A stretch of DNA of 64,000 nt. Origin: Paenibacillus sp. E222. Its GTDB lineage: Bacteria > Bacillota > Bacilli > Paenibacillales > Paenibacillaceae. Position numbers and translations under genes: made by a program. Below the pieces are notes generated by a model, which was not told the DNA's origin, made no database searches, and was given only the letters and a program-made list of their open reading frames with translations. Location: the NCBI RefSeq assembly GCF_013401555.1, contig NZ_CP058552.1, positions 1 to 64,000 on the forward strand, written 5' to 3'. Of the stretch, positions 1 to 64,000 are shown piece after piece. How positions within the stretch are numbered: the first letter of the stretch is position 1; every line of letters begins with the position of its first letter.

Positions 1-121
1 TTGTAGATTTCCCCGTACTCCAGGGTAACCTTACGAACTAATTCACCCTTATGTAGAGCCTTCACAGTACATTTAATGGCTTACCTACAACCTCTGAATA
101 CGAATTAATGTCATACAGCAT
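1..121 (-). pseudogene. Partial phage-like ORF running off the left edge, frameshifted
   Basis: The minus strand opens with ATG at 121 behind an AAGGA site and reads MLYDINSYSEVVGKPLN. After a one-base shift near position 60 it continues in another frame (KCTVKALHKGELVRKV) to the window edge. Both segments look like ordinary protein, so I infer a single gene with one indel. I do not recognise the family. The C-terminus lies outside the window. It sits upstream of the other small phage-like genes on the same strand. Confidence 0.35.
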
Positions 122-820
122 AATCATTTATCCTTTTTATGAAAGTATTATTTCACTAAGATAACCTCGAAATTTAAATTGAAATATCAGCACATAATAC
201 GCTGGTCCCTATCAATATAGACTTACTTTGCTACCACAATTATACAACAACAAGTGTCCGTCTACCTATTGTTTTCTGAATGTAGCTGTATACCACTAAG
301 GAATCTTAATTGGTTTGAGTTTATATTTTGGGATTTTACCAAATTAGAATAATTCAATAAGCATATGATCAAATGATCAAATGCCCGAAGTGGTACATAT
401 GATCGCTGTCGACCACATCGACTGCCAAGGTAGCCGTGTAAACTCAAGTTCAACCTGAACCCAACCTCTTTTGAACTTTGAAGTTATAAAGCAATGTTAC
501 TGTCTCAGAGTAACGATGTGGTTTCAACCCAAACGTCTTATACAATCCTCGTTGGACAAAATTTTCGCGCGAGAAAAATGTTCTTCTCTCAGTGAAGGTA
601 AGTTATTCGTTTCAAATGAAATAGTACCGTAGCCCTTCAGAGGAGATCGTTGACTCTAGGACAGACTGTCCTAGAGACCATTCCGAGGAATATCTCGTTA
701 TTTTACGAAATGTTAAACAATTGTTATAGGATCTGTGACTCACGCCAATTTTCGGTCATTATTAGAGACTTGTATTCAAGTTGGACATAACGCCCAAATC
801 AAGAAGGATGGAATTTCAAC
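122..820. other. AT-rich stretch without a supportable gene
   Basis: No frame here holds a convincing protein with a ribosome site. Short open stretches on the minus strand may be a frameshifted extension of the ORF at 821-964, but I could not join them confidently. The one clear structure is a perfect inverted repeat at 654-676, with 11-bp arms (CTCTAGGACAG) around one central base and no T-run after it. Confidence 0.5.
654..676. promoter_or_regulatory. Perfect 23-bp palindrome, candidate operator
   Basis: Arms CTCTAGGACAG and CTGTCCTAGAG flank a single A. No T-tract follows on either strand, so it is unlikely to be a terminator. Perfect short-spacer dyads in prophage DNA are often repressor operators; the binding protein is unknown. 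Confidence 0.4.
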
Positions 821-964
821 TCACCTTAAACAGTTACCCTCAGTTTGGGGCTTCAGGTTAAACTTACGAGTAATATAGTCATGAATCAATGTGGGCATTT
901 TGTCCTTATTGTGACCACGAATATATAATGTAAAAAGGACAACATCCATTTGTGTCATCCTCAT
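821..964 (-). CDS. Small phage-like hypothetical protein (47 aa)
   Basis: An open frame of 47 codons starts at ATG 964 (MRMTQMDVVLFTLYIRG) and ends at TGA 821-823. It has no strong ribosome site. The coding may continue past this TGA in the same frame (VEIPSFLIW), so the true protein could be longer if the stop is a sequence error. No family recognised. It lies on the same strand as the neighbouring phage-like genes, 64 bp downstream of the ORF ending at 1029. Confidence 0.35.
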   Translation of the reverse strand: MRMTQMDVVLFTLYIRGHNKDKMPTLIHDYITRKFNLKPQTEGNCLR

Positions 965-1028
965 CTATCATATTCAACTTGTCTTGTTATCTCCTGTTCC
1001 ATCATTCGTTTCTGCTTCCTGATTAATG

Positions 1029-1241
1029 TTAACTCCTACGTATTGCCATCCTACGTTCAATTTTAAGTCTAATCGATCCTTCAGCAACCAAATGGCTATA
1101 TCGTGAATCAATTGTTATAGGCTTACATTGTTTCTTTGGCTTAATACGATTGGCTCTGAGTTTACTACTAGGCGACTGATACGGAATTTCCGTATAATTC
1201 AGGCTCATTATCATTTCGAACAGTGTCACGTTACTGTGCAT
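1029..1241 (-). CDS. Small phage-like hypothetical protein (70 aa)
   Basis: The ATG at 1241 follows a GAGGAG site about ten bases upstream, which argues against a longer upstream start in the same frame. The product is basic and rich in R and K toward its C-terminus (LKIERRMAIRRS). This suggests nucleic-acid binding, but no motif is recognised. It starts 19 bases after the stop of the gene at 1261-1569, so the two are probably co-transcribed in the prophage-like region. Confidence 0.45.
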   Translation of the reverse strand: MHSNVTLFEMIMSLNYTEIPYQSPSSKLRANRIKPKKQCKPITIDSRYSHLVAEGSIRLKIERRMAIRRS

Positions 1242-1260
1242 TGGATTTCGTTCTCCTCTA

Positions 1261-1569
1261 TCAATATTTGATTTCGTTTGGTAGTGGTCTAAGCACCTCA
1301 CGAAATAAATCTGCAAACAATGACTCCAGCCCATTCAACTCTTGGCTAAGAGGTGGTAACAATTTTTTATCAATCAAGTCAATCATGGTCTGATATCTTA
1401 CATCTAGCTCTTTAGCCCTTTCCATCATCCCTGTGACCATAGCTACATCTAAACCGTAAGAGACGAAGTATTTATCATTGCTATGCGAGTACGTAAATAG
1501 TGATCATAATTCCAGCTGCTTTTCATCTGGCGGTAAGTTCTCATAGTCCTGCTTGTATAATTCGTTCAT
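1261..1569 (-). pseudogene. Phage-like hypothetical gene with an internal TGA
   Basis: ATG at 1569 has a GGAGG site six bases upstream. The frame reads MNELYKQDYENLPPDEKQLEL, meets TGA, and then continues uninterrupted in the same frame (SLFTYSHSNDKYFVSYGLDV onward) to a natural stop at 1261. The coding quality on both sides of the TGA suggests one gene of about 102 codons with a nonsense change, real or from sequencing. Family not recognised. The next gene (1029-1241) follows closely. Confidence 0.5.
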
Positions 1570-1778
1570 GCATGTCCTCCTATTCAACTCATCTATAACC
1601 ATTTAAATCAAGTTGAAATTGTAATTTTATCAAGTCAATCACTCTATAATTAGAGTTGTTATATGAATTTTTAAGATATGTTACGGTACAGTGTTGCATC
1701 TATAATCTATAAAATCATCGGTGGCACAGTCTCCCGACAGAGAGCCGATCTAGTTCCTGTCACATTTGTTTTAAATTT

Positions 1779-2250
1779 TTAATTACCATACAACTTTTCT
1801 AACACATCATTAAGATGAATGTTATTATCCAATTGCTTCAGTCTAACTACATCTTTGATGTTGATTCCCACAGCCTGATACGTTCAAGATGAGCCGTTGA
1901 TACGCTATGCTTAAAATTGGATGAGTGCAGCAATCGGATTTAGTAAATATATGTCCAAAAATACATCATGTTCCATTGAGTTTGTTTTGAGTTGCTCATC
2001 ACGCATCTCATCAAGTAAAGCGTGAATATTGAACCAGATGGTTTGTGAGGAATACGCATCATAAATTCGTTGCAGAGTTCGCCAGTTGTAAGAACTGCTT
2101 TCATATCAGCAATCAACATAAGCGCTTTTTTTTTGATTTCACACTCAGTCATGATTTCATCAAACGTCCCAAGCTGTGATTTAAAGTTGTTGTTATTGTA
2201 GTTTTGCTCCTCTGTTGTGAAGTAGTGGATGGTTTATTCATGAGTGTCAT
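1779..2250 (-). pseudogene. Frameshifted phage-like hypothetical gene
   Basis: Starting at ATG 2250 behind GGAG, the coding can be followed through at least four frame changes: MTLMNKPST, then a segment containing GTFDEIMTECEIKKKALMLI, then HALLDEMRDEQLKTNSMEHD, then KHSVSTAHLER, then NIKDVVRLKQLDNNIHLNDV, ending at TAA 1779-1781. Each segment is plausible protein and the pieces abut. I infer a single soluble protein of roughly 150 residues. No family recognised. The many single-base shifts match the general pattern of the first 12.6 kb. Confidence 0.45.
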
Positions 2251-2285
2251 TATATATTCGTCTCCTTTGAAGTTAGTTTTGATGA

Positions 2286-2381
2286 CTAAACGTATGCAAC
2301 AGATTTCAGTGCTATCCACGTACCGTTACGTGTACGAATACATAATTGTCGGTGATTAATTTGCCATGTTTGTTTGTACAC
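2286..2381 (-). CDS. Very small phage-like ORF (31 aa)
   Basis: GTG at 2381 is preceded by AAGGGAG with eight bases of spacing. The 31-residue product (MYKQTWQINHRQLCIRTRNG followed by TWIALKSVAYV) is basic and ends at TAG 2286-2288. It lies between the XRE regulator on the other strand and the phage-like gene at 1779-2250. Only the ribosome site and position support it; it may be part of a longer frameshifted gene. Confidence 0.3.
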   Translation of the reverse strand: MYKQTWQINHRQLCIRTRNGTWIALKSVAYV

Positions 2382-2563
2382 CTGTCTCGCTCCCTTCTGA
2401 TGAGTTTGCTTGTGGGAAATTTTCCAACAGCATATTTTACAGTTGTTACATGAAATACGTTGTTACTAAGATACTATTCTTATGAATGTAAGTTACAGTA
2501 CAATGTTGCGCTATTTGATGTACAATGTGTACACAGGTGTTAACGTTTGATACTCATAATTTG

Positions 2564-2615
2564 ATTCGCATAAACGAATAATAATTACCTCTACATAATA
2601 TTCGCTCAAACGAAT
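2564..2615. promoter_or_regulatory. Twin operator sites upstream of the XRE regulator
   Basis: Two copies of ATTCG-N6-CGAAT occur at 2564-2579 and 2600-2615 (ATTCGCATAAACGAAT and ATTCGCTCAAACGAAT), with starts 36 bp apart. They sit just upstream of the XRE gene at 2648 and in the divergent interval facing the minus-strand phage genes. Paired dyads in this position are typical of phage-type repressor autoregulation; binding by the adjacent XRE protein is inference. Confidence 0.6.
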
Positions 2616-2647
2616 CATGTCAACTGTTTTTTAGGGGGAATTTCTAG

Positions 2648-2894
2648 TTGCGCGTTCTGAGAATTAAACTTAAAGATGTACTAAAACAGAGAAATATCAC
2701 TCAAAGACAATTAGAGAGCACGTCTGGAGTCAATCAAGCTAGAATATCGCAACTCTGCAAGCCGGGTAGACAAGAGATTAACTTAGGTATCCTTAGAGAA
2801 AATAGCCGCTGCCCTAGATATCACAGACATATCTGAACTGATTCAGTTTGAAGAAGTAGCAGATACGGAAAACGATGAGCATACATCGAATTAA
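2648..2894 (+). pseudogene. XRE-family HTH regulator, one frameshift
   Basis: A TTG start at 2648 follows GGGGGA. The N-terminus is a Cro/CI-type helix-turn-helix (LKDVLKQRNITQRQLESTSG, then NQARISQL) at residues 8-38. The frame shifts by one base near 2790; the other frame then gives the expected last helix (SLEKIAAALDITDISELIQF) and an acidic tail ending at TAA 2892-2894. The full protein would be about 81 residues, normal for small phage XRE regulators. Twin dyads at 2564-2615 upstream suggest autoregulation. The indel is likely a sequence error, given the density of similar shifts nearby. Confidence 0.7.
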
Positions 2895-2920
2895 GAACTC
2901 TGAATAAGGGTTCTTTTTTA
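2893..2920 (+). terminator. Rho-independent terminator after XRE gene
   Basis: Stem AGAACTC/GGGTTCT with loop TGAATAA, followed by a run of six T. Confidence 0.75.
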
Positions 2921-3011
2921 CTTTTTATCCAAAGGAAATATGTAGTACTACTCATATATTTTTGGTAAACTATCTTTGCAACTTACATAAACATTGAAGG
3001 AGTATCAAAGT

Positions 3012-3524
3012 ATGAAAAAGAAATTAGTTTTTACTGTGTTAGCCACGATTTTGGTTGCAAACGTATCAGTAATAGCTGTACCTAAAGCTGAAGCAAAAAA
3101 AGTGTATTACAAGAACTGTACTGCTGTAAGGAAGGCTGGCAAAGCTCCACTATACAAAGGTGAGCCAGGATACCGTAAAGCATTGGATAGAGACGGGGAT
3201 GGTGTAGCTTGTGAGAAGAAAAAACTAACTAAAATTTTCAGCGCCTTAATCTGCTTTTCTGTGGTTTCTACTGTAATTACAGTTCCTTCCCTTCAGCCTA
3301 AAGTAGAAGCTGCTGCTAAAAAGGAGAGTACTGTAGCAGAAAAAGTGGCGTATTTCCAAAAGCAAATCAAGAAACTTAAACATTTGATTGCTAAATTAGA
3401 AATTGAACGTAGTAGTATAATGGTTAAAGGTTCAAAAGAACATATAGCAAACCTCAAGCAGACAAAGAAATACACTGAACAGATCATATATTATTCAGAG
3501 AAGATCCTTGAACTATATAAGTAA
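3012..3524 (+). CDS. Secreted Excalibur-domain protein fused to a second exported helical protein
   Basis: The ATG at 3012 lies nine bases after AAGGAG; the longer TTG start at 2994 overlaps that site and is rejected. Residues 1-28 form a signal peptide (MKKKLVFTVLATILVANVSV). Residues about 30-66 are an Excalibur calcium-binding domain, ending in the hallmark DRDGDGVACE. Excalibur proteins usually stop here. Instead the frame runs on into KKKLTKIFSALICFSVVSTV, which looks like a second signal peptide with an AAA-type cleavage region, then a lysine-rich coiled-coil segment to residue 170. I infer a fusion of two exported proteins. The function of the second half is unknown. Confidence 0.75.
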   Translation: MKKKLVFTVLATILVANVSVIAVPKAEAKKVYYKNCTAVRKAGKAPLYKGEPGYRKALDRDGDGVACEKKKLTKIFSALICFSVVSTVITVPSLQPKVEAAAKKESTVAEKVAYFQKQIKKLKHLIAKLEIERSSIMVKGSKEHIANLKQTKKYTEQIIYYSEKILELYK

Positions 3525-3531
3525 TATACAA

Positions 3532-3558
3532 GCACTCCATTTGGTTGGGGTGCTTTTG
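3532..3558 (+). terminator. Terminator after Excalibur fusion gene
   Basis: Stem GCACTCC/GGGGTGC with an eight-base loop and a following TTTT. Confidence 0.7.
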
Positions 3559-3849
3559 TCTTCCACTATTTAGAGTGGATTTGGGTGTCTGCACATTTTG
3601 AAGAAACTTAGTACACGGTTCCCCGAAATTTTCGTGAAAGCTTCCCGTCAAATTGACGACAACCTCAAATTTCGCGATCAGATATGTGTACATCGAGTAC
3701 ACAGTTAAAATTATCATTTTGGTCATATGGGTGGACTGTAAGTAGCTGATACATAATGACTTGCATCGGGGTTCCCCGAAATACTATGACATATAGGTGA
3801 TGTGGGCAAGGGAGTGAAATCTGACTGCTTAGAGTTGCTTATTGTATCA
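3559..3849. repeat. Non-coding interval with a 13-bp direct repeat
   Basis: GGTTCCCCGAAAT occurs at 3617-3629 and again at 3770-3782, starts 153 bp apart and in the same orientation. No gene with a ribosome site is seen between 3525 and 3889. The repeats may be protein-binding sites or remnants of a duplicated phage segment. Confidence 0.45.
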
Positions 3850-3877
3850 AACAAAAAGGTGACACCAAGTGCCACCT
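3850..3877 (-). terminator. Terminator of the mrpR-like gene
   Basis: On the minus strand the stem GGTGGCAC/GTGTCACC with loop TTG is followed by TTTTTG, thirteen bases after the gene's stop. Confidence 0.7.
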
Positions 3878-3889
3878 CATGTGATCAAA

Positions 3890-4910
3890 TTACTCCAATC
3901 CATAGACTGATTCAAGGTTTTCCATGTTCAAGAAATCCTTTTTTAATCTAGCATAAACAAAACCACCCTCACGTGTACGTCCAACATTATAACCTTCACA
4001 TATAGCAAAATACTCCTTTTTGCCAAGCTTACCACTTTCTTTATACAGCTTGTATGCCATATATAACATTCCACTGTTTCTGATATTGTAGGCGTTAATG
4101 TTGGAACTTGGTACAGCTCTGATATCTTCTTTATTCTTCTATTGATCAATGCGGAAGCTGCTGGTACGTTACCCTCAACACCTGTACGTGCATCAGCCGC
4201 GCCACGAACTATGTAGTCCGTTTTAGTAAGATAGTTTTTGTTGTTTCTCATGCCTTCAAACTCTAATCCATTATTCTTGAAATTTATCTCTTCATTGTTG
4301 GCAATTCTCATATGTTATAAAGTTTGTTTGAGATGGGTATTACTCTTGATTCTTTACTGCCATCTGATGTTTCATTGAATAATTCAACTTCATAACTCAA
4401 CGTATCGCTACTAACTTCTCTTACTCTGTCCATTTTAAGGGTCAAAAGTTCACTGTATTGTCTGCCATATATCCCTTCAAATATTCCGAGTATGGCAAGT
4501 TTATCTTGATGATTTATGCACTCATCCACCCAATCCATGATGTCATCGTGAGAGAATAATGTAGGCTCACTTGTATCTAGAAATTGCCTATAAAATTCAT
4601 CAGAACTAACAGCATCAAGTGGATTTATATTGTCTGTACGTAAATCTTGCTCTATAGCCCATCTTATATAATTTTGTATTATGATTCCTGTAGCAGTGAT
4701 TGTAGTCATCTTTGTGGACTTTAATAGAAGGAGTACCTGTTTAATCTCGCCCAAGTTAAAATCATATAGATCACGACCTAATTTGCTCTCAATACTCGAA
4801 GCTCTCTTCAGTACACGCCCATATGAGATTCTCGCTGCTTGACTCTGATTTTTCAAGTATCGTTCTTTCACGGATGAATTGTAGAAGGATTCATCATAGA
4901 TTTTATTCAC
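3890..4910 (-). pseudogene. MrpR-like phage lytic-cycle repressor (inactive tyrosine-recombinase fold), two frameshifts
   Basis: GTG at 4910 follows GAGG by eight bases and overlaps the end of the DGFHR gene. The protein begins VNKIYDESFYNSSVKERYLK. Its N-terminal part matches a core-binding (SAM-like) domain and its middle part (LAILGIFEGIYGRQYSELLT) a tyrosine-recombinase catalytic fold. The typical C-terminal H-x-x-R/H and Tyr motifs are not evident. From memory this pattern matches the MrpR (YopR) master repressor of SP-beta-like phages; I cannot confirm this by search. The frame shifts near 4310 and again near 4080; the last frame ends LESVYGLE at 3890. Full length would be about 340 residues, close to MrpR. 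Confidence 0.6.
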
Positions 4911-6221
4911 ACTGTGCACCTCTAAATATGGAGTCGAAATACTTGATAATATCTTCACGTATACGCTTGTTTCCGGTTAATACATTCTTCTTGTTAAGTA
5001 GATTCAATAGTTTTTCATCTTTTAGATTAATGCTATTAATGTAATGAGATAATTTCTGTAGAGGAATCTTGTTCTCATACATGTAATGGGATAAAACGAT
5101 ATATCCTATGAACATAAGGGGGTGACTCATCATGTGACTTCCTCGTAGTTTTACATTGATTGAAAACTCATCTGGATAGCTTCCTACTAAATAAGCAACG
5201 AATTCTATCAAGTAATCCGATACTTGAAGCACATCAAATTGCCTTTCCAATTTGAACACTTTATCTACAGCATAAGAAAGGATATCAAAAGTTGTAAGTT
5301 CGCCAACTAAATCACTTACTTTGTTAGATGATGCAATCTGTTTCCCGATTTCAGACTTACGTTGCAGATTTGCCACTACTTTATCAGACAACCTTTCTTG
5401 AGCTAACTCTTCTCTTCTTTCCTTCTTCAACACGTTAACTGTATTAATCTGACCAAAGTATCTCTGCGCTGTTTCATGGTCATACGATCGTATAGATAGG
5501 ATCAACTCCAAGTCTAAGTATGGATTGACTTGTAGCGCAACCACGCCACCTTGTAAGCGATGGAAACCATCAAGGATGGATACAACAGCCCCCTCGTTAA
5601 TTGTCAGTGTGTTGGACTCCTCATTGTACGTAACAGGGTCAACTTCACTTGAGATGCATTAAGAGTGATCATATCTTCAAAATAACTGTTGGAAGCCATT
5701 TATCAGCAATCCTTTTAACACTGGCTTTGTTTACAATAGGAGTCCTAACTATCCCCCCTGATATGTTTGTCTTATAGTTGACTCCACGTTGTGTTTCATC
5801 GTCATAAATAATTAACTGGCTGTCGTACAACTTGACTAAGTTTTGAATTGAAATCTTAGTGATGTAGCTATCAAATTTAATCTTTGTACATTCCTCAAAA
5901 TGGATAGGTAAAGTGATTCTTTCTTGAACTGATTGGCTAAGAACATTCTCGGCTTCTATAATTTCTCGCTTACCGAAATACCTATCTGGGTCGAATAGTT
6001 ATCCTCAGTTACTTCATATAAAGCTTTGGTCAGGCCATAAAGCATGGGAACATCTAAATTGGAAACAGACTCCACATTAGATATTATTGAATTAATCTCT
6101 TCAACTGGAACATTTAATTCGATTAATTGAACCTGTAATTGGTGCTTTACTTTTTTAGTTTTAAGAACTACTTCAAGATGAGTCAAAGGATTTGCTCAAC
6201 TTCTATTCTATCTATCTTCAT
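4903..6221 (-). pseudogene. DndB-like protein with DGFHR motif, several frameshifts
   Basis: ATG at 6221 follows AAGGAG. Coding can be followed through at least four frame changes: MKIDRIEVEQI, LTHLEVVLKTKKVKHQLQVQ, KREIIEAENVLSQSVQERIT, NSYFEDMITLNASQVKL, then NEGAVVSILDGFHRLQGG and on to the stop at 4903. DGFHR resembles the DGQHR motif of the DndB/ParB-sulfiredoxin-like family. The intact C-terminal part of 213 residues is helical. Total length is about 430 residues. It overlaps the mrpR-like gene by eight bases, so the two form one operon. In SP-beta a similar-sized gene (yopQ) neighbours mrpR; equating them is inference. No dndA/C/D/E genes are present. Confidence 0.55.
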
Positions 6222-6341
6222 ATGTATCTTCACTCCTTAAATACAGTATAGCACCCGCCAAAGTGATTTTAAACGTAAAAATACATATTAGTTGTAAATC
6301 AAATGGTCGGTAAGAGTTGACGTGATGTCAGCCAGCCATAG

Positions 6342-6417
6342 GGTGTCACCAAATGACACCACGGTAGTAAAATTTTGCACTTCCGAAATTCGGAACCACA
6401 GTGTCACTGGGTGACAC
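6342..6417. promoter_or_regulatory. Cluster of three inverted repeats upstream of the DndB-like/MrpR-like operon
   Basis: Three dyads lie within 76 bp: GGTGTCA-N5-TGACACC (6342-6360), TTCCGAA-A-TTCGGAA (6381-6395) and GTGTCAC-TGG-GTGACAC (6401-6417). The first and third share the half-site GTGTCA. None is followed by a T-run. They lie 120-200 bp upstream of the operon start at 6221, and are candidate operators for a phage repressor. Confidence 0.55.
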
Positions 6418-6481
6418 GATTATGAAGATTTAGGATTAGCTATGACCTATTTAAATGTAGAACACATTTTGTAAGGGGTAA

Positions 6482-6508
6482 ATAAAAACAGCCGTGTGAG
6501 GGCTGTTA
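6482..6508 (-). terminator. Terminator of small membrane protein gene
   Basis: On the minus strand AACAGCC/GGCTGTT forms the stem and TTTTTATT follows, about 50 bases after the stop at 6556. Confidence 0.75.
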
Positions 6509-6555
6509 GAAGTTTATTTGAGGTATCTCTGGTTTAAGCGGTGCAATAACTGATG

Positions 6556-6705
6556 TTATAAACCTGATAAATGTTCAAATGAGTATCCAATAAAATCACC
6601 CACACCTTGATAGCTATAGTCTGTCTTGTAAGCAACGTACAACAAGATGAGAAATGCAGAGCCACCAACAAGTATAAGCTTGTCCTTTAACGATAATGAT
6701 CTCAT
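6556..6705 (-). CDS. Small single-span membrane protein (49 aa)
   Basis: ATG at 6705 has a strong AAGGGAGG site. The 49 residues begin MRSLSLKDKLILVGG and contain one hydrophobic span (LILVGGSAFLILLYVAY, residues 10-26), then a polar, aromatic-rich tail. A TATAAT box lies just upstream and a terminator downstream, so it is a self-contained transcription unit. No family recognised. It is the first phage-side gene beyond the gerE break, a place where prophages often carry lysogenic-conversion or excision genes. No function can be assigned. Confidence 0.7.
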   Translation of the reverse strand: MRSLSLKDKLILVGGSAFLILLYVAYKTDYSYQGVGDFIGYSFEHLSGL

Positions 6706-6809
6706 GTACAACCTCCCTTTTATAGGAATATTATACCATGAGCAAGAACATACTTTCTACTCCGCTCGTCACTACCCTGAGTAGTATCTATTATGGGGGT
6801 AATTTCAAA

Positions 6810-6964
6810 CTGCATCACATTCGAAATATGGTTACGCACCGTTTTCTCGCTGATGAATAACTGCCCTGCGATGTCACGCGTCGTTTTGTCCTGAACCAGT
6901 AATTCGAATACTTCGCGTTCACGGTGGGTCAACAGAATTTGCTTTTATGATCGATACCCTTCAA
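6810..6964 (-). pseudogene. gerE: gerE-like sporulation regulator, interrupted and frameshifted
   Basis: TTG at 6964 lies eight bases after AAGGAGG and opens KGIDHKSKF. A one-base deletion near 6930 moves coding to the frame LLTHREREVFELLVQDKTTR. The LuxR-type HTH (RDIAGQLFISEKTVRNHISN) is nearly identical to that of Bacillus GerE, a late mother-cell regulator of spore coat genes. After NVMQ the conserved ending expected in GerE is absent and unrelated phage-side sequence follows. GerE is normally about 74 residues; only about 50 remain here. I infer insertion of a prophage-like element at 6810. The frameshift may be a separate sequence error. Confidence 0.7.
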
Positions 6965-7116
6965 TGTTCACCCCTCCTTGCTCGGGTTGTGTTGGTGTAA
7001 CAAGGTTAAGGGGATACAGTCAACTCATCTTATGTAAGGTCAAGGCGTTGGTTCAGTTTTATCAAAAAAATGGGCAGTCTTATATGAGATCCAATGACGA
7101 TGCATGATGATGTCCA

Positions 7117-7174
7117 TTAAAACAAGTGTGCCTTTGCTGCTGATGTAAACATCTGCGCAAAGGCAACTTGTTCT
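7117..7174 (-). terminator. Terminator after the YhcN/YlaJ-type gene
   Basis: AACAAGT-TGCCTTTGC pairs with GCAAAGGCA-ACTTGTT across a 17-19 base loop. TTTTAA follows on the minus strand. Confidence 0.65.
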
Positions 7175-7186
7175 TACAATTATGAG

Positions 7187-8143
7187 TTACCGATGATTCA
7201 TGCGATTCAAGCCATCGTAGTTATTACGATGCATGATGCCATCATCAAGCACGCCGTCACGGTGATTTGTGTTCAACGCATTCGTTGGAAAATACGTTCA
7301 ACCATCGATTGGAACGTGTTAATCATGCCGCTAACCGGTTTGCCATTACGAATATCTTTGGAATACGTTTCTACATGTTGTACAAAGTCCGGGTTAGCTG
7401 ACACGTATACGTTCTCCACGTGAGGTGCAAATTGTTTGATTTTCGCCGAGATTTTGGATTTAATCTCTTCGGGGTGTGTTGTCATCCGTGCTGTCAATAC
7501 GCGATGTTTCACTCTTCATCCCGTAGTGACCATCGGTCATTGTACGTGCATTGCCACTGTTCGTCAGACCACGCATCATGCCATAAGATCCGGTTCCCAT
7601 GGTTCCATAGATGCTGCGGTCATTGCCCATATGGCTGCGATCCGTAGCTGCATTCGTGTTCAATCCCGGTGCTATGCCACTGGTGCTGTATGGAGACATG
7701 GTTCCATTACCACCGTGTACACGCAACCCGCCCATATCTTGATTGTAGCTTTCTGTACGCATCGTGCCGTTCGCACGGTTACGCATCGATTTGCTTTCCA
7801 ATTTGCCAGTGTGACCATCTGTCAACGGACTGCTACATATGCGTTACGATCGGTCAGCATGACACTTGCTGACTTCACTTCCTTCATTTCCGCAATGCGT
7901 TTAGCCAGCTCGTCACTGGATTTCAGGTTAGTGACGTTATGCGTCCGATAGCTTTTCGCACGAATACCATCCATCCCATTGGACTCAACACCATAACGGT
8001 TAATGCCTTTCACTTCATGACGAACACTTTTGGTGTGCAGATTGTTATCTTTGGTGTTGTTCACAACCCGTCAATCCGGCCATTACGAAGATTGCAGTAG
8101 ACAAAGATAAGCTGATTGCTGTCGCCTTTTTGGCTGCTGGCAT
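7187..8143 (-). pseudogene. YhcN/YlaJ-family sporulation lipoprotein, three or more frameshifts
   Basis: ATG at 8143 opens MPAAKKATAISLSLSTAIFV, with lipobox LTGC. After a one-base shift the coding continues NNTKDNNLHTKSVRHEVKGI and through a conserved core (SSDELAKRIAEMKEVKSASV) typical of YhcN/YlaJ proteins of the spore inner membrane. Another shift near 7825 leads into a long glycine, methionine and asparagine-rich segment. A third segment (EIKSKISAKIKQFAPHVENV) carries the second half of the domain, and a final shift near 7283 gives a His/Asn-rich tail ending at 7187. Full length would be about 318 residues, longer than usual because of the low-complexity insert. Location near gerE fits a sporulation role. 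Confidence 0.65.
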
Positions 8144-8269
8144 GTCTCATCCTCCAATTATGTTGGTTTTGGTCACAAGGATAGGATGCTCTTCTGCATG
8201 GACTGATATGCTGAAAGGATATGGAACAACAGCCTCCTTTATCTGGACTCCATGGGTTCTCTTCCACGT

Positions 8270-8304
8270 AAAAAAAGCGATGCTTGCACAACGTGCAGCA
8301 CCGC
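8270..8304 (-). terminator. Terminator of the first sugar ABC operon
   Basis: Minus-strand stem GCGGTGCT(GCAC)/(GTGC)AAGCATCGC is followed by seven T, about 100 bases after the solute-binding gene's stop. Confidence 0.75.
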
Positions 8305-8406
8305 TCTGTATAACCGCGTATATCCTGTTCAAGTGTGAACCTTCATTATCATGTTGAAGGGCCACTCACTTACTTGGATGAGGAATTCGCATCGCATCAT
8401 CTTCAC

Positions 8407-9700
8407 TCATAGAAGAGTTGCGTCTGATTCTGATTTTTGGATGGAATTCGGAAATTGTTCAGCTTCCTTCAGACTAGCTGCATCCATCGGATAAGCCCAC
8501 TGACCGTCTGGTGTGACTACCCGATCTGATCCGGTTTCGATGGAATAGTAAGCCCCCTGTAAACATCTGTACAGCCTCTCCATTAACGATCTGCTCAACG
8601 GATAAAGTAAAGCGTGGCACAGTGCCTTTCAGTTCAGAGCTTTGCTTTGTAAGCCGCCTCTTCAGCTTTGTATTGGAGCTGATGGCAAGACCTGCTGCTG
8701 AACAACGTTTGGTTGGTTTGAATTTTGGCAAATAGGAGATACCGTAATCACACCAGCCTCCTGGTAGTTGGTTGTATTCCAGCTGCCACCCGGATTCATC
8801 GCTACTTTGGATGTCGTAATCGCAAGATTCACCTGTCCACCCAAACCTTCAATCTGTGCAGGAGTGGTGTTGATCTTTTTATTTTGGTCAAGTCGATAAA
8901 ATAGTTCAGCACTTCCATCGCTTCAGGTGTCTCAAGCGCAAGGGAGCCATCGTCATTCACCAATTCGCACCGTTGGACCACAATTCCGGCTCCAGGAACC
9001 AATCCATCGTTGATCCTGGTGAAATGGACAAGCCCACTGCACAATGTTTCCGGCGTCAAAAACCCGCTTCGTCTGCGCTTTTCCCGTTCTTATCCAGCGT
9101 CAGCTGGTTGCAATGTCAGTAATTTCATCCCACGTTGGCTCAAGCGATGGAACGGGAGCTTTATGAGGATTCGTGGCTTCATTCTCAAAAATCGCTTTGT
9201 TGTAATACCATACGATGACGTTGGCATCGATAGGCAAGGATACTTGCTTGCCCTGATATTGGTGAAGACCGAGCAGACTTTTGTCCACATTGTTCAGATC
9301 AAACTGATTTTCCGCGAGCAAGCCGTCCAATTCCTTGAAAATGCCCAGCTCGGCGTATTTCTCCACGTATGCATAACTCGTTTTGAACACGTCCGGAAGT
9401 GTGCCCCCAGCTGCATTGGCTGTTAGTCCGTCCCAGTAGCTGCCCCAATCCTTGCCTTCGAGTTTGACCTTAATATCGGTATTGACCTTCATGAACTGAT
9501 CCAGCAGTTCCTGGTACGATGAAGCTCTTCTGCCGTCCCCCACTGGGAGTATGTGATCGTAACAGGTTCGCTCTGGCTGCTGCCGGAATCAGAAGAGTCG
9601 GCGTTTTCGGACGATCCCCGTTTCCACATCCACTAATCACCACCATTGTAGCAAGTACAAGTGCCCAAACATTGAATAGCCGTTTACTCTTCGCTCTCAT
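8407..9700 (-). pseudogene. Extracellular sugar-binding lipoprotein of an ABC importer, about six frameshifts
   Basis: ATG at 9700 follows GGGGAG. The signal peptide MRAKSKRLFNVWALVLATMV ends in lipobox ISGC, so the product should be a lipid-anchored receptor. Segments in shifting frames are all typical of family 1 solute-binding proteins: SEPVTITYSQWGTAEE, then SSYQELLDQFMKVNTDIKVK and LPDVFKTSYAYVEKYAELGI, and near the end VVTPDGQWAYPMDAASLKEA. The C-terminal frame stops at 8407. Total length of about 430 residues is normal. It is the last gene of the operon with two permeases and an oxidoreductase. The many single-base shifts in otherwise well-kept sequence suggest sequencing error. Confidence 0.7.
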
Positions 9701-9769
9701 ATACACAGCTCCCCTTTAAGTCATATCAATAAGTCCTGTCACCTGAAAACCGGAAAGCAGGCAGCCACT

Positions 9770-10600
9770 CTACCCTTTGGTGCCCGTAAGCACACCCCCT
9801 CGACGATATAACGTTGTGCAAACAGATACAGCAGACCAATAGGTACAATACTGATAAATGCACCTGCAGCAAGCGCCGGCAAATCCTGGCTCGTCTGACC
9901 AATCAACAGCTGCAAGCCTACGCTCATCGTAAACATTTCTGCATTTTTGATATACAGGAACGGCCCCAGAAAATCGAGCCAGGAGTTCACAAAGGCAAAA
10001 ATAATAGTCGTCATAATAATGGGTTTGGACAGCGGCATAATGACTCGTGCATATCCGTCCAGCGATTGCCGCCATCGAGATATGTAGCCTCGTCCAGCTC
10101 CTGGGGAATCGTCATGAAAACTGTCGGAACAGGAAGATATAATAGGCACCTCCAAGCCAGGCTGGCACAATGAGCGGCAACCAGGTATCAATCCAGTTCA
10201 GCTTGGAAAAAAGGACGTACGAGGGAATCATCATAATGGATGGAGGAATCATTAAGGTAACAAGTACAACCGGGAACAGAATATTCCGGTACTTGGTTGC
10301 AAAACGGGAGAAACCGTAAGCCACAAGTGAACTGGACACCACCGCCCCCGCTGCAACAAAAAAGGAAATGATAAATGAGTTCTGAATCCACTGCCACATC
10401 ATCGGCTGCACAGCGAACAACCGTTCAAAGGCTTCCAGACTGAATGTGTCCGGCAGGATGGTTGGAGGTACCTTGTAGGTTTCCGCTTTGGTTTTCAGCA
10501 TGGTCGAGAGCATCCATACCAGAGGCCCTGCGAACAGCATTAATGCTGCAATCAGCATGGTATATTTGGACGCTTTTACCGCTATTTTTCGGCTGTTCAT
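9770..10600 (-). pseudogene. Sugar ABC permease, MalG type, three frameshifts
   Basis: ATG at 10600 opens MNSRKIAVKASKYTMLIAAL. The first 160 residues are intact, with TM segments and the start of the permease core. The frame shifts near 10115 and 10060, around the EAA loop (TIPQELDEA, then VIMPLSKPIIMTTIIFAFVN), and near 9790. The alternative frame there gives the canonical C-terminus GVLTGTKG and a stop at 9770. About 276 residues in full, normal for the family. It is 12 bases from the upstream permease gene. The predicted role is import of a sugar or oligosaccharide together with the neighbouring permease and binding protein. Confidence 0.75.
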
Positions 10601-10612
10601 GTAACTCTCCTC

Positions 10613-11497
10613 CTATCGTTCTCCCTCGTAATACACAAAGCGGTTCGATACTTTCATCAGGATCAGGGTGACAAGCGAGATCACGGCGAACAGGAAAATC
10701 GACTGCGTCATCGCCATGCTGAATTTCAGATCGGTAAAGGCCGACTTGTAAATATTGTAGACAAACGTATAAGCAGAGTAGTTCGGACCACCCTTAGATA
10801 GCAGCAGCGCTTCCGTAAACATCTGAAAGTTATACATCGTCTGAATAATGATGACAAACAGGATGGAAGGACTGATCATCGGCAGTGTAATTGGAAAAAT
10901 CGGCGAATCCCGCTTGCACCGTCAATTGCAGCAGCTTCATACAAATGTCTAGGTACATTTTTCAGTGCAGCCAGGAAGATCAAACCCGCTGCCCGAGATC
11001 CAGACCTGAAGCATGATGATGACCGGCTTAATCGTATGCTCCCCGCCAATCCAGTCCACTTTGCCTATACCCAGCGCGCCAAGTCGGCGTTCAGGATGCC
11101 GAATTCGGAGTTGAATACCAGTCGCCAGATAATGACCGTTGCTACGATAGGCACCAGGGTCGGTAAATAGAAGAAGGTACGGAACAGGGCAATACCTTTG
11201 ACATTAAAATTAAGCAGCATGGCCAGACCCAGCATACCCGCCGTTACGATCGGAACACCGAATACCACGAAAAACATCGTGTTCATCAAGCTTTTCAGGA
11301 AGATGGGATCATCCATCATGTGCGTAAAATTATCAATGCCGACAAAATTGAAGTTGGTCGCTCCCGGGAGTCTCGCATCCGTAAAGGCGTAGAAAACCGA
11401 AGTCCCGAAAGGAAACAGGAAAAAGGTGATAAATCCGATAATCCAAGGCAAAATGAAGAGAAAAAACAGCAGTGTGTCATATTTCTCAACCTGTCAT
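10613..11497 (-). pseudogene. Sugar ABC permease, MalF type, three frameshifts
   Basis: ATG at 11497 lies just behind a GAGGGG site. After a one-base shift the coding reads EKYDTLLFFLFILPWIIGF and the first TM half of the permease. It shifts near 11085 to [20 protein letters not shown] and again between 10890 and 10990, where the EAA-type loop lies. It ends KVSNRFVYYEGER at 10613. Full length of about 294 residues is normal. The start is 12 bases after the oxidoreductase stop, so the genes are co-transcribed. The partner permease follows at 10600. Confidence 0.75.
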
Positions 11498-11508
11498 GAT
11501 GACACCCC

Positions 11509-12590
11509 TCAGCCTGAAATTTCTTCTAAATAGACGTACCGTTCTTCCAAAATAGATTTCTCTGCCGCCAGAGCAAAAGCAGCGCGTTACGACCAACCTG
11601 AGCACTAGCAAAGGGCTGTCTGCCTTCCTGTACACATTTCAAAAAATCAATGCGCTGGGTCTGTCCACCCGTGTGTCCACCCATATGGAATCCGACGTCA
11701 CATCAATCTCGAGATGGTCCTTCGTCCAGTCCTGCCCGCCAACGATATCAATCGTTTTGTCATTACGGGCAACCATTTGGCCGCCGTTCTCTCCGATCAG
11801 GCCAATCTCAAGCCCTTCTCCCATCAGATTGCGCGGTTTCAAATACATGCACAGGCCCAGATTGGCCTTGCTGCCGTTATCATAATCAATGGTGATAAAG
11901 GCATGGTCGACGATGGAGGTATCCGAAATTTCTTTCGTCGGGTAGTGACTGTATGAATTCTGAATCCGATTAGGCTCTCCTTGCTTCATGACATGCTGGC
12001 CTCCAGAGGCAAACACGCGGACAGGCTTCGCCTGGATCATCCAGTTGAAAATATCGAAGTGATGACAATCCTTCTCTACAATCGCTCCCCCAGACTTGGT
12101 CTTGTCATAGAACCAATCCGCAGGCGGGAACGGATCACGGAATTCCTTGCACCACATCAATTTCACGTCACCAAGACGTCCGCTCTCCAGTTCCTTCTCC
12201 ATTCGGCGATACAGATTCGAATACCGATATACCAATCCGATCTGCAATACCCGTCCCGAGGCTTCCGCCGCTTCTATAATGGCATCACAGTCCTCAATGG
12301 TATGGGCAACCGGCTTCTCCAGAAATACATGCTTGCCTGCTTCCAGAAAAGCGACTGCCACTTCACGATGCAAATAGTTCGGTACACTGATGACCACCGC
12401 ATCCAAATCTTCCTTGGCAAGCAGCTCACGATAATCGCTAACGATGGTAGGATTACTGTTCTTAAGTTCAGCCAGCGTACGTGCCACATTGGCTTCATTC
12501 ATATCACAGATATAACGAACCTCACTATCCTCAAGCAAATCAAAACCAATGCAATGATGTGACCCCATCTCCTACACCGATAAAAGCCAT
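11509..12590 (-). pseudogene. Gfo/Idh/MocA-family oxidoreductase, three frameshifts
   Basis: ATG at 12590 begins MAFIGVG, the Rossmann glycine-rich strand; a one-base deletion leads to MGSHHCIGFDLLEDSEVRYI. The intact middle contains the family's EKPVAHT motif (Lys of the EKP triad) and GGAIVEKDCHHFDIFNWM, where the catalytic His lies. Shifts near 11690 and 11580 connect to a C-terminus ending YVYLEEISG at 11509. Full length is about 360 residues. These NAD(P)-dependent enzymes oxidise or reduce sugars and inositols. It is the first gene of a sugar import operon, so it probably acts on the imported sugar. A promoter region with four palindromic motifs lies upstream. Confidence 0.8.
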
Positions 12591-13246
12591 TTTTTATCTT
12601 CCCCATGCTTACACTCTCCGTTGCTCGTTAATTTGCGGCAAATGCCATGAAGCCAACTCAATGTCAATAAATCTAACAAGACTGTGACTATGTAACGATA
12701 GTAAAATAGTTTTAAATCCTTGTCAATTGATTTTGGCTAAATTTTAAATTATTTTGCGGCAATATATTTGCAGTGCATTTCACATACTACTAAACAGTAT
12801 AACTCTTTATTCATCATAAATTAAGCGTTTACATTTTTATTGTATTATCATATACTTTAATTTGTATTCATTTTTATTTGCGGCAAATATTATATTATTC
12901 CCATGTGTACTCATGTTCAAAATTCAATGGAACACGCTTATTTTCAATAGAAAACACAATAAATTCTGGAAAAAATTCTGTTGAATCTCCCGTATCCATC
13001 CCCTATAATGCAATTTAGACACAGAATCCAAGAACTAAAAATACATTTTAAATTTGCCGCAAACCAAAATCACATCTTTTTAGTTGTTTATCCCCCGATT
13101 ACTACCATGAATCTTACATAAAACGTTACTATTCTGCTGCTTCATGCGGATCAGAAAGGAGTTGAGCTCTCCTAACGCTCCCTCATAACGAAATTCGGGG
13201 GGCAGAACGAGGTATCATTCAAAATCCATTATTCAGGAGGTATACC
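12591..13246. promoter_or_regulatory. Divergent promoter region with four TTTGC(G/C)GCAAA-type motifs
   Basis: This 656-bp AT-rich interval separates the sugar operon (minus) from the secreted enzyme (plus). Four near-identical palindromes occur at 12632-12642 (TTTGCGGCAAA), 12753-12763 (TTTGCGGCAAT), 12877-12887 (TTTGCGGCAAA) and 13053-13063 (TTTGCCGCAAA). None was noticed elsewhere in the window. They look like operators for a sugar-responsive repressor or activator not encoded here. A cre-like box with two mismatches lies at 12830-12843. No gene is seen in the interval. Confidence 0.7.
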
Positions 13247-15238
13247 ATGACAAGATTATTTGATAAAAGCAAGCGGAGCCTTGGATTGTTTTTGGCTTTT
13301 GTCCTCATGATTACCCTGCTATTGCCTGCGGGAGCCTTACCCAAAGCCTCTGCTGCAACCATCACCATTGATGGCAATATCAACGACTGGAGCAGCGTTA
13401 GTGCTCTCACCACCAATAGTGGCACTGCCCAGACGCTCAAGGTGACCAATGATGGAACCAATCTCTATCTGCTTATTCAAGGCTCTGGTCTGAGTACAAC
13501 GATGGGCAACTTCTGGATCAATACCGATAACAATACGTCAACGGGTTACCAGGCTGCGGGTTGGGGAGCTACAGGTGTGGAGTGGCTGCTTGAAAATACG
13601 GGGTTATACCGCTACGGCGGCAGCGGAACGGACTGGGTCTGGAACTTCAACAGCACGTTGACCAGCTCCCAATTCTACCGCAGCTCCACCGTCATTGAGG
13701 TCGCTATTCCTCTCTCTACACTGCAAATCAGTGCTGGCAGCACAGTGCGGGTCGGGTATATCGACAACAGCTCGGATACGTCGAGATTGCCTGCGGCTGG
13801 ACAAACACTGCCCGCTTACCTTCTGACCTCGGCTGGATCGGGTGGTGGTACAGGGAACAATACCGTAGTGAATCCTGTAGAGCTGGACAGCCCACTCAAC
13901 AATCCATTCAAAGGCTGGGCGCCTTCGGCCAAGAGCACAACATATACACAGCCACACAGGCTTGTATATGCTGGTGTAACTTGGAAGGAGCTGGAGTCTA
14001 CCAAAGGCACATATGATTTTAGTGCAATTGAAGCCGCCAACAATTTTGCCTACTGGAAAAGTAAAGGGGTCAAAGTGGTGTTTCGCTTCATTCTGGACAG
14101 CCCGACAGGACAGGCTCATCGGGATATTCCCGACTGGCTCTACAATGACATGATTGCCCGCGGAGAATCGCCTGGAACCGTATACAACGATACAACCGGA
14201 GGCATGGGTACGGGAAACAACATGGGCTTCTCCCCCAACTACAACTCCACCTATCTGCAAGAACGGCACAAATTAGCCATCGAAGCCATTGCGGCAAGGT
14301 ACAACACGAATGATCGTCCGGTCACCTTTGTCCAAATCGGTTCCCTCGGACACTGGGGCGAGTTCCATACGTGGCCTTATGTCGGACCCAATGGTGAAAC
14401 CAATTACACGGGTGCTTTCCCTACCAATGACATCTCGAACAAGTACGTTCAACATTATATTGATGCTTTTGCTGGCAAAGAGGACAAAATGCAGGTTCTG
14501 ATCCGGCGCAGTATCGCCCTCGCCAAAACCAATAACAAAGGCATGGTCATGGGCATGTTCAACGATGTGTTTGGACATAAAGACAGCTTTGATGCCGATT
14601 GGGGCTGGTACACAGGTACCCAGAACGGTTATTGGGATGATATCGGCCAGCAGCAGCCAGGACATCCGAACTTCTGGGAGACACGTATCTCAGGAGGCGA
14701 ATTTTACGGGGGAGCTTCCGGCATGCTTGCGGCATTAACTACCGGCAGCGGATTCACGGAAACGTTGCGTCAAACGGAGCTTAGCAAACCAAGTTGGCTG
14801 GGACCGAATTCCCCTGCCTCGCTTCCTCTAAATCATGCCTTACAGGCCAATATGGATGCACTCAAGAAACGAATGGGTTACCACTTTGTCGTGAAGGAAA
14901 TTTCGCATCCATCCACCATTAGCGGAAGCACGTTTACAACAACGATTAAAGTGGAGAATAAAGGTGTACAGCACTTCCCATTTGCGTGGCCGGTTGAAAT
15001 TCAACTGCGCAGCGGCAATACCGTGGTCGCCAAGAAAACAACAACCGTTAATCTGACCACGTGGAAAACGGGTACCTACACCCTGTCCGATTCCATTCCG
15101 GTCTCCGGTCTTGCTGCCGGAACCTATGATATCGCGATTGCGATCATTGACCCGGAAACGAATAAACCTGGCGTAGACTTTGCCAATACAAACAAGCTGA
15201 CCGACGGCTCGTTCAAGCTGAGCAGTGTAACGAAATAA
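13247..15238 (+). CDS. Secreted multidomain glycoside-hydrolase-like protein (DUF4832 type)
   Basis: ATG at 13247 follows AGGAGG. Residues 1-36 are a signal peptide ending PKASAA. Residues about 37-200 form a CBM9-like beta domain (ITIDGNINDWSSV). A glycine-rich linker (GSGGGTGNN) follows. Residues about 215-550 are a TIM-barrel-like region with VTWKELESTKGTYDF and QIGSLGHWGEFHTWP, the layout seen in DUF4832/DUF4874 proteins. The last 100 residues are a beta-sandwich (TTTIKVENKGVQHFPFAWPV). These proteins are thought to act on polysaccharides; substrate and catalytic residues are not established. The divergent sugar importer and shared palindromes suggest that it releases the sugar that operon takes up. 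Confidence 0.8.
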   Translation: MTRLFDKSKRSLGLFLAFVLMITLLLPAGALPKASAATITIDGNINDWSSVSALTTNSGTAQTLKVTNDGTNLYLLIQGSGLSTTMGNFWINTDNNTSTGYQAAGWGATGVEWLLENTGLYRYGGSGTDWVWNFNSTLTSSQFYRSSTVIEVAIPLSTLQISAGSTVRVGYIDNSSDTSRLPAAGQTLPAYLLTSAGSGGGTGNNTVVNPVELDSPLNNPFKGWAPSAKSTTYTQPHRLVYAGVTWKELESTKGTYDFSAIEAANNFAYWKSKGVKVVFRFILDSPTGQAHRDIPDWLYNDMIARGESPGTVYNDTTGGMGTGNNMGFSPNYNSTYLQERHKLAIEAIAARYNTNDRPVTFVQIGSLGHWGEFHTWPYVGPNGETNYTGAFPTNDISNKYVQHYIDAFAGKEDKMQVLIRRSIALAKTNNKGMVMGMFNDVFGHKDSFDADWGWYTGTQNGYWDDIGQQQPGHPNFWETRISGGEFYGGASGMLAALTTGSGFTETLRQTELSKPSWLGPNSPASLPLNHALQANMDALKKRMGYHFVVKEISHPSTISGSTFTTTIKVENKGVQHFPFAWPVEIQLRSGNTVVAKKTTTVNLTTWKTGTYTLSDSIPVSGLAAGTYDIAIAIIDPETNKPGVDFANTNKLTDGSFKLSSVTK

Positions 15239-15275
15239 ATTACCACAAGCTACAATTCATATCCAATTCAAATGC

Positions 15276-15326
15276 AAAGAGCAGGAATGCAGGGCACCAT
15301 GCCCTCCATACCTGCTCTTTCTTTTC
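15276..15326 (+). terminator. Terminator of the secreted enzyme gene
   Basis: AAAGAGCAGG pairs with CCTGCTCTTT across a 25-base loop containing its own small stem (GGGCA/TGCCC). CTTTT follows. Confidence 0.75.
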
Positions 15327-15386
15327 CGGGTATAAGAAACTGAACATTCTTTACCAGGATAGCTGGAAACTATCCAATAGAGCCTA

Positions 15387-15430
15387 CAGAAAAGAGCATG
15401 GTCGCCATTGTTCTTGGTCCATGCTCTTCT
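15387..15430 (-). terminator. Terminator of the ABC exporter operon
   Basis: On the minus strand GAGCATGG pairs with CCATGCTC, followed by TTTTCTG, directly after the stop at 15434. Confidence 0.75.
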
Positions 15431-15433
15431 GCG

Positions 15434-17274
15434 TTATTGCGCCTTGTTCCGCAGCTGACTGTAATACAGTTCGCTGTAGAAGCCACCTTGTTCCAGCAAT
15501 GCGTCATGCGAACCCTGCTCCAGGAGCTGACCATCCTTCAGTACAAGAATACGATCGGCTTGGCGGATCGTGTTCAGTCTGTGAGCGATAACAAAGCTGG
15601 TGCGGCCTTGCATCAGGCGCTGCAGCCCTTCCTGGATTTTGATCTCCGTGACGGTATCGATGCTGCTGGTCGCCTCATCCAATACAAGAATGGACGGATC
15701 GGCCAGAATTGCCCGGGCAATCGCAAGCAGCTGCTTCTGTCCCTGACTGATGCCACTTCCGTCGGCCTGAAGCACTTTGTCGTACCCGTCCTTCATCCGT
15801 ATGATGAACGAATGGGCATTCGCCAGCCTCGAAGCAGCTTCCACCTCTTCGTCGGTCGCATCCAGACGGCCGAAACGGATATTTTCACGAATCGTGCCCT
15901 GGAACAGGAATGAATCCTGAAGGACAAATGCCATATGTGAGCGCAAATTCTCGCGCCGAATGGTCGTAATGTCACGTCCATCCACCGTTAGTGTACCGGA
16001 TGTAGGATCATAGAAGCGGGATAACAGCTGAATCAATGTTGTTTTCCCTGCCCCGGTCGGACCTACAAGAGCAATCATCTCACCCGGCTTGGCTTCAAAG
16101 TTAATTTCATGTAAAATATTGCGTCCTTCATCGTATCCAAAGGATACCTTGTCGAAGCGAACGGCTCCCTCCACCTTTTCGAGAGATACTGCTGCGCCTT
16201 CATCCTTCGCTTCCTCATCCTCATCCAATACCTCGAACACACGCTCTGCCCCGGCAATCGCAGACAGCAACGTATTCCACTGGTTGGCCAGATCGTTGAG
16301 CGGACGGGTAAACTGACGGGCATATTCTACGAAGATGATAATCACGCCGACGGTAACGGAACCTTGAATCGCCAAGATCCCGCCAATGCCTGCGACAATC
16401 GCAAAGCTCAGGTTGTTCAGACCATTCATCAGCTTTGGAATAAAACCGGAGATGGTCTGTGCCCAGAAACCGGACAACCGGATCTTCGTATTTCGTTCCT
16501 CAAAGCCGCGAATGACCCGCTCCTCCTGAGAGAACGCCTTGATAATCTTCTGCCCGGACAAGGTTTCCTCAATGTACCCATTGAGTTCGCCGAGATTACG
16601 TTGACGCTGTTTGAACAACGGTCCGGTTCTGCGCGTTATCCAGCGCATGCCGATAGCCATCAGTGGTACCACGATAAATGTAAGTAAGGTCAGCAGCGGA
16701 CTTAACCAGAGCATCACGCCAAACGTTCCGATCAGTGTTAACACACTGGAGAAAATCTGGATGGCCGAGCTGTTCAGCGTACCGCTGACATTCTCAATGT
16801 CGTTGGTAACCCGGCTCATGATCTCCCCTGCTGACGCTTGCCGAAGAATGGAATCGGCAGTTTGTGCAGATGGGAGAACAGATCATACCGCATGCGGAAC
16901 ACGGTCTCCTGTGCAATTTCGATCATCCATATATTTTGCAGCCATGACGTCAGGGAGAAGAAAACGTAGACTGCCACCAGACCCAATAAAAATGTCGTCC
17001 AGCTGGAACTCGTTGCTTCTCCATCAATGAATTTATCCACGGCCACACCGACCATATAAGGACCAAGCAAAGCGAGTGCAGAACTAGCAAATACCATCAG
17101 CAGCACCATCGTCAGCTTGACCTTGCGACGGGCCAGATACGTCCAGATTCGGCCTAACGTACCAGACCAGTTCTTCGCCCTTGCCTTCGGCTTGCGACCT
17201 CCTCCTGCCTTCAGCGTATCGGGATCAATCGGAGGCGGGGGCTGACGGAAAGGTTCAATGAATGCTTTGAACAT
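15434..17274 (-). pseudogene. Heterodimeric ABC exporter, consensus-site subunit, one G-run frameshift
   Basis: ATG at 17274 lies eight bases after GGGGAGGG. The N-terminus has a proline-rich leader (FRQPPPPIDPDTL) and the first TM helices. At about 16825 the frame breaks in a run of four G: five are needed to read KRQQGEIMSRVTNDIE. Downstream the second frame is intact: remaining TM helices, Walker A GPTGAGKTTLIQL, Q-loop FVLQDS, signature ISQGQ, Walker B ILVLDEATSSID with the catalytic Glu, and H-loop IAHRLNT. Joined length is about 612 residues. Its upstream partner overlaps by 20 bases. Together they resemble BmrCD/TM287-288-type multidrug exporters. The indel is in a homopolymer, so error or slippage is plausible. 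Confidence 0.85.
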
Positions 17275-19018
17275 GTGGTGTACCCTCCCCGTATTGTGAT
17301 TCATAGATTCGGCGATACAATTCGGATGAATCCATCAGATCCTCATGTTTCCCCTGTCCAATCAGACGCCCGTCGTCCAACAACAGAATCAGATCCGCAG
17401 AGGTGGTTGAGCTGATCTTCTGCGTGATGATAAACGTTGTACACGACAGCTCTTCCAGTGCGCCCAGCAGCCTTGCTTCCGTGGCTACATCGAGCGCACT
17501 TGTACTGTCATCCAGAATCAAGATGCTTGGACGACGAATCAATGCACGGGCAATCGAGAGCCGCTGCTTCTGTCCACCCGACAGATTGACTCCTCGCTGA
17601 CCCAGCTGTGTATCATAGCCATTCGGCAGCTTCTCAATGGTCTCGTGAATCTGGGCACGCCGCGCTGCTTCCTTAATCTCTTCGAGCGTTGCGTCCTCCC
17701 GGCCCCAGGCGATGTTATCCCGTACCGATCCGGTAAAGAGGACCACCTCCTGGGGCACATAACCGATAGCTCCGCGCAATGTGGCTATGTCCAACTGTTC
17801 TGCGTCATTACCATCGATACGAACCTCGCCGTGATCTTCGGTATAGAGCCTTGGAATGAGCTGTACCAGCGAGGATTTACCCGAGCCTGTCGCTCCCATG
17901 ATGGCGATACGCTCGCCTCGTTTGGCTGAGAACGTAATGTCCTCCAATACGGTAATTTCACTGCCCGGATAACTGAACCCTACACCCTGAAAATCAACTC
18001 CACCCTGGATCACAGGATTCCCTTTACCCGTTTTTGCAGAACGATCTGTATCCATGGATTGACCCGAATCCGAAACTTCCTCCGTGTCAAAAACTTCGTT
18101 AAGCCGTTGTGCCGAAGCACTCGCTCTGGAGAAGGTCACCAGAATCCAGGACAGCGCAGACATGGCGCCAATGGTGCGAAGCAGATAGTTAATAACTGCG
18201 ACGACTTCACCCACGGTTGCACTTCCGGTAGTGATGTCACGTCGTCCAAACCATAGCACGGCGATGATACAACCATTCATCATGAGCAGCATGAATGGCA
18301 TCGTCGTCTCCGTCAGGCGCAGCGCGGAGATCGTGCCCTTCATCAGCTTGCCGCTATATCCGGCAAAGCGTTCAATCTCGTGGCCCATCCGGACGAAGAC
18401 ACGGATCAGCCGAATGCCTGTCAGATTTTCCTGGATGACTCCGTTGACGGCATCCAGTCTGCGCTGCACATTGCGGAACAGCAGCGCTGCCTTTTTGATC
18501 ATCCAGATGACAAACACGAGCAGTACAGGCACCATCACAACGAGCAGCAGACCCAGCTTCGGATTCACCACAACCGCCATAATCATGCTCCCAATCACCA
18601 CCAGCGGCACACGTGTCATGAATCGCAGACTCATAAACACCGTATCCTGCACCTGTGTAACGTCTCCGGTCAACCGGGTAATCAGGGATGATGTGGCAAA
18701 CCGGTTAAACACTGCATAAGAGAACGCTTGCACTTTGTCATACAGCTTCTCCCGCAGATCGTAACCGAAGCCGAGACTCGCATGTGACGCAAAAAACGAA
18801 CTCGCAATTCCCGCGGCAAACGCCACAACGGCACTGCCCACAAGCACTCCACCCCATAGCCAAACCACTGACAGATCTCCTTGCTGGATACCGTTATCAA
18901 TGATCTTTGAGATTAAATAGGGTTGAGCCAATTCGACCGTCAATTCAATCAGCATCATGACCAGTGCTGCGATGGCGGCGACTCGATACTTCTTCAAGTA
19001 GTACAACAGCTTGATCAT
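17255..19018 (-). CDS. Heterodimeric ABC exporter, degenerate-site subunit
   Basis: ATG at 19018 is seven bases after GGAGGA; upstream in-frame starts lack spacing or a site. The 587-residue protein has six TM helices (first at residues 12-34), then an ATPase domain with Walker A GATGSGKSSLVQL, Q-loop GYVPQEVVLF, signature LSGGQKQRLS and Walker B LILDDSTSALD. The usual catalytic Glu after Walker B is Asp, and the H-loop His is replaced (IITQKIS), so this subunit carries the degenerate ATP site. The next gene supplies the complete site. This division is known for heterodimeric exporters such as BmrC/BmrD and TM287/288. Probable role: drug or lipid export at the membrane. Confidence 0.88.
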   Translation of the reverse strand: MIKLLYYLKKYRVAAIAALVMMLIELTVELAQPYLISKIIDNGIQQGDLSVVWLWGGVLVGSAVVAFAAGIASSFFASHASLGFGYDLREKLYDKVQAFSYAVFNRFATSSLITRLTGDVTQVQDTVFMSLRFMTRVPLVVIGSMIMAVVVNPKLGLLLVVMVPVLLVFVIWMIKKAALLFRNVQRRLDAVNGVIQENLTGIRLIRVFVRMGHEIERFAGYSGKLMKGTISALRLTETTMPFMLLMMNGCIIAVLWFGRRDITTGSATVGEVVAVINYLLRTIGAMSALSWILVTFSRASASAQRLNEVFDTEEVSDSGQSMDTDRSAKTGKGNPVIQGGVDFQGVGFSYPGSEITVLEDITFSAKRGERIAIMGATGSGKSSLVQLIPRLYTEDHGEVRIDGNDAEQLDIATLRGAIGYVPQEVVLFTGSVRDNIAWGREDATLEEIKEAARRAQIHETIEKLPNGYDTQLGQRGVNLSGGQKQRLSIARALIRRPSILILDDSTSALDVATEARLLGALEELSCTTFIITQKISSTTSADLILLLDDGRLIGQGKHEDLMDSSELYRRIYESQYGEGTPHVQSIH

Positions 19019-19228
19019 AACCATTCCTCCGGCCCAGAGCGTTTCATCTTCGTGACGATTTGGTATGTTCACGCAGCTAGCTCCGTTAGTCTCTTTACAT
19101 AAATCTATGTAAAATTTCACGTATCCAATACGCCTATTATATCGCATTTTGAACTTTCAAATCGCTAATATCTTCTATGCTTCTTATTATTAACCTGAAA
19201 TAGACTTGGAGTGAACATTCATCTGCAA

Positions 19229-19255
19229 CAAAAAACCTGAGCAGACTGCCCAGGT
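19229..19255 (-). terminator. Terminator of the second sugar ABC operon
   Basis: Minus-strand stem ACCTGGGCA/TGCTCAGGT with loop GTC, then TTTTTT. Confidence 0.8.
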
Positions 19256-19310
19256 GCGATGATATTCCAATTCGAATACGTTTATTGACACTCAACTCAT
19301 CCCAGCTATT

Positions 19311-20966
19311 TTACTCAGACTTCTTGAAATCGGCTTGCTGCTGTTCATAGATTTCATAGAAATCATCCCAGACAAGTACATTGTCCTTTTCTTTGCTCCA
19401 CCAGTCTTTGTACCATGTTTCAATCTCCGGGCCACCACCCTGTTCCCACTTTTGCTGCGCTTCTGCAGCAGCCTGCTCAACTGTATACTTACTACCGCTG
19501 ATAATGGAACGGGTGAAAATATCATTAATGGCTGTCGTCACATTGGTAAGCTTCACCTGAAGCTCTTTGGGCAGCTGCGGCATATGTTCTGAGTGGGTAA
19601 CGCCTTCACCCACCGGCAGATCGTTCATGTATACTTCCCTTGCTTCCTTGAAGAGGCGAAGTCCTTCCTTCTGGGAAGGGATTTCCTCACTAAACAGCAT
19701 TTCGGTGTAACCGCATTTGCCTTCCTCCAGGCGGCTGTACAGCATCGCGTAATCACCAGCCCAGCTTATTTCCTGTTTGTACTTTTCCTGATCAGATATA
19801 CGCGGGCAGCCCTGTTCGTTCAACGTATAATGAGTGCCTTCGAACCCGTTCTTGACCGTTCGGCCTGTCTCGGTTTTGGTTAGAAAATCAATATATTGAA
19901 TGACGGCTTCCGGATTTTTGGCACGGGCATTCACAACGGCCGTCATCTGCACCGGGTTATTCCATACCATCGTATATTGACCCACCAATGTGGAAGGCAG
20001 GGCAATGACCTTCAGCTTGGCATCAGGCACATTCTGCATGAGCGTATCCAGTTCCTTGGCCGCAAATCCAGTGTAATCAGCCGTCATTGCGGCATACATG
20101 CCTATTTTCCCGTTCAGGAAATCCTGTTTGGACTTAGCTCCATCCTTGTCGGTCAGAAAATCCTTGTCTACTACCCCCGCCTCAAACAATGCCCGCTTAA
20201 ACGCCGTCATTTCCTTCATGTGATTGGGGCCAACAACGATCTCCCCGTCCTCCACGTTCACCCAATTGGCATTGTACATGTAGCGGAATAATCCCGCAGT
20301 GTCCCCAAATTGCAAACCTCCGATTCCAAAAGTATCGTCTGCACCGTTCCCATCCGGATCATTCTCTGTGAATGCCTTGGCGACCGCCAGCATCTCTGCT
20401 TCGTTCGTCGGCACCTCCAGGTTCAGCTTTTCCAGCCAATCTTCACGAATGAAGAAACTGGTCAGCGGAAATACCTCATTCATTCGGCCTACTTCATATA
20501 ACTTGCCATCGCTCTTGATCCCAGCTTTCTTTAACTGTGGATACTTCTCCATCAGCGCTTTATATTCCACACTGGAGTTCTCAATCAGTTCATCCAGCGG
20601 CATCAGTTGTTTTTGATTAAATAACGTATTCCGAATAGGCGTTCCGAATTCAAAAATAACATCTGGTGCACTGCCCGAAGCAAACAGCACGTTTAATTTG
20701 GACTGCGATTCCCAGCGGGGAACCGCCGTATATTTGACATTGGCCGGGCCGTTCTCATTGATCCACTTGGACCACATGTTATCCTCAATCGTTCCCATAC
20801 CGCTTGGTACGGCGCCCCGATCATAGATCGTCGACGTTATATTGCCGCGCGCACCTTCCCCTTCAGCCTGCTCACTTCCACTTCCTCCTGAACACCCTGC
20901 CAGTATTCCGCCGATTAAGCCCAGAACAAGACCGGACTTCATCCATGCCTTGATGGATATCACCAT
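19311..20966 (-). CDS. Extracellular solute-binding lipoprotein, LipO/YtcQ type
   Basis: ATG at 20966 follows GAGGG. The signal peptide (MKSGLVLGLIGGILAGC) ends in a lipobox at AGC. At 551 residues it has the large size typical of the Paenibacillus and Bacillus LipO/YtcQ group, which bind complex sugars or oligosaccharides. Conserved features include WESQSKLNVLFASGSAPDV near the N-terminus and DPDGNGADDTFGIGG, a calcium-binding-like loop. It is the third gene after two permeases. No ATPase is encoded, as is usual for this group, which shares a general ATPase such as MsmX. Expression probably depends on the adjacent YesM/YesN-type pair. Confidence 0.88.
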   Translation of the reverse strand: MVISIKAWMKSGLVLGLIGGILAGCSGGSGSEQAEGEGARGNITSTIYDRGAVPSGMGTIEDNMWSKWINENGPANVKYTAVPRWESQSKLNVLFASGSAPDVIFEFGTPIRNTLFNQKQLMPLDELIENSSVEYKALMEKYPQLKKAGIKSDGKLYEVGRMNEVFPLTSFFIREDWLEKLNLEVPTNEAEMLAVAKAFTENDPDGNGADDTFGIGGLQFGDTAGLFRYMYNANWVNVEDGEIVVGPNHMKEMTAFKRALFEAGVVDKDFLTDKDGAKSKQDFLNGKIGMYAAMTADYTGFAAKELDTLMQNVPDAKLKVIALPSTLVGQYTMVWNNPVQMTAVVNARAKNPEAVIQYIDFLTKTETGRTVKNGFEGTHYTLNEQGCPRISDQEKYKQEISWAGDYAMLYSRLEEGKCGYTEMLFSEEIPSQKEGLRLFKEAREVYMNDLPVGEGVTHSEHMPQLPKELQVKLTNVTTAINDIFTRSIISGSKYTVEQAAAEAQQKWEQGGGPEIETWYKDWWSKEKDNVLVWDDFYEIYEQQQADFKKSE

Positions 20967-21028
20967 AAGATCAGACCCTCTTTCTTATATAATGTGAAAT
21001 GAAATAAGCGAATGGCTTGCAGCCTGCA

Positions 21029-21898
21029 CTACCCTTTGATGGAGCCCAGCATGACCCCTTTAACAAAGTACTTTTGCAAGAATGGATACACTGCCAAAAT
21101 GGGAATGACCATCACGATTACGGCCGCTGCCCGAATGCCTTCTGGCGTTAGATTCGAAATCATCGTCGGATCGGTAAAATCCTGCACGTTCAGATTGGAC
21201 ATAATCATATTTTGGACCAATACAGTCATGTTGTACTTAGAGGTGTCGTTGATATAAATCATCACACTCATGAATGAATTCCAGTACCCTACACCATAGA
21301 ACAGAGCAATGGTCGCCAGCAACGGTTTGGACAGAGGCAGCACGATCCGAAATAACAATCCGAGCTCTCCGCATCCATCGATGCGTGCAGCTTCGTCCAC
21401 TTCCCCTGGCAGATTTTCAAAATACGATCTCATAATCAGCATGTTATACGTACTTACCAGACCTGGCAGCCAAAGTGCACCATAACTGTTCACCAGCCCA
21501 AGGTTCTGCACCACCAGATAAGTCGGAATCAATCCGCCGTTAAAAATCATCGTGAATACCATCGCCATCGTAAAAAACCTGCGGTGGTAAAAATGCCTGC
21601 GCGACAGCGGATACGCCGCCATAATCGTAACAGCCATACTCAGCCCCGTACCGATTAACGTAATCTCGACACTGTTCCAGAACGCATTCAGGATTGGCGT
21701 CCCAGTCATTAGACTGTGATAGGAAAACCAGGTGAAGTCGACTGGCCATAGCCCTACTTTACCGGATACAACGGCTCTCGCATCACTCAACGACAAAGCC
21801 ACAATATTCAGAAGGGGCAGGATACAGCTGATGGCTACCAATGTTAACAACACATAATTGATCATATAAAAGACTTGTTCTCCTCGTGTTTTTCTCAC
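21029..21898 (-). CDS. Carbohydrate ABC permease, YtcP type
   Basis: GTG at 21898 follows GGAGG. The 289-residue protein has six predicted TM helices and the permease EAA loop (EVDEAARIDGCGELGLLFRI, residues about 175-194). It ends KYFVKGVMLGSIKG, the canonical C-terminus of this family. It starts 15 bases after the upstream permease and is followed by the binding protein after 62 bases. Together these form a type I sugar importer of the LplB/YtcP/YtcQ class. Confidence 0.9.
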   Translation of the reverse strand: MRKTRGEQVFYMINYVLLTLVAISCILPLLNIVALSLSDARAVVSGKVGLWPVDFTWFSYHSLMTGTPILNAFWNSVEITLIGTGLSMAVTIMAAYPLSRRHFYHRRFFTMAMVFTMIFNGGLIPTYLVVQNLGLVNSYGALWLPGLVSTYNMLIMRSYFENLPGEVDEAARIDGCGELGLLFRIVLPLSKPLLATIALFYGVGYWNSFMSVMIYINDTSKYNMTVLVQNMIMSNLNVQDFTDPTMISNLTPEGIRAAAVIVMVIPILAVYPFLQKYFVKGVMLGSIKG

Positions 21899-21913
21899 TC
21901 TGCTCCGCCTCCC

Positions 21914-22885
21914 TTACCACAAACCTTCGTTAAATCGACGTGCAATATAGTTGGCACAATAGATGAGAATAAACGCGACCAGTGATTCGAATAATCCCAT
22001 GGCCGTCGTCAGGCTGAACTGCGCTCCCTGAAGACCTGTGCGATAAATATACGTACTGATGACATCAGCAACCTCGTTCACGTTAGAGTTCTGCAGCATA
22101 TACACTTGGTCAAATCCAACTTCCATCACGCGCCCCATCGACAGAATAAGCAGCAAAATAATGGTGGAGCGAATGCCCGGAAGCGTTACGTGCCAGATCT
22201 GTCGCATCTTGCTCGCCCCATCCATCTGTGCAGCTTCGTACTGGCTTGGATCGATGGTCGTTAGTGCCGCCAGAAAAATAATCGCGTTAAAGCCCATGTC
22301 CTTCCAGATACCTGACCCGACAAACACGGCGATCCAAGAGCCTTTGTTGTACATGAACGGATACGGCTCTCCCGTCCAGGCTTCCACCCATCGGTTCACA
22401 ATTCCGTTCTCCAGTGAAAATACGGTCATGATCATCATTGCAATGATGACCCAGGAGAAAAAGTGCGGCATGTACACCACGGTCTGCACGGTCCGCTTAA
22501 ACGCCATGTTTCTCACTTCATTCAGCATGATCGCCAGAATAATCGGGATCGGAAAACCCACGATAATGCTAAGCAGACTGAGAAATAGAGTATTACGGAT
22601 GATCTCCACTGTGCGCGGATCGCTGAACAAGGTCTGAAAGTGTTGAAAGCCCACCCATGGACTGTTCCAAAGCCCGTCATAGAAGTTATAATCCTTGAAG
22701 GCGATGACCAGCCCCCCAATCGGCGCATAACGAAAGATAAGATAAAACAGGATCACCGGAAGAAACATCAATAGTAGCGGAATATTCGTCTTGAAACGGC
22801 GAAGCCGCTGCTGCCGGATTCTCTGCCTCACTTCGTTTTCTGGCGGTTCCAACCTTGGCGGCCCTGCGGCCAGCTCTCCCTTCAT
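21914..22885 (-). CDS. Carbohydrate ABC permease, LplB type
   Basis: ATG at 22885 (MKGELAAGPPRLEPPENEV) lies eight bases after AGGAG; two nearer upstream starts overlap that site. The 323-residue protein has a long basic cytoplasmic N-terminus, six TM helices and the EAA loop (QYEAAQMDGASKMRQIWHVT). It ends NYIARRFNEGLW, typical of LplB-like permeases. It is the first gene of the operon. The 143-bp promoter gap to the response regulator gene contains a cre-like box. Confidence 0.9.
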   Translation of the reverse strand: MKGELAAGPPRLEPPENEVRQRIRQQRLRRFKTNIPLLLMFLPVILFYLIFRYAPIGGLVIAFKDYNFYDGLWNSPWVGFQHFQTLFSDPRTVEIIRNTLFLSLLSIIVGFPIPIILAIMLNEVRNMAFKRTVQTVVYMPHFFSWVIIAMMIMTVFSLENGIVNRWVEAWTGEPYPFMYNKGSWIAVFVGSGIWKDMGFNAIIFLAALTTIDPSQYEAAQMDGASKMRQIWHVTLPGIRSTIILLLILSMGRVMEVGFDQVYMLQNSNVNEVADVISTYIYRTGLQGAQFSLTTAMGLFESLVAFILIYCANYIARRFNEGLW

Positions 22886-22937
22886 GTTCATCACTCCTCT
22901 CTGCTGTGGATGTCTATAGTTGTATTTTAGATATAAA

Positions 22938-22951
22938 TGTAAGCGTAAACA
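22938..22951. promoter_or_regulatory. cre-like catabolite repression box
   Basis: TGTAAGCGTAAACA matches the CcpA consensus TGWAANCGNTNWCA at all but one specified position. It lies 53 bases upstream of the LplB-type permease start, where CcpA would repress the sugar operon. Binding is inferred. Confidence 0.5.
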
Positions 22952-22985
22952 TTCGATATTTAACGATCCTTTTTTAAATTTCTAC

Positions 22986-23010
22986 GCAAAATAACCCCAC
23001 ATCGTGGGGC
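22986..23010 (-). terminator. Terminator of the two-component operon
   Basis: GCCCCAC/GTGGGG with loop GAT on the minus strand, followed by TTATTTT. Confidence 0.75.
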
Positions 23011-23028
23011 TGTGTTCGGTAACAGCTT

Positions 23029-24105
23029 CTACTCGCTGCTCTCATGGCTCGGCTGCTTGCGAAATTCGCGGGGCGACAGCCCGGTTATCTGTTTGAACAC
23101 GGTTGTAAAATAACTGGAGTTATCGAACCCGGTCTGTTCAGCAATGTCCGCCATGCTCTGCCGGGTACTGTGCAGCAGTAACTTCGCCTTATCCACTCTA
23201 CGCTTGCTGACGTACTGGCTGAAGCCATGACCGGTTTCTTTTTTGAACAGGTGACTGAGATAATTGGGGGTCACGTGAACATGCGCGGCTGCCGCTTGAA
23301 GATTACAATTGCTGGAATAGTTCATCTCGATGTACTGAAGGACCCGTGTGACCACATGATCCTGTTGTTCCTGCGTAAGCCGGACCAGCATACCAAGCCA
23401 TTCTTCTCTTTTGCAGCGTGCCCAAGCCATCACTTCCGCTACCGAATGAATCCAGAGCAACGGATCTGGGCCGAACTTGTCGACACTCGCAAACTGCTGA
23501 ACACGGAACTGCTGCACTAACAGATCGGTCATCACTTTCATGAGCAGCTGAATCTCGGCTTTACATTCAGGGAGAGGCATCCGGGATGCATGGCTGAACA
23601 GTTCATCTATCCGTGCAGCCATTTGCTGCATCTGCTGCTTCAACAAGAATGCTGCCAACTCATCACGCAATCGATCCGATCTCTCTACCAGACTGTACTG
23701 TTCCCTAATTCGGTTATCGGATTGCCGCTGGCAGTATCGCTCATGCGCTTTGCGAAGAACACGACAGGCCTCATCTAGAGAGAAGGGCTTGAGCAGAAAC
23801 TCCATAGCACCATAACGGATGGCGCGCTGTGCATATTCAAACTCCCGATAGCCCGTCAAAATAATGATCATAATGTCCTGACCACGATCATGGATCTGTT
23901 CTGCCAAGTCCAAGCCATCCATCACCGGCATGTTGATATCCGTAATAATTAGATCCGGTGTACAACTGTTTACGGCTTGCAGCGCTTCTTCTCCGTCGGC
24001 AGCTTCACCAACTACTTCCCACCCGAGTGGATTATTGGAAACCAGATGTATTAATCCTTGCCGAAACATCGCTTCATCATCGACTACGAGCATTCGTCCA
24101 TTCAA
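23029..24105 (-). CDS. Response regulator, YesN type (receiver plus AraC HTH)
   Basis: TTG at 24105 is ten bases from AGGAG; the in-frame ATG at 24093 is too far from that site. The N-terminal receiver has acidic pocket VVDDE, phospho-acceptor in LIITDINMPVMDG (Asp about residue 55) and the KPF motif. A middle helical linker of about 110 residues follows. The C-terminal AraC-type domain has two HTH units (LQAAAAHVHVTPNYLSHLFK and SMADIAEQTGFDNSSYFTTV). Length is 358 residues. It lies 46 bases after the sensor kinase and directly upstream of the sugar importer it probably activates. Confidence 0.9.
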   Translation of the reverse strand: MNGRMLVVDDEAMFRQGLIHLVSNNPLGWEVVGEAADGEEALQAVNSCTPDLIITDINMPVMDGLDLAEQIHDRGQDIMIIILTGYREFEYAQRAIRYGAMEFLLKPFSLDEACRVLRKAHERYCQRQSDNRIREQYSLVERSDRLRDELAAFLLKQQMQQMAARIDELFSHASRMPLPECKAEIQLLMKVMTDLLVQQFRVQQFASVDKFGPDPLLWIHSVAEVMAWARCKREEWLGMLVRLTQEQQDHVVTRVLQYIEMNYSSNCNLQAAAAHVHVTPNYLSHLFKKETGHGFSQYVSKRRVDKAKLLLHSTRQSMADIAEQTGFDNSSYFTTVFKQITGLSPREFRKQPSHESSE

Positions 24106-24151
24106 TGGATGTATTCTCCTCTCAGCATGTTATCTGTTCTCTTCCAGCAAC

Positions 24152-25930
24152 CTATTCTACCTGATAGGGCAAACGAAGCCGCACCAGCGTTCCCACTTCA
24201 GGAGTGGATTCGATCTGCACACCATAAGGGTCGCCATGAATCAGTTCGATTCGTCTGATTACACTTCGCATGCCAATGTGTTGACGCTCCTCATCAGCGT
24301 GTGCCAAAGGTGCCAAAATACGATCCATCATGGATGGGTCCATCCCGCATCCGTTATCGGCTATCTCCAGAATAAGCATGTCCGATTCTGCATCATTTCC
24401 CGCGTACCGGAAGACGCGAATCTCGAGACGACGATTGTCTCTTTTGTCCGCAAAGGCATGAACAAACACATTCTCCACAATGGGTTGCAGCAGCAGCCGA
24501 ATCACCTGGCAACGTAGCAGTTCAGAAGGAACAGAAATCTCGATCGATAAGGCCTCCTGATACCGGGCCTGCTGAATCTGCAGGTAATGGTCAATCTGGT
24601 TCATCTCATCCTGCAGGGTAGTCAACCGCTGGACTGGCTCCAGTGTATATTGCAGCATTTCGGACAAGGCCGTAACCAGACGCGCCGACTTCTCATCTCC
24701 AAGCATATAGAACTTCCAGAAGAACATACTTAATGTGTTATACAGAAAATGTGGATTCAACTGGGCCTGTATAGCCTTGAGCTCAGCTTGCTTTTCACTT
24801 AATTCACGCTCATAGACTTCATGAATCAACGTATCGATCCGTGATGCCATCGCATTGAATCGTTCTCCAATGAAGCCCAGCTCATCCTGTGTCTGAATCT
24901 GAACGCGTGTATCGAATTGTCCGTCGCGCACTCTTTTCATCGCGTTAACCAGACTGGCCAGTGGACGCAGCAGCCTGCGGCTGATGATGGTAATAATGAT
25001 CCACGAACACAGAACCGTGGCTGCCGCAGAAAATACAGCAACCTTTACGATAATCTTGCCCTTATGCTGAATCTGAGCCAAGGATACTTTGCTGATTAAC
25101 GTGAACTTGGCTTTGTCCGACGTTTGTTTTGTATACAAATGAGCGGTTCCCTGCTCGTCCCTAATCTCGGTTGCTCCCATGCTTAGTTGTGTAAGCGGTG
25201 GTGGGTCTGCATCTTGATTATGAAACGCATATACCAGTTTCCCATCTGCATCCAACAAATACGCGGCAATATCTTCATTAAGACGTAGGTCCTTAAGATA
25301 GGATTCATACAGAGAGGTATTAAAGAGGATCAACATGACCCCATACGTCTCCAGATCAACAGAACGCATTAAGCGCCCTGCCAGAATCCAGTTGGATTTT
25401 TCCTCCTGAAGAAAAGCATCTACATCCAGACGGTTCCATACATATTCTCCTCCCGTCCCTTCCAGCTTATGGACCATCTCAGCCAAATATGAGGGGTCCA
25501 TCTGTTGGAACGATCCGGCAAACGTACCGAGATTAAATATGTTCCCCTTCAAATCATAGATTCGAATTCCCATGATCTCCGGTGCATCGAGACGAACCTG
25601 ATACAACTGATCATCCAGTTCCTCCTCCAGCTTCATCTGATCATAGGAGGAAATGCCCGCAGCCTGCGCCTTAATTGCATTTTTCACGGAGGGATTCAGC
25701 GTAATGTAGTCCGTCACTTTATACATGTCGTGCACCCTGGAATCGAGTCTTGCAAGTACCTGTTCTGCGGTAAGACTATACTGGCGACTCACTTCCTCAT
25801 TAAACAGCGAAATATGTATGCGATAAGTAATTAACCCCGTGATGCCTGATATCAATACAGTCGCCGCCGACAGAAACAAAATCAGTTTTGTTCTGAATTT
25901 AAAGCGTTTACATAACTGAATCCATCTCAT
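24152..25930 (-). CDS. Sensor histidine kinase, YesM type
   Basis: ATG at 25930 (MRWIQLCKRFKFRTKLILFL) puts the basic N-terminus directly before TM1 (residues 16-37); the longer frame adds a charged leader without a better ribosome site. An extracellular sensing domain of about 250 residues is followed by TM2 near residues 285-310, a HAMP linker and the His_kinase domain with LNPHFLYNTLSMF (phospho-His). The ATPase N-box is PIVENVFVHAFA and the G-box NGCGMD. At 592 residues it is typical of YesM kinases that sense carbohydrates outside the cell. It is co-transcribed with the YesN-type regulator. Confidence 0.9.
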   Translation of the reverse strand: MRWIQLCKRFKFRTKLILFLSAATVLISGITGLITYRIHISLFNEEVSRQYSLTAEQVLARLDSRVHDMYKVTDYITLNPSVKNAIKAQAAGISSYDQMKLEEELDDQLYQVRLDAPEIMGIRIYDLKGNIFNLGTFAGSFQQMDPSYLAEMVHKLEGTGGEYVWNRLDVDAFLQEEKSNWILAGRLMRSVDLETYGVMLILFNTSLYESYLKDLRLNEDIAAYLLDADGKLVYAFHNQDADPPPLTQLSMGATEIRDEQGTAHLYTKQTSDKAKFTLISKVSLAQIQHKGKIIVKVAVFSAAATVLCSWIIITIISRRLLRPLASLVNAMKRVRDGQFDTRVQIQTQDELGFIGERFNAMASRIDTLIHEVYERELSEKQAELKAIQAQLNPHFLYNTLSMFFWKFYMLGDEKSARLVTALSEMLQYTLEPVQRLTTLQDEMNQIDHYLQIQQARYQEALSIEISVPSELLRCQVIRLLLQPIVENVFVHAFADKRDNRRLEIRVFRYAGNDAESDMLILEIADNGCGMDPSMMDRILAPLAHADEERQHIGMRSVIRRIELIHGDPYGVQIESTPEVGTLVRLRLPYQVE

Positions 25931-26004
25931 CACTCTTCGCACCTCACCCTTGTCCCGCACCACTTTATTCTTAAAAAAGATATCATACCCCTATGTAAAA
26001 CAAC

Positions 26005-26044
26005 AGAAAAACCCTGACCCCGTGTTGACGGTAGTCAGAGTTTC
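26005..26044 (-). terminator. Terminator of lipoprotein gene
   Basis: Minus-strand arms ACTCTGAC and GTCAGGGT surround a 15-base loop, then TTTTTC. Confidence 0.65.
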
Positions 26045-26106
26045 TACCTGCTCTATGAAGGATAAGCCGTATGAACATTTGTCAGAACAGTATTTTCCAT
26101 AGATGA

Positions 26107-27006
26107 CTATTTGCCGTATGTCTGCTCCATACGTTCTTCTTCATTGGTGGACAGCAAAATGTTCAGCAGCCCCATCACGTTATTCGCTTCTGTTCTGGCT
26201 TCCGTATACTTCTCAGCAAATGCGGCTTCGTCCTGTTCCGGATCTATTGCAGCCAGTTTGGCCCACGACTCGCGTGCTTTATCGTAAAGTTTCGTTAAAG
26301 TGATGTCATACGTATGCTGCGCGACAGGTGCCATGGAGTCGAACTCCGCTGCATTCTTGAAAAATACCATCGAGTCCGTAAAGGACTGACTGGTGTAATC
26401 CTTGTTCTTCATGGCATCCTCCGTGAGGAGCAGCGCCTGACGAGAGATAAACAACGTCTTTACCATGGCACGTTCCAGATTGGTTGCTTCTTCCCATGAT
26501 ACATAGGAGACTTCCGGTGCCTGAACGGTTGTGAAAAAAGGAAAGGCATCATCGATCAAACGCTGTGAATCGGAATGGATGGGAATACCTGTGTTCATAT
26601 TCACTACCGCATCACTGTAGTTGGCGATATTAATATTTTTGGAGCCTTCTTCACTTACCCTGCGTACCGGATGATCGTTAAGCGGGACACGGATATAGCC
26701 AAGCTTGTCTGCATATTTCTGCTTCAATTCCTCCAGTGTAGAGTCCACTCCGATCTTGCCTTCTTCAGGCGAAGACCCCGCTGTATCGGAAGTTGAGGAG
26801 GTGCCCGCAGAGTCTTCAGCATTGGTATCTGCTGCGGACGTGTCAGTCGTTGACGTGTCCGAGCTATTGGTCGCTGTAGCCACCGTGCCAGCATCCTGAG
26901 CAGACTCCTTCATCGTTGCTTCCTTCGCCCCACCGCCACATGCAGTCAATATGGCAACCAAGCTGAAAATGGCCGTGAACATCTTGATTCTATGATTCCA
27001 ACTCAT
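26107..27006 (-). CDS. Lipoprotein of unknown function
   Basis: The 299-residue product has an N-terminal signal peptide (MFTAIFSLVAILTAC) with lipobox LTAC, then a long Ser/Thr/Asp/Ala-rich linker (residues 28-85) typical of surface-anchored proteins. The folded remainder begins STLEELKQKYADKLGYIRVP and is mainly helical. No family recognised. It stands alone between divergent or separate units and has its own terminator. The start at 27006 is the first in-frame ATG; MFTAIFSL at residue 9 is an alternative. Confidence 0.65.
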   Translation of the reverse strand: MSWNHRIKMFTAIFSLVAILTACGGGAKEATMKESAQDAGTVATATNSSDTSTTDTSAADTNAEDSAGTSSTSDTAGSSPEEGKIGVDSTLEELKQKYADKLGYIRVPLNDHPVRRVSEEGSKNINIANYSDAVVNMNTGIPIHSDSQRLIDDAFPFFTTVQAPEVSYVSWEEATNLERAMVKTLFISRQALLLTEDAMKNKDYTSQSFTDSMVFFKNAAEFDSMAPVAQHTYDITLTKLYDKARESWAKLAAIDPEQDEAAFAEKYTEARTEANNVMGLLNILLSTNEEERMEQTYGK

Positions 27007-27228
27007 TGTGTAATCTTCCCCTTATCTTATGTATGTACCTGTGTTATATTAACCTCTACTTCAATCCATGAATAGTTCATTCCATAAACATTCTTTCGGA
27101 TAACATAGATAGACTACTATATAATCTGGTCTTTATTCTATCATAAGTTAAATACTGGGTGTATAAGACATTGTGCCTGCATGCTTATGCTGTATTTCCG
27201 TCAGTCCTATTCTCACTTACGGAGAGAA

Positions 27229-27266
27229 CAAAAAACACGGTCATCCATGAAAGGATAACCGTGTTG
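27229..27266 (-). terminator. Terminator of NERD-domain gene
   Basis: AACACGGTTATCC pairs with GGATGACCGTGTT (one wobble) around a six-base loop; TTTTTTG follows on the minus strand. Confidence 0.8.
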
Positions 27267-27349
27267 ATATGCACGCTCGGTAAGCTGCATTATTCGTTTT
27301 CAATTCATCGCCGTATGAATGATGCAGCAGGTTGCAGGTTCGATTCCTC

Positions 27350-28081
27350 TTATTTGATGCCTTTGGCCTTCTCCATATGATCAGCCCGAATCTGGGGATC
27401 CGTGGAATTGACTGCGGACAGCATGTTGTAGATGGCCTGAATATCCTGTTCCTTATACAACGTTTCGGGGACTTCGGTCTCAAGCCTTTCCGTTTTGCGC
27501 AGGATGGTCTCCACCAATTCATGATCATAGATAATCAGTTCATCCGAATTAACATACCGCACAGCTGGATCAACACTGATCCGGCAGCGATTGGTGAAGG
27601 TCACCATAGAGACGAGACGAACTCTTTTATAATCACCGAGGTGTGCCTGAATGGCCTCCACATGCCCTCGGTGCTGCATCAGTGGGTTGTACATCTTGAT
27701 TCGGCTGCTGCTGACTGTCCAGTTGGCCTCTCTTCGGCCGCCACGAATCTCACCTGTCGTCAGGTTTCGTGTCTCAATCACGAAGATTCCCCGTGGACCG
27801 ATAACGACATGATCAATCGATGAGTAACCCGAGCGAGACTTGGGATTGGCAACGAGCAAGTCGTTCAGCACTTTGTATTCACCCGGAAGAGCATGCAGCT
27901 GCTGGGCAGTGCTTGGTTCCTCGGGCTGACGGGTCCAATCTCCGTCCGATTTCGTTTTGCGACGACTACGGACCATACGTGTGGGAATGGGGGCCGTTGA
28001 CGGTAAAGATGAAGCGGAAGCTGATATCTGGTTCGCGAGCTCTGGCTGTGACTTGAACAGAGACAGGATTTTTTTGAACAT
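27350..28081 (-). CDS. NERD-domain protein with substituted nuclease motif
   Basis: ATG at 28081 (MFKKILSLFKSQPELANQIS) has a CGGAG site six bases upstream; the upstream in-frame ATG lacks one. Residues 1-80 are basic and disordered. Residues about 85-190 match the nuclease-related domain: a helix with GEYKVLNDLLVA, then IDHVVIGPRGIFVIETRN. The expected D..ExK signature reads Asp...Glu-Thr-Arg, so the catalytic Lys is Arg. This may weaken or abolish cleavage. The C-terminal 70 residues are helical. NERD proteins are thought to process nucleic acid; the role here is unknown. It is a single-gene unit with its own terminator. Confidence 0.75.
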   Translation of the reverse strand: MFKKILSLFKSQPELANQISASASSLPSTAPIPTRMVRSRRKTKSDGDWTRQPEEPSTAQQLHALPGEYKVLNDLLVANPKSRSGYSSIDHVVIGPRGIFVIETRNLTTGEIRGGRREANWTVSSSRIKMYNPLMQHRGHVEAIQAHLGDYKRVRLVSMVTFTNRCRISVDPAVRYVNSDELIIYDHELVETILRKTERLETEVPETLYKEQDIQAIYNMLSAVNSTDPQIRADHMEKAKGIK

Positions 28082-28263
28082 GGGCAAGCTCCGTTCTATG
28101 TAGTGTGGGTTTCGCACATCCATTATGTATACTTCTATTACTTATGTCGGATAAAGAGGGGCAAAAATAAAGGGAAGAGGACCAACAATCCATTGTTCAA
28201 CTAAAGTATATACCAATATTTAACCAATACTGTGACTTTAGACGCATACGAGAAGGGGAATTT

Positions 28264-28313
28264 TAAAAAAAACAGCGTATTCCTTTCTATTGAAGAAAAA
28301 GAACACGCTGTTG
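28264..28313 (-). terminator. Terminator of the HIBADH-family gene
   Basis: Long minus-strand arms AACAGCGTGTTC and GAATACGCTGTT, followed by a run of eight T. Confidence 0.75.
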
Positions 28314-28328
28314 TCTTGGTTGTGAGGA

Positions 28329-29222
28329 TTAAGCCTGTAAATAATAGGTGTAAAGCACCTGCGTACCCTTTTCATCCAGACCGTTGCTGGATATTTCCTG
28401 ATACAAGGACTCAGCCAAGGCCAGCCCTGGTGTCTTCATCCCCATAGCTTTGGCAGATTCGAGAGCGATACCCATGTCTTTGATAAAATGTTTCACATAG
28501 AATCCAGGCTCATAATCGCCTGCGATCATGCGCGGACCGAGATTGCTAAGTGACCAGCTCCCGGCTGCACCGGTAGCGATGCTCTTCAGCACATTCTCCG
28601 CGTCCAGACCGGATGTCTTGGCATAAGCGAGTGCCTCGCATACACCCATCATGCCTGAAGCAATGGCGATTTGGTTGCACATTTTGGTATGCTGTCCTGC
28701 TCCTGCTTTGCCTTGCAGCACAATGTTAGTGCCCATTTGCTCGAACAACGGACGAACCGCTTCAAAAGCCTCCGTACTACCACCAACCATTATGGACAGC
28801 TTGGCATCCCTTGCTCCGATATCCCCACCGGAAACCGGTGCATCCAATGCATGCAGTCCTTTCGCTTCCGCGGCTTCATAGATCCGTGCAGCCAGCAGCG
28901 GACTGGATGTGGTCATATCAATCAGGTACGAGCCTGGTTTCGCGTTGGCCACGAGACCATCTTCACCAAGATAAATCTCCTCAACATCCTTCGGATACCC
29001 CACCATCGTGATGATGACATCACACTCGGCTGCCAGTTTGCCTGGTGTGTCATGCCATACGGCACCTTCCTTCACCAGCGCATCCGCCTTGGCGGCCGTG
29101 CGCGTATAGACATGCAGTGGATAGCCTGCCTGCTGGATATGCCCTGCCATGCTTTTGCCCATTACGCCTGTACCGATAAAGCCAACTTTCGTCTCTCCAG
29201 GTGCCTTCGTTGTATTTGTCAT
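28329..29222 (-). CDS. NAD(P)-dependent beta-hydroxyacid dehydrogenase (HIBADH family)
   Basis: ATG at 29222 is nine bases after AGGAGG. The 297-residue protein starts with a Rossmann motif, VGFIGTGVMGKSMAGHI (GxGxxG). It contains the substrate-binding signature LDAPVSGGDIGARDAKL and the region with catalytic Lys in AGAGQHTKMCNQIAIAS. This matches the 3-hydroxyisobutyrate dehydrogenase, tartronate semialdehyde reductase and glyoxylate reductase group. The exact substrate is not clear from sequence. It is a monocistronic unit with a terminator, divergent from the germinant receptor operon. Confidence 0.88.
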   Translation of the reverse strand: MTNTTKAPGETKVGFIGTGVMGKSMAGHIQQAGYPLHVYTRTAAKADALVKEGAVWHDTPGKLAAECDVIITMVGYPKDVEEIYLGEDGLVANAKPGSYLIDMTTSSPLLAARIYEAAEAKGLHALDAPVSGGDIGARDAKLSIMVGGSTEAFEAVRPLFEQMGTNIVLQGKAGAGQHTKMCNQIAIASGMMGVCEALAYAKTSGLDAENVLKSIATGAAGSWSLSNLGPRMIAGDYEPGFYVKHFIKDMGIALESAKAMGMKTPGLALAESLYQEISSNGLDEKGTQVLYTYYLQA

Positions 29223-29418
29223 CGCAGGTTTCCTCCTATTTCTCTATACTTCGTTTGGAGCTTGTCTTCTAAACTTGCTATATCTGTATGTTAATGCTTT
29301 CTGTCTCTTCCGTCTATCTTGTTTCGTCTTCTATTGTTCAAAAAGATAAAACAGGAATCGAAAATCCATTTCCTGTACAACCTAACGGAAACTTCCTTGA
29401 ACGGAAAGGAGAATTCCC

Positions 29419-30555
29419 ATGAGCCGTGAAAAGGGAGAAATCACGATTTGGCTGTCCTTTTCCATCATTTTGTTAAGTGCAGGCCTCGTGTGCCATGTGC
29501 TGTCCATTCCGGCGATCCTGGATTATGCAGGCAGAGATGGCTGGCTATCGGTAGTCGCTGCTGCTCCCTTATTTTTGTTATTTCTATGTATGATGTTCGT
29601 TATTATCCGGCGGGTACGCGGACAGCGTTTGACGGACTGGATCACGCGGGAATTTGGCGTAATTCCTTCATGGGTTTTCCGTATCACTGCCTCACTCATG
29701 CTGCTTGCACTTGGATCACATACCTTATATGAAACAACAAACTGGACGGTATCCACCTATCTTCAATTCACCCCACCCTATGTGCTCGCAGGTGTGGGTG
29801 CACTGGTTGCTGCCTGGGCGGCTGCCAAAGGTATCCGTTCCATTGCCATGACTTCAAGTCTTCTGCTTCCATTCGTGATCCTGCTTGGATATTTCGTGAT
29901 GTCAGCCAACATGAAATATAAAGACTATGGTCAGTTGTTTCCCATCATGGAATATGGTTCCGGCCCCGTTCTAAGGGGCATGATCTATTCGCTTGCTGGA
30001 CTGATGGAAATCTGGATATTAATGCTGTTCCAACACGATATCAAAAGTAAAATTCGCTGGTGGCATCTTCTGCTGCTTGGGTTATTCATGCTCAGTATGG
30101 CAATTGGCCCAACGCTGGGAGCCATCGTTGAGTTCGGTCCGGAGGAAGCAGCAAAACAACGAAATAGCCCCTATGAACAATGGAAGCTGGTGAATATAGG
30201 AAAATTGCTCCAGCACGTGGACTTCCTGTCCATCTATCAATGGCTAAGCGGTTCATTTGCCAGAGTGGCGATCTCCATCTATCTTATCGTCGATCTGCTC
30301 GATTTTCGTAGACCAAAGAAAAGGTACGTTGCCGTTCTAATTGTCACCTTCATCATGTGCGCCATAGCTGTACAGTGGTGGAGAATTGATTACGTTGACT
30401 ATTATGTAAACCATATTCAATTTCCCGTGATGCTGGCCTATGTATCCACGGTAACAGTCCTGTTGACCCTCGCCGCATTCATACACAAAAAAGACAAGGA
30501 GGCTCCCGCCCATGCCGCTCACAACCACACCAAAGAAGAACCCCCATCTGGCTGA
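29419..30555 (+). CDS. Spore germinant receptor B subunit (GerAB family)
   Basis: ATG at 29419 follows AAAGGAG. The 378-residue integral membrane protein has about ten TM helices (first: IWLSFSIILLSAGLVCHVLS), as in GerAB-type permease-like subunits of the APC superfamily. These sit in the spore inner membrane and bind small germinants. It is the first gene of a B-A-C operon, with a 44-base overlap into gerAA. The order differs from the A-B-C order of Bacillus subtilis gerA. Forespore-specific expression is expected from the family; I did not find a convincing sigma-G promoter. Confidence 0.9.
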   Translation: MSREKGEITIWLSFSIILLSAGLVCHVLSIPAILDYAGRDGWLSVVAAAPLFLLFLCMMFVIIRRVRGQRLTDWITREFGVIPSWVFRITASLMLLALGSHTLYETTNWTVSTYLQFTPPYVLAGVGALVAAWAAAKGIRSIAMTSSLLLPFVILLGYFVMSANMKYKDYGQLFPIMEYGSGPVLRGMIYSLAGLMEIWILMLFQHDIKSKIRWWHLLLLGLFMLSMAIGPTLGAIVEFGPEEAAKQRNSPYEQWKLVNIGKLLQHVDFLSIYQWLSGSFARVAISIYLIVDLLDFRRPKKRYVAVLIVTFIMCAIAVQWWRIDYVDYYVNHIQFPVMLAYVSTVTVLLTLAAFIHKKDKEAPAHAAHNHTKEEPPSG

Positions 30556-32017
30556 ACCATTCCGAATCAATGAGCATAATCTGACGACGTTTTTTGCAGG
30601 TTCAGACGATGTGATCACCAGCAGCCATATGATTGGGGAATCTCCGCAGCAGATTGTCATCGTGTATTGCAGCGGTATGGTCGACAGCAAATCCATATAT
30701 GATATTATTCTTCCCGAACTGACCCGAACGTACGAGAGTACTCACTTTGTTCGTGCATCGGATATCGAGAAGTCCATTACCCTGCAATGGACAAGTATAG
30801 ACATACAGAATAATCCGCTGGGAAAGGAACTCATGTCCTTGCGGGTGTTTGAGGGACACATGCTCATCTGCATTCCTTCCATCCAGAAGATGTGGAGCAT
30901 GGATATATCCAACATTCCTACACGGTCGCCGGATGAATCCACTACGGAAGTATCGATCCGCGGGGCACGAGATGGCTTTATCGAACGACTATCAGTTAAT
31001 ATTGCGTTAATTCGTACACGCCTGCGTACGGCTGAATTAGCCTGTAATATTGAATTAATTGGTTCTCGCTCCGTGACCAAAGTCGCCCTGATGTATATTA
31101 AGAACATTGCCAATCCCGAGCTGATTGATGATGTGAAGAATAGGCTGCGCAAAATCGATATCGAACGCATTATGACGGCCAATGAACTAGAGGAATTATT
31201 GTCCCCTTCCAAAGTCACATTGTTTCCGGTAACCCATTACACGGGCAGACCTGATTTTGCGGCTGAATGTCTTCTGAACGGACGTTTCGTCATTATCGTG
31301 GATGGCAATCCCAGCGTCATCATCGGACCCGTCAATTTGTTTCTGCTTCTCAAATCCCCCGAGGATGCCAGCTTCCCGTTTCTTCCGGTGAATGTGGGCC
31401 GTATGCTGCGTTTTATCGGGCTATTAATAACCGTGTTCTTGCCTGGTTTCTATATTGCGCTGACTTCTTTTCACATGGACCAGCTACCCTTTCCTCTAGT
31501 AGCCACGATTTCGGTTGGGCGCATGGGTTTACCTATGGAGTCTGGTGTGGAAATGTTTCTCATTATGCTGCTGATGGAGCTATTCCGGGAAGCAGGGGTG
31601 AGGCTTCCCAGCGCCATTGGTCAGACACTGACCGTTGTTGGCGGATTGATTATTGGGGATTCGGCCATCCGTGCAGGCATGGTTTCCCCGCTCATGATTG
31701 TCGTCATTGCTGTAACCGTAGTGGCCGGAGCAACGATTGTGAATCAGGTCATGACCAGTTCTGTTCTGATTCTACGTTTTTTCTGTTTTGTACTGGGGGC
31801 ATCCCTTGGCATATATGGGTTCATTCTGTCCATTATCCTGTTCCTGATCTATCTGACCGATCTGAAATCGTTCGGGATTCCTTATCTCACGCCGCTCAGT
31901 CCGCTTAATTTCAAACAGGCACTCGCCTCCTTGTTCAAACTTCCGAAAGGATGGATGAAACGCAGACCTGTCTATCTCGAAACGCAGGAGCCGCGCAAAG
32001 AAGGGAATGAGCGATGA
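30512..32017 (+). CDS. Spore germinant receptor A subunit (GerAA family)
   Basis: ATG at 30512 follows AAGGAGG at nine bases and lies inside the end of the B gene. The 501-residue protein has a soluble N-terminal half (residues 1-290, including GVYGFIERLSVN-like segment DGFIERLSVNIALIRTRLRT) and a C-terminal membrane half with about five helices. The motif GRPDFAAECLLNGRFVIIVD, then NPSVIIGPVN, is characteristic of GerAA proteins. It forms the germinant receptor complex, and possibly its ion channel, with the B and C subunits. It overlaps the C gene by four bases. Confidence 0.92.
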   Translation: MPLTTTPKKNPHLAEPFRINEHNLTTFFAGSDDVITSSHMIGESPQQIVIVYCSGMVDSKSIYDIILPELTRTYESTHFVRASDIEKSITLQWTSIDIQNNPLGKELMSLRVFEGHMLICIPSIQKMWSMDISNIPTRSPDESTTEVSIRGARDGFIERLSVNIALIRTRLRTAELACNIELIGSRSVTKVALMYIKNIANPELIDDVKNRLRKIDIERIMTANELEELLSPSKVTLFPVTHYTGRPDFAAECLLNGRFVIIVDGNPSVIIGPVNLFLLLKSPEDASFPFLPVNVGRMLRFIGLLITVFLPGFYIALTSFHMDQLPFPLVATISVGRMGLPMESGVEMFLIMLLMELFREAGVRLPSAIGQTLTVVGGLIIGDSAIRAGMVSPLMIVVIAVTVVAGATIVNQVMTSSVLILRFFCFVLGASLGIYGFILSIILFLIYLTDLKSFGIPYLTPLSPLNFKQALASLFKLPKGWMKRRPVYLETQEPRKEGNER

Positions 32018-33177
32018 AGCGCCTTTTACAGCGATGGTTGCTTGGAGCGTTAAGTGTCTCTCTTTGTTTCGTGACCAGTGGGTGCTGGAGTGCATATGAA
32101 ATTCAACAGGTGGATTATGCGAAAGCGATCGGGATCGAGTATAAGGATGGGTTGTACCATATGTATGTTCAGAGCATGGACTTTACCAGTGTAGCCAAAA
32201 GCGAAAGTTCAACCAAAACGGCGGAGGCTCCACCCGTGTGGGTTGGACATACATCAGGGAAAACATTGAATCTGGCGGTAAACGAGCTGTTCCGAAGTTC
32301 CCAGCTGCATATTGCTTGGGGCCATGTGACAGCCATTGTCATGGGCGAAAGTGTCTTGACAAGCAAGCATATTAAGGAAGTGTTTGACATGCTTGGACGT
32401 TTCCCGGAATCACGTTATACCACCTGGGTGTACGGCACGCGCGATCCACTAGAAAATATTCTTAGTGCCACGTCCATATACAATTTGTCGCCACTGGATA
32501 GCATTCTGCACAACCCTCTTCCCTCATTTCTGGAAGAATCGCTGTTTCCTCCAGTGCTCAGTTTCAAACTCATTGCCACCCATAACAATACGTCCACGAC
32601 AACTTATCTGCCTTGTATCACCCTGAACAAGGAACACTGGTCGCAGAACAAAAAGAATTATGAACTGTTTATGATTGACGGTGCTTTTTTTGAAAGAACC
32701 GGGGATGATTTTGAATATTTGCCCCATAGCAAGCTTTCTGGATTTCACTGGTTACTTAAGGATATGCGTCGTGCGCCATTGATTATTGAGAACGAAGGAA
32801 CCGTCTATGGTGTGCTCAGCGTTGGTTTGCCTAATATCAAAATTGTGCCTGTCATTCGTGGGAATGAGGTTCATTTCAACATCGATGCCAAGTACCTGAC
32901 CGCTTTGTATGAATATCTCACCCCTGTTTCCTATGACGAGATGGTCCGATTCAGCGAGAAGACATTGCGGGAGCAAATCATGCAAACGTATCGCGAAGGT
33001 CTGAAACGCGGGGTCGATGTCTATGGACTTCAGGAGAAGGTTTATCGCAAAAATCCAGGTCTGTGGCGCAAGCTGTCCAACAACGGCTCAAAGATGATCC
33101 TGACGGAAGATTCCATTCAGAAGCTGGACATTCATATTACCATTCCATATACGGGTAAATTCCGTAGGAAAGTGTAG
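32014..33177 (+). CDS. Spore germinant receptor C subunit lipoprotein (Ger(x)C family)
   Basis: ATG at 32014 overlaps the A gene by four bases (ATGA-type coupling). The 387-residue product has a signal peptide with lipobox TSGC, then WSAYEIQQVDYAKAIGIEYK, the typical first strand of Ger(x)C proteins. The rest is the three-domain fold of the family. It is lipid-anchored on the outer face of the spore inner membrane and required for receptor function. A terminator follows. Confidence 0.92.
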   Translation: MKRLLQRWLLGALSVSLCFVTSGCWSAYEIQQVDYAKAIGIEYKDGLYHMYVQSMDFTSVAKSESSTKTAEAPPVWVGHTSGKTLNLAVNELFRSSQLHIAWGHVTAIVMGESVLTSKHIKEVFDMLGRFPESRYTTWVYGTRDPLENILSATSIYNLSPLDSILHNPLPSFLEESLFPPVLSFKLIATHNNTSTTTYLPCITLNKEHWSQNKKNYELFMIDGAFFERTGDDFEYLPHSKLSGFHWLLKDMRRAPLIIENEGTVYGVLSVGLPNIKIVPVIRGNEVHFNIDAKYLTALYEYLTPVSYDEMVRFSEKTLREQIMQTYREGLKRGVDVYGLQEKVYRKNPGLWRKLSNNGSKMILTEDSIQKLDIHITIPYTGKFRRKV

Positions 33178-33183
33178 CCATAA

Positions 33184-33224
33184 CAAATCCCCTGCCGTAT
33201 GAAACGGACTAGGGGATTGTTTGG
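33184..33224 (+). terminator. Terminator of the germinant receptor operon
   Basis: CAAATCCCCT pairs with AGGGGATTG across a 17-base loop with its own small stem (CCGT/ACGG), then TTTGG. Confidence 0.7.
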
Positions 33225-33283
33225 TTGATGCTTCGATTATTTTGGTAGGGAGATGAGATTTTAAATAACATTCATGTGATCTT

Positions 33284-33850
33284 CTAATCTTCGTTATCCA
33301 GGGATGAGTAGATCGTATTGCCAGCGTTATCGAGCCCTCGGATGTCCATCTGCATTTCCGTTATTGGCTGCTGAATTACAGCAAACCACAACCTCCCCTG
33401 ATCAGAGGGATCAAGGATCCCTGCCTCTACTTCCGCAACCGGAGAATTCGGATTATAGTGGATAAGTAATCTGATTATGTCCGGATTGTGGATATATCCG
33501 TATATAATATAGCACGTGTTGTCATTAGAATACTGGTATCCCGTCAGACGATAAGATATTGGCTCATCCTTATTGTCCTCAAGGACATTTTCTGATTTTA
33601 TTACTTTTGAAGACCACTTCCTTTGCTGAATCAAGGCAGAAGCAATACCCTCAGTCTGGGTGTCCTGATATAAAACCAAGTGAGTTCTTGAATCGACGGG
33701 TGCTACCACCCTCACCTGTTCAGGTTGAATGTTATTTCTGGCTAGCAGGGGGGCGAACTCTTCTGGCTTGCATGATCGAATCAAGAGGAGAAGCGCTACA
33801 AATACTATAATAAATAACACATATGCTCCCCGTTTTCGATTACGTGTCAT
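33284..33850 (-). CDS. Membrane-anchored hypothetical protein
   Basis: ATG at 33850 (MTRNRKRGAYVLFIIVFVAL) is seven bases after GAGG; a TTG six bases upstream is less likely. One N-terminal TM segment (residues 9-26) precedes an extracellular domain of about 160 residues. No family recognised. It starts 17 bases after the stop of the membrane gene at 33868-34197, so the two are probably co-transcribed. It converges with the germinant receptor operon. Confidence 0.65.
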   Translation of the reverse strand: MTRNRKRGAYVLFIIVFVALLLLIRSCKPEEFAPLLARNNIQPEQVRVVAPVDSRTHLVLYQDTQTEGIASALIQQRKWSSKVIKSENVLEDNKDEPISYRLTGYQYSNDNTCYIIYGYIHNPDIIRLLIHYNPNSPVAEVEAGILDPSDQGRLWFAVIQQPITEMQMDIRGLDNAGNTIYSSLDNED

Positions 33851-33867
33851 ATGCAATCCTCTTTTCT

Positions 33868-34197
33868 TTAAAAGCTAAATTTCAATCCTAAGTATTCGAC
33901 TATGATCCATGCAACAGGCCAAAGTAATGGAACATGAACAACCCAATAAGGGGCTTTATATCGCCCGTTCTCGTAACTGATCCCACAATAAAAAATCGCG
34001 AATAATACGCCTAAAGGATAGGTGAAAAGAATTTTAACCAATAGATCACGGGAAGTATCATATGTGTGTGGATACGGTGCCGATAAGGACATACCAAGTC
34101 CAAAAAGAGCCATAGGCCAAATAAACAAAGTAACTCCATACAAAACTAAAAATAATAATAAATAATTGTATAACTTCTCATTCTTCCTCTTGCTCAT
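33868..34197 (-). CDS. Small integral membrane protein (109 aa)
   Basis: ATG at 34197 follows AGGAGGG. The protein has about three TM helices (LYNYLLLFLVLYGVTLFIWP, then ILFTYPLGVLFAIFYCGISY, then VVHVPLLWPVAWIIVEYLGL). No family recognised. First gene of a two-gene unit with the membrane-anchored protein at 33284-33850. Confidence 0.65.
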   Translation of the reverse strand: MSKRKNEKLYNYLLLFLVLYGVTLFIWPMALFGLGMSLSAPYPHTYDTSRDLLVKILFTYPLGVLFAIFYCGISYENGRYKAPYWVVHVPLLWPVAWIIVEYLGLKFSF

Positions 34198-34302
34198 ATG
34201 CCCTCCTGATTGCCTGAACGTAATCGCCCAACGTGAATAACCTTTATCAGAAGATTTTACAGGATAGATATGGAATTATAAATAGTTTATTCCTTGCTGA
34301 TT

Positions 34303-34339
34303 AATAAAAAGACCTCCAACCATACAGGTTAGGAAGTCA
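34303..34339 (-). terminator. Terminator of membrane protein gene
   Basis: GACTTCCTAACC pairs with GGTTGGAGGTC around a five-base loop on the minus strand; TTTTTATT follows. Confidence 0.8.
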
Positions 34340-34393
34340 TTAATGATGTTAAATTATCATATTCCCCCTAGGCAGCGACCGCCTATCAGACTA

Positions 34394-34759
34394 TTATCCG
34401 TTCTGCCTATAGTACTCCATTATTCGCATGCGTGTGGTCAGTATCAGGGTCTGTGGCAGTAGCACCACAAATATAAAAATCAGCACGATCAGCCACAGAT
34501 GAGCGGCAAAATTCTCTGCGCCAAACGATGGTTTGGGAAGCTCAATGAAATACCACCAGCACGGGATGGCAACAAACCAGGTCAATCCGGTAGAGATGAA
34601 TAACTCCTTCACCCCACTCCATAGAAAACAAAACACAATGGCAATGGTTAACGCGAACCATGGATGGGGCTGCCCCGTCCAACTCCTATCTAAAAACATT
34701 AGCAGTGGATACAACAGTGTTGTGCTCCATCGCCAGATGCTGTTGGTGTACAGTTTCAT
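34394..34759 (-). CDS. Small integral membrane protein (121 aa)
   Basis: ATG at 34759 (MKLYTNSIWRWSTTLLYPLL) is six bases after AGGAGG; an upstream in-frame ATG overlaps that site. Four hydrophobic segments span most of its length. It is rich in Trp. No family recognised. Single-gene unit with its own terminator. Confidence 0.6.
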   Translation of the reverse strand: MKLYTNSIWRWSTTLLYPLLMFLDRSWTGQPHPWFALTIAIVFCFLWSGVKELFISTGLTWFVAIPCWWYFIELPKPSFGAENFAAHLWLIVLIFIFVVLLPQTLILTTRMRIMEYYRQNG

Positions 34760-34907
34760 GAGATTCCTCCTTTGTAACAAGCAACCCTTTTACTTTATAA
34801 ACAATACCTATGCTAAAAAGTTGGACCTTCTGATCCATTGGTTTGCATGCATAATTACCAATTTACGGTTCATACTACCATAAGGAAATTATATAAGGAG
34901 TGACAAC

Positions 34908-35438
34908 ATGAGGTTAAAAAGCATCATCGCCGTTGGAACGGTGTTAACTTGCTCGACTCTGTTATGGGGCTGTGGCAATGCCAATATGAACCATGCTTCG
35001 CAGCAGAAGGATACTGTTCAAACCGAGAGCTGGAGCGATCCCAAACGACTGGAGGCTTCCCATCTGGAAGCGCTGGAAAGGATGGAAAAGGATCATATTC
35101 ATCGCATGGTTTCGCTAAATGCGAGCATGGATGAAGACAAAGTAATGACCACTCTTGAACGATCCACCCAGAAGCTGGAGGAAATGAGACCGCTCGCTGA
35201 AATGCTGCAACATGAGGGCCATCCAACACTGTTACAACGAATTCAGGAGATGGCTGGAGATATTCAAGGCTCGAAACAAGTGGTTGCTGAGATGAAAAAA
35301 CTGCCTCAGGATGGAAAAATTAAGATTCAGTCGGAAAATTCCGATTCTTTGCACCACATCAGCAGTTTTCGCGATTACCACCAGTACATGCAAGAGAAGA
35401 TTCAAACGTTGAACAAGTCTAAGTCAGCTACACATTAA
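34908..35438 (+). CDS. Helical lipoprotein of unknown function
   Basis: ATG at 34908 follows AAGGAG. The signal peptide MRLKSIIAVGTVLTCSTLLW ends in lipobox WGC. The mature 150 residues are helical and charged (LEALERMEKDHIHRMVSLNA) and rich in Met, Gln and His. No family recognised. Single gene with a strong terminator shared with the convergent WXG100 gene. Its position beside the WXG100/lipase module may be chance. Confidence 0.65.
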   Translation: MRLKSIIAVGTVLTCSTLLWGCGNANMNHASQQKDTVQTESWSDPKRLEASHLEALERMEKDHIHRMVSLNASMDEDKVMTTLERSTQKLEEMRPLAEMLQHEGHPTLLQRIQEMAGDIQGSKQVVAEMKKLPQDGKIKIQSENSDSLHHISSFRDYHQYMQEKIQTLNKSKSATH

Positions 35439-35488
35439 TCCGAATCAGCTACTTGGATGACGCTGCTCTATATAGAAAAAAACCATAA

Positions 35489-35528
35489 TAGTTAGATGGG
35501 AAGGTCCATTCCTATCTAACTATTTTCT
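35489..35528. terminator. Bidirectional terminator between lipoprotein and WXG100 genes
   Basis: TAGTTAGATGGGAA pairs with TTCCTATCTAACTA (one mismatch) around a six-base loop. TTTTC follows on plus, and TTTTTTTC lies beyond on minus. Confidence 0.8.
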
Positions 35529-35540
35529 TGTAAAGAGGTG

Positions 35541-35837
35541 TTACTGTACCCTGCTGCGATCCCTGCGATCTTCTCTGTCCGCTTCCTCCATTTTACGAAT
35601 AAATCGCATCAGTTCTTCTTTATGAGCTTCGAGTTCATTCAGCTTTGCAGATGCCCCATCCATAAATGACTGCATTCTGTGTGACAGTTCTGTTGCGGAT
35701 GTACCGATCCAGTCCTGCTGCAATCGGCCATGAATGGAGCGCATTTTCTGTTCCTGCTGCATGAGCCGTTGCTGCAACTGCTCACATTGCTGAACAGCCC
35801 TTCTTAAATCAGACAAGGATACGGATATTCTGCCCAT
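35541..35837 (-). CDS. WXG100-family protein, likely partner of a type VII secreted toxin
   Basis: ATG at 35837 is nine bases after GGGAGG. The 98-residue protein is a helical hairpin with the turn motif QDWIGTSATEL (W-x-G, residues about 41-43) and heptad-like flanks. Its size matches WXG100/EsxA-type proteins. It follows the lipase-toxin-like gene by 39 bases on the same strand. WXG100-like small proteins commonly serve as targeting partners for LXG and lipase substrates of the type VII system. The secretion machinery (EssC and others) is not in this window. Confidence 0.75.
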   Translation of the reverse strand: MGRISVSLSDLRRAVQQCEQLQQRLMQQEQKMRSIHGRLQQDWIGTSATELSHRMQSFMDGASAKLNELEAHKEELMRFIRKMEEADREDRRDRSRVQ

Positions 35838-35876
35838 TTCTCATTTCCTCCCGTTAGTCCTTCTATGTAAACTAAA

Positions 35877-37244
35877 TTAGTGTTGGTCTGCGATTACAAA
35901 ATCCTCTCGTTTACGCTCAATATATTCCGCTATTTCGCTGATGGATTCCTGATACCAACGATTGATCGCTTGCAGCGTTGCTGTTGCGTTATAGGCGATG
36001 GGAGTAAAGGACTGACTTTCGCTGGTAGATATATGTGTCTGAAACATCTGAATTGAAGCCTGGGCATCATTCGAGAAGTCACTTAAACTCAGCCTCATCT
36101 CCCGAGCAGCCTGCGCTAACTCTTCCGGTGTTAATTGAATCTTGCCCCCGCCTTTTCCACTAACCATTCCTGTAGCCGCTGCAATCAACGGAGGAACAAT
36201 GCCTGACATCAAATTGGAGAACGTGGCTAATGCTTCCTGATGTGCTGTCCATCTTGGAGAAATATCAATGGTTTCACCTGTGCTCCGGTCTATTAGCGGT
36301 CCTTTTAGATTTCCATTCTCATCAAACTCATATTGATCCATGGAATGATAACCCTTGCCTTCGTCCTTCGAGAATGAATCAAAAAATCTCATAATATCAC
36401 CAACATGAAGCTTGTCCAGATCCACACCTACTCTTACGTCATGAACTAACATCGGTGAGCCTGCACCCAGAGGCTGAAAAGGAACCTTTAACTGAAACTG
36501 AAATTTCCAATTCTGATACATCGCATTAGCGGTGTCAAAGTCCTGACCCTTATACACGGTACTTCCTACGTGCCTGTCATATTCACTTATTCCCCCAGCC
36601 CCTACAGAATCATTGGGATGAACCACGTTAACCATTTTGTTATCAAAATGACCCTCATTCACCTTGGCCAAACTGACATCATCCAGCAGATTCGTTACAC
36701 TAGGAGCACTATACGTCATCCCAGACACATCCTGACGAGCAGCTACATATTGAGCCAAACCGCCACCCAGGGAATGACCCGTCAATGAAATGTCTGAATC
36801 AGGGTACGCCACCTTCACCGCCTCATACAATTCCTCAGCTTGGTGGAACTGATTATTTTCCCAATCCAATTTATCCTTCATAAGTTTGAAGGGACTATTT
36901 TTAAATATATTATGACGTTCTGGATCGGTTATCGCATCTTCAAGCCTTCTGGTTCTGCCACCTACGACATCGAAGGCATCTGTCTCAATATCAGCTGCTT
37001 TTCCAATAATACCTTCAGGTTCAGTACCTCTATAACCGATGATAACTTGATTTGTTTTGGGATTCTCAAGAACTATAGCATCAAATCCTGAATACGCACT
37101 ATGCAGACTTGCACCCTTTGGTTCAACCGTTCTCCAATCCTTGTACTCATCCTTGTCCAAAATATCACTACGACCTGCAGGAACATCCGTATATGCAAGC
37201 TCAGATATTTTTAAATATAATTCGTCAGTCATGTATTTATCCAT
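35877..37244 (-). CDS. Lipase-type protein with C-terminal WXG100-like domain; candidate type VII toxin
   Basis: ATG at 37244 is nine bases after AAAGG; a GTG at 37253 abuts that site. The 455-residue protein lacks a signal peptide. Residues about 45-260 are a class 3 lipase/Mbeg1-like alpha/beta hydrolase with nucleophile elbow DISLTGHSLGGGLAQYVA (Ser about 156), preceded by IVLENPKTNQVIIGYRGTEP. The last 100 residues (IQLTPEELAQAAREMRLSLS onward) resemble a WXG100/LXG-type targeting domain. Lipase first and targeting domain last is the reverse order reported for the Staphylococcus aureus lipase toxin TslA. A WXG100 gene follows and a lipoprotein that could be the immunity factor is divergent. 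The toxin role is inferred. Confidence 0.7.
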   Translation of the reverse strand: MDKYMTDELYLKISELAYTDVPAGRSDILDKDEYKDWRTVEPKGASLHSAYSGFDAIVLENPKTNQVIIGYRGTEPEGIIGKAADIETDAFDVVGGRTRRLEDAITDPERHNIFKNSPFKLMKDKLDWENNQFHQAEELYEAVKVAYPDSDISLTGHSLGGGLAQYVAARQDVSGMTYSAPSVTNLLDDVSLAKVNEGHFDNKMVNVVHPNDSVGAGGISEYDRHVGSTVYKGQDFDTANAMYQNWKFQFQLKVPFQPLGAGSPMLVHDVRVGVDLDKLHVGDIMRFFDSFSKDEGKGYHSMDQYEFDENGNLKGPLIDRSTGETIDISPRWTAHQEALATFSNLMSGIVPPLIAAATGMVSGKGGGKIQLTPEELAQAAREMRLSLSDFSNDAQASIQMFQTHISTSESQSFTPIAYNATATLQAINRWYQESISEIAEYIERKREDFVIADQH

Positions 37245-37326
37245 CCTATTCACCCTTTCTTCTAGTTAACGGAAGTTGTATAATGCACATTATCAAACGA
37301 CAACATTAGGAATATGAGGTGATTAC

Positions 37327-37641
37327 TTGAAAAAATCAGGATTACTTTTTATATTAATGATCTGCGCCATATCATTCACTTTAGGAGGATGTATGTCAAA
37401 CGAGAAAAAAGAGATTATTCAAAAAGCTCAGGTAGCAAGCCAAGCCTATTTTAAAGAAAAGTATGGAATTGATGTTGAATTCACAGACCATAAGTTTATT
37501 CCCGCTGATTTATCCCATACCGTTTCTTTAACTGGATATGTGAAAGGAAACAAAGATCAGGAAATATTCACTATGGTCGATTATGATACCTATGAAGTCA
37601 AGACGGGTTCAGTGCCAGATGAAATCAAGCCTCTTCAATAA
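37327..37641 (+). CDS. Small lipoprotein, candidate immunity protein
   Basis: TTG at 37327 follows GAGGTGATTAC. The 104-residue product has lipobox LGGC at residue about 22, then QKAQVASQAYFKEKYGIDVE and a beta-rich tail ending in a DYDTYEV segment. This pattern recalls the small cystatin-like immunity lipoproteins (DUF1433/DUF4467 type) seen with Gram-positive type VII lipase toxins; that match is from memory. It is divergent from the lipase gene, with an 82-bp gap, which would allow separate expression. Confidence 0.55.
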   Translation: MKKSGLLFILMICAISFTLGGCMSNEKKEIIQKAQVASQAYFKEKYGIDVEFTDHKFIPADLSHTVSLTGYVKGNKDQEIFTMVDYDTYEVKTGSVPDEIKPLQ

Positions 37642-38054
37642 ATGAATTCTACTTAACTCAAACAAACATATACGATTTTTTTATCTGAGAGCCTTGTAGA
37701 TATACTCGGCTCTTTAATTATGTAATAAGAAACCACTTCACTAGATTCCATCCTCTTTTTCCAAAAGAAGTAGAATCATTATAGTGCATCTTCGGCGTGA
37801 CGTGTACATAACAACTGAAAAATGAGTACAAAGTCTTTATCCTTTTGGGTAGTAGACAGTAGGTACATTCAAGTACTTAGGCAGTTGTTACCAGTAATAA
37901 GCTCACACTTTTGCGTGTATACGTGAGGAAATAAATCTAGCTTTATCCTAATAAAGTTAGTAGGCAGTAACTGTCCACATAATTTCTAGATATGCCACTG
38001 CCCTCACTTTAACATGCTATTCATTCAAAGGTATTTACCCTAATCAATCATGAT
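37642..38054. other. Intergenic stretch without a recognised gene
   Basis: No open frame with a ribosome site or recognisable protein is seen. A weak GAGCC/GGCTC stem at 37687-37713 followed by TTTAATTA may end the lipoprotein transcript. Confidence 0.5.
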
Positions 38055-38336
38055 TCATTCCACCCACAAGGATACCCATATAAAAATGCTGAACAACATA
38101 ACTGGCATAAGCGCCCCAGTGGCTAACATGATCCAAAGTGTTACTGGCCTTACATTCTGGAAGTATTGATCAAACCAGTGAAATCGTTCTTTCCGCCATT
38201 TGGCAAACTTGAGTTGCCTGATCATATGCTTCAACATTTTATGCCGTTGCTTTCCTTCCTCCACTTCTTCCAGCGCATGTCTTAACTCGTCATACAAACA
38301 CGCCTCTTCCTGCTCAGCCAGTGTGGTTGTCGTCAT
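38055..38336 (-). CDS. Small C-terminally anchored membrane protein (93 aa)
   Basis: The first 65 residues are charged and helical, probably a coiled coil (EQEEACLYDELRHALEEVEE). The last 25 (PVTLWIMLATGALMPVMLFS) form one or two TM helices. ATG at 38336 follows a GGAGGG site. No family recognised. Confidence 0.6.
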   Translation of the reverse strand: MTTTTLAEQEEACLYDELRHALEEVEEGKQRHKMLKHMIRQLKFAKWRKERFHWFDQYFQNVRPVTLWIMLATGALMPVMLFSIFIWVSLWVE

Positions 38337-38408
38337 TCTGCATCCCCTCCTTTACCTAATTTAACACGGAAACGTGACCAAAGTTTGGAATTTTATAGAG
38401 AAATGAAC

Positions 38409-38610
38409 TTAAGATTGCTCAGGTTCCACAATCATCTTCACCAACTCCTGATCTGAAGTTCTAAGAACAGGCCATTCTTTCAGAACAAGTCCGGATCAAG
38501 CTGTCTTCCCTCGTGTGATGCACAGCAAAAAGCGATCCTCTTCCATGACCAGCGTCAAGTTGGAGAACCGCCATAATGTACCGTTTAATACAATTCAGTC
38601 GGGTTAAACA
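38409..38610 (-). pseudogene. Remnant of an unidentified gene
   Basis: Coding-like segments in the minus strand (NGTLWRFSNLTLVMEEDRFL, then after a stop and shift GLVLKEWPVLRTSDQELVKM) end at TAA 38409-38411. There is no start or ribosome site. I read this as a decayed C-terminal fragment next to galactokinase. Family not recognised. Confidence 0.35.
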
Positions 38611-38634
38611 TCACAGTGTGATACAACGATTACA

Positions 38635-39933
38635 TTAGCCCACGTTTTTGATCAATTCATTCAAGCACACAGCACCCTGCGCACGCACATTAACCACAAT
38701 AATTGGCGTATCCAGCATACCGTGCATCCAGGACATATACTCCTCAACCTTTTCGTTGGGAAGAATCGTCAGAATGACCCCTGCAAATCCACCGCCGTGT
38801 ATACGGCAAGCACCATCGCCCAGCTTTTGCAGATAATTCTCAGTTAACGCCAATGCGATACCAATCTCCTGTTCCTTCACCGAGCCGCTCTGATATACAT
38901 TCTGGAGCCATTTCCAGGAAGAGTTCCCGGATGCCGTAATCAGATTCAAGAAATCAGCAAAACTACCTTCCCGCAAGGCCTGTACCTGACCGTCCACTCG
39001 ATTGTTTTCCTCCAAGAAATGCAGCGCACGCAGTACCGCGCGATCCCCTGCAGCTTCACGTACCTGCTTGAGATTGGCGTAGATCGCCTCAGCCGTAATT
39101 TCCCGGACATACTCACTGCCCAGCGCTTTAGCAACCGCTCTCATCTCATATGGTACAGCAGCGTAATCCTCCGTCAGATCCGCGTGATTCCCACCTGTGT
39201 TTACAATGACCAAGGAGTAACCGTTTTGTTGGAAATCCCATTGTACAGGCTCAATTGCAGGCTCGGCCGGATTTTCAAAATCAATCGCAATTAGCCCTCC
39301 ATGGGCACAAGCCATCTGATCCAGCAGACCGGATGGTTTATTCCAATAGTTGTTCTCCGCATACTGACCAATCTTGGACATGACGACCACATCTAATGTG
39401 CCCTCATTATAGAAATGATTCAGAATCGTACAAATCAGCATCTCGAACGATGCCGACGAGCTCAGCCCGGACGCCGAGAACACGTTACTGGAGATGTACG
39501 CCTGGAAGCCGCCCACTTTGTATCCGAACTTCTCAAATCCCGCAGCCATACCACGAATCAAAGCTGTAGTGCCGTCGTCCTCAGCCTTCGGTGCCAAATC
39601 TGTGAGATCGATTACATATTTCTGTTCATAGCCTTCTGAATAAAAGGTAATTACCGAATCCGTCGTTGGCGCAGCCACCGCTATCGTATCCAGCGTAATA
39701 CTGCCCGCCAGCACCTTGCCGTGGTTATGATCCGTGTGGTTGCCGCCAATTTCGCTGCGTCCAGCCGCACTGAACAATTTGCTGCACACTTGTACGCCAA
39801 AATACTGTTCGAATGATTCATTGAGCTTGGTGTAACGTGCTGTCTGTTCTTCTAGTTGTTGCTGACCGTACATTTGGGCAAGCAGCGCTTGGCCTGAAGT
39901 GGATTGGATCAGTTCCAGTGGTTGAGTGTTCAT
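38635..39933 (-). CDS. galK: Galactokinase (GHMP kinase family)
   Basis: ATG at 39933 (MNTQPLELIQSTSGQALLAQ) is seven bases after AGGAGG; the longer frame has no site. The 432-residue protein carries the galactokinase signature GRSEIGGNHTDHNHGKVLAG (residues about 53-72) and the GHMP ATP-binding loop FSASGLSSSASFE. GGGFAGVILTIL near the C-terminus is the third GHMP motif. It phosphorylates galactose at C1 in the Leloir pathway. The signature differs slightly from the usual GRVNLIGEHTDY, so a relative such as an N-acetylgalactosamine or arabinose kinase cannot be ruled out. Leloir partners galE and galT are absent here. Confidence 0.85.
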   Translation of the reverse strand: MNTQPLELIQSTSGQALLAQMYGQQQLEEQTARYTKLNESFEQYFGVQVCSKLFSAAGRSEIGGNHTDHNHGKVLAGSITLDTIAVAAPTTDSVITFYSEGYEQKYVIDLTDLAPKAEDDGTTALIRGMAAGFEKFGYKVGGFQAYISSNVFSASGLSSSASFEMLICTILNHFYNEGTLDVVVMSKIGQYAENNYWNKPSGLLDQMACAHGGLIAIDFENPAEPAIEPVQWDFQQNGYSLVIVNTGGNHADLTEDYAAVPYEMRAVAKALGSEYVREITAEAIYANLKQVREAAGDRAVLRALHFLEENNRVDGQVQALREGSFADFLNLITASGNSSWKWLQNVYQSGSVKEQEIGIALALTENYLQKLGDGACRIHGGGFAGVILTILPNEKVEEYMSWMHGMLDTPIIVVNVRAQGAVCLNELIKNVG

Positions 39934-40134
39934 TGATAATCCTCCTATGGATATGCAGCATTTATTTTTGACGTAGATGATAAACAATACGGGGAACAAT
40001 TCATTCCCGTTTACTCTCCCATTATCTCAGCTTCGTTTGGTAAAAGGTAGGGTAGAATTGCAAGTTTGCAAGCGTTTTTTAAATTGATTTTATTTTACAA
40101 TCATAGGCTTAACTTCGCTCCAATTGGCGTTCGC

Positions 40135-40953
40135 TTATTTCAGAAAGGGTGCGATGCTATCCTTCAACGAAGTTACCGGATGACCCATCCATTGCTCAAG
40201 GTCCTTCGATGTAGATACCGTATCTATACTACTTAAAAAAGGGTAGATCCAGTGCTGCACTGACACATCCTCGCTGTGAATAACGGTCTTGCCTGCAAAC
40301 GCTGTAAGCACCTCAGCCAGATCAGCAAAGGTCCAAGTTTTTGGCGCGGCCAGCTCATAGATTTGCTGCTCATATCCTTTGCCTGCGAGTACGTTCGAAA
40401 TTGCCTGTGCAAGATCGCTACGTGTTACAGCATTGAACCGCCAATTTCCGGGACGAGTTGTCAGTACACCACTTTGTATCGCCTCATTTAATCCAAGTAC
40501 ATCCACAAAATCAATGTACAGCCCGTTGCGCAAAATCGTATACTTCATACCTGAATCAAATATGACCTGCTCGGTAAGTCTATGAACGCTTACTGGAATT
40601 TTAAGACCCGTCTGAGGAAAAGCAAAGCTGGTATAGAAGATATGTTCAACTCCTGCTTTCTTCGCTGCATGAATTACACTAGTATGTTGAGTTAGCCGCA
40701 CCGTATCATCGGTATGTGAGCTAGAGATCAGCAGCAATTTATTCACACCGTTAAAAGCTTTCTGGCATGTTTCCGGACTATCATAGTCCATGAAGCGAAC
40801 CTCTCCACCCTGATCCTTTAATGCTTCTAAGGTTGAGGACATACTCAAATTACGGACACCTGCAATAATTTTTGTAGCCGGAATTTTATCAAGCAGATTT
40901 GCGATAATCAGATTGCCTAATTGTCCTGTCGCTCCAGTAATCATAATAGACAT
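40135..40953 (-). CDS. NmrA-type SDR oxidoreductase (quinone oxidoreductase-like)
   Basis: ATG at 40953 (MSIMITGATGQLGNLIIANL) gives the NAD(P)-binding motif GATGQLG at once; the longer frame overlaps the ribosome site. The 272-residue protein has the atypical-SDR features of NmrA/QorB-like enzymes, including VEHIFYTSFAFPQTGLKIPV and the C-terminal substrate lobe. The catalytic Tyr-Lys pair of classical SDRs is not evident. An 18-bp dyad upstream (40991-41008) is repeated before the adjacent marR-type gene, so the two are likely co-regulated. A redox-stress role is inferred. Confidence 0.82.
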   Translation of the reverse strand: MSIMITGATGQLGNLIIANLLDKIPATKIIAGVRNLSMSSTLEALKDQGGEVRFMDYDSPETCQKAFNGVNKLLLISSSHTDDTVRLTQHTSVIHAAKKAGVEHIFYTSFAFPQTGLKIPVSVHRLTEQVIFDSGMKYTILRNGLYIDFVDVLGLNEAIQSGVLTTRPGNWRFNAVTRSDLAQAISNVLAGKGYEQQIYELAAPKTWTFADLAEVLTAFAGKTVIHSEDVSVQHWIYPFLSSIDTVSTSKDLEQWMGHPVTSLKDSIAPFLK

Positions 40954-40990
40954 CCTATTTTCCCCTCCTTTAAATGAAATTATAATCAAG

Positions 40991-41008
40991 TAGTTAAGTT
41001 ATTAACTA
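40991..41008. promoter_or_regulatory. MarR-type operator upstream of SDR gene
   Basis: TAGTTAAGTTATTAACTA lies 38 bases upstream of the SDR start. Its exact reverse complement occurs at 41633-41650 before the MarR gene. Confidence 0.75.
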
Positions 41009-41120
41009 AATGGACAGAATGATCAGCTGGACTTTAACATATTCCTCGCTGGACCAATCATATCCATTTCCACACAACCCGCTCTAGAATCTTCTGATCA
41101 TAACACCGTTTTAAACTGTA

Positions 41121-41612
41121 TTAAGACATGTTCAGCTTCTGTAACAAAATGATCAACTGATGCTGCTCTTGTTCATCCAATTTGTCCATCTGTCTTGCTA
41201 CAGCTTCACGATTTCCCGGAAGATGCCCACTCAATAATGTCCGTCCAGCATCGGTAATGGAAATCACCGTCTTGCGACCATCTCGGGCATGTTCAGCTCT
41301 CGCGATATAACCATCACGCTCCAGTGGTGTTAGCAGTAAGCTGATATTAGCCTTGGTGACACCAATTTTTTCGGCAAGCACTGAAGGTAGCATCGTTCCC
41401 CCATCTTTGGCAATCTCCACAAGCACACGGATTCTTGCTCCATTCAGCCCCTTCGACTGCCAGTATTTTTCCGATACGGCTACCAGGTTGGCAGTCGCCT
41501 CAACCATTATGAAAAAAGCTGTATTCGGCAGTGGTAGATGAAGCAAGTATTCCTGCAACGCATCTTGTTTAGAGTCAATTGAGGGCAAGTTTTCTTCTTG
41601 TAATTGGTCCAT
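41121..41612 (-). CDS. MarR-family transcriptional regulator
   Basis: ATG at 41612 (MDQLQEENLPSIDSKQDALQ) is chosen over the upstream frame, which would run through the operator. The 163-residue protein has a winged HTH (GTMLPSVLAEKIGVTKANIS, then LLLTPLERDGYIARAEHARD with the wing DGRKTVISIT). MarR proteins are dimers that release DNA on binding phenolic or oxidising ligands. The identical dyad in front of this gene and of the SDR gene indicates autoregulation and control of the SDR gene. Confidence 0.88.
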   Translation of the reverse strand: MDQLQEENLPSIDSKQDALQEYLLHLPLPNTAFFIMVEATANLVAVSEKYWQSKGLNGARIRVLVEIAKDGGTMLPSVLAEKIGVTKANISLLLTPLERDGYIARAEHARDGRKTVISITDAGRTLLSGHLPGNREAVARQMDKLDEQEQHQLIILLQKLNMS

Positions 41613-41632
41613 ACGGTCTGTTCCTCTCCATT

Positions 41633-41650
41633 TAGTTAATAACTTAACTA
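41633..41650. promoter_or_regulatory. MarR-type operator upstream of marR-like gene
   Basis: TAGTTAATAACTTAACTA begins 21 bases upstream of the regulator start. It is the exact reverse complement of the site at 40991-41008. Confidence 0.75.
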
Positions 41651-41885
41651 TATAGTTTAAGATAACTTTCCCTATTGAAAATGTCAATGTACCCATTTGT
41701 TCAAGACTCCATATCCCCTTTCATTATGCCTAGCAGAAACGATATCAATATCGCTTTGATGAAGCCACTATAAATTCTTATTTTATTGACAAATTACCCT
41801 GTGAATATTTCACAGTGAACTAAAGACACCATGAAATATGGACAGGGTTCAGATTTAGTTTTTTTAAAATATACTCCCTCGTTTT

Positions 41886-42137
41886 TCATTCGGCATCAAA
41901 CAGTTGTTTGCAGAACTCCGAGTATGTAGGTACATGCTCCAACTCATAATTCATGATCTTAATGATCAATCCTTCAACAATGGTCTGTGACAGATCGTCA
42001 CGCTCTTGAGGTCTCACCTGATATCTCATCCGCTGAATGATAGGTTGAAATGCACTAATAATTTGAAGCATGCTCTCCCGATCCCCACTCTGTGCCTTCT
42101 GCACTGCATCATAAAATTCAACGTTGTTTTGATTCAT
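41886..42137 (-). CDS. RsoA-like co-sigma factor (sigma region 2 type)
   Basis: The 83-residue protein reads FYDAVQKAQSGDRESMLQII, then SAFQPIIQRMRYQVRPQERD and DLSQTIVEGLIIKIMNYEL, the pattern of the RsoA/YvrHa helix-turn-helix-like co-sigma proteins that supply a region 2-like part. ATG at 42137 lies within the end of the YvrJ-like gene (20-base overlap). With the sigma-like gene at 42301 it matches the two-part sigma factor SigO-RsoA of Bacillus subtilis. Assignment rests on size, sequence pattern and gene context. Confidence 0.65.
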   Translation of the reverse strand: MNQNNVEFYDAVQKAQSGDRESMLQIISAFQPIIQRMRYQVRPQERDDLSQTIVEGLIIKIMNYELEHVPTYSEFCKQLFDAE

Positions 42138-42297
42138 CTTTAATCACCGCTTTAATTACCTCTATAAGGGTATTAATATTCACTGAGAGTTGATCCAGCT
42201 TCTTCTCAAATCGGGTAAATAAATATAATGTAATCATGATGGGAAAACCGACCTGACTGATTCCACCTATAAAAGTCGCAAATGCGCTATTGTCCAT
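42118..42297 (-). CDS. YvrJ/UviB-family small membrane protein (59 aa)
   Basis: ATG at 42297 follows AGAGGAG at six bases and starts three bases after the sigma gene's stop. The product is MDNSAFATFIGGISQVGFPI, then a hydrophobic span ending TLYLFTRFEKKLDQLSVNIN, and a charged coiled-coil tail (EVIKAVIKDESK). This matches small YvrJ/BhlA/UviB-type proteins. In Bacillus subtilis yvrJ belongs to the SigO-RsoA regulon and lies in the same neighbourhood. A holin-like origin is possible. Confidence 0.75.
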   Translation of the reverse strand: MDNSAFATFIGGISQVGFPIMITLYLFTRFEKKLDQLSVNINTLIEVIKAVIKDESKQR

Positions 42298-42300
42298 TAC

Positions 42301-42924
42301 TTACTCCTCTCTAACCAACACGGTTTTCATTTTTTTCAGAGCTGCATTTCTTGTCTTCGCTATCGCCTGCTGGCTGACCTGAAGTCTGCTCGCAATTTCA
42401 TGATCGTGGTAACCCTGTCCATAATATAGTGTAGTGACATGCTTCTGCTTATCCGTTAAACTATCAAATGCCGATTCCACATACTCATCCGCAAAGCCTT
42501 CCTGGAAATTAGTAGATTGTTTATCCGGCTGTACATTATCCACTGAAGTTTGATAGGCACTCATCTTCTCACCAATACACATACTGGAATCGTCCGAGGA
42601 TGGCCTGTCATAGATCAATACATTTCGGGTAGCATAACGCTGATTACGCCGCATCTGATCGATACTCATGAATTTGAGCGATGATGTGACATAAGTGATA
42701 AATCGAAATTGAAAGAAATATTTGCGGAACGCCTCATTTAACTCTTCTTCCTTACCAGCCTCCCCTCTCAAGGACTCCAACAATAACTTCTGGTGCTTCT
42801 CCTGTTCGAAAAAGTTTAGAACAACCCGATTATGGAATAACGCGGGATTCTGATGCTTGTACTCCTCAAACTGTGCAGTCACCGAATGTGTTGGGTAATG
42901 ACAAATCTTCTCTAAGGAACTCAT
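42301..42924 (-). CDS. Sigma-70-family factor, SigO-like
   Basis: ATG at 42924 follows AAGGAGG. The 207-residue protein has a C-terminal region 4 (FDSLTDKQKHVTTLYYGQGY, then HDHEIASRLQVSQQAIAKTR) that recognises the -35 element. The N-terminal part (NEAFRKYFFQFRFITYVTSS) is only a partial region 2. This fits a split sigma factor in which the downstream RsoA-like protein supplies the missing part. It heads a three-gene operon with YvrJ-like and RsoA-like genes (gaps 3 bases, then overlap). An anti-sigma gene of the YvrL/RsiO type was not found nearby. Confidence 0.75.
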   Translation of the reverse strand: MSSLEKICHYPTHSVTAQFEEYKHQNPALFHNRVVLNFFEQEKHQKLLLESLRGEAGKEEELNEAFRKYFFQFRFITYVTSSLKFMSIDQMRRNQRYATRNVLIYDRPSSDDSSMCIGEKMSAYQTSVDNVQPDKQSTNFQEGFADEYVESAFDSLTDKQKHVTTLYYGQGYHDHEIASRLQVSQQAIAKTRNAALKKMKTVLVREE

Positions 42925-43091
42925 ATGACTCCGCCTCCTTCACTTTTTATATTTACGAAGGCGTTTTTGGCAGAAGAAAAAACAACCATAAATAAGAACA
43001 TTTGTTCTCTTTATTATACTATATTTTTTCCCATATCGTACAAAATAATTAAAAATCCATCCCTCAGATGATTATCCTCATGACCCTGAGA

Positions 43092-43133
43092 TATAAAAAA
43101 TAAGACACCAGCACAATTAGGCTGATGTCTCAT
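43092..43133 (-). terminator. Rho-independent terminator
   Basis: Minus-strand stem AGACATCAGC/GCTGGTGTCT (one wobble), loop CTAATTGT, then TTATTTTTTAT. It may end transcripts from the exported-protein gene at 43492. Confidence 0.7.
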
Positions 43134-43265
43134 TATCACTTTCAGGGTGAATAATCCTTATCTTTGGAGATTAACGACAGAGAAAACAAAAAGATAAGTA
43201 TTTTTTTCATCATATACTCCATATTAGGTTGTTTTTAGATAAGTTCATCACGCTTTATGAAATAG

Positions 43266-43429
43266 ATTGGCACCGATCAAATAATTCATAGAGGTGATTA
43301 CACATATCTAACCAACGCAGGTGTAGATGTAGTGATTACACGAACTTCAGAAATACTGTAGGCATTAATGATCGCGGGGTTCTGGACGATACAAAAACAG
43401 CTGTTGGATCTCTTGGTGTATTGCGATAA
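43266..43429 (+). pseudogene. Remnant of an unidentified gene, frameshifted
   Basis: One frame reads IGTDQIIHRGDYTYLTNAGV, then DVVITRTS. After a shift the next frame reads NTVGINDRGVLDDTKTAVGS to TAA at 43427. The segments are protein-like and abut, but there is no start codon or ribosome site. I could not identify the family. Probably a fragment left after deletion. Confidence 0.4.
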
Positions 43430-43491
43430 CCGTCAGGAGCCACGTAATTAAATAGAAAGCTGGGAGACTAATCTCCCAGCTTTACTTCGTT

Positions 43492-44253
43492 TTACATTGC
43501 TTTTGGATATTCATTGAGGCGTTTGTTCACATCCAGCCCAATCGTGACCTTCCTGGTTTTGCGATTTTCGGAAGAAAACCAGTTTTTTAATGCTGAATAC
43601 TCGCTTGTTTCCAACGCTGCCGTTTCAATGTTGAACTGGTTATTATCTATCCAATCATATGAGATGATGGGCCAAGTTGGCTTCAACATAAATGGTTCTT
43701 CAAGAGCAGCTGATGTATACGGAATGATTTTTAATTTTTCGAGATCTACGGCAACAAGAATTTGTCTTTTGACCAGACTACCTTCGTCATAAGCGTAACG
43801 AATTAACACCTTTTTATGATCTGAAGAAACTTTATAATCCTGAAATATGCCCACAGGCATGGTTAGACCTTCGCTTTTATTCCCATCGGTTTGGACTAGA
43901 ATGGTGGAACACTCCTTGGACCCACACCCATATTTTAGCATCACATACATATTAGAAGAAGGTACATCCAATGAAGTAAATTGAGTGCGCGCAATCTCCG
44001 TTTGAATATCCCCTTCATTCAATAAATAATTCTTATACTGAGGAATGTCGTTAAGGGATAATTTTACAGATTCCCCCTCACTTTTGATTTCAACGATATC
44101 AGGTAAAGTGGATAATTCGGTATGCGGGAGTTCCGTCTCGGTGGAGACTGTTTCAGTCGCCTCACTCGCGGATGAGCTGGTTAAGTACAACCAAACCGTA
44201 CTCCCTGAACCGACAAGCAACAGGAGCAAGAAAGGGATCATATATTTTTTCAT
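43492..44253 (-). CDS. Membrane-anchored exported protein of unknown function
   Basis: ATG at 44253 (MKKYMIPFLLLLLVGSGSTV) is nine bases after GAGG; the longer frame overlaps the site. It has an N-terminal signal anchor, then a Thr/Ser/Glu-rich linker (ETVSTETELPHTELST) and a beta-rich extracellular domain of about 200 residues. A CGSKEC segment could form a disulfide. No family recognised. It is divergent from the lysozyme-like gene at 44337. Confidence 0.6.
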   Translation of the reverse strand: MKKYMIPFLLLLLVGSGSTVWLYLTSSSASEATETVSTETELPHTELSTLPDIVEIKSEGESVKLSLNDIPQYKNYLLNEGDIQTEIARTQFTSLDVPSSNMYVMLKYGCGSKECSTILVQTDGNKSEGLTMPVGIFQDYKVSSDHKKVLIRYAYDEGSLVKRQILVAVDLEKLKIIPYTSAALEEPFMLKPTWPIISYDWIDNNQFNIETAALETSEYSALKNWFSSENRKTRKVTIGLDVNKRLNEYPKAM

Positions 44254-44336
44254 AACCTTTTTCCTCATTTCAGGTTGTTTTAAAGTCGACTTCGTTCGCC
44301 TTATGAGTATTCCCAAACATAAGGAGATGAAGTTAT

Positions 44337-45056
44337 ATGGCACTTACAGACAGCTTGAAAGACAAATTGTTGAGAAATACCGGATTTTTTGAAGGAAACG
44401 ATGGTTATTCCACCGTTTCAGGTAATTTTGATGGACAAGGAATTTCGTTCGGCATTATCCAGTACAACTTTGGTCAAGGGACCCTGCAACCTTTACTAAA
44501 AGAGTACATTCAGAACAACGAAACCGAGTTCAAAGCCGTATTCGGTACTTCCAAAGCCGCGACCCTGAAAGATGTGGTCAACAACAAAACGAAATCACAA
44601 CAAATTGATTGGGGCGCCAGTATCTCAACAAGCGGCGGTAATGTGGTATCCGAATGGAAGACACTGTTTGAGTCCATGGGGGCAAAGTCTGCGAACCAGG
44701 CACTTCAACGTAAATATGCCGAAAGTTATTTTGATCGCGCCGTCACCTTCGCTGGCAAATTCGGCATTATTAGCACGCAGGGGCTTGCCTTCTTATTCGA
44801 TCATTCCGTTCAGTCCTGGAGTCTTTCCGGAGAAAGCTCAATCATTTCCGAAATTAAATCTCTCGAAAAAGCATGGAGAGATATGGGAGAGACAGGTCGT
44901 TATCCCGATAAAGAACGATTGTATTCTGTCTTGAAAGGAGTTAGCGGCTCAGATCCAATTGCCCGTAGAACAGCTATTCGTAATGGATCAGGCACCGTAC
45001 ACGGAAAGAGTTATAACATTTCAACATTTGGATTGTCATACTCGACCAACTTTTAA
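44337..45056 (+). CDS. Lysozyme/chitosanase-fold cell-wall hydrolase-like protein
   Basis: ATG at 44337 follows AAGGAG. The 239-residue protein lacks a signal peptide. Near the N-terminus it has NTGFFEGNDGYSTVSGNF, then FDGQGISFGIIQYNFGQGTL. The Glu in FFEG and the Gly-rich SFGIIQ segment fit the lysozyme-like fold shared by GH46-type and phage-tail lysozymes. The absent signal peptide suggests a phage-type or specially exported enzyme. Substrate not known. A strong terminator follows. Confidence 0.6.
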   Translation: MALTDSLKDKLLRNTGFFEGNDGYSTVSGNFDGQGISFGIIQYNFGQGTLQPLLKEYIQNNETEFKAVFGTSKAATLKDVVNNKTKSQQIDWGASISTSGGNVVSEWKTLFESMGAKSANQALQRKYAESYFDRAVTFAGKFGIISTQGLAFLFDHSVQSWSLSGESSIISEIKSLEKAWRDMGETGRYPDKERLYSVLKGVSGSDPIARRTAIRNGSGTVHGKSYNISTFGLSYSTNF

Positions 45057-45070
45057 TTTGGTAAAAGCGG

Positions 45071-45095
45071 AACACCCCCTCGTGGGGTGTTTTTC
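45071..45095 (+). terminator. Terminator of lysozyme-like gene
   Basis: AACACCCC/GGGGTGTT with loop CTCGT and TTTTT. Confidence 0.85.
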
Positions 45096-45214
45096 CAATT
45101 TAAAAGCATTATATAATAAGGATCTTTGGTGGGGGTTTCAGTTCTGTCTCAAAGTTCAAAGGAATTGAACCAAAATTGTAACAATTAGTAAATAAACTAT
45201 TTAGCGATTTCTCC

Positions 45215-45245
45215 TTGACTGTTACGTCAGGTCATACTTGATAAT
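45215..45245 (+). promoter_or_regulatory. MerR-type promoter with 19-bp spacer
   Basis: TTGACT (45215-45220) and GATAAT (45240-45245) are separated by 19 bases, longer than the usual 17. TGAC and GTCA half-sites lie between them. This layout is typical of promoters remodelled by MerR activators. It drives the peptidase-merR operon, so the encoded MerR protein probably controls it. Confidence 0.65.
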
Positions 45246-45277
45246 GATCTCAAGTTCACCTAAAGGAGAGATTAAGG

Positions 45278-46204
45278 ATGAAAATTACCGCTTTGCGCTC
45301 AGATCAAATCTATGAAGAGATCATTCAGGCTGCACCCGATGAGAAATTGGAGTTATACCGCGAGCGAATGATGGGTCCTTTCATGAACAAATGGAACATA
45401 CAACATATCCCGTTTCGCTCTCATGAGCCTCACGGCTTCGATGTGATCATGATGAATAACTTTATGAATATCGCTCCCGCAGATATCACACCTGAGATTA
45501 ACGAATCGCTAGCAGCGATTTCGTCTGAAGCATTTTGGCAACAGTGTCATGAAGCCGTTCGTACGAGTCTATCTACCTTTACAGATCATGGGATTGAGCT
45601 GTCTGTCTCCGAATATCTATATACGATTTTATTAGGCGATAAGAACAGTCCATCACTCACCATGAACGAAGGTATCAGCGGAGATGGCGGCATTCCTGGT
45701 TATATTATTGCGAACCTGATTCCGGGTGCGTATACTTTACCTCGTATTCAATCCGTGTTAGCTCATGAATGCAATCATAATGTGAGATATCAATTTATCC
45801 AGTGGAATCCACAGATTACGCTTGGAGAAATGGTTGTTAGTGAGGGGTTGGCTGAGAGCTTTGCGACATCCCTGTATGGAGAAAAGTTGCTAGGCCCCTG
45901 GGTAGCCAAAACGGATATGGAGACTTTGAACACCTTAATTAAACCAAAAATGAAAGACCAGCTGCATCTCACCGGTTTTGACCAGATTAATCCGTATCTA
46001 TACGGCGATGAACTTGCCATCATGCAAAACTTCACGCCCGTTGGTATGCCCTATGCGGCTGGCTATGCCTGCGGTTATCACTTAATCCAATATTATTTGA
46101 ATAAAACAGGTACACCGATCACCGAAGCAACCATCACTCCGGCAAGTGACATCCTTGCGGAAACAAAGGACTTTTGGAATGAAGACACCCTATTTCACCG
46201 TTAA
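45278..46204 (+). CDS. DUF2268-family putative zinc metallopeptidase
   Basis: ATG at 45278 follows AAAGGAGAG. The 308-residue cytoplasmic protein contains HECNHN (HExxH-type zinc site, residues about 161-166) and a downstream glutamate-containing helix MVVSEGLAESFATSLYG that would give the third ligand. This matches the DUF2268 predicted Zn-protease domain. The next gene, a MerR-family regulator, overlaps its end by 26 bases. The pair resembles drug- or stress-inducible MerR operons. Substrate unknown. Confidence 0.8.
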   Translation: MKITALRSDQIYEEIIQAAPDEKLELYRERMMGPFMNKWNIQHIPFRSHEPHGFDVIMMNNFMNIAPADITPEINESLAAISSEAFWQQCHEAVRTSLSTFTDHGIELSVSEYLYTILLGDKNSPSLTMNEGISGDGGIPGYIIANLIPGAYTLPRIQSVLAHECNHNVRYQFIQWNPQITLGEMVVSEGLAESFATSLYGEKLLGPWVAKTDMETLNTLIKPKMKDQLHLTGFDQINPYLYGDELAIMQNFTPVGMPYAAGYACGYHLIQYYLNKTGTPITEATITPASDILAETKDFWNEDTLFHR

Positions 46205-46991
46205 AGATATCATTCAAATAACAGGCATCACCAAACGCGCATTACATTATTACGATAAAACGGATCTATTGAAACCAAGCAGAGTCGAGGACAATGGCTA
46301 TCGGTATTACGATCAAGAGGCACTGGGGAATCTGCAAATGATTCTCTTGTTCAAAGAAATGAATTTCTCCTTAAAAGACATTGCAGCCATGATGCAACTC
46401 TCCAAAGACGAACAGAAAGATATCCTGAGAGAGCATCGCAGTACACTCGTTCATCACAAACAAAAACTCGAAACCATCATCGACCAATTGGATGAGTATG
46501 TAGATGGGACGGATATCTCTCATCTTCATCTGTTTGACGACTCTTCCATTCTGTCTATTCAAGAGCAATATGAAACTGAGGCGAAGTTTGTATATGGAGA
46601 CACCGAGAAATATCAGGAATTCGAAGCTAATGTGAACCAACTGTCTGCGGAAGAGCAAGAACAAGCTTACCAGCAGTTCTCGGTCAACATGGAGCAGGTA
46701 TTTCGGGAATTGGCGAAGCATCAGGATCTGTCCCCTGATTCTGATGAGGTGCGATCGTTAGTGCTTGAATGGAAGAGTTGTCTGGAGCAGTTCATGGTCT
46801 GTGATGCTGAGATTCTCAGGTATATCGCAGAAGCCTATACGGCAGATCGTCGCTATGCGGGTTATTTCGATCAGTTTGGCGATGAGGGATTTTTGAGGTT
46901 TTTGCATCAAGCGATTATGGTTTATGTGGAGGGTGGGGAAAAGTCATTTTGTGTGAATTGGATACCCTCTACCAACAAGGTAACAAAGTAA
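46179..46991 (+). CDS. MerR-family regulator with TipAS-like domain
   Basis: ATG at 46179 (MKTPYFTVKDIIQITGITKR) places the winged HTH at the N-terminus, as in all MerR proteins; the longer frame lacks a site. A coiled-coil dimer helix follows (DEQKDILREHRSTLVHHKQK). Residues 130-260 are a TipAS-like antibiotic-recognition domain (YAGYFDQFGDEGFLRFLHQA). The 270-residue protein should sense a drug or peptide and activate its own operon through the 19-bp-spacer promoter. It overlaps the peptidase gene, so the two are translationally coupled. Confidence 0.88.
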   Translation: MKTPYFTVKDIIQITGITKRALHYYDKTDLLKPSRVEDNGYRYYDQEALGNLQMILLFKEMNFSLKDIAAMMQLSKDEQKDILREHRSTLVHHKQKLETIIDQLDEYVDGTDISHLHLFDDSSILSIQEQYETEAKFVYGDTEKYQEFEANVNQLSAEEQEQAYQQFSVNMEQVFRELAKHQDLSPDSDEVRSLVLEWKSCLEQFMVCDAEILRYIAEAYTADRRYAGYFDQFGDEGFLRFLHQAIMVYVEGGEKSFCVNWIPSTNKVTK

Positions 46992-47036
46992 AAAAACGTA
47001 TCTCCATTGCATATGTATGGAAGATACGTTTTTTTA
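46990..47036. terminator. Bidirectional terminator
   Basis: AAAAAACGTATCT pairs with AGATACGTTTTTT across an 18-base loop, between the convergent merR and NERD-helicase genes. T-runs occur on both strands. Confidence 0.8.
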
Positions 47037-47095
47037 ATATAGTTCATTTTACGTGTAAATATTACTTTCCCATTGTTCGTTCAGACCACATGCGA

Positions 47096-49015
47096 TTACC
47101 CTCTGCTTACCGCTTTATCTCTTTGCCTTTCCGTCCGTTGCTGCTGAACCTCATCCAGATATTGCGTGAATCGGGATTCACCAGAATAGCTCAGGAACAG
47201 CCATTCCAAGGCTCGTGTCATACCGATATAGAAACGGGACACCTCCCGTTCATCCACTTCATCTATTTTTCCCATCTTACGTGGCATCGTTTCAATGGCA
47301 ATGATAAACACCGCCCTGAAATCAAGCCCTTTAGCGCTATCGATGGTTAACATTTTAATGCTTTCCTCTTCGCGATCAAAACTCTTCTTGCTCTGTTCAT
47401 CTTTGGTCACCCAATTATACGGAAGACTGTTATCGTTTAGAGCTTGCTCCATCTCACCAATAATGTTAATTCCTTGATGTTCCTGTACCCTATACAGGAT
47501 TGCAATATCCTTCAGGGCAAACGATTTTTCCCGGCGCAGATAGTCAATCGACTTAGCTACAAACGCCATCTCCGCCTTCGTGCTTTGGCTTTGATAGATC
47601 AGAGGCTCTGGTCCTTTTCGTTTTGTGAACTGAGGCGGTATAATCTCGATTCCGTCTGCCGCAGTGCTAATGACTTTGTGCTGTAACCTGGAGTGTTCCT
47701 TGTAAAAATCCCACGCAAATTGCACGATTTGTGCCGTGTTCCTATAATTGATCGTCAGAATTTTGGAGCGGCCACGGAAGTCCAGTCCCGTATCTTGAGC
47801 CAAACTGTTTTTTCGTTTGAAAATCGTTTGCGCCCGATCCTCCACAAGCAAGAGCGACTGCGTCTCCTCATTGAGACAAGCACTCACCAACTTCAACCAA
47901 TCCGGTTCGAAATCCTGACCCTCGTCAATCAATATTGCATCATATTTCGGCAACTCTTGCATCCCCTGCTCCATCTTCTCCAGCAAGGCCGGCAACTTCT
48001 TGTCCATAATCCGAAATTGCTTTCCGAGCCACGAATGGAACGTACTCACCTGAATATTGGATCCAAGCGTAGAAACCCCATCATTATCTACAAGATCAAA
48101 TAAATCCTCAGGCTCTGCCATCTTCTGCACAATGGCCTGTCTCAAGTATTGGGATAAGGTTGATCCATAACAAAGTACAAGAATGTCCCAGTCTGGATTG
48201 GCCTTCGCCAGCATCCGCGCCCGACTGACAAGCACCAGCGTTTTACCGCTACCCGCAACGCCACGGATTAATCGGTGCTTGTCTCCAACCTGCTTCGCCA
48301 TCTTTTCCTGATGCAGATCCATCGTCTTGATGTTATGCAAGGATAACAATAGCTGGTCCTGATGAGGCACGATTTCTTTGCGCTCCAAACTAATCCGCAC
48401 TTCGGGGAACAGATGGTAACGAATTGCTTGTATATCGTCATGGGTCAAGCTATATCGGTTCCGGGTAGGCACCGTAAACATGTGCAGAAGCTTCTCAATC
48501 AGAATTTCTTCCGAGAAATCTTCATCCTCCGGATTGACCTCTTCTCTGGTCAGCACAAACACCGGATCAATAACACTGTATAAATCCATATGTAGAAAGT
48601 CCCTTTGCTTCAACCGGGTGAAAACAACACCATACCCATAATTGAATTTCAGATATCCTGGCGTTCCCTCTTTGATCAGATTCTTATCCTTCTTCAATTG
48701 ATCCGCTATGAGGAATGCGTAACCTCTTGCTTGCTTCAGTGGACTCGGTTCAGTAGTCGTCTCACCTGCCGTAGTGTGTAAAGTCCATTCATCCCGATTT
48801 ACCTGATGCAGTGTGCCTTTGGTATAATCCTTCACTTCTAGTACAAGCAACCCTAAATCTGGCCCGATAATGACAAAATCCGGTCGTCTTCCACGAATCT
48901 CAGGTTCATAGTACACAATGTAGTCTTCCGGAAGATGTTTCTTAAGAGTTTCAAATAATAACCGCTCACCAGGCATCGCTTTCTTCGGGATAACCTCTGG
49001 TACTGTATTTGCCAT
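47096..49015 (-). CDS. NERD nuclease-UvrD helicase fusion
   Basis: ATG at 49015 follows AGGAG. Residues 1-150 are a NERD nuclease domain with RPDFVIIGPDLGLLVLEVKD (Asp46, Glu60, Lys62 in the D..ExK pattern). Residues about 240-639 are a UvrD/Rep-type SF1 helicase: Walker A GVAGSGKTLVLV, Walker B ILIDEGQDFEPDW, motif III-IV region ILTINYRNTAQI, motif V DSAKGLDFRAVF and motif VI FYIGMTRALEWLFL. Length is 639 residues. Such fusions act on DNA in repair or defence; the cellular role is not established. It lies at the edge of a run of nuclease-helicase genes. Confidence 0.85.
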   Translation of the reverse strand: MANTVPEVIPKKAMPGERLLFETLKKHLPEDYIVYYEPEIRGRRPDFVIIGPDLGLLVLEVKDYTKGTLHQVNRDEWTLHTTAGETTTEPSPLKQARGYAFLIADQLKKDKNLIKEGTPGYLKFNYGYGVVFTRLKQRDFLHMDLYSVIDPVFVLTREEVNPEDEDFSEEILIEKLLHMFTVPTRNRYSLTHDDIQAIRYHLFPEVRISLERKEIVPHQDQLLLSLHNIKTMDLHQEKMAKQVGDKHRLIRGVAGSGKTLVLVSRARMLAKANPDWDILVLCYGSTLSQYLRQAIVQKMAEPEDLFDLVDNDGVSTLGSNIQVSTFHSWLGKQFRIMDKKLPALLEKMEQGMQELPKYDAILIDEGQDFEPDWLKLVSACLNEETQSLLLVEDRAQTIFKRKNSLAQDTGLDFRGRSKILTINYRNTAQIVQFAWDFYKEHSRLQHKVISTAADGIEIIPPQFTKRKGPEPLIYQSQSTKAEMAFVAKSIDYLRREKSFALKDIAILYRVQEHQGINIIGEMEQALNDNSLPYNWVTKDEQSKKSFDREEESIKMLTIDSAKGLDFRAVFIIAIETMPRKMGKIDEVDEREVSRFYIGMTRALEWLFLSYSGESRFTQYLDEVQQQRTERQRDKAVSRG

Positions 49016-49146
49016 GCTAATCGCTCCTAGTCAAATCTATAATTGCTATATGTACATTATATTATTCAACATAAAACCACAATTTTCCACAAGTAATTTT
49101 ATTCTCGAAACAGTATTCGTTGCAAATGAATCTATCGAGCGCTAAA

Positions 49147-49187
49147 GCAAAAAAGAGAGACTCATAAGTTCAGAGTCACTCTTTTGT
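49147..49187 (-). terminator. Terminator of secreted protein gene
   Basis: AAAAGAGTGACTC pairs with GAGTCTCTCTTTT around a nine-base loop; TTGC follows on the minus strand. Confidence 0.75.
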
Positions 49188-49247
49188 TAAAAATGGGAAA
49201 CTCAACTCATTTCTAGTTGTTATATACTAATAAGTACCAATACCCAT

Positions 49248-50162
49248 TTAAGGTTTGTAATTCTGTTGAGTATAGATGTGAATGAAATAAGGAACAATAG
49301 CTCCGGCTGCCTGAGCTTTAGCACCTTCATTATTGGCAATAGTAATTATATTATTCGGGAAGCTGCTTGGAACGGTTTTATCTTGAAAATCATACTTATC
49401 ATAAGTATGAATATATACTTTCCAGCTTCCACTCACTTTTTCAGCTGCCCAACTAACAGTAACTTTACCCAGAGCCAGATAAAAATCCAAACCCGCATTT
49501 CCAGCGCTTGTAGCAACACTGGAATCACCAGAAACAAATGTTTTCCCAGCAGCATTTGCATTATCAATCGCTTTGGCAATAGGTATTGAAACTGTAGTGT
49601 AAGCTGAAGTTAGTGACCATGCATTTGAACGACTGCTGCCTGCAGCATAATCGAGTGCTGAAGGAGAGTCCTGAAGCGAATTTTTAAGAGCCTGTCCTGC
49701 AAAAGGGCAAGAGAAAGAGCCTAGAGATAGCGCTACCAAATTAAAATCAGAACGATACTGTGCTTTTGTTTTTTCTGCTGCCGCTGCAAAATTCAATTGA
49801 TCATTGGCATTTGTAGAAGACTGGAATTGTTGAACTTCTTCCAAAAATTTGGCCTCAGCCTCTTGTTGGGCCTGAGCTTTTAAAGCAGAAGTATTGTTGC
49901 TTTTGATACTTTTCAATACCGTCTTTGCCTCATCATCATATCTTATATTCCAAGTCGATAAATCTGCTTCTTCTTTCAGCTGTTCATTATTTACAGTACC
50001 ATCTGTCCAGGCATTATTTACGCCATTCGTGATAGAAGTTGATGCTTCGACTGAGAGGGGGTCTGCATAAGTAGTATTGCTAGAAAGAGCATATGGCATA
50101 AATGCTGCAGACAGTAACGAGAATGCAAGTACTGGTTTTAGTAGCTTACTAGAATTATCCAT
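49248..50162 (-). CDS. Secreted protein of unknown function
   Basis: ATG at 50162 follows AAGGAG. Residues 1-33 form a signal peptide (LLKPVLAFSLLSAAFMPYAL, cleavage near YAD). The 270-residue mature part has an Ala/Gln-rich helical region (SALKAQAQQEAEAKFLEEVQ), then a Ser/Ala-rich beta domain. It has one Cys. No family recognised. Base composition is close to the AT-rich neighbours. It stands alone with its own terminator. Confidence 0.6.
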   Translation of the reverse strand: MDNSSKLLKPVLAFSLLSAAFMPYALSSNTTYADPLSVEASTSITNGVNNAWTDGTVNNEQLKEEADLSTWNIRYDDEAKTVLKSIKSNNTSALKAQAQQEAEAKFLEEVQQFQSSTNANDQLNFAAAAEKTKAQYRSDFNLVALSLGSFSCPFAGQALKNSLQDSPSALDYAAGSSRSNAWSLTSAYTTVSIPIAKAIDNANAAGKTFVSGDSSVATSAGNAGLDFYLALGKVTVSWAAEKVSGSWKVYIHTYDKYDFQDKTVPSSFPNNIITIANNEGAKAQAAGAIVPYFIHIYTQQNYKP

Positions 50163-50257
50163 CTCACTTCTCCTTCTTTATATGTTATTTATTTACATGT
50201 ATGATATTATCATATATAAAATAATTTGTAAAATTTACCTATAATAGAAAGGTTGTT

Positions 50258-50386
50258 TTGTATGAAAAAATAATTACCAAGTTATCCTCTATACTAGGTT
50301 ACGGACTTCTAATCACCCTTTTTATTTTTTTCCTTATAGCACTAATTGCTATTATAATTCTGGCTATCTATGAATTTAAAAACTAG
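50258..50386 (+). CDS. Small hydrophobic peptide (42 aa)
   Basis: TTG at 50258 follows AGAAAGG. The peptide is MYEKIITKLSSILGYG, then one long hydrophobic span (about 23 residues of L, I, F and A) and the charged end YEFKN. The build is that of type I toxins, holin-like or small membrane stress peptides. The TTG start and short length make the call uncertain. No antisense RNA was recognised. A bidirectional terminator follows at 50428. Confidence 0.4.
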   Translation: MYEKIITKLSSILGYGLLITLFIFFLIALIAIIILAIYEFKN

Positions 50387-50427
50387 ATTGATAAGCCAAT
50401 TAATAATCATGAATCGATCACAAAAAA

Positions 50428-50481
50428 ATAAGAGGCAACAAAGCAAAGGTCTTACCAGCTTTGTTGCCTCTTATTTTTTAT
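50428..50481. terminator. Bidirectional terminator
   Basis: AAGAGGCAACAAAGC pairs exactly with GCTTTGTTGCCTCTT across a 13-base loop. TATTTTTTA follows on plus; TATTTTTTTG on minus. Confidence 0.85.
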
Positions 50482-50514
50482 AAAACAACTTCAATGAATC
50501 TCACCAAAAGAGGA

Positions 50515-52951
50515 TTACCTCCGCTCAAAATACGCATGCAACCGATACAAACAAATCTCCTTCGTCCATCGGTACAGCACCGCCCGTTCCTCCGCATCCT
50601 CTACCTGCACACTCAACGAGAACACGCCATCCTCGAATCGGGTCATACTGCCCTTCGCCCCGCTCCACATCGACATGGGCATTTTAACAATCAGCTTCTC
50701 AATCTCCGTTCTCGTCTTCTCGTTCCATTCCCAGAGCGCAAGTTTGCCATTGTCCGAAAAGTCCTTCCGTTTCCGGTATTCCTTTTCCGTAAGATACGTA
50801 TGGAAAAATCTCGCCATCTCCCCCGGTGTGATCGGGTCCATCCAGTGCGCTTCGCCTCGCTCCAGCATGTACAGCAGCACGATCATCTTATAGCTTTTGT
50901 TCATGACCGTCTTCTCGACATCGCGCAGCCAAGCCTCATGCCGGACGTACATTTCTCCCTCATATGGGGACAGCAGTTCTGCCCAATATAGAAACCCAAC
51001 ATACGAACCAAATTCGCCCCGATACCCGATACTCTTGGAACGTCCCAGCAGATGCAGTTCCAGATACGTCGGAATACGCCCCAGCTCTCGCTTCACATCC
51101 AGAAAATCCTGATGCAGCTTCTCTCGGCGCGGCAGCCGTTTGCGGCTTAGCTCCTGAAGCAGGTTCACCACTCGGGTTTCCAGATGAATCCCGCAGTTGT
51201 CCGGAACTTCCGGCACCGCCGAATCCCGGTCTTTCGCCGCTCCTTCCAGCTCCCCGCGCACGTCCAACAGACTCAGCTTCACATCCGCATTTCGGTAGTT
51301 TCCGATCAGGTCGATGATGACACAATGCGATTTGCCCTCCGCCAGCCGCAGACCGCGCCCCACCTGCTGGGTAAACACCGTAAGCGACTCCGTTGGACGC
51401 ACAAAGAGCAGCGTGTCTACACGCGGAATATCCGTTCCTTCATTGAACAGATCCACCGTCAGCACAACCTCCAGCTCGCCCGAATCAAGCTGCCGAATCG
51501 CTTCCTCCCGCGACATCTCCGATGTGCGCGAATGCAGACTGAGTACCTTCACCCCCCTGACCGCGAAAATACGCAGCCAAATAGTCCGCCTGCCGGATCG
51601 AGGAGCAAAAGCCAATCGTTCTCGTCTGCTTGTACCGCAGCCAGGCCGCATAGATCGTCTCCACATGCTCCTCTTGCAACTGAACAGCCATGAGCTGTTC
51701 TTCATCATACTTCGTGCCAATCCAGCGAATCTGCGAATAGTCCGTATCGTCGAATACTCCGTAATATTGAAATGGCGCCAGCCAACCTCGTCGGATCGCT
51801 TCGATAAAATGCATCTGGTACGCCACATTCCCATCACAGAGCGCATACACATCCTTGCCATCCAGTCGATCCGGAGTTGCCGTAATGCCCAGCAGGAATC
51901 TTGGTTGAAAATGCTCAATCACCGACATGTACGTCTTCGCCGCCGCATGATGGAACTCATCCACCACGATCAGATCAAATGCATCGACGGCAAACACGTC
52001 CCGGTGCTTCTGCATACTCAGCGTAAAGATCGAAGCATACACACAATCCGCCGCCCCATCCTTATACTGCCCGTTATAGATCCCATGACTGCGCTCCGGC
52101 ATGATCCGTTGAAAAGACTTCTTCGCCTGGAACAGAATCTCTTCCCGATGTGCCACAAACAACACCCGCTGGAATCGCTGGGCGAAGAAACCCGCCAGAT
52201 ACGTTTTGCCAAGCCCGGTCGCCATGACGACCATCGCTTTGTCGTACTGCTCCTCCATCGTGCCATGGAGTGCTTCAAGCGCATCCAACTGCGCCAAACG
52301 TGCCTGGATCGGCACAAGCGACAGCTCAGCGGCTTCTTCCTCTTTTTCCTCGAGTAGACCTGTGCCAAATTCCGCTTCTTCCATCTCCGTGATTCGCTTG
52401 ATCATCTCCGGGTTCTTCTGGTGATATTTGCGGTACTCTTCCTCATACAATTCAATGGAATCCGGGTTCACCGGCAAGGTTGTCTCGTGGTAAAAGCTCT
52501 GCATGAACTTGTCCAAAGCTGACTGGAACGTATACGGCTCCGCCTCCGCATTCATCGCGAGATTCCATTCATATCCCGTCTTCAGCGCTGTGAAGGAAAA
52601 GTTCGAAGAGCCAACGATCAGCAGTCCTTCCCCGTTGTCATGATCGAACAGATAAGCTTTTGGGTGAAAAGAAGTGCCCCTACTTCGCCACAGCCGTGTC
52701 TCAATTCGGGGATCAACCTCACACAGCGCCCGTAATCCTTCCGACTGCGTGATATACAGATAGTCTCCCGCGAGCATCCGCACCTCGGCTCCACGTTCTG
52801 CCGCCTGTTTCAAATGCGGGGCAAGCAGCTTCACACCAGACTGCATGATAAAGGACGTCATAATATAAATCCCGGACGCATGCTGCATCCGGGTGATCAA
52901 TTCATCTGCCAGGTTGTCTGTAATGAGCTTAACGTTAAGCTTCGTCGACAT
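50515..52951 (-). pseudogene. PLD nuclease-SF2 helicase fusion, broken by a G-run frameshift
   Basis: ATG at 52951 overlaps the MazG-like gene by 17 bases. Residues 1-165 are a phospholipase D-type nuclease domain with FHPKAYLFDHD and VGSSNFS (HxK and SSN-type motif). Residues about 235-560 are an SF2 helicase: MATGLGKTYLAGF (Walker A), VDEFHHAA (DEAH-like), ITATPDRLDG. At about residue 466 the frame breaks in a run of six G; five are needed to read FRGQGVKVLSLHSRTSEM. The other frame continues through GRGLRLAEGKSHCVII and a C-terminal DUF3427-like region to 50515. Joined length is about 812 residues. Whether the tract is phase-variable or an error cannot be decided here. Confidence 0.8.
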
Positions 52952-53261
52952 CGATCAGATACACCCGCTCCTGGAATCCACCGCGCGCCTCGGCTTTGTC
53001 CGCCCGCAGTTTGTCCAGCTGTGCCGCATTCGCCCCATGCACCTCAGCCAGCGCCCGGATCACTTCGAGCATGTCGGCCAGTTCTTCTAGCGCTTCCTGA
53101 TCGCTTCCTGCACTCATGTATTCTTCCGATTCTTCTTGCAGCTTTGTTCTTAGTTCTTGCTTATACTCCTCCGGGTCCAGAATGCGTGTGCGGCATTCCT
53201 TACCGCTGGATGTGATAATATGCGGGATCTTGTCCCGCACCAATTTGTTGTATGTAGGCAT
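52935..53261 (-). CDS. MazG-like nucleotide pyrophosphohydrolase
   Basis: ATG at 53261 (MPTYNKLVRDKIPHIITSSG) is the first start after the AAGGA site with workable spacing. The 108-residue protein matches the phosphoribosyl-ATP/MazG-like all-alpha NTP pyrophosphohydrolases: LVRDKIP at the N-terminus and EESEEYM...EELADMLEVIRALAE with metal-binding Glu and Asp. These enzymes clear abnormal nucleoside triphosphates. The helicase start lies inside its end, so the two are translationally coupled. MazG-like genes with helicases occur in several defence-linked operons. Confidence 0.85.
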   Translation of the reverse strand: MPTYNKLVRDKIPHIITSSGKECRTRILDPEEYKQELRTKLQEESEEYMSAGSDQEALEELADMLEVIRALAEVHGANAAQLDKLRADKAEARGGFQERVYLIDVDEA

Positions 53262-53360
53262 GTGGTATAACATCCTTTCTGCTGTGAGAGCCTTCGAGCC
53301 TCGCGCTAGAATCTCCCTTTTTGCCATTATACCATTTGCTATGGGGAGGGATGGGTGGAT

Positions 53361-53642
53361 TTAATAGAAAATGATTAACAAAAACACCAACGGGCACGCC
53401 GTCAACAATGCCGCTGTCAAACTGATCTGTGCCGCGACTCGTCCTCCGGTAAACTCTTGCCGTGAAAAGAACATCCAGATCGAGAGGTACGTAGCGCCTA
53501 GTGGGAATGAAATTATCCCGCTAAACGTACTCGGTTCCATATACCCAGTCATCAAGCTTTTGCCAATTAGGATTAATGTAACCAATTCCATTATAGCTAA
53601 TATGAAAAACGCGATAGCAATTACTCTTTTCAAAATGTACAC
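53361..53642 (-). CDS. Small integral membrane protein (93 aa)
   Basis: GTG at 53642 (MYILKRVIAIAFFILAIMEL) follows a GGAAAG site. Three hydrophobic segments span residues 7-28, 41-60 and 70-92. No family recognised. It lies 99 bases upstream of the MazG-like gene on the same strand and could be the first gene of that operon. Confidence 0.5.
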   Translation of the reverse strand: MYILKRVIAIAFFILAIMELVTLILIGKSLMTGYMEPSTFSGIISFPLGATYLSIWMFFSRQEFTGGRVAAQISLTAALLTACPLVFLLIIFY

Positions 53643-53778
53643 CTACTTTCCAGATGCAAAGCAAAGAGCATCCTTTGTAATCTCTGCATCATATACCCTT
53701 TATTTGGATGATTTCATCTTGTAAACGTAACACATATAAATCAAACATTTAACCGAAATGATCAATTAAAAAAATATC

Positions 53779-54294
53779 TTACTCTGATGAATCATCCTTC
53801 AATCGAGTGGCTAACTCGTCCAATATCTCTTCTGTTCGTTGAAGAAGCTTTTCGATGTTGTTCAGTTCTAGTGGCTGGTCATGTGGGTAATCTGCTAGGG
53901 ATGACATATGTTGCATCGTACCGATGAACAAGGCAATATCCAATCCGGGTTCAGTGTCCGTATGCACTAAAGGCAAAATTACGTTCATGGTGAGTTCCTT
54001 GGGTGGATGAACTGAATGATACTTATGGATATAAAGCGCCTTAATCATAGAGGCTAAAGCCCAATCACATAAAATCAGGCAGGCTTTGAACTGATTGTGA
54101 TTACGCATGATGGTGGCAAGTTTGAGATGATACTTAGCATGTTGGTGATACTCCATTATTGTGGTACGTAGCATATGGTAAGCAGGAGTTTGTTTGGATC
54201 TAGGTTTTGTGGAGATATCATGGTCTTGCGAACGTGGAGTAAAATCTACTTGGTGATTACAATGTGCTTCGGTTATGGACCAATTTCTTGCCAT
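53779..54294 (-). CDS. HEPN-domain-like protein
   Basis: ATG at 54294 (MARNWSITEAHCNHQVDFTP) has GGAGGG six bases upstream; the ATG at 54300 abuts that site. Residues 45-170 have the helical pattern of HEPN domains: YHQHAKYHLKLATIMRNHNQ, then FKACLILCDWALASMIKALY, IHKYHSVHPPKELTMNVILP. The R-x4-6-H catalytic motif of RNase HEPN proteins is not clear. Such proteins are common in toxin and nucleotide-transfer pairs; no partner antitoxin is evident. It is divergent from the XRE regulator, with a 141-bp gap. Confidence 0.6.
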   Translation of the reverse strand: MARNWSITEAHCNHQVDFTPRSQDHDISTKPRSKQTPAYHMLRTTIMEYHQHAKYHLKLATIMRNHNQFKACLILCDWALASMIKALYIHKYHSVHPPKELTMNVILPLVHTDTEPGLDIALFIGTMQHMSSLADYPHDQPLELNNIEKLLQRTEEILDELATRLKDDSSE

Positions 54295-54435
54295 TGTCAT
54301 CCCTCCAAAGAGTTAATACCAGTATTATACAATAAAATGATACTTATGATAATCAAATAAATTATTTGTATTCTTCGTTTGGTGTTTACCTTGAGAAAAC
54401 TTGTCTACACTTTTGAACATAGAGAGGTGAATACC

Positions 54436-54777
54436 ATGAACGAAGAAAGAGAAGTTTTGAAGTTGGTCGGAGCCAGAATTCGCGCACTACGCAAAGAAAG
54501 AGGGTATTCACAGGAATCCCTCGGAGAAAAAGGCGGATTTCATTTTTCATACATAGGACAGATCGAACGTGGAGAAAAGAACGTTTCTTTGGTGAATTTA
54601 GCAAAGATCGCTGAGTCACTGGATGTTAATTTGATTCAGTTATTTGCTTATATAGAAGAAGAGTTTGAAGTAACTGAAGATGAGAAACAAATCAAAGAAA
54701 TTGTACAACTGCTAAGAGATTCTTCTCCTGATAATATTCGTGTTGCCAAAAATGTTATTAAAGGAATATTGATGTGA
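54436..54777 (+). CDS. XRE-family transcriptional regulator
   Basis: ATG at 54436 (MNEEREVLKLVGARIRALRK) follows AGAGGTG; the longer frame lacks a site. The HTH is GYSQESLGEKGGFHFSYIGQ, then IERGEKNVSLVNLAKIAESL (residues 25-64). The 113-residue protein has a short C-terminal helical tail. Small XRE proteins of this kind often control restriction-modification or other defence operons. It converges with the DUF2075 gene across a bidirectional terminator and is divergent from the HEPN-like gene. Confidence 0.88.
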   Translation: MNEEREVLKLVGARIRALRKERGYSQESLGEKGGFHFSYIGQIERGEKNVSLVNLAKIAESLDVNLIQLFAYIEEEFEVTEDEKQIKEIVQLLRDSSPDNIRVAKNVIKGILM

Positions 54778-54784
54778 AAACGGC

Positions 54785-54825
54785 AAACCCTATCCTTCTA
54801 TTTATGGAAGGATAGGGTTTCTCTC
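54785..54825. terminator. Bidirectional terminator between XRE and DUF2075 genes
   Basis: AAACCCTATCCTTC pairs exactly with GAAGGATAGGGTTT around an eight-base loop, with T/CT-rich tails on both strands. Confidence 0.85.
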
Positions 54826-54850
54826 TACTTTGCATAGTCCCTGGTGCACA

Positions 54851-56710
54851 TCATCTTGAATTTGCTCTGCTGCATAAATAATTCAACAATTCTTGATCTC
54901 TACAGTAAACATAACAACCTTTCATCCCCCGAGACATCAAGATTTTATAAATATTTTTGATAAGTTTTGTTAGTTCCTCATTCTTAAATTTAAGCCCGCG
55001 TTTTCCCATTCTATCTTTGTACTCATCATAATCTGAATAAAGTTCTATTTTCTCCGAATCGAATTTAAGATCATTCCCTATAATTACGCCTACATAATCA
55101 AACTCAAGACCTTGAGACGTATGAACGCACCCGATCTGATCTATACCACTCTCATGAATGGCCCAGGTGCTTGATATAGAACGTGCATTCCAAGGCATAG
55201 CAAAACGATGTTCTTCAATAGTTACATCCGGAATTTCCCCATTGCGATTACCTTCTTTATCAGCTGTCCAATTCCAAGCAAAACCTGCTAACATCCTCGC
55301 CTTATATCCCTGATCGTTTTTACTTTTGATTAGATCGTATACTTCGTTAGGCGTGTCTACTAATTTGAATTCGAAAGAATCTTGATCCCAACCATCGAAA
55401 TTAGCGGTGGGACGAATCTGTAAAGCATCATCAACCCAATTCAAAAATCCTTCTGCTCCAGAACAACGGAACTGTGCTGCTAGTGAATATTCATGCACTT
55501 CCGAATCATATAGGGCAGCTAAACGTTTAATCTCGTCTATAGAACCTATATCTTCAGGACGAATACGTTGAAAGTCATCTATGAAAAACACATTCACTTT
55601 AGATGCTTTTATGATATCCTCGATCTGATTCTCCCCAAGATATTGATATGCTCCTTTACCTTTTAAACGATGCGCCTCATCCACAACAAGTACGTCGTAC
55701 ATATCAGCTGGCTCTTTGTAAAACTGACTTGATCCCGTAAATAACATCTTTGTCCTAGTTTTGTTTCTAGCTTGTCGCTGAGTCAAGGTCTCTACCATAA
55801 CCGTCCGGAATGAGGCATTCGGGGCAATGAATTTAACATTCAACTTATTTTTAAGTAATCTACCAAGGGCATTCATAGATATCACTGATTTACCTGTTCC
55901 AGGCCCACCTTGCACAATGATTGTGCGTTTTACATCTGTTTGCTTGGCAAGGCTCATAATGGCCTCGTATGCAACCTTCTGCTCATCAAGTAAAACAAAA
56001 TCAGAGTTCCCTTGAAATAATCCATCGATATGATCGATTAGCTTCTTGGAAGGACGAATCTTACCATTCTCAATTAAATAAAGTAAATTAACTCCATTTC
56101 CTTCACCTACATGCCTTTTCAGAAAATCTTGAAGTTTAGATGCATCATCAGCTAGAAACAAAGGAGCTTCACGGATAATATCCTGATATTGATTATATTC
56201 GAGAGGGTCAGGCTGAACTTTTCTGTAATTATGTAGATATGCACATGAGTATCCGTTAATATCTTTAGAGTATACAGCCTCATTCATATCACTCAAATAT
56301 TGTTTGTATGACCAAGCTTGATACGAAGGATGCGGTGTCTCTCTTGTCCTACCTCCTATAAAAGCTCTTACGACATCTTCCCGATCCATAGCCTCTACTG
56401 AATCCCATTGTTTTAACTCAACGATCACAAAGTTATCATTCTTCTGTTCATCCTGACCTGCAATGATAAAATCTATCCGCTTACTTGTAGAAGGAATATT
56501 ATATTCAATCAATATTCCGCAGTCATCTGCTACCTTCGAATTACGGATAATTTTCTCCATAAACTGCATAGAGTTGTTCCAAGCTCGTACTTCCCCTTGA
56601 TTAGGTCTTTTTCCCATGCCTTTAATGAATGCTTCTTCAATCTGAACTGTAATTTGGTTGTTATCAACTGATTCCCGGAAAGCTAATGCGTTACTGCTGT
56701 AGATAATCAT
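54851..56710 (-). CDS. PD-(D/E)XK nuclease-DUF2075 helicase fusion
   Basis: ATG at 56710 follows AGGGG. The 619-residue protein has an N-terminal nuclease-like domain: Glu69 in ILIEY, Asp80 in KRIDFIIAG and Glu98-Lys100 in FVIVELKQW form a PD-(D/E)XK pattern. Residues about 255-619 are a DUF2075 P-loop helicase: Walker A QGGPGTGKSVISMN, Walker B VLVVDEAHRLKG, FFIDDFQRIRPED, and a C-terminal motif GCVHTSQGLEFDYVGVIIG like SF1 motif V. It is the last gene of a three-gene unit, 16 bases after the membrane protein. The gene is more AT-rich than the housekeeping genes to its left. Role in nucleic-acid defence is inferred. Confidence 0.82.
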   Translation of the reverse strand: MIIYSSNALAFRESVDNNQITVQIEEAFIKGMGKRPNQGEVRAWNNSMQFMEKIIRNSKVADDCGILIEYNIPSTSKRIDFIIAGQDEQKNDNFVIVELKQWDSVEAMDREDVVRAFIGGRTRETPHPSYQAWSYKQYLSDMNEAVYSKDINGYSCAYLHNYRKVQPDPLEYNQYQDIIREAPLFLADDASKLQDFLKRHVGEGNGVNLLYLIENGKIRPSKKLIDHIDGLFQGNSDFVLLDEQKVAYEAIMSLAKQTDVKRTIIVQGGPGTGKSVISMNALGRLLKNKLNVKFIAPNASFRTVMVETLTQRQARNKTRTKMLFTGSSQFYKEPADMYDVLVVDEAHRLKGKGAYQYLGENQIEDIIKASKVNVFFIDDFQRIRPEDIGSIDEIKRLAALYDSEVHEYSLAAQFRCSGAEGFLNWVDDALQIRPTANFDGWDQDSFEFKLVDTPNEVYDLIKSKNDQGYKARMLAGFAWNWTADKEGNRNGEIPDVTIEEHRFAMPWNARSISSTWAIHESGIDQIGCVHTSQGLEFDYVGVIIGNDLKFDSEKIELYSDYDEYKDRMGKRGLKFKNEELTKLIKNIYKILMSRGMKGCYVYCRDQELLNYLCSRANSR

Positions 56711-56726
56711 GATGCACCCCTAAAAA

Positions 56727-57692
56727 TTAATTTTCTTTAACTTCTTTTTTCTCTAATCCTAAAGCATTAGACGTAAGGGTAGCTATCCCCGCTGCAAATA
56801 AGTGTAATTCCAATAATTTGTTTTGTATGTAATGAAGGAATTGAAGTATTTTCATATAAGAGTTATTCATAATTGAGTTTTGCATATTAAAATAAAATTC
56901 AGTTGTAGGCATAGGAACAGCAAAATGTAAGCAAAAAGTGTAATAAAAAGCTTTGCTATAAAAAACAATCATACTTCCTATATCAAAGTTATCTGCATAA
57001 TGAAGAAACTCTAATGACTCACTTGTCTCAGCAAAAGATAGGTAGAGATATGAAAATACCATATCAGGAAATATTAAGGCAAACAAAGAAAATAGAAATA
57101 TAAATATGATTTGATACCGAGATTTATTGTTCAATACTTTAGTCTTTACAAGCTTAAAAAGAGATTCGAAGACATAGTAAGCAATTATTATTGTGAACAA
57201 CGCCACCAGAAGGGTTTTCAACATATTCCATGTTAGGTATCCTGATATATAAAGTAACATATTATTGCTCGGATATTGTTCAAATACTTTTATAAGGAAA
57301 GCATAATAAACAAAAAATAGAACCAAAAACGTAACTAAACTTAACATAAGCATAATAACAACGGAAATATAAATGCCTAATTTCAATTTATCATTTATAA
57401 CATGATGTAACGCAACAAGAATATAAACAGGTATAAATAGTATTGTCACTGTGCTCAAAACAAAAAAGAATTCTACGGTCCATAAATGAATAAGCACTAT
57501 TGGTATTGCCCCTAATAAACAATATGCAAACCAAGATTTAATCTTCTTGTGAAATTGAAAAGCTAATAGTATAATTGTTGACCAAATAACTATAACTTTC
57601 GTATTTATGTCTTTTGAAAACAAAAATATCAGAAAATTAAATATATGTGGAATATATAACATTATTAAATAAGTTATATTACTACTTTTCAT
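56727..57692 (-). CDS. Polytopic membrane protein of unknown family (321 aa)
   Basis: ATG at 57692 follows GGGGA. About eight TM helices fill the protein (for example MLYIPHIFNFLIFLFS, FFVLSTVTILFIPVYILVAL, LKTLLVALFTIIIAYYVFES, FIFLFSLFALIFPDMVFSYL). Asn-rich loops join them. The C-terminus is charged (LEKKEVKEN). It is very AT-rich compared with both neighbours, a sign of transfer. No family recognised. It lies 30 bases after the PLD-helicase and 16 bases before the DUF2075 gene, so all three are probably one transcript. Membrane proteins with this placement in defence operons are often the effector. Confidence 0.7.
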   Translation of the reverse strand: MKSSNITYLIMLYIPHIFNFLIFLFSKDINTKVIVIWSTIILLAFQFHKKIKSWFAYCLLGAIPIVLIHLWTVEFFFVLSTVTILFIPVYILVALHHVINDKLKLGIYISVVIMLMLSLVTFLVLFFVYYAFLIKVFEQYPSNNMLLYISGYLTWNMLKTLLVALFTIIIAYYVFESLFKLVKTKVLNNKSRYQIIFIFLFSLFALIFPDMVFSYLYLSFAETSESLEFLHYADNFDIGSMIVFYSKAFYYTFCLHFAVPMPTTEFYFNMQNSIMNNSYMKILQFLHYIQNKLLELHLFAAGIATLTSNALGLEKKEVKEN

Positions 57693-57722
57693 TTTATTAT
57701 ATCCCCTGTTCTATTTAATTCC

Positions 57723-60700
57723 TCAAACAATACACTTATTCGCCACCGCCACCATCTTCGCAGGCATCTCTTCCCGTAATCGCCATACAAAGCTCATCGG
57801 TTTATTCCCCTCATGACTTACATAATCTGCTTCGCCCAGGAAGACAAATGGAGACGTATAGCCATGCTCCTCCTTATACTCCCGCACGAACAGCACAATC
57901 CGGTTGCCCGTCTCCCGGTGATGAATATACCGCTGCGCGGTAGCCGTATGCTCCGACACCCTGCTCTGTGTCTGCCAGTGGAATAGACGCTCGTTGATCG
58001 CATAATCCTCGTACAGCGTGGAGGGTGAAAAGTCTTTGTCCGATTTGTTCAGCGTAATGAAGAAGATATCGGTCTGTTCATCGGCAAAATACTTCACCCC
58101 TTCACGGAAGGCGGGTGATTGCTGGGCATTCCAATAACCGAAGGCGGCAAGCACTTGGTCGATGGAGTACATACAGTGGATATCCAGTGGACAAGTGTAC
58201 GGGAACGAATTGCTTTTATCCACAAATCGCAGATGACCCAGATTATATTTGAAAATATCCACAAGCTCTTCTCGAAAAGCCTCACAAGACAGCACGCGCT
58301 GCACACCCTCTTCAATGCTGCTCAGTCCTAGTTTCTCGGGCGCAGCCCGGTGGAAGGTGTAATAGAACATGATCAACATGCGCCGTTCATCCGCGGTCGT
58401 CGGTTCTTTGCCTTTTTCGATATAGTCGATCAGGAACGTCAGCCAGCTTCGGGAGTTGATCGTCAGCACAGATGGCAGTCTGCGGATATACTCATCCTGC
58501 TCACTCTCGATAGGCTCTGTCAGTCCAGCTTCGGCTAACATACCGCGGAAATACCTTCTCCCCGTACGTCCACCATAGAATTCATAGAGTTTCATCCCGT
58601 GATGCTCTAAAAAATGAGCCAAGGTCAGCGGCAGTCCGGTGTCTTGCTGGAACGTTTGCAGCTTCTGGATCAACGCTCTACGATTGCGGCTCATCTGCTT
58701 CAAGTTGCGCATGATGTATTCCTTCGCTTGTTTTTCCAATTGAATGAACGTGCCGCGTGGTAAGTTCGAAAAACCATTCTCGACGTAGTACGAGATGGAA
58801 TGTTTGGTAGCGCCGATCAGGGCGCGGAATTTATCCTGGAACCTGTATTCCTGATGCGCTTGTCCGATGAAGTCGAGCACGGTCAGGCACTCTTTGCCAT
58901 CCGCCATCCGCAGTCCACGTCCCAACTGCTGCAGGAATACGGTCAGACTCTCGGTAGGACGCAGGAACAGAATCGTGTTCACCTCAGGGATATCCACGCC
59001 CTCATTGTACAGATCCACGACAAAGATCATGCGCAGTTCCCCGTTCACCAGCTGTCCTTTCGCAGAATGACGTTCCTGTTCGCTCGACCCGCCATGCAGG
59101 GCTATGGATGGAATGCCGGCTTCGTTAAATATTTTTGCCATATACATCGCATGATCCACCCCAACACAGAACCCAAGCCCCTTCACATCGTCCAGATCAG
59201 TTGCGTATTTGTTCAAACTTTGGATGATCTGGTTGGCACGAATTTTGTTATGAGTATAGAGCTTCTCCAGTTCGTTCAGATCGTAGCCTTTTCGCGACCA
59301 TTTCACCTGAGATAGATCGACAGTATCGGTGACGCCAAAATATTGAAAAGGACTCAGCAGTTTCCGGTCAATGGCATCGGTTAGACGGATCTCGGCGGCA
59401 ATCGTATGATCGAAGTAGGCAGAAATGTCTTTGCCATCCATCCGTTCCGGTGTTGCAGTAAGTCCTAGCAAAATCTTCGGTTCGTAGTGAGACAACAGCC
59501 TCTGGTACGAAGGCGCAGCGGCATGGTGGAATTCATCCACGATAATGTAATCGTAATAGTCTGGGCTGGTGATCTCCGTCAGCTTCATGGAGTTAAGACT
59601 CTGAATGCTAACAAACAATTGGTCCAGCGCCTCTGCTCGTTGATTCCCGACATGCAGCTCGCCAAAGTTCATATCCTTCAGGATATACCGGAACGTGTCC
59701 CGGCTTTGCTTCAAGATTTCTTCCCGATGGGCGACAAAAAGCAGCTTGGCTCCCGCATGGCTTGCCCGGAATCGCTTGTAGTCGAAGGCAGAGATGACCG
59801 TTTTGCCAACACCTGTGGCGGCGACGATCAGATTGCGGTTTCGTCCGTACAGCGTACGCTCGGCGTGAAGCTGTTCCAGCACTTCTTTCTGATAATCGTA
59901 AGGCTGGATGTCCAGGTGAAAGTGGTTAGACTGATCTTTTTTACGATTCAGAGCTGCCTTCAACTGTGCCTCATGTCCTTTATCCTCAGCCACATATCTC
60001 GTGAATTCACGGTCATTCCAGTAACTCTCGAAGGTCGCTTCAATCTTGCGCAGCACGTCGAGTGAATCCTTCTCCGTCACCTTGAGGTTCCACTCCATAC
60101 CACTGGTCAGCGCCGGGTTGGACAGGTTGGAAGAGCCGACATAGGCGGTGGTGAATCCAGTATCACGGTGGAAAATGTACGTTTTGGCGTGCAGTCGGGT
60201 CACTTTGGTATCATACGAAATCTGGATTTCCGTGTTAGGCAGTTTGCTAAGTTCAGTAATGGCCTTGAGGTCGGTTGCTTCCATATAAGTCGTCGTGATA
60301 ATCCGCAGCTTGCCTCCGCCAGCCGTGAACTGTTGAAGCTGTTCCAGCAGCAGGCGAAGCCCGCTGAACTTGATAAATGATACCAGCCAATCGATCCGAT
60401 CGGCGGTCACGATCTCCTTTTGCAGCTCCAGTAACATACTCGGCTCGGACTTGGCACCTGTGAATAAAGAGCTTTGGGAGATCGGAGTATCTGGACGAAC
60501 GATTTTGGTATCCCGGACAGCCCGAATGCTGTTCAGCTTGGAATACACATGGGTCAGTACCTCCCCCTGCTCATCCAGTTGCAATTCGTTGTACTCTTCT
60601 TCTCCCAGTGTGCCTTTCAGGGTAGCAATAATCTCATTACACGTTCGGATCTGCGCCAGTACTGCGGCGCTGTCTTCGGACTGTTCCCGTACAATCTTGA

Positions 60701-60860
60701 GCGCTCGTCGGGTCACCGCCGCCAAATACGTGGACAGCAGCTTGCGTGCTTCCTCTGCATCCAGCTTCTCAGTCCCAATGTGATACACATCCGGGTCCAG
60801 CGCCGAAATCTCCTGTCTGGTGATTGTGTTGATAAGCTGTTCATATATACCTTGTTTCAT
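57723..60860 (-). CDS. PLD nuclease-SF2 helicase-DUF3427 protein (1045 aa)
   Basis: ATG at 60860 opens MKQGIYEQLINTITRQEISA. Residues about 130-275 are a phospholipase D-type domain with LHAKTYIFHRDT and VGSSNLSNPALTSG (HxK, SSN). Residues about 320-700 are an SF2 helicase: AATGVGKTVISAFD (Walker A), DYIIVDEFHHAAAPSYQ, GLTATPERMDG, GVDIPEVNTILFL and GRGLRMADGKECLT. The C-terminal 330 residues match the DUF3427 region. It shares this layout with the frameshifted gene at 50515, but the two are divergent enough to be separate arrivals or old paralogues. It heads a three-gene unit with the membrane protein and the nuclease-DUF2075 protein. Confidence 0.85.
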   Translation of the reverse strand: MKQGIYEQLINTITRQEISALDPDVYHIGTEKLDAEEARKLLSTYLAAVTRRALKIVREQSEDSAAVLAQIRTCNEIIATLKGTLGEEEYNELQLDEQGEVLTHVYSKLNSIRAVRDTKIVRPDTPISQSSLFTGAKSEPSMLLELQKEIVTADRIDWLVSFIKFSGLRLLLEQLQQFTAGGGKLRIITTTYMEATDLKAITELSKLPNTEIQISYDTKVTRLHAKTYIFHRDTGFTTAYVGSSNLSNPALTSGMEWNLKVTEKDSLDVLRKIEATFESYWNDREFTRYVAEDKGHEAQLKAALNRKKDQSNHFHLDIQPYDYQKEVLEQLHAERTLYGRNRNLIVAATGVGKTVISAFDYKRFRASHAGAKLLFVAHREEILKQSRDTFRYILKDMNFGELHVGNQRAEALDQLFVSIQSLNSMKLTEITSPDYYDYIIVDEFHHAAAPSYQRLLSHYEPKILLGLTATPERMDGKDISAYFDHTIAAEIRLTDAIDRKLLSPFQYFGVTDTVDLSQVKWSRKGYDLNELEKLYTHNKIRANQIIQSLNKYATDLDDVKGLGFCVGVDHAMYMAKIFNEAGIPSIALHGGSSEQERHSAKGQLVNGELRMIFVVDLYNEGVDIPEVNTILFLRPTESLTVFLQQLGRGLRMADGKECLTVLDFIGQAHQEYRFQDKFRALIGATKHSISYYVENGFSNLPRGTFIQLEKQAKEYIMRNLKQMSRNRRALIQKLQTFQQDTGLPLTLAHFLEHHGMKLYEFYGGRTGRRYFRGMLAEAGLTEPIESEQDEYIRRLPSVLTINSRSWLTFLIDYIEKGKEPTTADERRMLIMFYYTFHRAAPEKLGLSSIEEGVQRVLSCEAFREELVDIFKYNLGHLRFVDKSNSFPYTCPLDIHCMYSIDQVLAAFGYWNAQQSPAFREGVKYFADEQTDIFFITLNKSDKDFSPSTLYEDYAINERLFHWQTQSRVSEHTATAQRYIHHRETGNRIVLFVREYKEEHGYTSPFVFLGEADYVSHEGNKPMSFVWRLREEMPAKMVAVANKCIV

Positions 60861-61049
60861 GAATGTACCTCGTGTGGGTGTAGGATGGTTGTGGATATGT
60901 AGGTGATTTCATTAGTTGATTTGTTATTCACAAATGTAAAACCAGTATTAAACTGTAAAATTTTTGTAAAATTATTGTTTTTCAACTATCTTATAAGTTA
61001 ATATTTGGATGTGGCCACAAATATATCAAAAGGAGTAGATTCCATAATC

Positions 61050-61415
61050 ATGAAGAGTCTATTGAAAAAATCTATACTTACTCTTGCACTTACAGCATGC
61101 ACGGTAGGTGCTATATCTGCGGCCTCATTTGCATCATTCAGTTTTGATTCGTACGCAACGACTACAGGTAGTGGCGGAAGATTTATCGTTACCGCATACA
61201 CTGCTCAAACCAATGAACCATTCATCAAATCAATACATGTCTCAGCCCGAACTAACGATGGTACTTATGAGTCTCGCAATAAAGAAGCTTCGCCAACGGA
61301 TCAAGTAACTCTTATCATGACTACTGCAGGAGCTGCAACTAGCGGTACTTCCTGGCATGATTGGGTCAGCGCAGTAGATGAAGCAAACCGTACGAAAAGC
61401 ATAAATTTCCGCTGA
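61050..61415 (+). CDS. Small secreted protein, candidate bacteriocin-like or signalling product
   Basis: ATG at 61050 (MKSLLKKSILTLALTACTVG) is favoured although the AAAGGAG site is 14 bases away; the earlier in-frame start lacks a site. A signal peptide of about 30 residues ends near SAASFA. The mature 90 residues are Thr/Ser-rich and polar (SYATTTGSGGRFIVTAYTAQ, then WHDWVSAVDEANRTKS) with no Cys. No family recognised. Two FtsX-type permeases and an ABC ATPase follow on the same strand after a terminator, an arrangement like lactococcin 972-type loci. The family match is not shown. Confidence 0.6.
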   Translation: MKSLLKKSILTLALTACTVGAISAASFASFSFDSYATTTGSGGRFIVTAYTAQTNEPFIKSIHVSARTNDGTYESRNKEASPTDQVTLIMTTAGAATSGTSWHDWVSAVDEANRTKSINFR

Positions 61416-61443
61416 TCCTTCCCGATCTTACTTCATATTATCC

Positions 61444-61482
61444 AAAACGTGAATAAGGCTGACACCTTATTCACGTTTTCCT
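61444..61482 (+). terminator. Terminator or attenuator after the secreted-protein gene
   Basis: AAAACGTGAATAAGG pairs exactly with CCTTATTCACGTTTT around CTGACA. It lies before the permease genes and could reduce their expression relative to the secreted product. Confidence 0.75.
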
Positions 61483-61499
61483 TACTATTGGAGGAAAAC

Positions 61500-62597
61500 A
61501 TGCGACATATCTTTAACGATATATGGATTAACAAAAAGATTTTTGTGATGCTTTTTCTCGGCTTTGTATTAACTGTACTGCCGATCCTCATTTCTCTTTC
61601 AACTCAAGAATACTACGACAAGATTTTTTACTATTCCAAGAATGGAAAATACGAACATTACTATTCAGCAACTTTGACAAACATGAATCAAGTGAATTAT
61701 AGCTCACTTCAAGCTATTGCTGAATCAATTACGTCGAATACAAGTGTGATCACCCAGAACATAACCATATTTCATCCTGAGTTAGGCAATGTTCAAGTCG
61801 TCGGAATGTTGAATCACAACTGGTCGCCTCCGTTACTTGAAGGTACCGGAATATCTTCCGAAACAGCCAATGCGGTAATGACTGGAACCATGATATCCAA
61901 ACACGTTGGCCCACTGGAACTATTCGATAAAAAATACAATGTTACGGGGATTGCGGGAGACAACACTGGAAAAGAGTCTATATCGGTATTCAACTATACA
62001 ATATTCACTTCCTTTGAGGGATTGCCGGATGTTATTAAACACGAAATAGAACAAAAAAAATCCATTGAACTTCTATTCAGATCGGATCAAGACACAACTA
62101 AAGAGATTCAGCAGTTTATTTCAGAGGTACAGCGAATTACCCCTGAGGTTAGGGCAACGATTGAGAACATAACAAAGTCTTATGAGGTAGAAAAAAAATC
62201 AAGGGCGGGTGTAAACGAAGTATTAAGTTATCCATATAAACTTTTTATCATTTCGCTCATTAACTGTATAAATATAAGCTATCTGTGGATTTACTTGAAG
62301 CGAAAAGAAATCTCGTTGCGCAAAGCTTTGGGAGCTAGCCATTTGCAAATTATTGCTCACCTGTTCAGTCAACTGCTTGTGTGCGCAGTAGTGGCATCCG
62401 GCTTTTCATTTTGTATTCAATGGGCCCTCAGCCGTACCAGTTTCGCTATCATTGATGCCACAAGTTACGATGTGCAGTTGAATTACATGCATATCATTCT
62501 TGGCACATTCATCACCCTTGCTACGGCAGTCATTACTGCCATGATTCCGCTTCTGCTCATTCTCAGAACAGAACCAGCGCAAGCCTTAAAGGAGTAG
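61500..62597 (+). CDS. FtsX/MacB-type ABC permease (first)
   Basis: ATG at 61500 (MRHIFNDIWINKKIFVMLFL) follows GGAGG. The 365-residue protein has one N-terminal TM helix (KIFVMLFLGFVLTVLPILIS), a large extracellular domain and three C-terminal TM helices, with KEISLRKALGASHLQIIAHL between (the FtsX 'RKxLGAS' motif). It ends TEPAQALKE. This matches macrolide/lipoprotein-type export permeases. It is followed at seven bases by a second permease. Together with the ATPase it probably exports or senses the secreted product at 61050, or confers immunity to it. Confidence 0.82.
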   Translation: MRHIFNDIWINKKIFVMLFLGFVLTVLPILISLSTQEYYDKIFYYSKNGKYEHYYSATLTNMNQVNYSSLQAIAESITSNTSVITQNITIFHPELGNVQVVGMLNHNWSPPLLEGTGISSETANAVMTGTMISKHVGPLELFDKKYNVTGIAGDNTGKESISVFNYTIFTSFEGLPDVIKHEIEQKKSIELLFRSDQDTTKEIQQFISEVQRITPEVRATIENITKSYEVEKKSRAGVNEVLSYPYKLFIISLINCINISYLWIYLKRKEISLRKALGASHLQIIAHLFSQLLVCAVVASGFSFCIQWALSRTSFAIIDATSYDVQLNYMHIILGTFITLATAVITAMIPLLLILRTEPAQALKE

Positions 62598-62603
62598 ACC
62601 CTC

Positions 62604-63851
62604 ATGTATAGAATCAAAGATGCGCTCAGAGCATTGAAAAACAGATGGGTGATATCCATACTTTTACTTATCCAGTTTACATATGGTTTGTCCACCATCA
62701 CTGGAAGCAGCAATATCTTTTTAAATCTATATGACATGAACTTTAACTCCCTGCTCGATTTGAAAAGCACATATGTTGTTGTGCCTGCAAAAGGAAGTGC
62801 TTCTGCTCATACACTATCTAAGGAACAAGTGGACAAGGTATACAGCCAATTGGAACAGCATCCCGACATCATTTCATTAGGTACGTACGCCGAGGAGATT
62901 TTACTACTGGATACGTCTTCGAACCCTGACCGAAGGTTAATGGATCAGCTGACCCGGAGCTCTATGACATCGGGGCTGAACGAGCCCTTTATTACTGGAA
63001 TCATGATTGATGAGCAATATAATGAACTTCTTAATGGGCAATTTGCAGCTGGCACCGGATTTACTTCGCAGGATTTCAGAAAAAATAGTCAAGGGCAAAT
63101 GCCCATATTGGTCGGCTCCTTCTTCAAGTCGTATTACAGCCTCGGCGACCTCATCAATCATAAATACAAAATTGTCGGCTTCTTGCCTAATAAATACTTG
63201 GTGTATAGCAACACATCCAACGTCTACTTAAAGCTGGATAAGGCATTCATAATGCCTATGCCCACAGATCGTTTTGATAGTAATGATGCCATCTCATCAA
63301 GATTACAACAGACAACCATCCTCACGTTGAACCCTAACGCCAATGTGGATGAGTTAAATAACATCTTCAGTTCAAATCAAGTCAATCTGACTCTGAAGAA
63401 TTTGGGTGCATCCGTTCATGAAAACATCGAACAAAATATGTATCTGGAGACCTTTCAAACCATACTTGGATTGGCTTTTGTCCTGTTTTCAGTCACTGGA
63501 ATCGTGGTAACTACGATCGTCTCGCTGATGATTCGCAAAAGAGAATTTGGCATCAAACTCGCTTTGGGTGAACGTCCTTTAGGCATATTAGGTCAGATTA
63601 CGATTGAAAATATCCTGATCGGGGTTATTGGCTTCGGGTTGTCTCTAATCCATTTTCAATGGAAATATAAAGAACTGCTCCAAATCTCCAAATAGATAAA
63701 TATGCTTAGTCCGTTAGACTTCAAATTAGATGGTTCCATTCTATTCATCATTTTTATCATCTTTAGTTTCATTATCGTCGTTTCCAGTTTCATCATTTAT
63801 TTATATATACGAAAACAGGATATAAAATCGCTCATAGGAGGCATGGAATGA
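62604..63851 (+). pseudogene. FtsX/MacB-type ABC permease (second), interrupted by in-frame TAG
   Basis: ATG at 62604 follows AAAGGAG. It has the same build as the first permease: N-terminal TM, extracellular domain, then TM helices around MIRKREFGIKLALGERPLG. The frame meets TAG at 63693-63695 after LLQISK. In the same frame the reading resumes INMLSPLDFKLDGSIL, adds a last TM helix (FIIFIIFSFIIVVSSFIIYL) and ends KSLIGGME at 63851. So the last TM helix is separated by a single stop. A separate restart at ATG 63702 is possible but lacks a strong ribosome site. The ATPase gene overlaps its end by four bases. Confidence 0.75.
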
Positions 63852-64000
63852 TGGAACTTATTCAATTAAAAAACATCACCAAAGCGTATCGTCGCCAATC
63901 CCCTGACGCCCCTGCCCTGGAAGATATCAATCTTACTATACACCGCGGAGAGTTGATTGCCATCATGGGACCCTCAGGCTCCGGTAAAAGTACCTTACTC
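63848..64000 (+). CDS. ABC transporter ATP-binding protein, cut by the window end
   Basis: ATG at 63848 (second ATG at 63851) lies six bases after AGGAGG and overlaps the permease end, so the genes are coupled. The visible 51 residues start MMELIQLKNITKAYRRQSPD and reach Walker A GPSGSGKSTLL. This is the start of a MacB/LolD-type ATPase that energises FtsX-like permeases. The rest lies to the right of the window. Confidence 0.88.
   Translation, partial: MMELIQLKNITKAYRRQSPDAPALEDINLTIHRGELIAIMGPSGSGKSTLL

Follow-up and report, generated by a model that had tools for sequence, protein, structure and literature searches.

A two-part cassette, consisting of a conserved helicase (also a predicted nuclease) and an exchangeable partner gene just upstream of it, is our tentative candidate for the working unit at a locus of Paenibacillus sp. 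E222, i.e., a defence core with plug-in effectors. The conserved helicase is found behind a slot in which unrelated partners interchange, which points to a phage-defence core with plug-in parts. The locus lies in a stretch of 64,000 nucleotides, hereafter the window (Table 1). Its three minus-strand genes are separated by 16 bp (core gene, or gene 1, and MEM) and 30 bp (MEM and gene 3), and these ORF coordinates agree with the gaps given in an earlier, sequence-only reading. The same reading proposed that all three genes form one defence system, and the distribution of the genes speaks against it.

Table 1. Features of the locus in the window
Feature	Position	Strand	Basis
Core gene (gene 1): putative PD-(D/E)XK + SLFN-g3 helicase, 619 aa	54851-56710	-	PF09848
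MEM (middle gene, slot gene of the window): polytopic membrane protein, 321 aa	56727-57692	-	ORF
Gene 3: SauUSI-type type IV restriction enzyme by sequence, 1045 aa	57723-60860	-	PLD, SF2, DUF3427
RBS region of core gene; homology between loci restarts about here	56711-56723	-	sequence comparison
Perfect 14-bp inverted repeat, bidirectional terminator-like	54785-54820	.	window sequence
XRE-type regulator, right border of hot spot	54379-54777	+	HTH_3
HEPN-domain gene, in conserved border	53779-54300	-	PF05168, 28.3 bits

Gene 3 was found in 36 of the 75 genus genomes, in some as fragments (tallied from the search table), and mostly without DUF2075, the former name of the core helicase domain, and the other gene of the trio. 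In six of eight genomes neither the slot gene nor the core is damaged, and only in one of these six, the window, is gene 3 intact as well; some of its breaks may be assembly errors (the G055 assembly is 89% complete, and G073 has a run of N near the end of gene 3). MEM occupies this slot in no other genome of the 75 searched. Two findings thus count against the trio as a fixed system, which we rejected: gene 3 is common on its own, mostly without DUF2075, and MEM is not conserved with the pair at the slot. That the set is not a named system was borne out, as no system of PADLOC-DB 2.0.0 (2023) matches the whole of it; the same database gave a strong match for gene 3 (mREase_IV, 735 bits), partial ones for gene 1, and none for the middle gene.

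The helicase domain of the core gene belongs to the SLFN-g3 helicase family PF09848 (314.6 bits, E-value 1.3e-93), which we take to be the former DUF2075; plasmid records label homologues of the gene by the latter name. The Walker motif GGPGTGKS and the DEAH motif are invariant across four aligned sequences, as are D80 and E98-x-K100, with two of the four sequences being near-identical. The N-terminal part has no Pfam match, and from the motif residues alone the protein is predicted to be also a nuclease of the PD-(D/E)XK type. Of the two nuclease-helicase fusions in the sequence-only reading, the domains of gene 3 and the helicase of gene 1 stand by Pfam, but the nuclease of gene 1 is assigned by motif only. 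No relative of the core was detected among PDB sequences at E<=0.001. Between six loci the core is 94.9-98.3% identical at the DNA level, and its dN/dS of 0.02-0.05 (15 pairs) indicates that it is under strong purifying selection. Matches to DUF2075 occur in 79 of 394 Paenibacillaceae genomes (E<=1e-60); a sample of 398 genomes from the class contains 33 with a match, 25 of them outside the family.

The slot is filled in all eight hot-spot loci of the genus that retain the start of the helicase. Its content is MEM in one locus (the window), another membrane protein, MEM2, in six (one copy broken), and an HNH-like gene together with a 99-aa gene in one. The slot gene is directly upstream of the core, at 16-69 bp, in line with the suggested pairing of the membrane gene with a helicase-nuclease (nuclease by motif). 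MEM2, the commonest slot gene, is a fast-evolving family with three divergent lineages, 34-42% identical between lineages, and with dN/dS of 0.17-0.54 (4 pairs), well above the values for the core; its predicted model is poor (pLDDT 60). Profile comparison detected no relation between MEM and MEM2, and their union in one family was rejected. The HNH-like gene was called by eye and has no Pfam or PADLOC match.

Homology between the loci breaks off at the stop codon of gene 3 and restarts at the RBS of the core. The sequence AGGCGGTGCATC precedes the ATG in L066, L068, L071 and L072, with one base different in L067, and the window shares GGTGCATC in this region. Loci L069 and L070 have in common what an inversion and a deletion left of gene 3 (95% over 1585 bp to its stop codon) and carry MEM2 genes that are just 34% identical; exchange at the slot therefore followed the death of gene 3 and is not dependent on it. 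In G058 the MEM2 frame is intact and DUF2075 is deleted. G031 and G045 have a more distant DUF2075 (43% identity) without such a slot gene: a 166-aa gene (127 bp away) and a radical-SAM gene (264 bp away) lie upstream, and McrBC genes or a homologue of gene 3 downstream. The genus loci, sampled as one genome per species with the first few candidates per genome scored, probably descend from one insertion, so that the exchanges are few (about five alleles); recombination may have brought them about with no functional coupling of slot gene and core.

MEM is very AT-rich, as had been noted (26.8% G+C; 38.0 and 50.7 in the neighbouring genes), and likewise of no recognised family, with no match in Pfam, PADLOC or NCBIfam. 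It is indeed a polytopic membrane protein, but with seven clear hydrophobic segments rather than about eight helices. The fold prediction recommended for it gave a medium-confidence model, in which residues 190-311 have a predicted likeness to the helix, pore helix, filter loop and helix module of pore-loop cation channels (Foldseek E >2); part of MEM would weakly resemble ion-channel pores. The filter signature of K+ channels, TVGYG, is absent from the loop, which reads AVPMPTT, and a profile search of PDB sequences found no channel, only one insignificant short match. Eight proteins, including the window's own, were listed in a search of 5.8 billion proteins, a second protein-profile search added little, and no relative was found in viral contigs. 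Counting the genome of the window, 11 of the 394 genomes of the family have a match, and only the window's copy is at this slot, for which reason MEM was rejected as a constant partner. One relative of MEM, in P. radicis, follows a Mokosh-like helicase that carries a DUF2726 domain, at a distance of 29 bp.

Gene 3 matches a known kind of protein, the SauUSI-type type IV restriction enzyme. It contains PLDc_2 (PF13091 at 170-281), ResIII, Helicase_C and DUF3427 domains, a PLD-type HxK motif (HAK at 224) and a Walker A motif at 347, and aligns over residues 145-1015 to the solved SauUSI structure 7CLG (E 4.6e-91). As judged by its sequence, it has the SauUSI layout of PLD nuclease, SF2 ATPase and DUF3427 C-terminus (the modified-DNA-binding region), but with about 100 additional N-terminal residues. 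Gene 3 is probably outside this two-part unit and marks the upstream border of the slot; it would most likely serve as an independent first defence layer within the same hot spot.

A scripted count found XRE behind gene 3 at 25 of the 36 loci of the genus, and in other genomes the stretch between the two holds many unrelated cassettes. Ten cassette proteins from nine loci were scanned, and six have hits to PADLOC families such as Lamassu LmuB, type IIG RM and PD-Lambda-5; at L103 the site is almost empty (226 bp). With the same borders and differing defence cassettes, this is a defence hot spot, and a location of the genes in a defence island, which the sequence-only reading had proposed to check, is supported.

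Outside the genus, 60 of 68 genomes with a DUF2075 match were examined (three of the eight omitted were partial matches). In 33 of these 60 loci the gene directly upstream of DUF2075 on the same strand is MazG-like (PF12643 in the two members tested). Rarer partners are HNH genes (2/60) and a third membrane family (1/60), the latter at L135, where a gene 3 remnant, the membrane protein and DUF2075 (79% identity) follow the order seen in Paenibacillus; BLAST matched this membrane protein to neither MEM nor MEM2. None of these partner types (MazG-like, membrane, HNH) was found in 24 of the 60 loci, so that the core may work alone. Type IV enzymes are encoded within about 16 kb of DUF2075 in 16 of the 60. 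Relatives of MEM2 without DUF2075 adjoin other genes (McrBC, ExoVII-like), e.g., 50 bp before McrB at L276 and 28 bp behind McrC at L280; no recognised nuclease partner was seen at 9 of 13 distant MEM2 loci, where, as around the distant MEM loci, the flanking genes were scanned in part.

In the mechanism that we suggest, phage or other foreign DNA would be sensed or processed by the helicase-nuclease, whose partner would then be activated and would damage the infected cell: by making its membrane leak, by cutting DNA or, in the case of a MazG-like partner, by removing nucleotides. In the window, the partner would be a seven-helix membrane protein with a predicted ion-channel-like pore. A wider proposal, which we put forward with more reserve, is that DUF2075 helicase-nucleases could stand at the centre of a widespread defence family that has gone unrecognised. 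Its effectors would be a MazG-like nucleotide pyrophosphatase in many genomes and, in relatives of Paenibacillus, an HNH nuclease or three unrelated kinds of membrane protein, one of these being a pore-loop channel whose filter is new; they would be exchanged singly by recombination between fixed flanks. If so, a family of helicases whose only annotation is DUF2075 would gain a function, and the slot would be a natural experiment with one core and several effectors in near-identical loci, suited to studying how effectors of different chemistry are set off by one DNA-sensing enzyme.

CBASS, Lamassu and Avs are systems of a sensor and an exchangeable effector, and they likewise have a conserved core, variable partners of different chemistry, and residence in defence hot spots. 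The core here differs from theirs in being a PD-(D/E)XK-SLFN-g3 helicase (nuclease by motif); Pfam found no cyclase or SMC domain, and STAND-type matches were sub-threshold only. PADLOC profiles of AbiO (50.3 bits), Nhi (50.0), Gabija GajB (14.5) and the candidate PDC-S41 (57.9) match the core helicase region, but these matches span part of the protein, and the nuclease domain and the partners are different. The current Pfam name of the helicase domain, 'Schlafen group 3', recalls the bacterial Schlafen defence proteins, described as RNases in the part of PMC12839542 consulted; with these the core shares only a helicase domain of that name, its nuclease being PD-(D/E)XK by motif. In the consulted part of PMC11090510, numerous additional genes are linked to the type IV enzymes of CoCoNuT and McrBC islands, and one figure legend shows a 4-TM protein among these; a DUF2075 core is not mentioned in that part. 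Two MEM2 relatives are directly beside McrBC in our set. Titles of open-access papers yielded none linking DUF2075 with defence, which is weak evidence, preprints being outside the scope.

The genes might be independent neighbours that occupy one hot spot and do not act together: a type IV restriction enzyme, a DUF2075 helicase working by itself, and cargo of various kinds. We consider this reading rather unlikely. The many unrelated cassettes between gene 3 and XRE fit it, as do the nearly empty site at L103 and the DUF2075 genes lacking a recognised partner (the 24 loci above, plus G031 and G045). It accounts poorly, however, for a slot gene that stays close to the core and intact with it in most genomes while gene 3 decays, for the swapping of whole genes within a fixed frame, for the repetition of the gene order with a third membrane protein at L135, and for the MazG-like genes upstream of the core in 33 loci.

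It is improbable, in our estimate, that the membrane genes are instead partners of the type IV enzyme, i.e., back-up killers for SauUSI- or McrBC-type systems, with DUF2075 as an extra. The distance from the SauUSI-type gene, or what is left of it, to the start of MEM or MEM2 is indeed 13-49 bp, and the McrBC-linked MEM2 relatives and the type IV enzymes near DUF2075 in other genera are in keeping with such a role; but the SauUSI-type gene is broken or a remnant in all four loci with intact MEM2 and DUF2075 (L067-L070), and slot exchange went on after its loss. We give quite low credence to the view that the slot protein does not kill but keeps the helicase-nuclease in check or in place, as a guard, immunity or anchoring protein. 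Quick evolution and exchange beside a conserved enzyme would also suit an anti-inhibitor or specificity partner, and in G058 MEM2 outlives DUF2075 with no apparent harm, yet the HNH-like slot gene and the MazG-like genes elsewhere resemble enzymes of nucleic acids or nucleotides, not restraints.

Between the stop codon of gene 1 and the convergent XRE gene there is an inverted repeat with arms at 54785-54798 and 54807-54820. The palindrome is perfect, as described in the sequence-only reading, and has 14-bp arms; its T tails are poor, and it is not among the predictions of a consensus terminator scanner run on the window. The adjoining XRE and HEPN-like genes are both real by Pfam. The HEPN gene comes after XRE in most hot-spot loci inspected, and XRE is beside DUF2075 in another genus as well (L158, L160, L163).

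The best candidate for a unit in this region is not the whole three-gene set but a pair, the DUF2075 helicase (gene 1) and an exchangeable gene directly upstream of it. The sequence-only reading had described three minus-strand genes separated by 16 and 30 bp, which the ORF coordinates bear out (54851-60860), and a perfect terminator-like palindrome, which is a 14-bp perfect inverted repeat between gene 1 and the convergent XRE gene. The helicase domain of gene 1, SLFN-g3, is presumably the former DUF2075; alignment finds D80 and E98-x-K100 in its N-terminal part, which, by motif only, would fit PD-(D/E)XK. The middle gene (family MEM) has no match in Pfam, PADLOC or NCBIfam, in agreement with the statement that it belongs to no recognised family. 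Gene 3 matches the PADLOC type IV restriction model (735 bits) and the solved SauUSI structure 7clg (4.6e-91), a deposit assigned to SauUSI in PMC7913695.

Genes of the noted set and other genes nearby
Feature	Position	Strand	Description
Gene 1	54851-56710	-	SLFN-g3 helicase domain
Middle gene (MEM)	56727-57692	-	membrane protein
Gene 3	57723-60860	-	PLD nuclease, SF2 ATPase, DUF3427 domains
Gene 3 paralogue	50515-52951	-	second, shorter PLD-SF2 gene; frameshift gives two overlapping frames
MazG/PRA-PH-like gene	52935-53327		overlaps start of the shorter paralogue
NERD-UvrD helicase gene	47096-49015	-	in the same island; PADLOC C3a187, 353 bits
Gene 3 remnant	G000:C1:64665-64892		short remnant of a second gene 3 copy, just beyond window end; 82% identity, 2 stops

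The shorter paralogue is one intact frame of ~815 aa in several relatives, and the NERD-UvrD gene has copies, ~82-88% identical, at L071, L078 and L092, three of the genus loci fetched. Another genome, G070, also has a second gene 3 fragment nearby; together with the remnant beyond the window, this could reflect an earlier duplication of the border gene.

Of 75 genus genomes, window included, 43 have a gene-3-like match at E<=1e-30; gene 3 proper (at least 67% identity, counted from the match table) is present in 36, several times as fragments, and the rest are the shorter paralogue or other helicases. DUF2075 was found at the same threshold in 13 genomes. The surroundings were read in 36 loci from 35 genomes. 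By script, an XRE gene closes the stretch behind gene 3 in 25 of these; the remaining loci lack one border or represent a different site (e.g. L074, L075). The cassettes between gene 3 and XRE differ among loci, and in L103 the stretch is almost empty (226 bp). Location in a defence island, which the sequence-only reading had left to be checked, is supported: of 10 cassette proteins from nine loci, six hit a PADLOC family with an E value under 1e-9, namely Helicase_II, AriA, REase_II (partial), PD-Lambda-5, and, both from one locus, type IIG RM and Lamassu LmuB. PADLOC has no match for the other four at E<=1e-5. The stretch is a defence hot spot. Genes of 244 aa recur at the downstream end of several of its cassettes (L080 9396-10130, L089 10262-10996, L092, L096, L104). 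In many relatives (e.g. L067 7332-8366, L071 6400-7515), but not in the window, a gene between HEPN and MazG is conserved in its N-terminal part and varies in its C-terminal part. A small gene stands behind it, and the arrangement resembles a polymorphic toxin locus.

Window-type DUF2075 lies in the hot spot of nine genus genomes, and its six intact genes share 94.9-98.3% DNA identity. The start of the gene is kept in eight (the ninth, G020, has only a 3' remnant), and in each of these another gene stands immediately upstream: MEM in the window, an unrelated membrane family, MEM2, in G005 (broken), G035, G056, G057, G064 and G073, and a 477-aa protein together with a 99-aa protein in G055. The 477-aa protein, without match in Pfam and PADLOC, carries what we take by eye to be an HNH-like motif. 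Profile comparison found no relation between MEM and MEM2, and the three MEM2 lineages are 34-42% identical to each other. Between loci, homology runs to the stop codon of gene 3, breaks off there and restarts ~12 bases before the DUF2075 start; the tested genes from this slot (MEM, three MEM2, HNH-like) have 26.8-29.1% G+C, compared with 38.0 and 50.7 in the two genes that flank the slot in the window.

The proposal that helicase, membrane protein and helicase form an undescribed defence system does not survive this comparison. The trio does not form a system: MEM occurs in four of the 75 genomes (three of them distant, 26-32%), and among the six genomes with slot gene and DUF2075 both intact (window, G035, G055, G057, G064, G073) gene 3 is intact only in the window; in G056 it is also intact, but DUF2075 is frameshifted. 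In L069 and L070 gene 3 is reduced to a common remnant, with the same inversion and deletion (95.2% over 1585 bp, to the stop codon), but the MEM2 genes belong to different lineages, so that the slot was exchanged after gene 3 was lost. The dN/dS ratio is 0.02-0.05 for DUF2075 (15 pairs) and 0.17-0.54 for MEM2 (4 pairs). The pair of DUF2075 and upstream gene is likely a defence module, judging by its context, and no description of it was found in the open-access PMC literature searched. Evidence against the pair comes from G031 and G045, where a distant DUF2075 (43%) has no such slot gene and adjoins, respectively, McrBC genes and, directly downstream, a gene 3 homologue, and from 24 of 60 loci in other genera with none of the MazG-like, membrane or HNH partner types upstream. 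These cases leave the judgement as it is, since it already allows for a core that may work alone. MEM2, in turn, is able to persist alone, as it is intact in G058 (L076) though a deletion left only ~42 bp of DUF2075.

The 60 loci in other genera were fetched from the 68 genomes outside the genus among 79 of 394 family genomes with DUF2075 at E<=1e-60. In 33 a MazG-like gene in the same orientation immediately precedes DUF2075, and in 36 one is present anywhere in the fetched stretch; both members tested contain PF12643. In L135 a gene 3 remnant is followed by a third membrane protein, which has 4 hydrophobic segments and matches neither MEM nor MEM2 by BLAST, and then by DUF2075 (79% identity); HNH genes precede DUF2075 in L151 (gap 29 bp) and L146 (127 bp). 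The fetched ~16 kb includes a type IV enzyme (McrBC- or PLD-type) in 16 of the 60 loci, by a rough estimate far above chance given 27 DUF2357 and 16 DUF3427 matches in 59 whole genomes, yet defence genes cluster generally. In a class-wide sample DUF2075 is matched in 33 of 398 genomes, 25 of them outside the family. Among these 25 loci, all fetched, eight have an adjacent MazG-like gene (four upstream on the same strand, three upstream on the other, one downstream), one (L245) has no usable DUF2075 frame, and MEM or MEM2 was not seen within three genes on either side. On a Priestia plasmid a DUF3578 gene, a nucleotide pyrophosphohydrolase and DUF2075 stand in a row. Microcystis phage Mwe-JY31 encodes a full-length DUF2075 homologue annotated as hypothetical (PP438423.1 3864-5705, 42% identity).

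The membrane families also occur at other loci. The MEM relative of P. radicis is 29 bp behind a 918-aa SF1, Mokosh-like helicase with C-terminal DUF2726 (L005 7170-10969), and those in L008 and L009 are ~320 bp before a UvrD helicase; of the other distant MEM loci (L006, L007, L082-L085 and that of G254), L006, L007 and L082 were scanned, and their few scanned neighbours include no nuclease-helicase. MEM2 is matched in 19 of 394 family genomes. In nine of 13 distant loci inspected, with neighbours partly scanned, no nuclease partner was recognised, and in one of these MEM2 precedes a YobI-like ATPase. In the other four, one locus each, it is 50 bp before McrB, 28 bp behind McrC, between an ExoVII-like and a RelA/SpoT gene, or near a gene 3 homologue. 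Where a MEM2-like gene adjoins McrBC and an Mrr or HEPN gene is close by (L276 2384-7822, L280 7817-14958), it may be a membrane add-on to type IV restriction within Paenibacillaceae.
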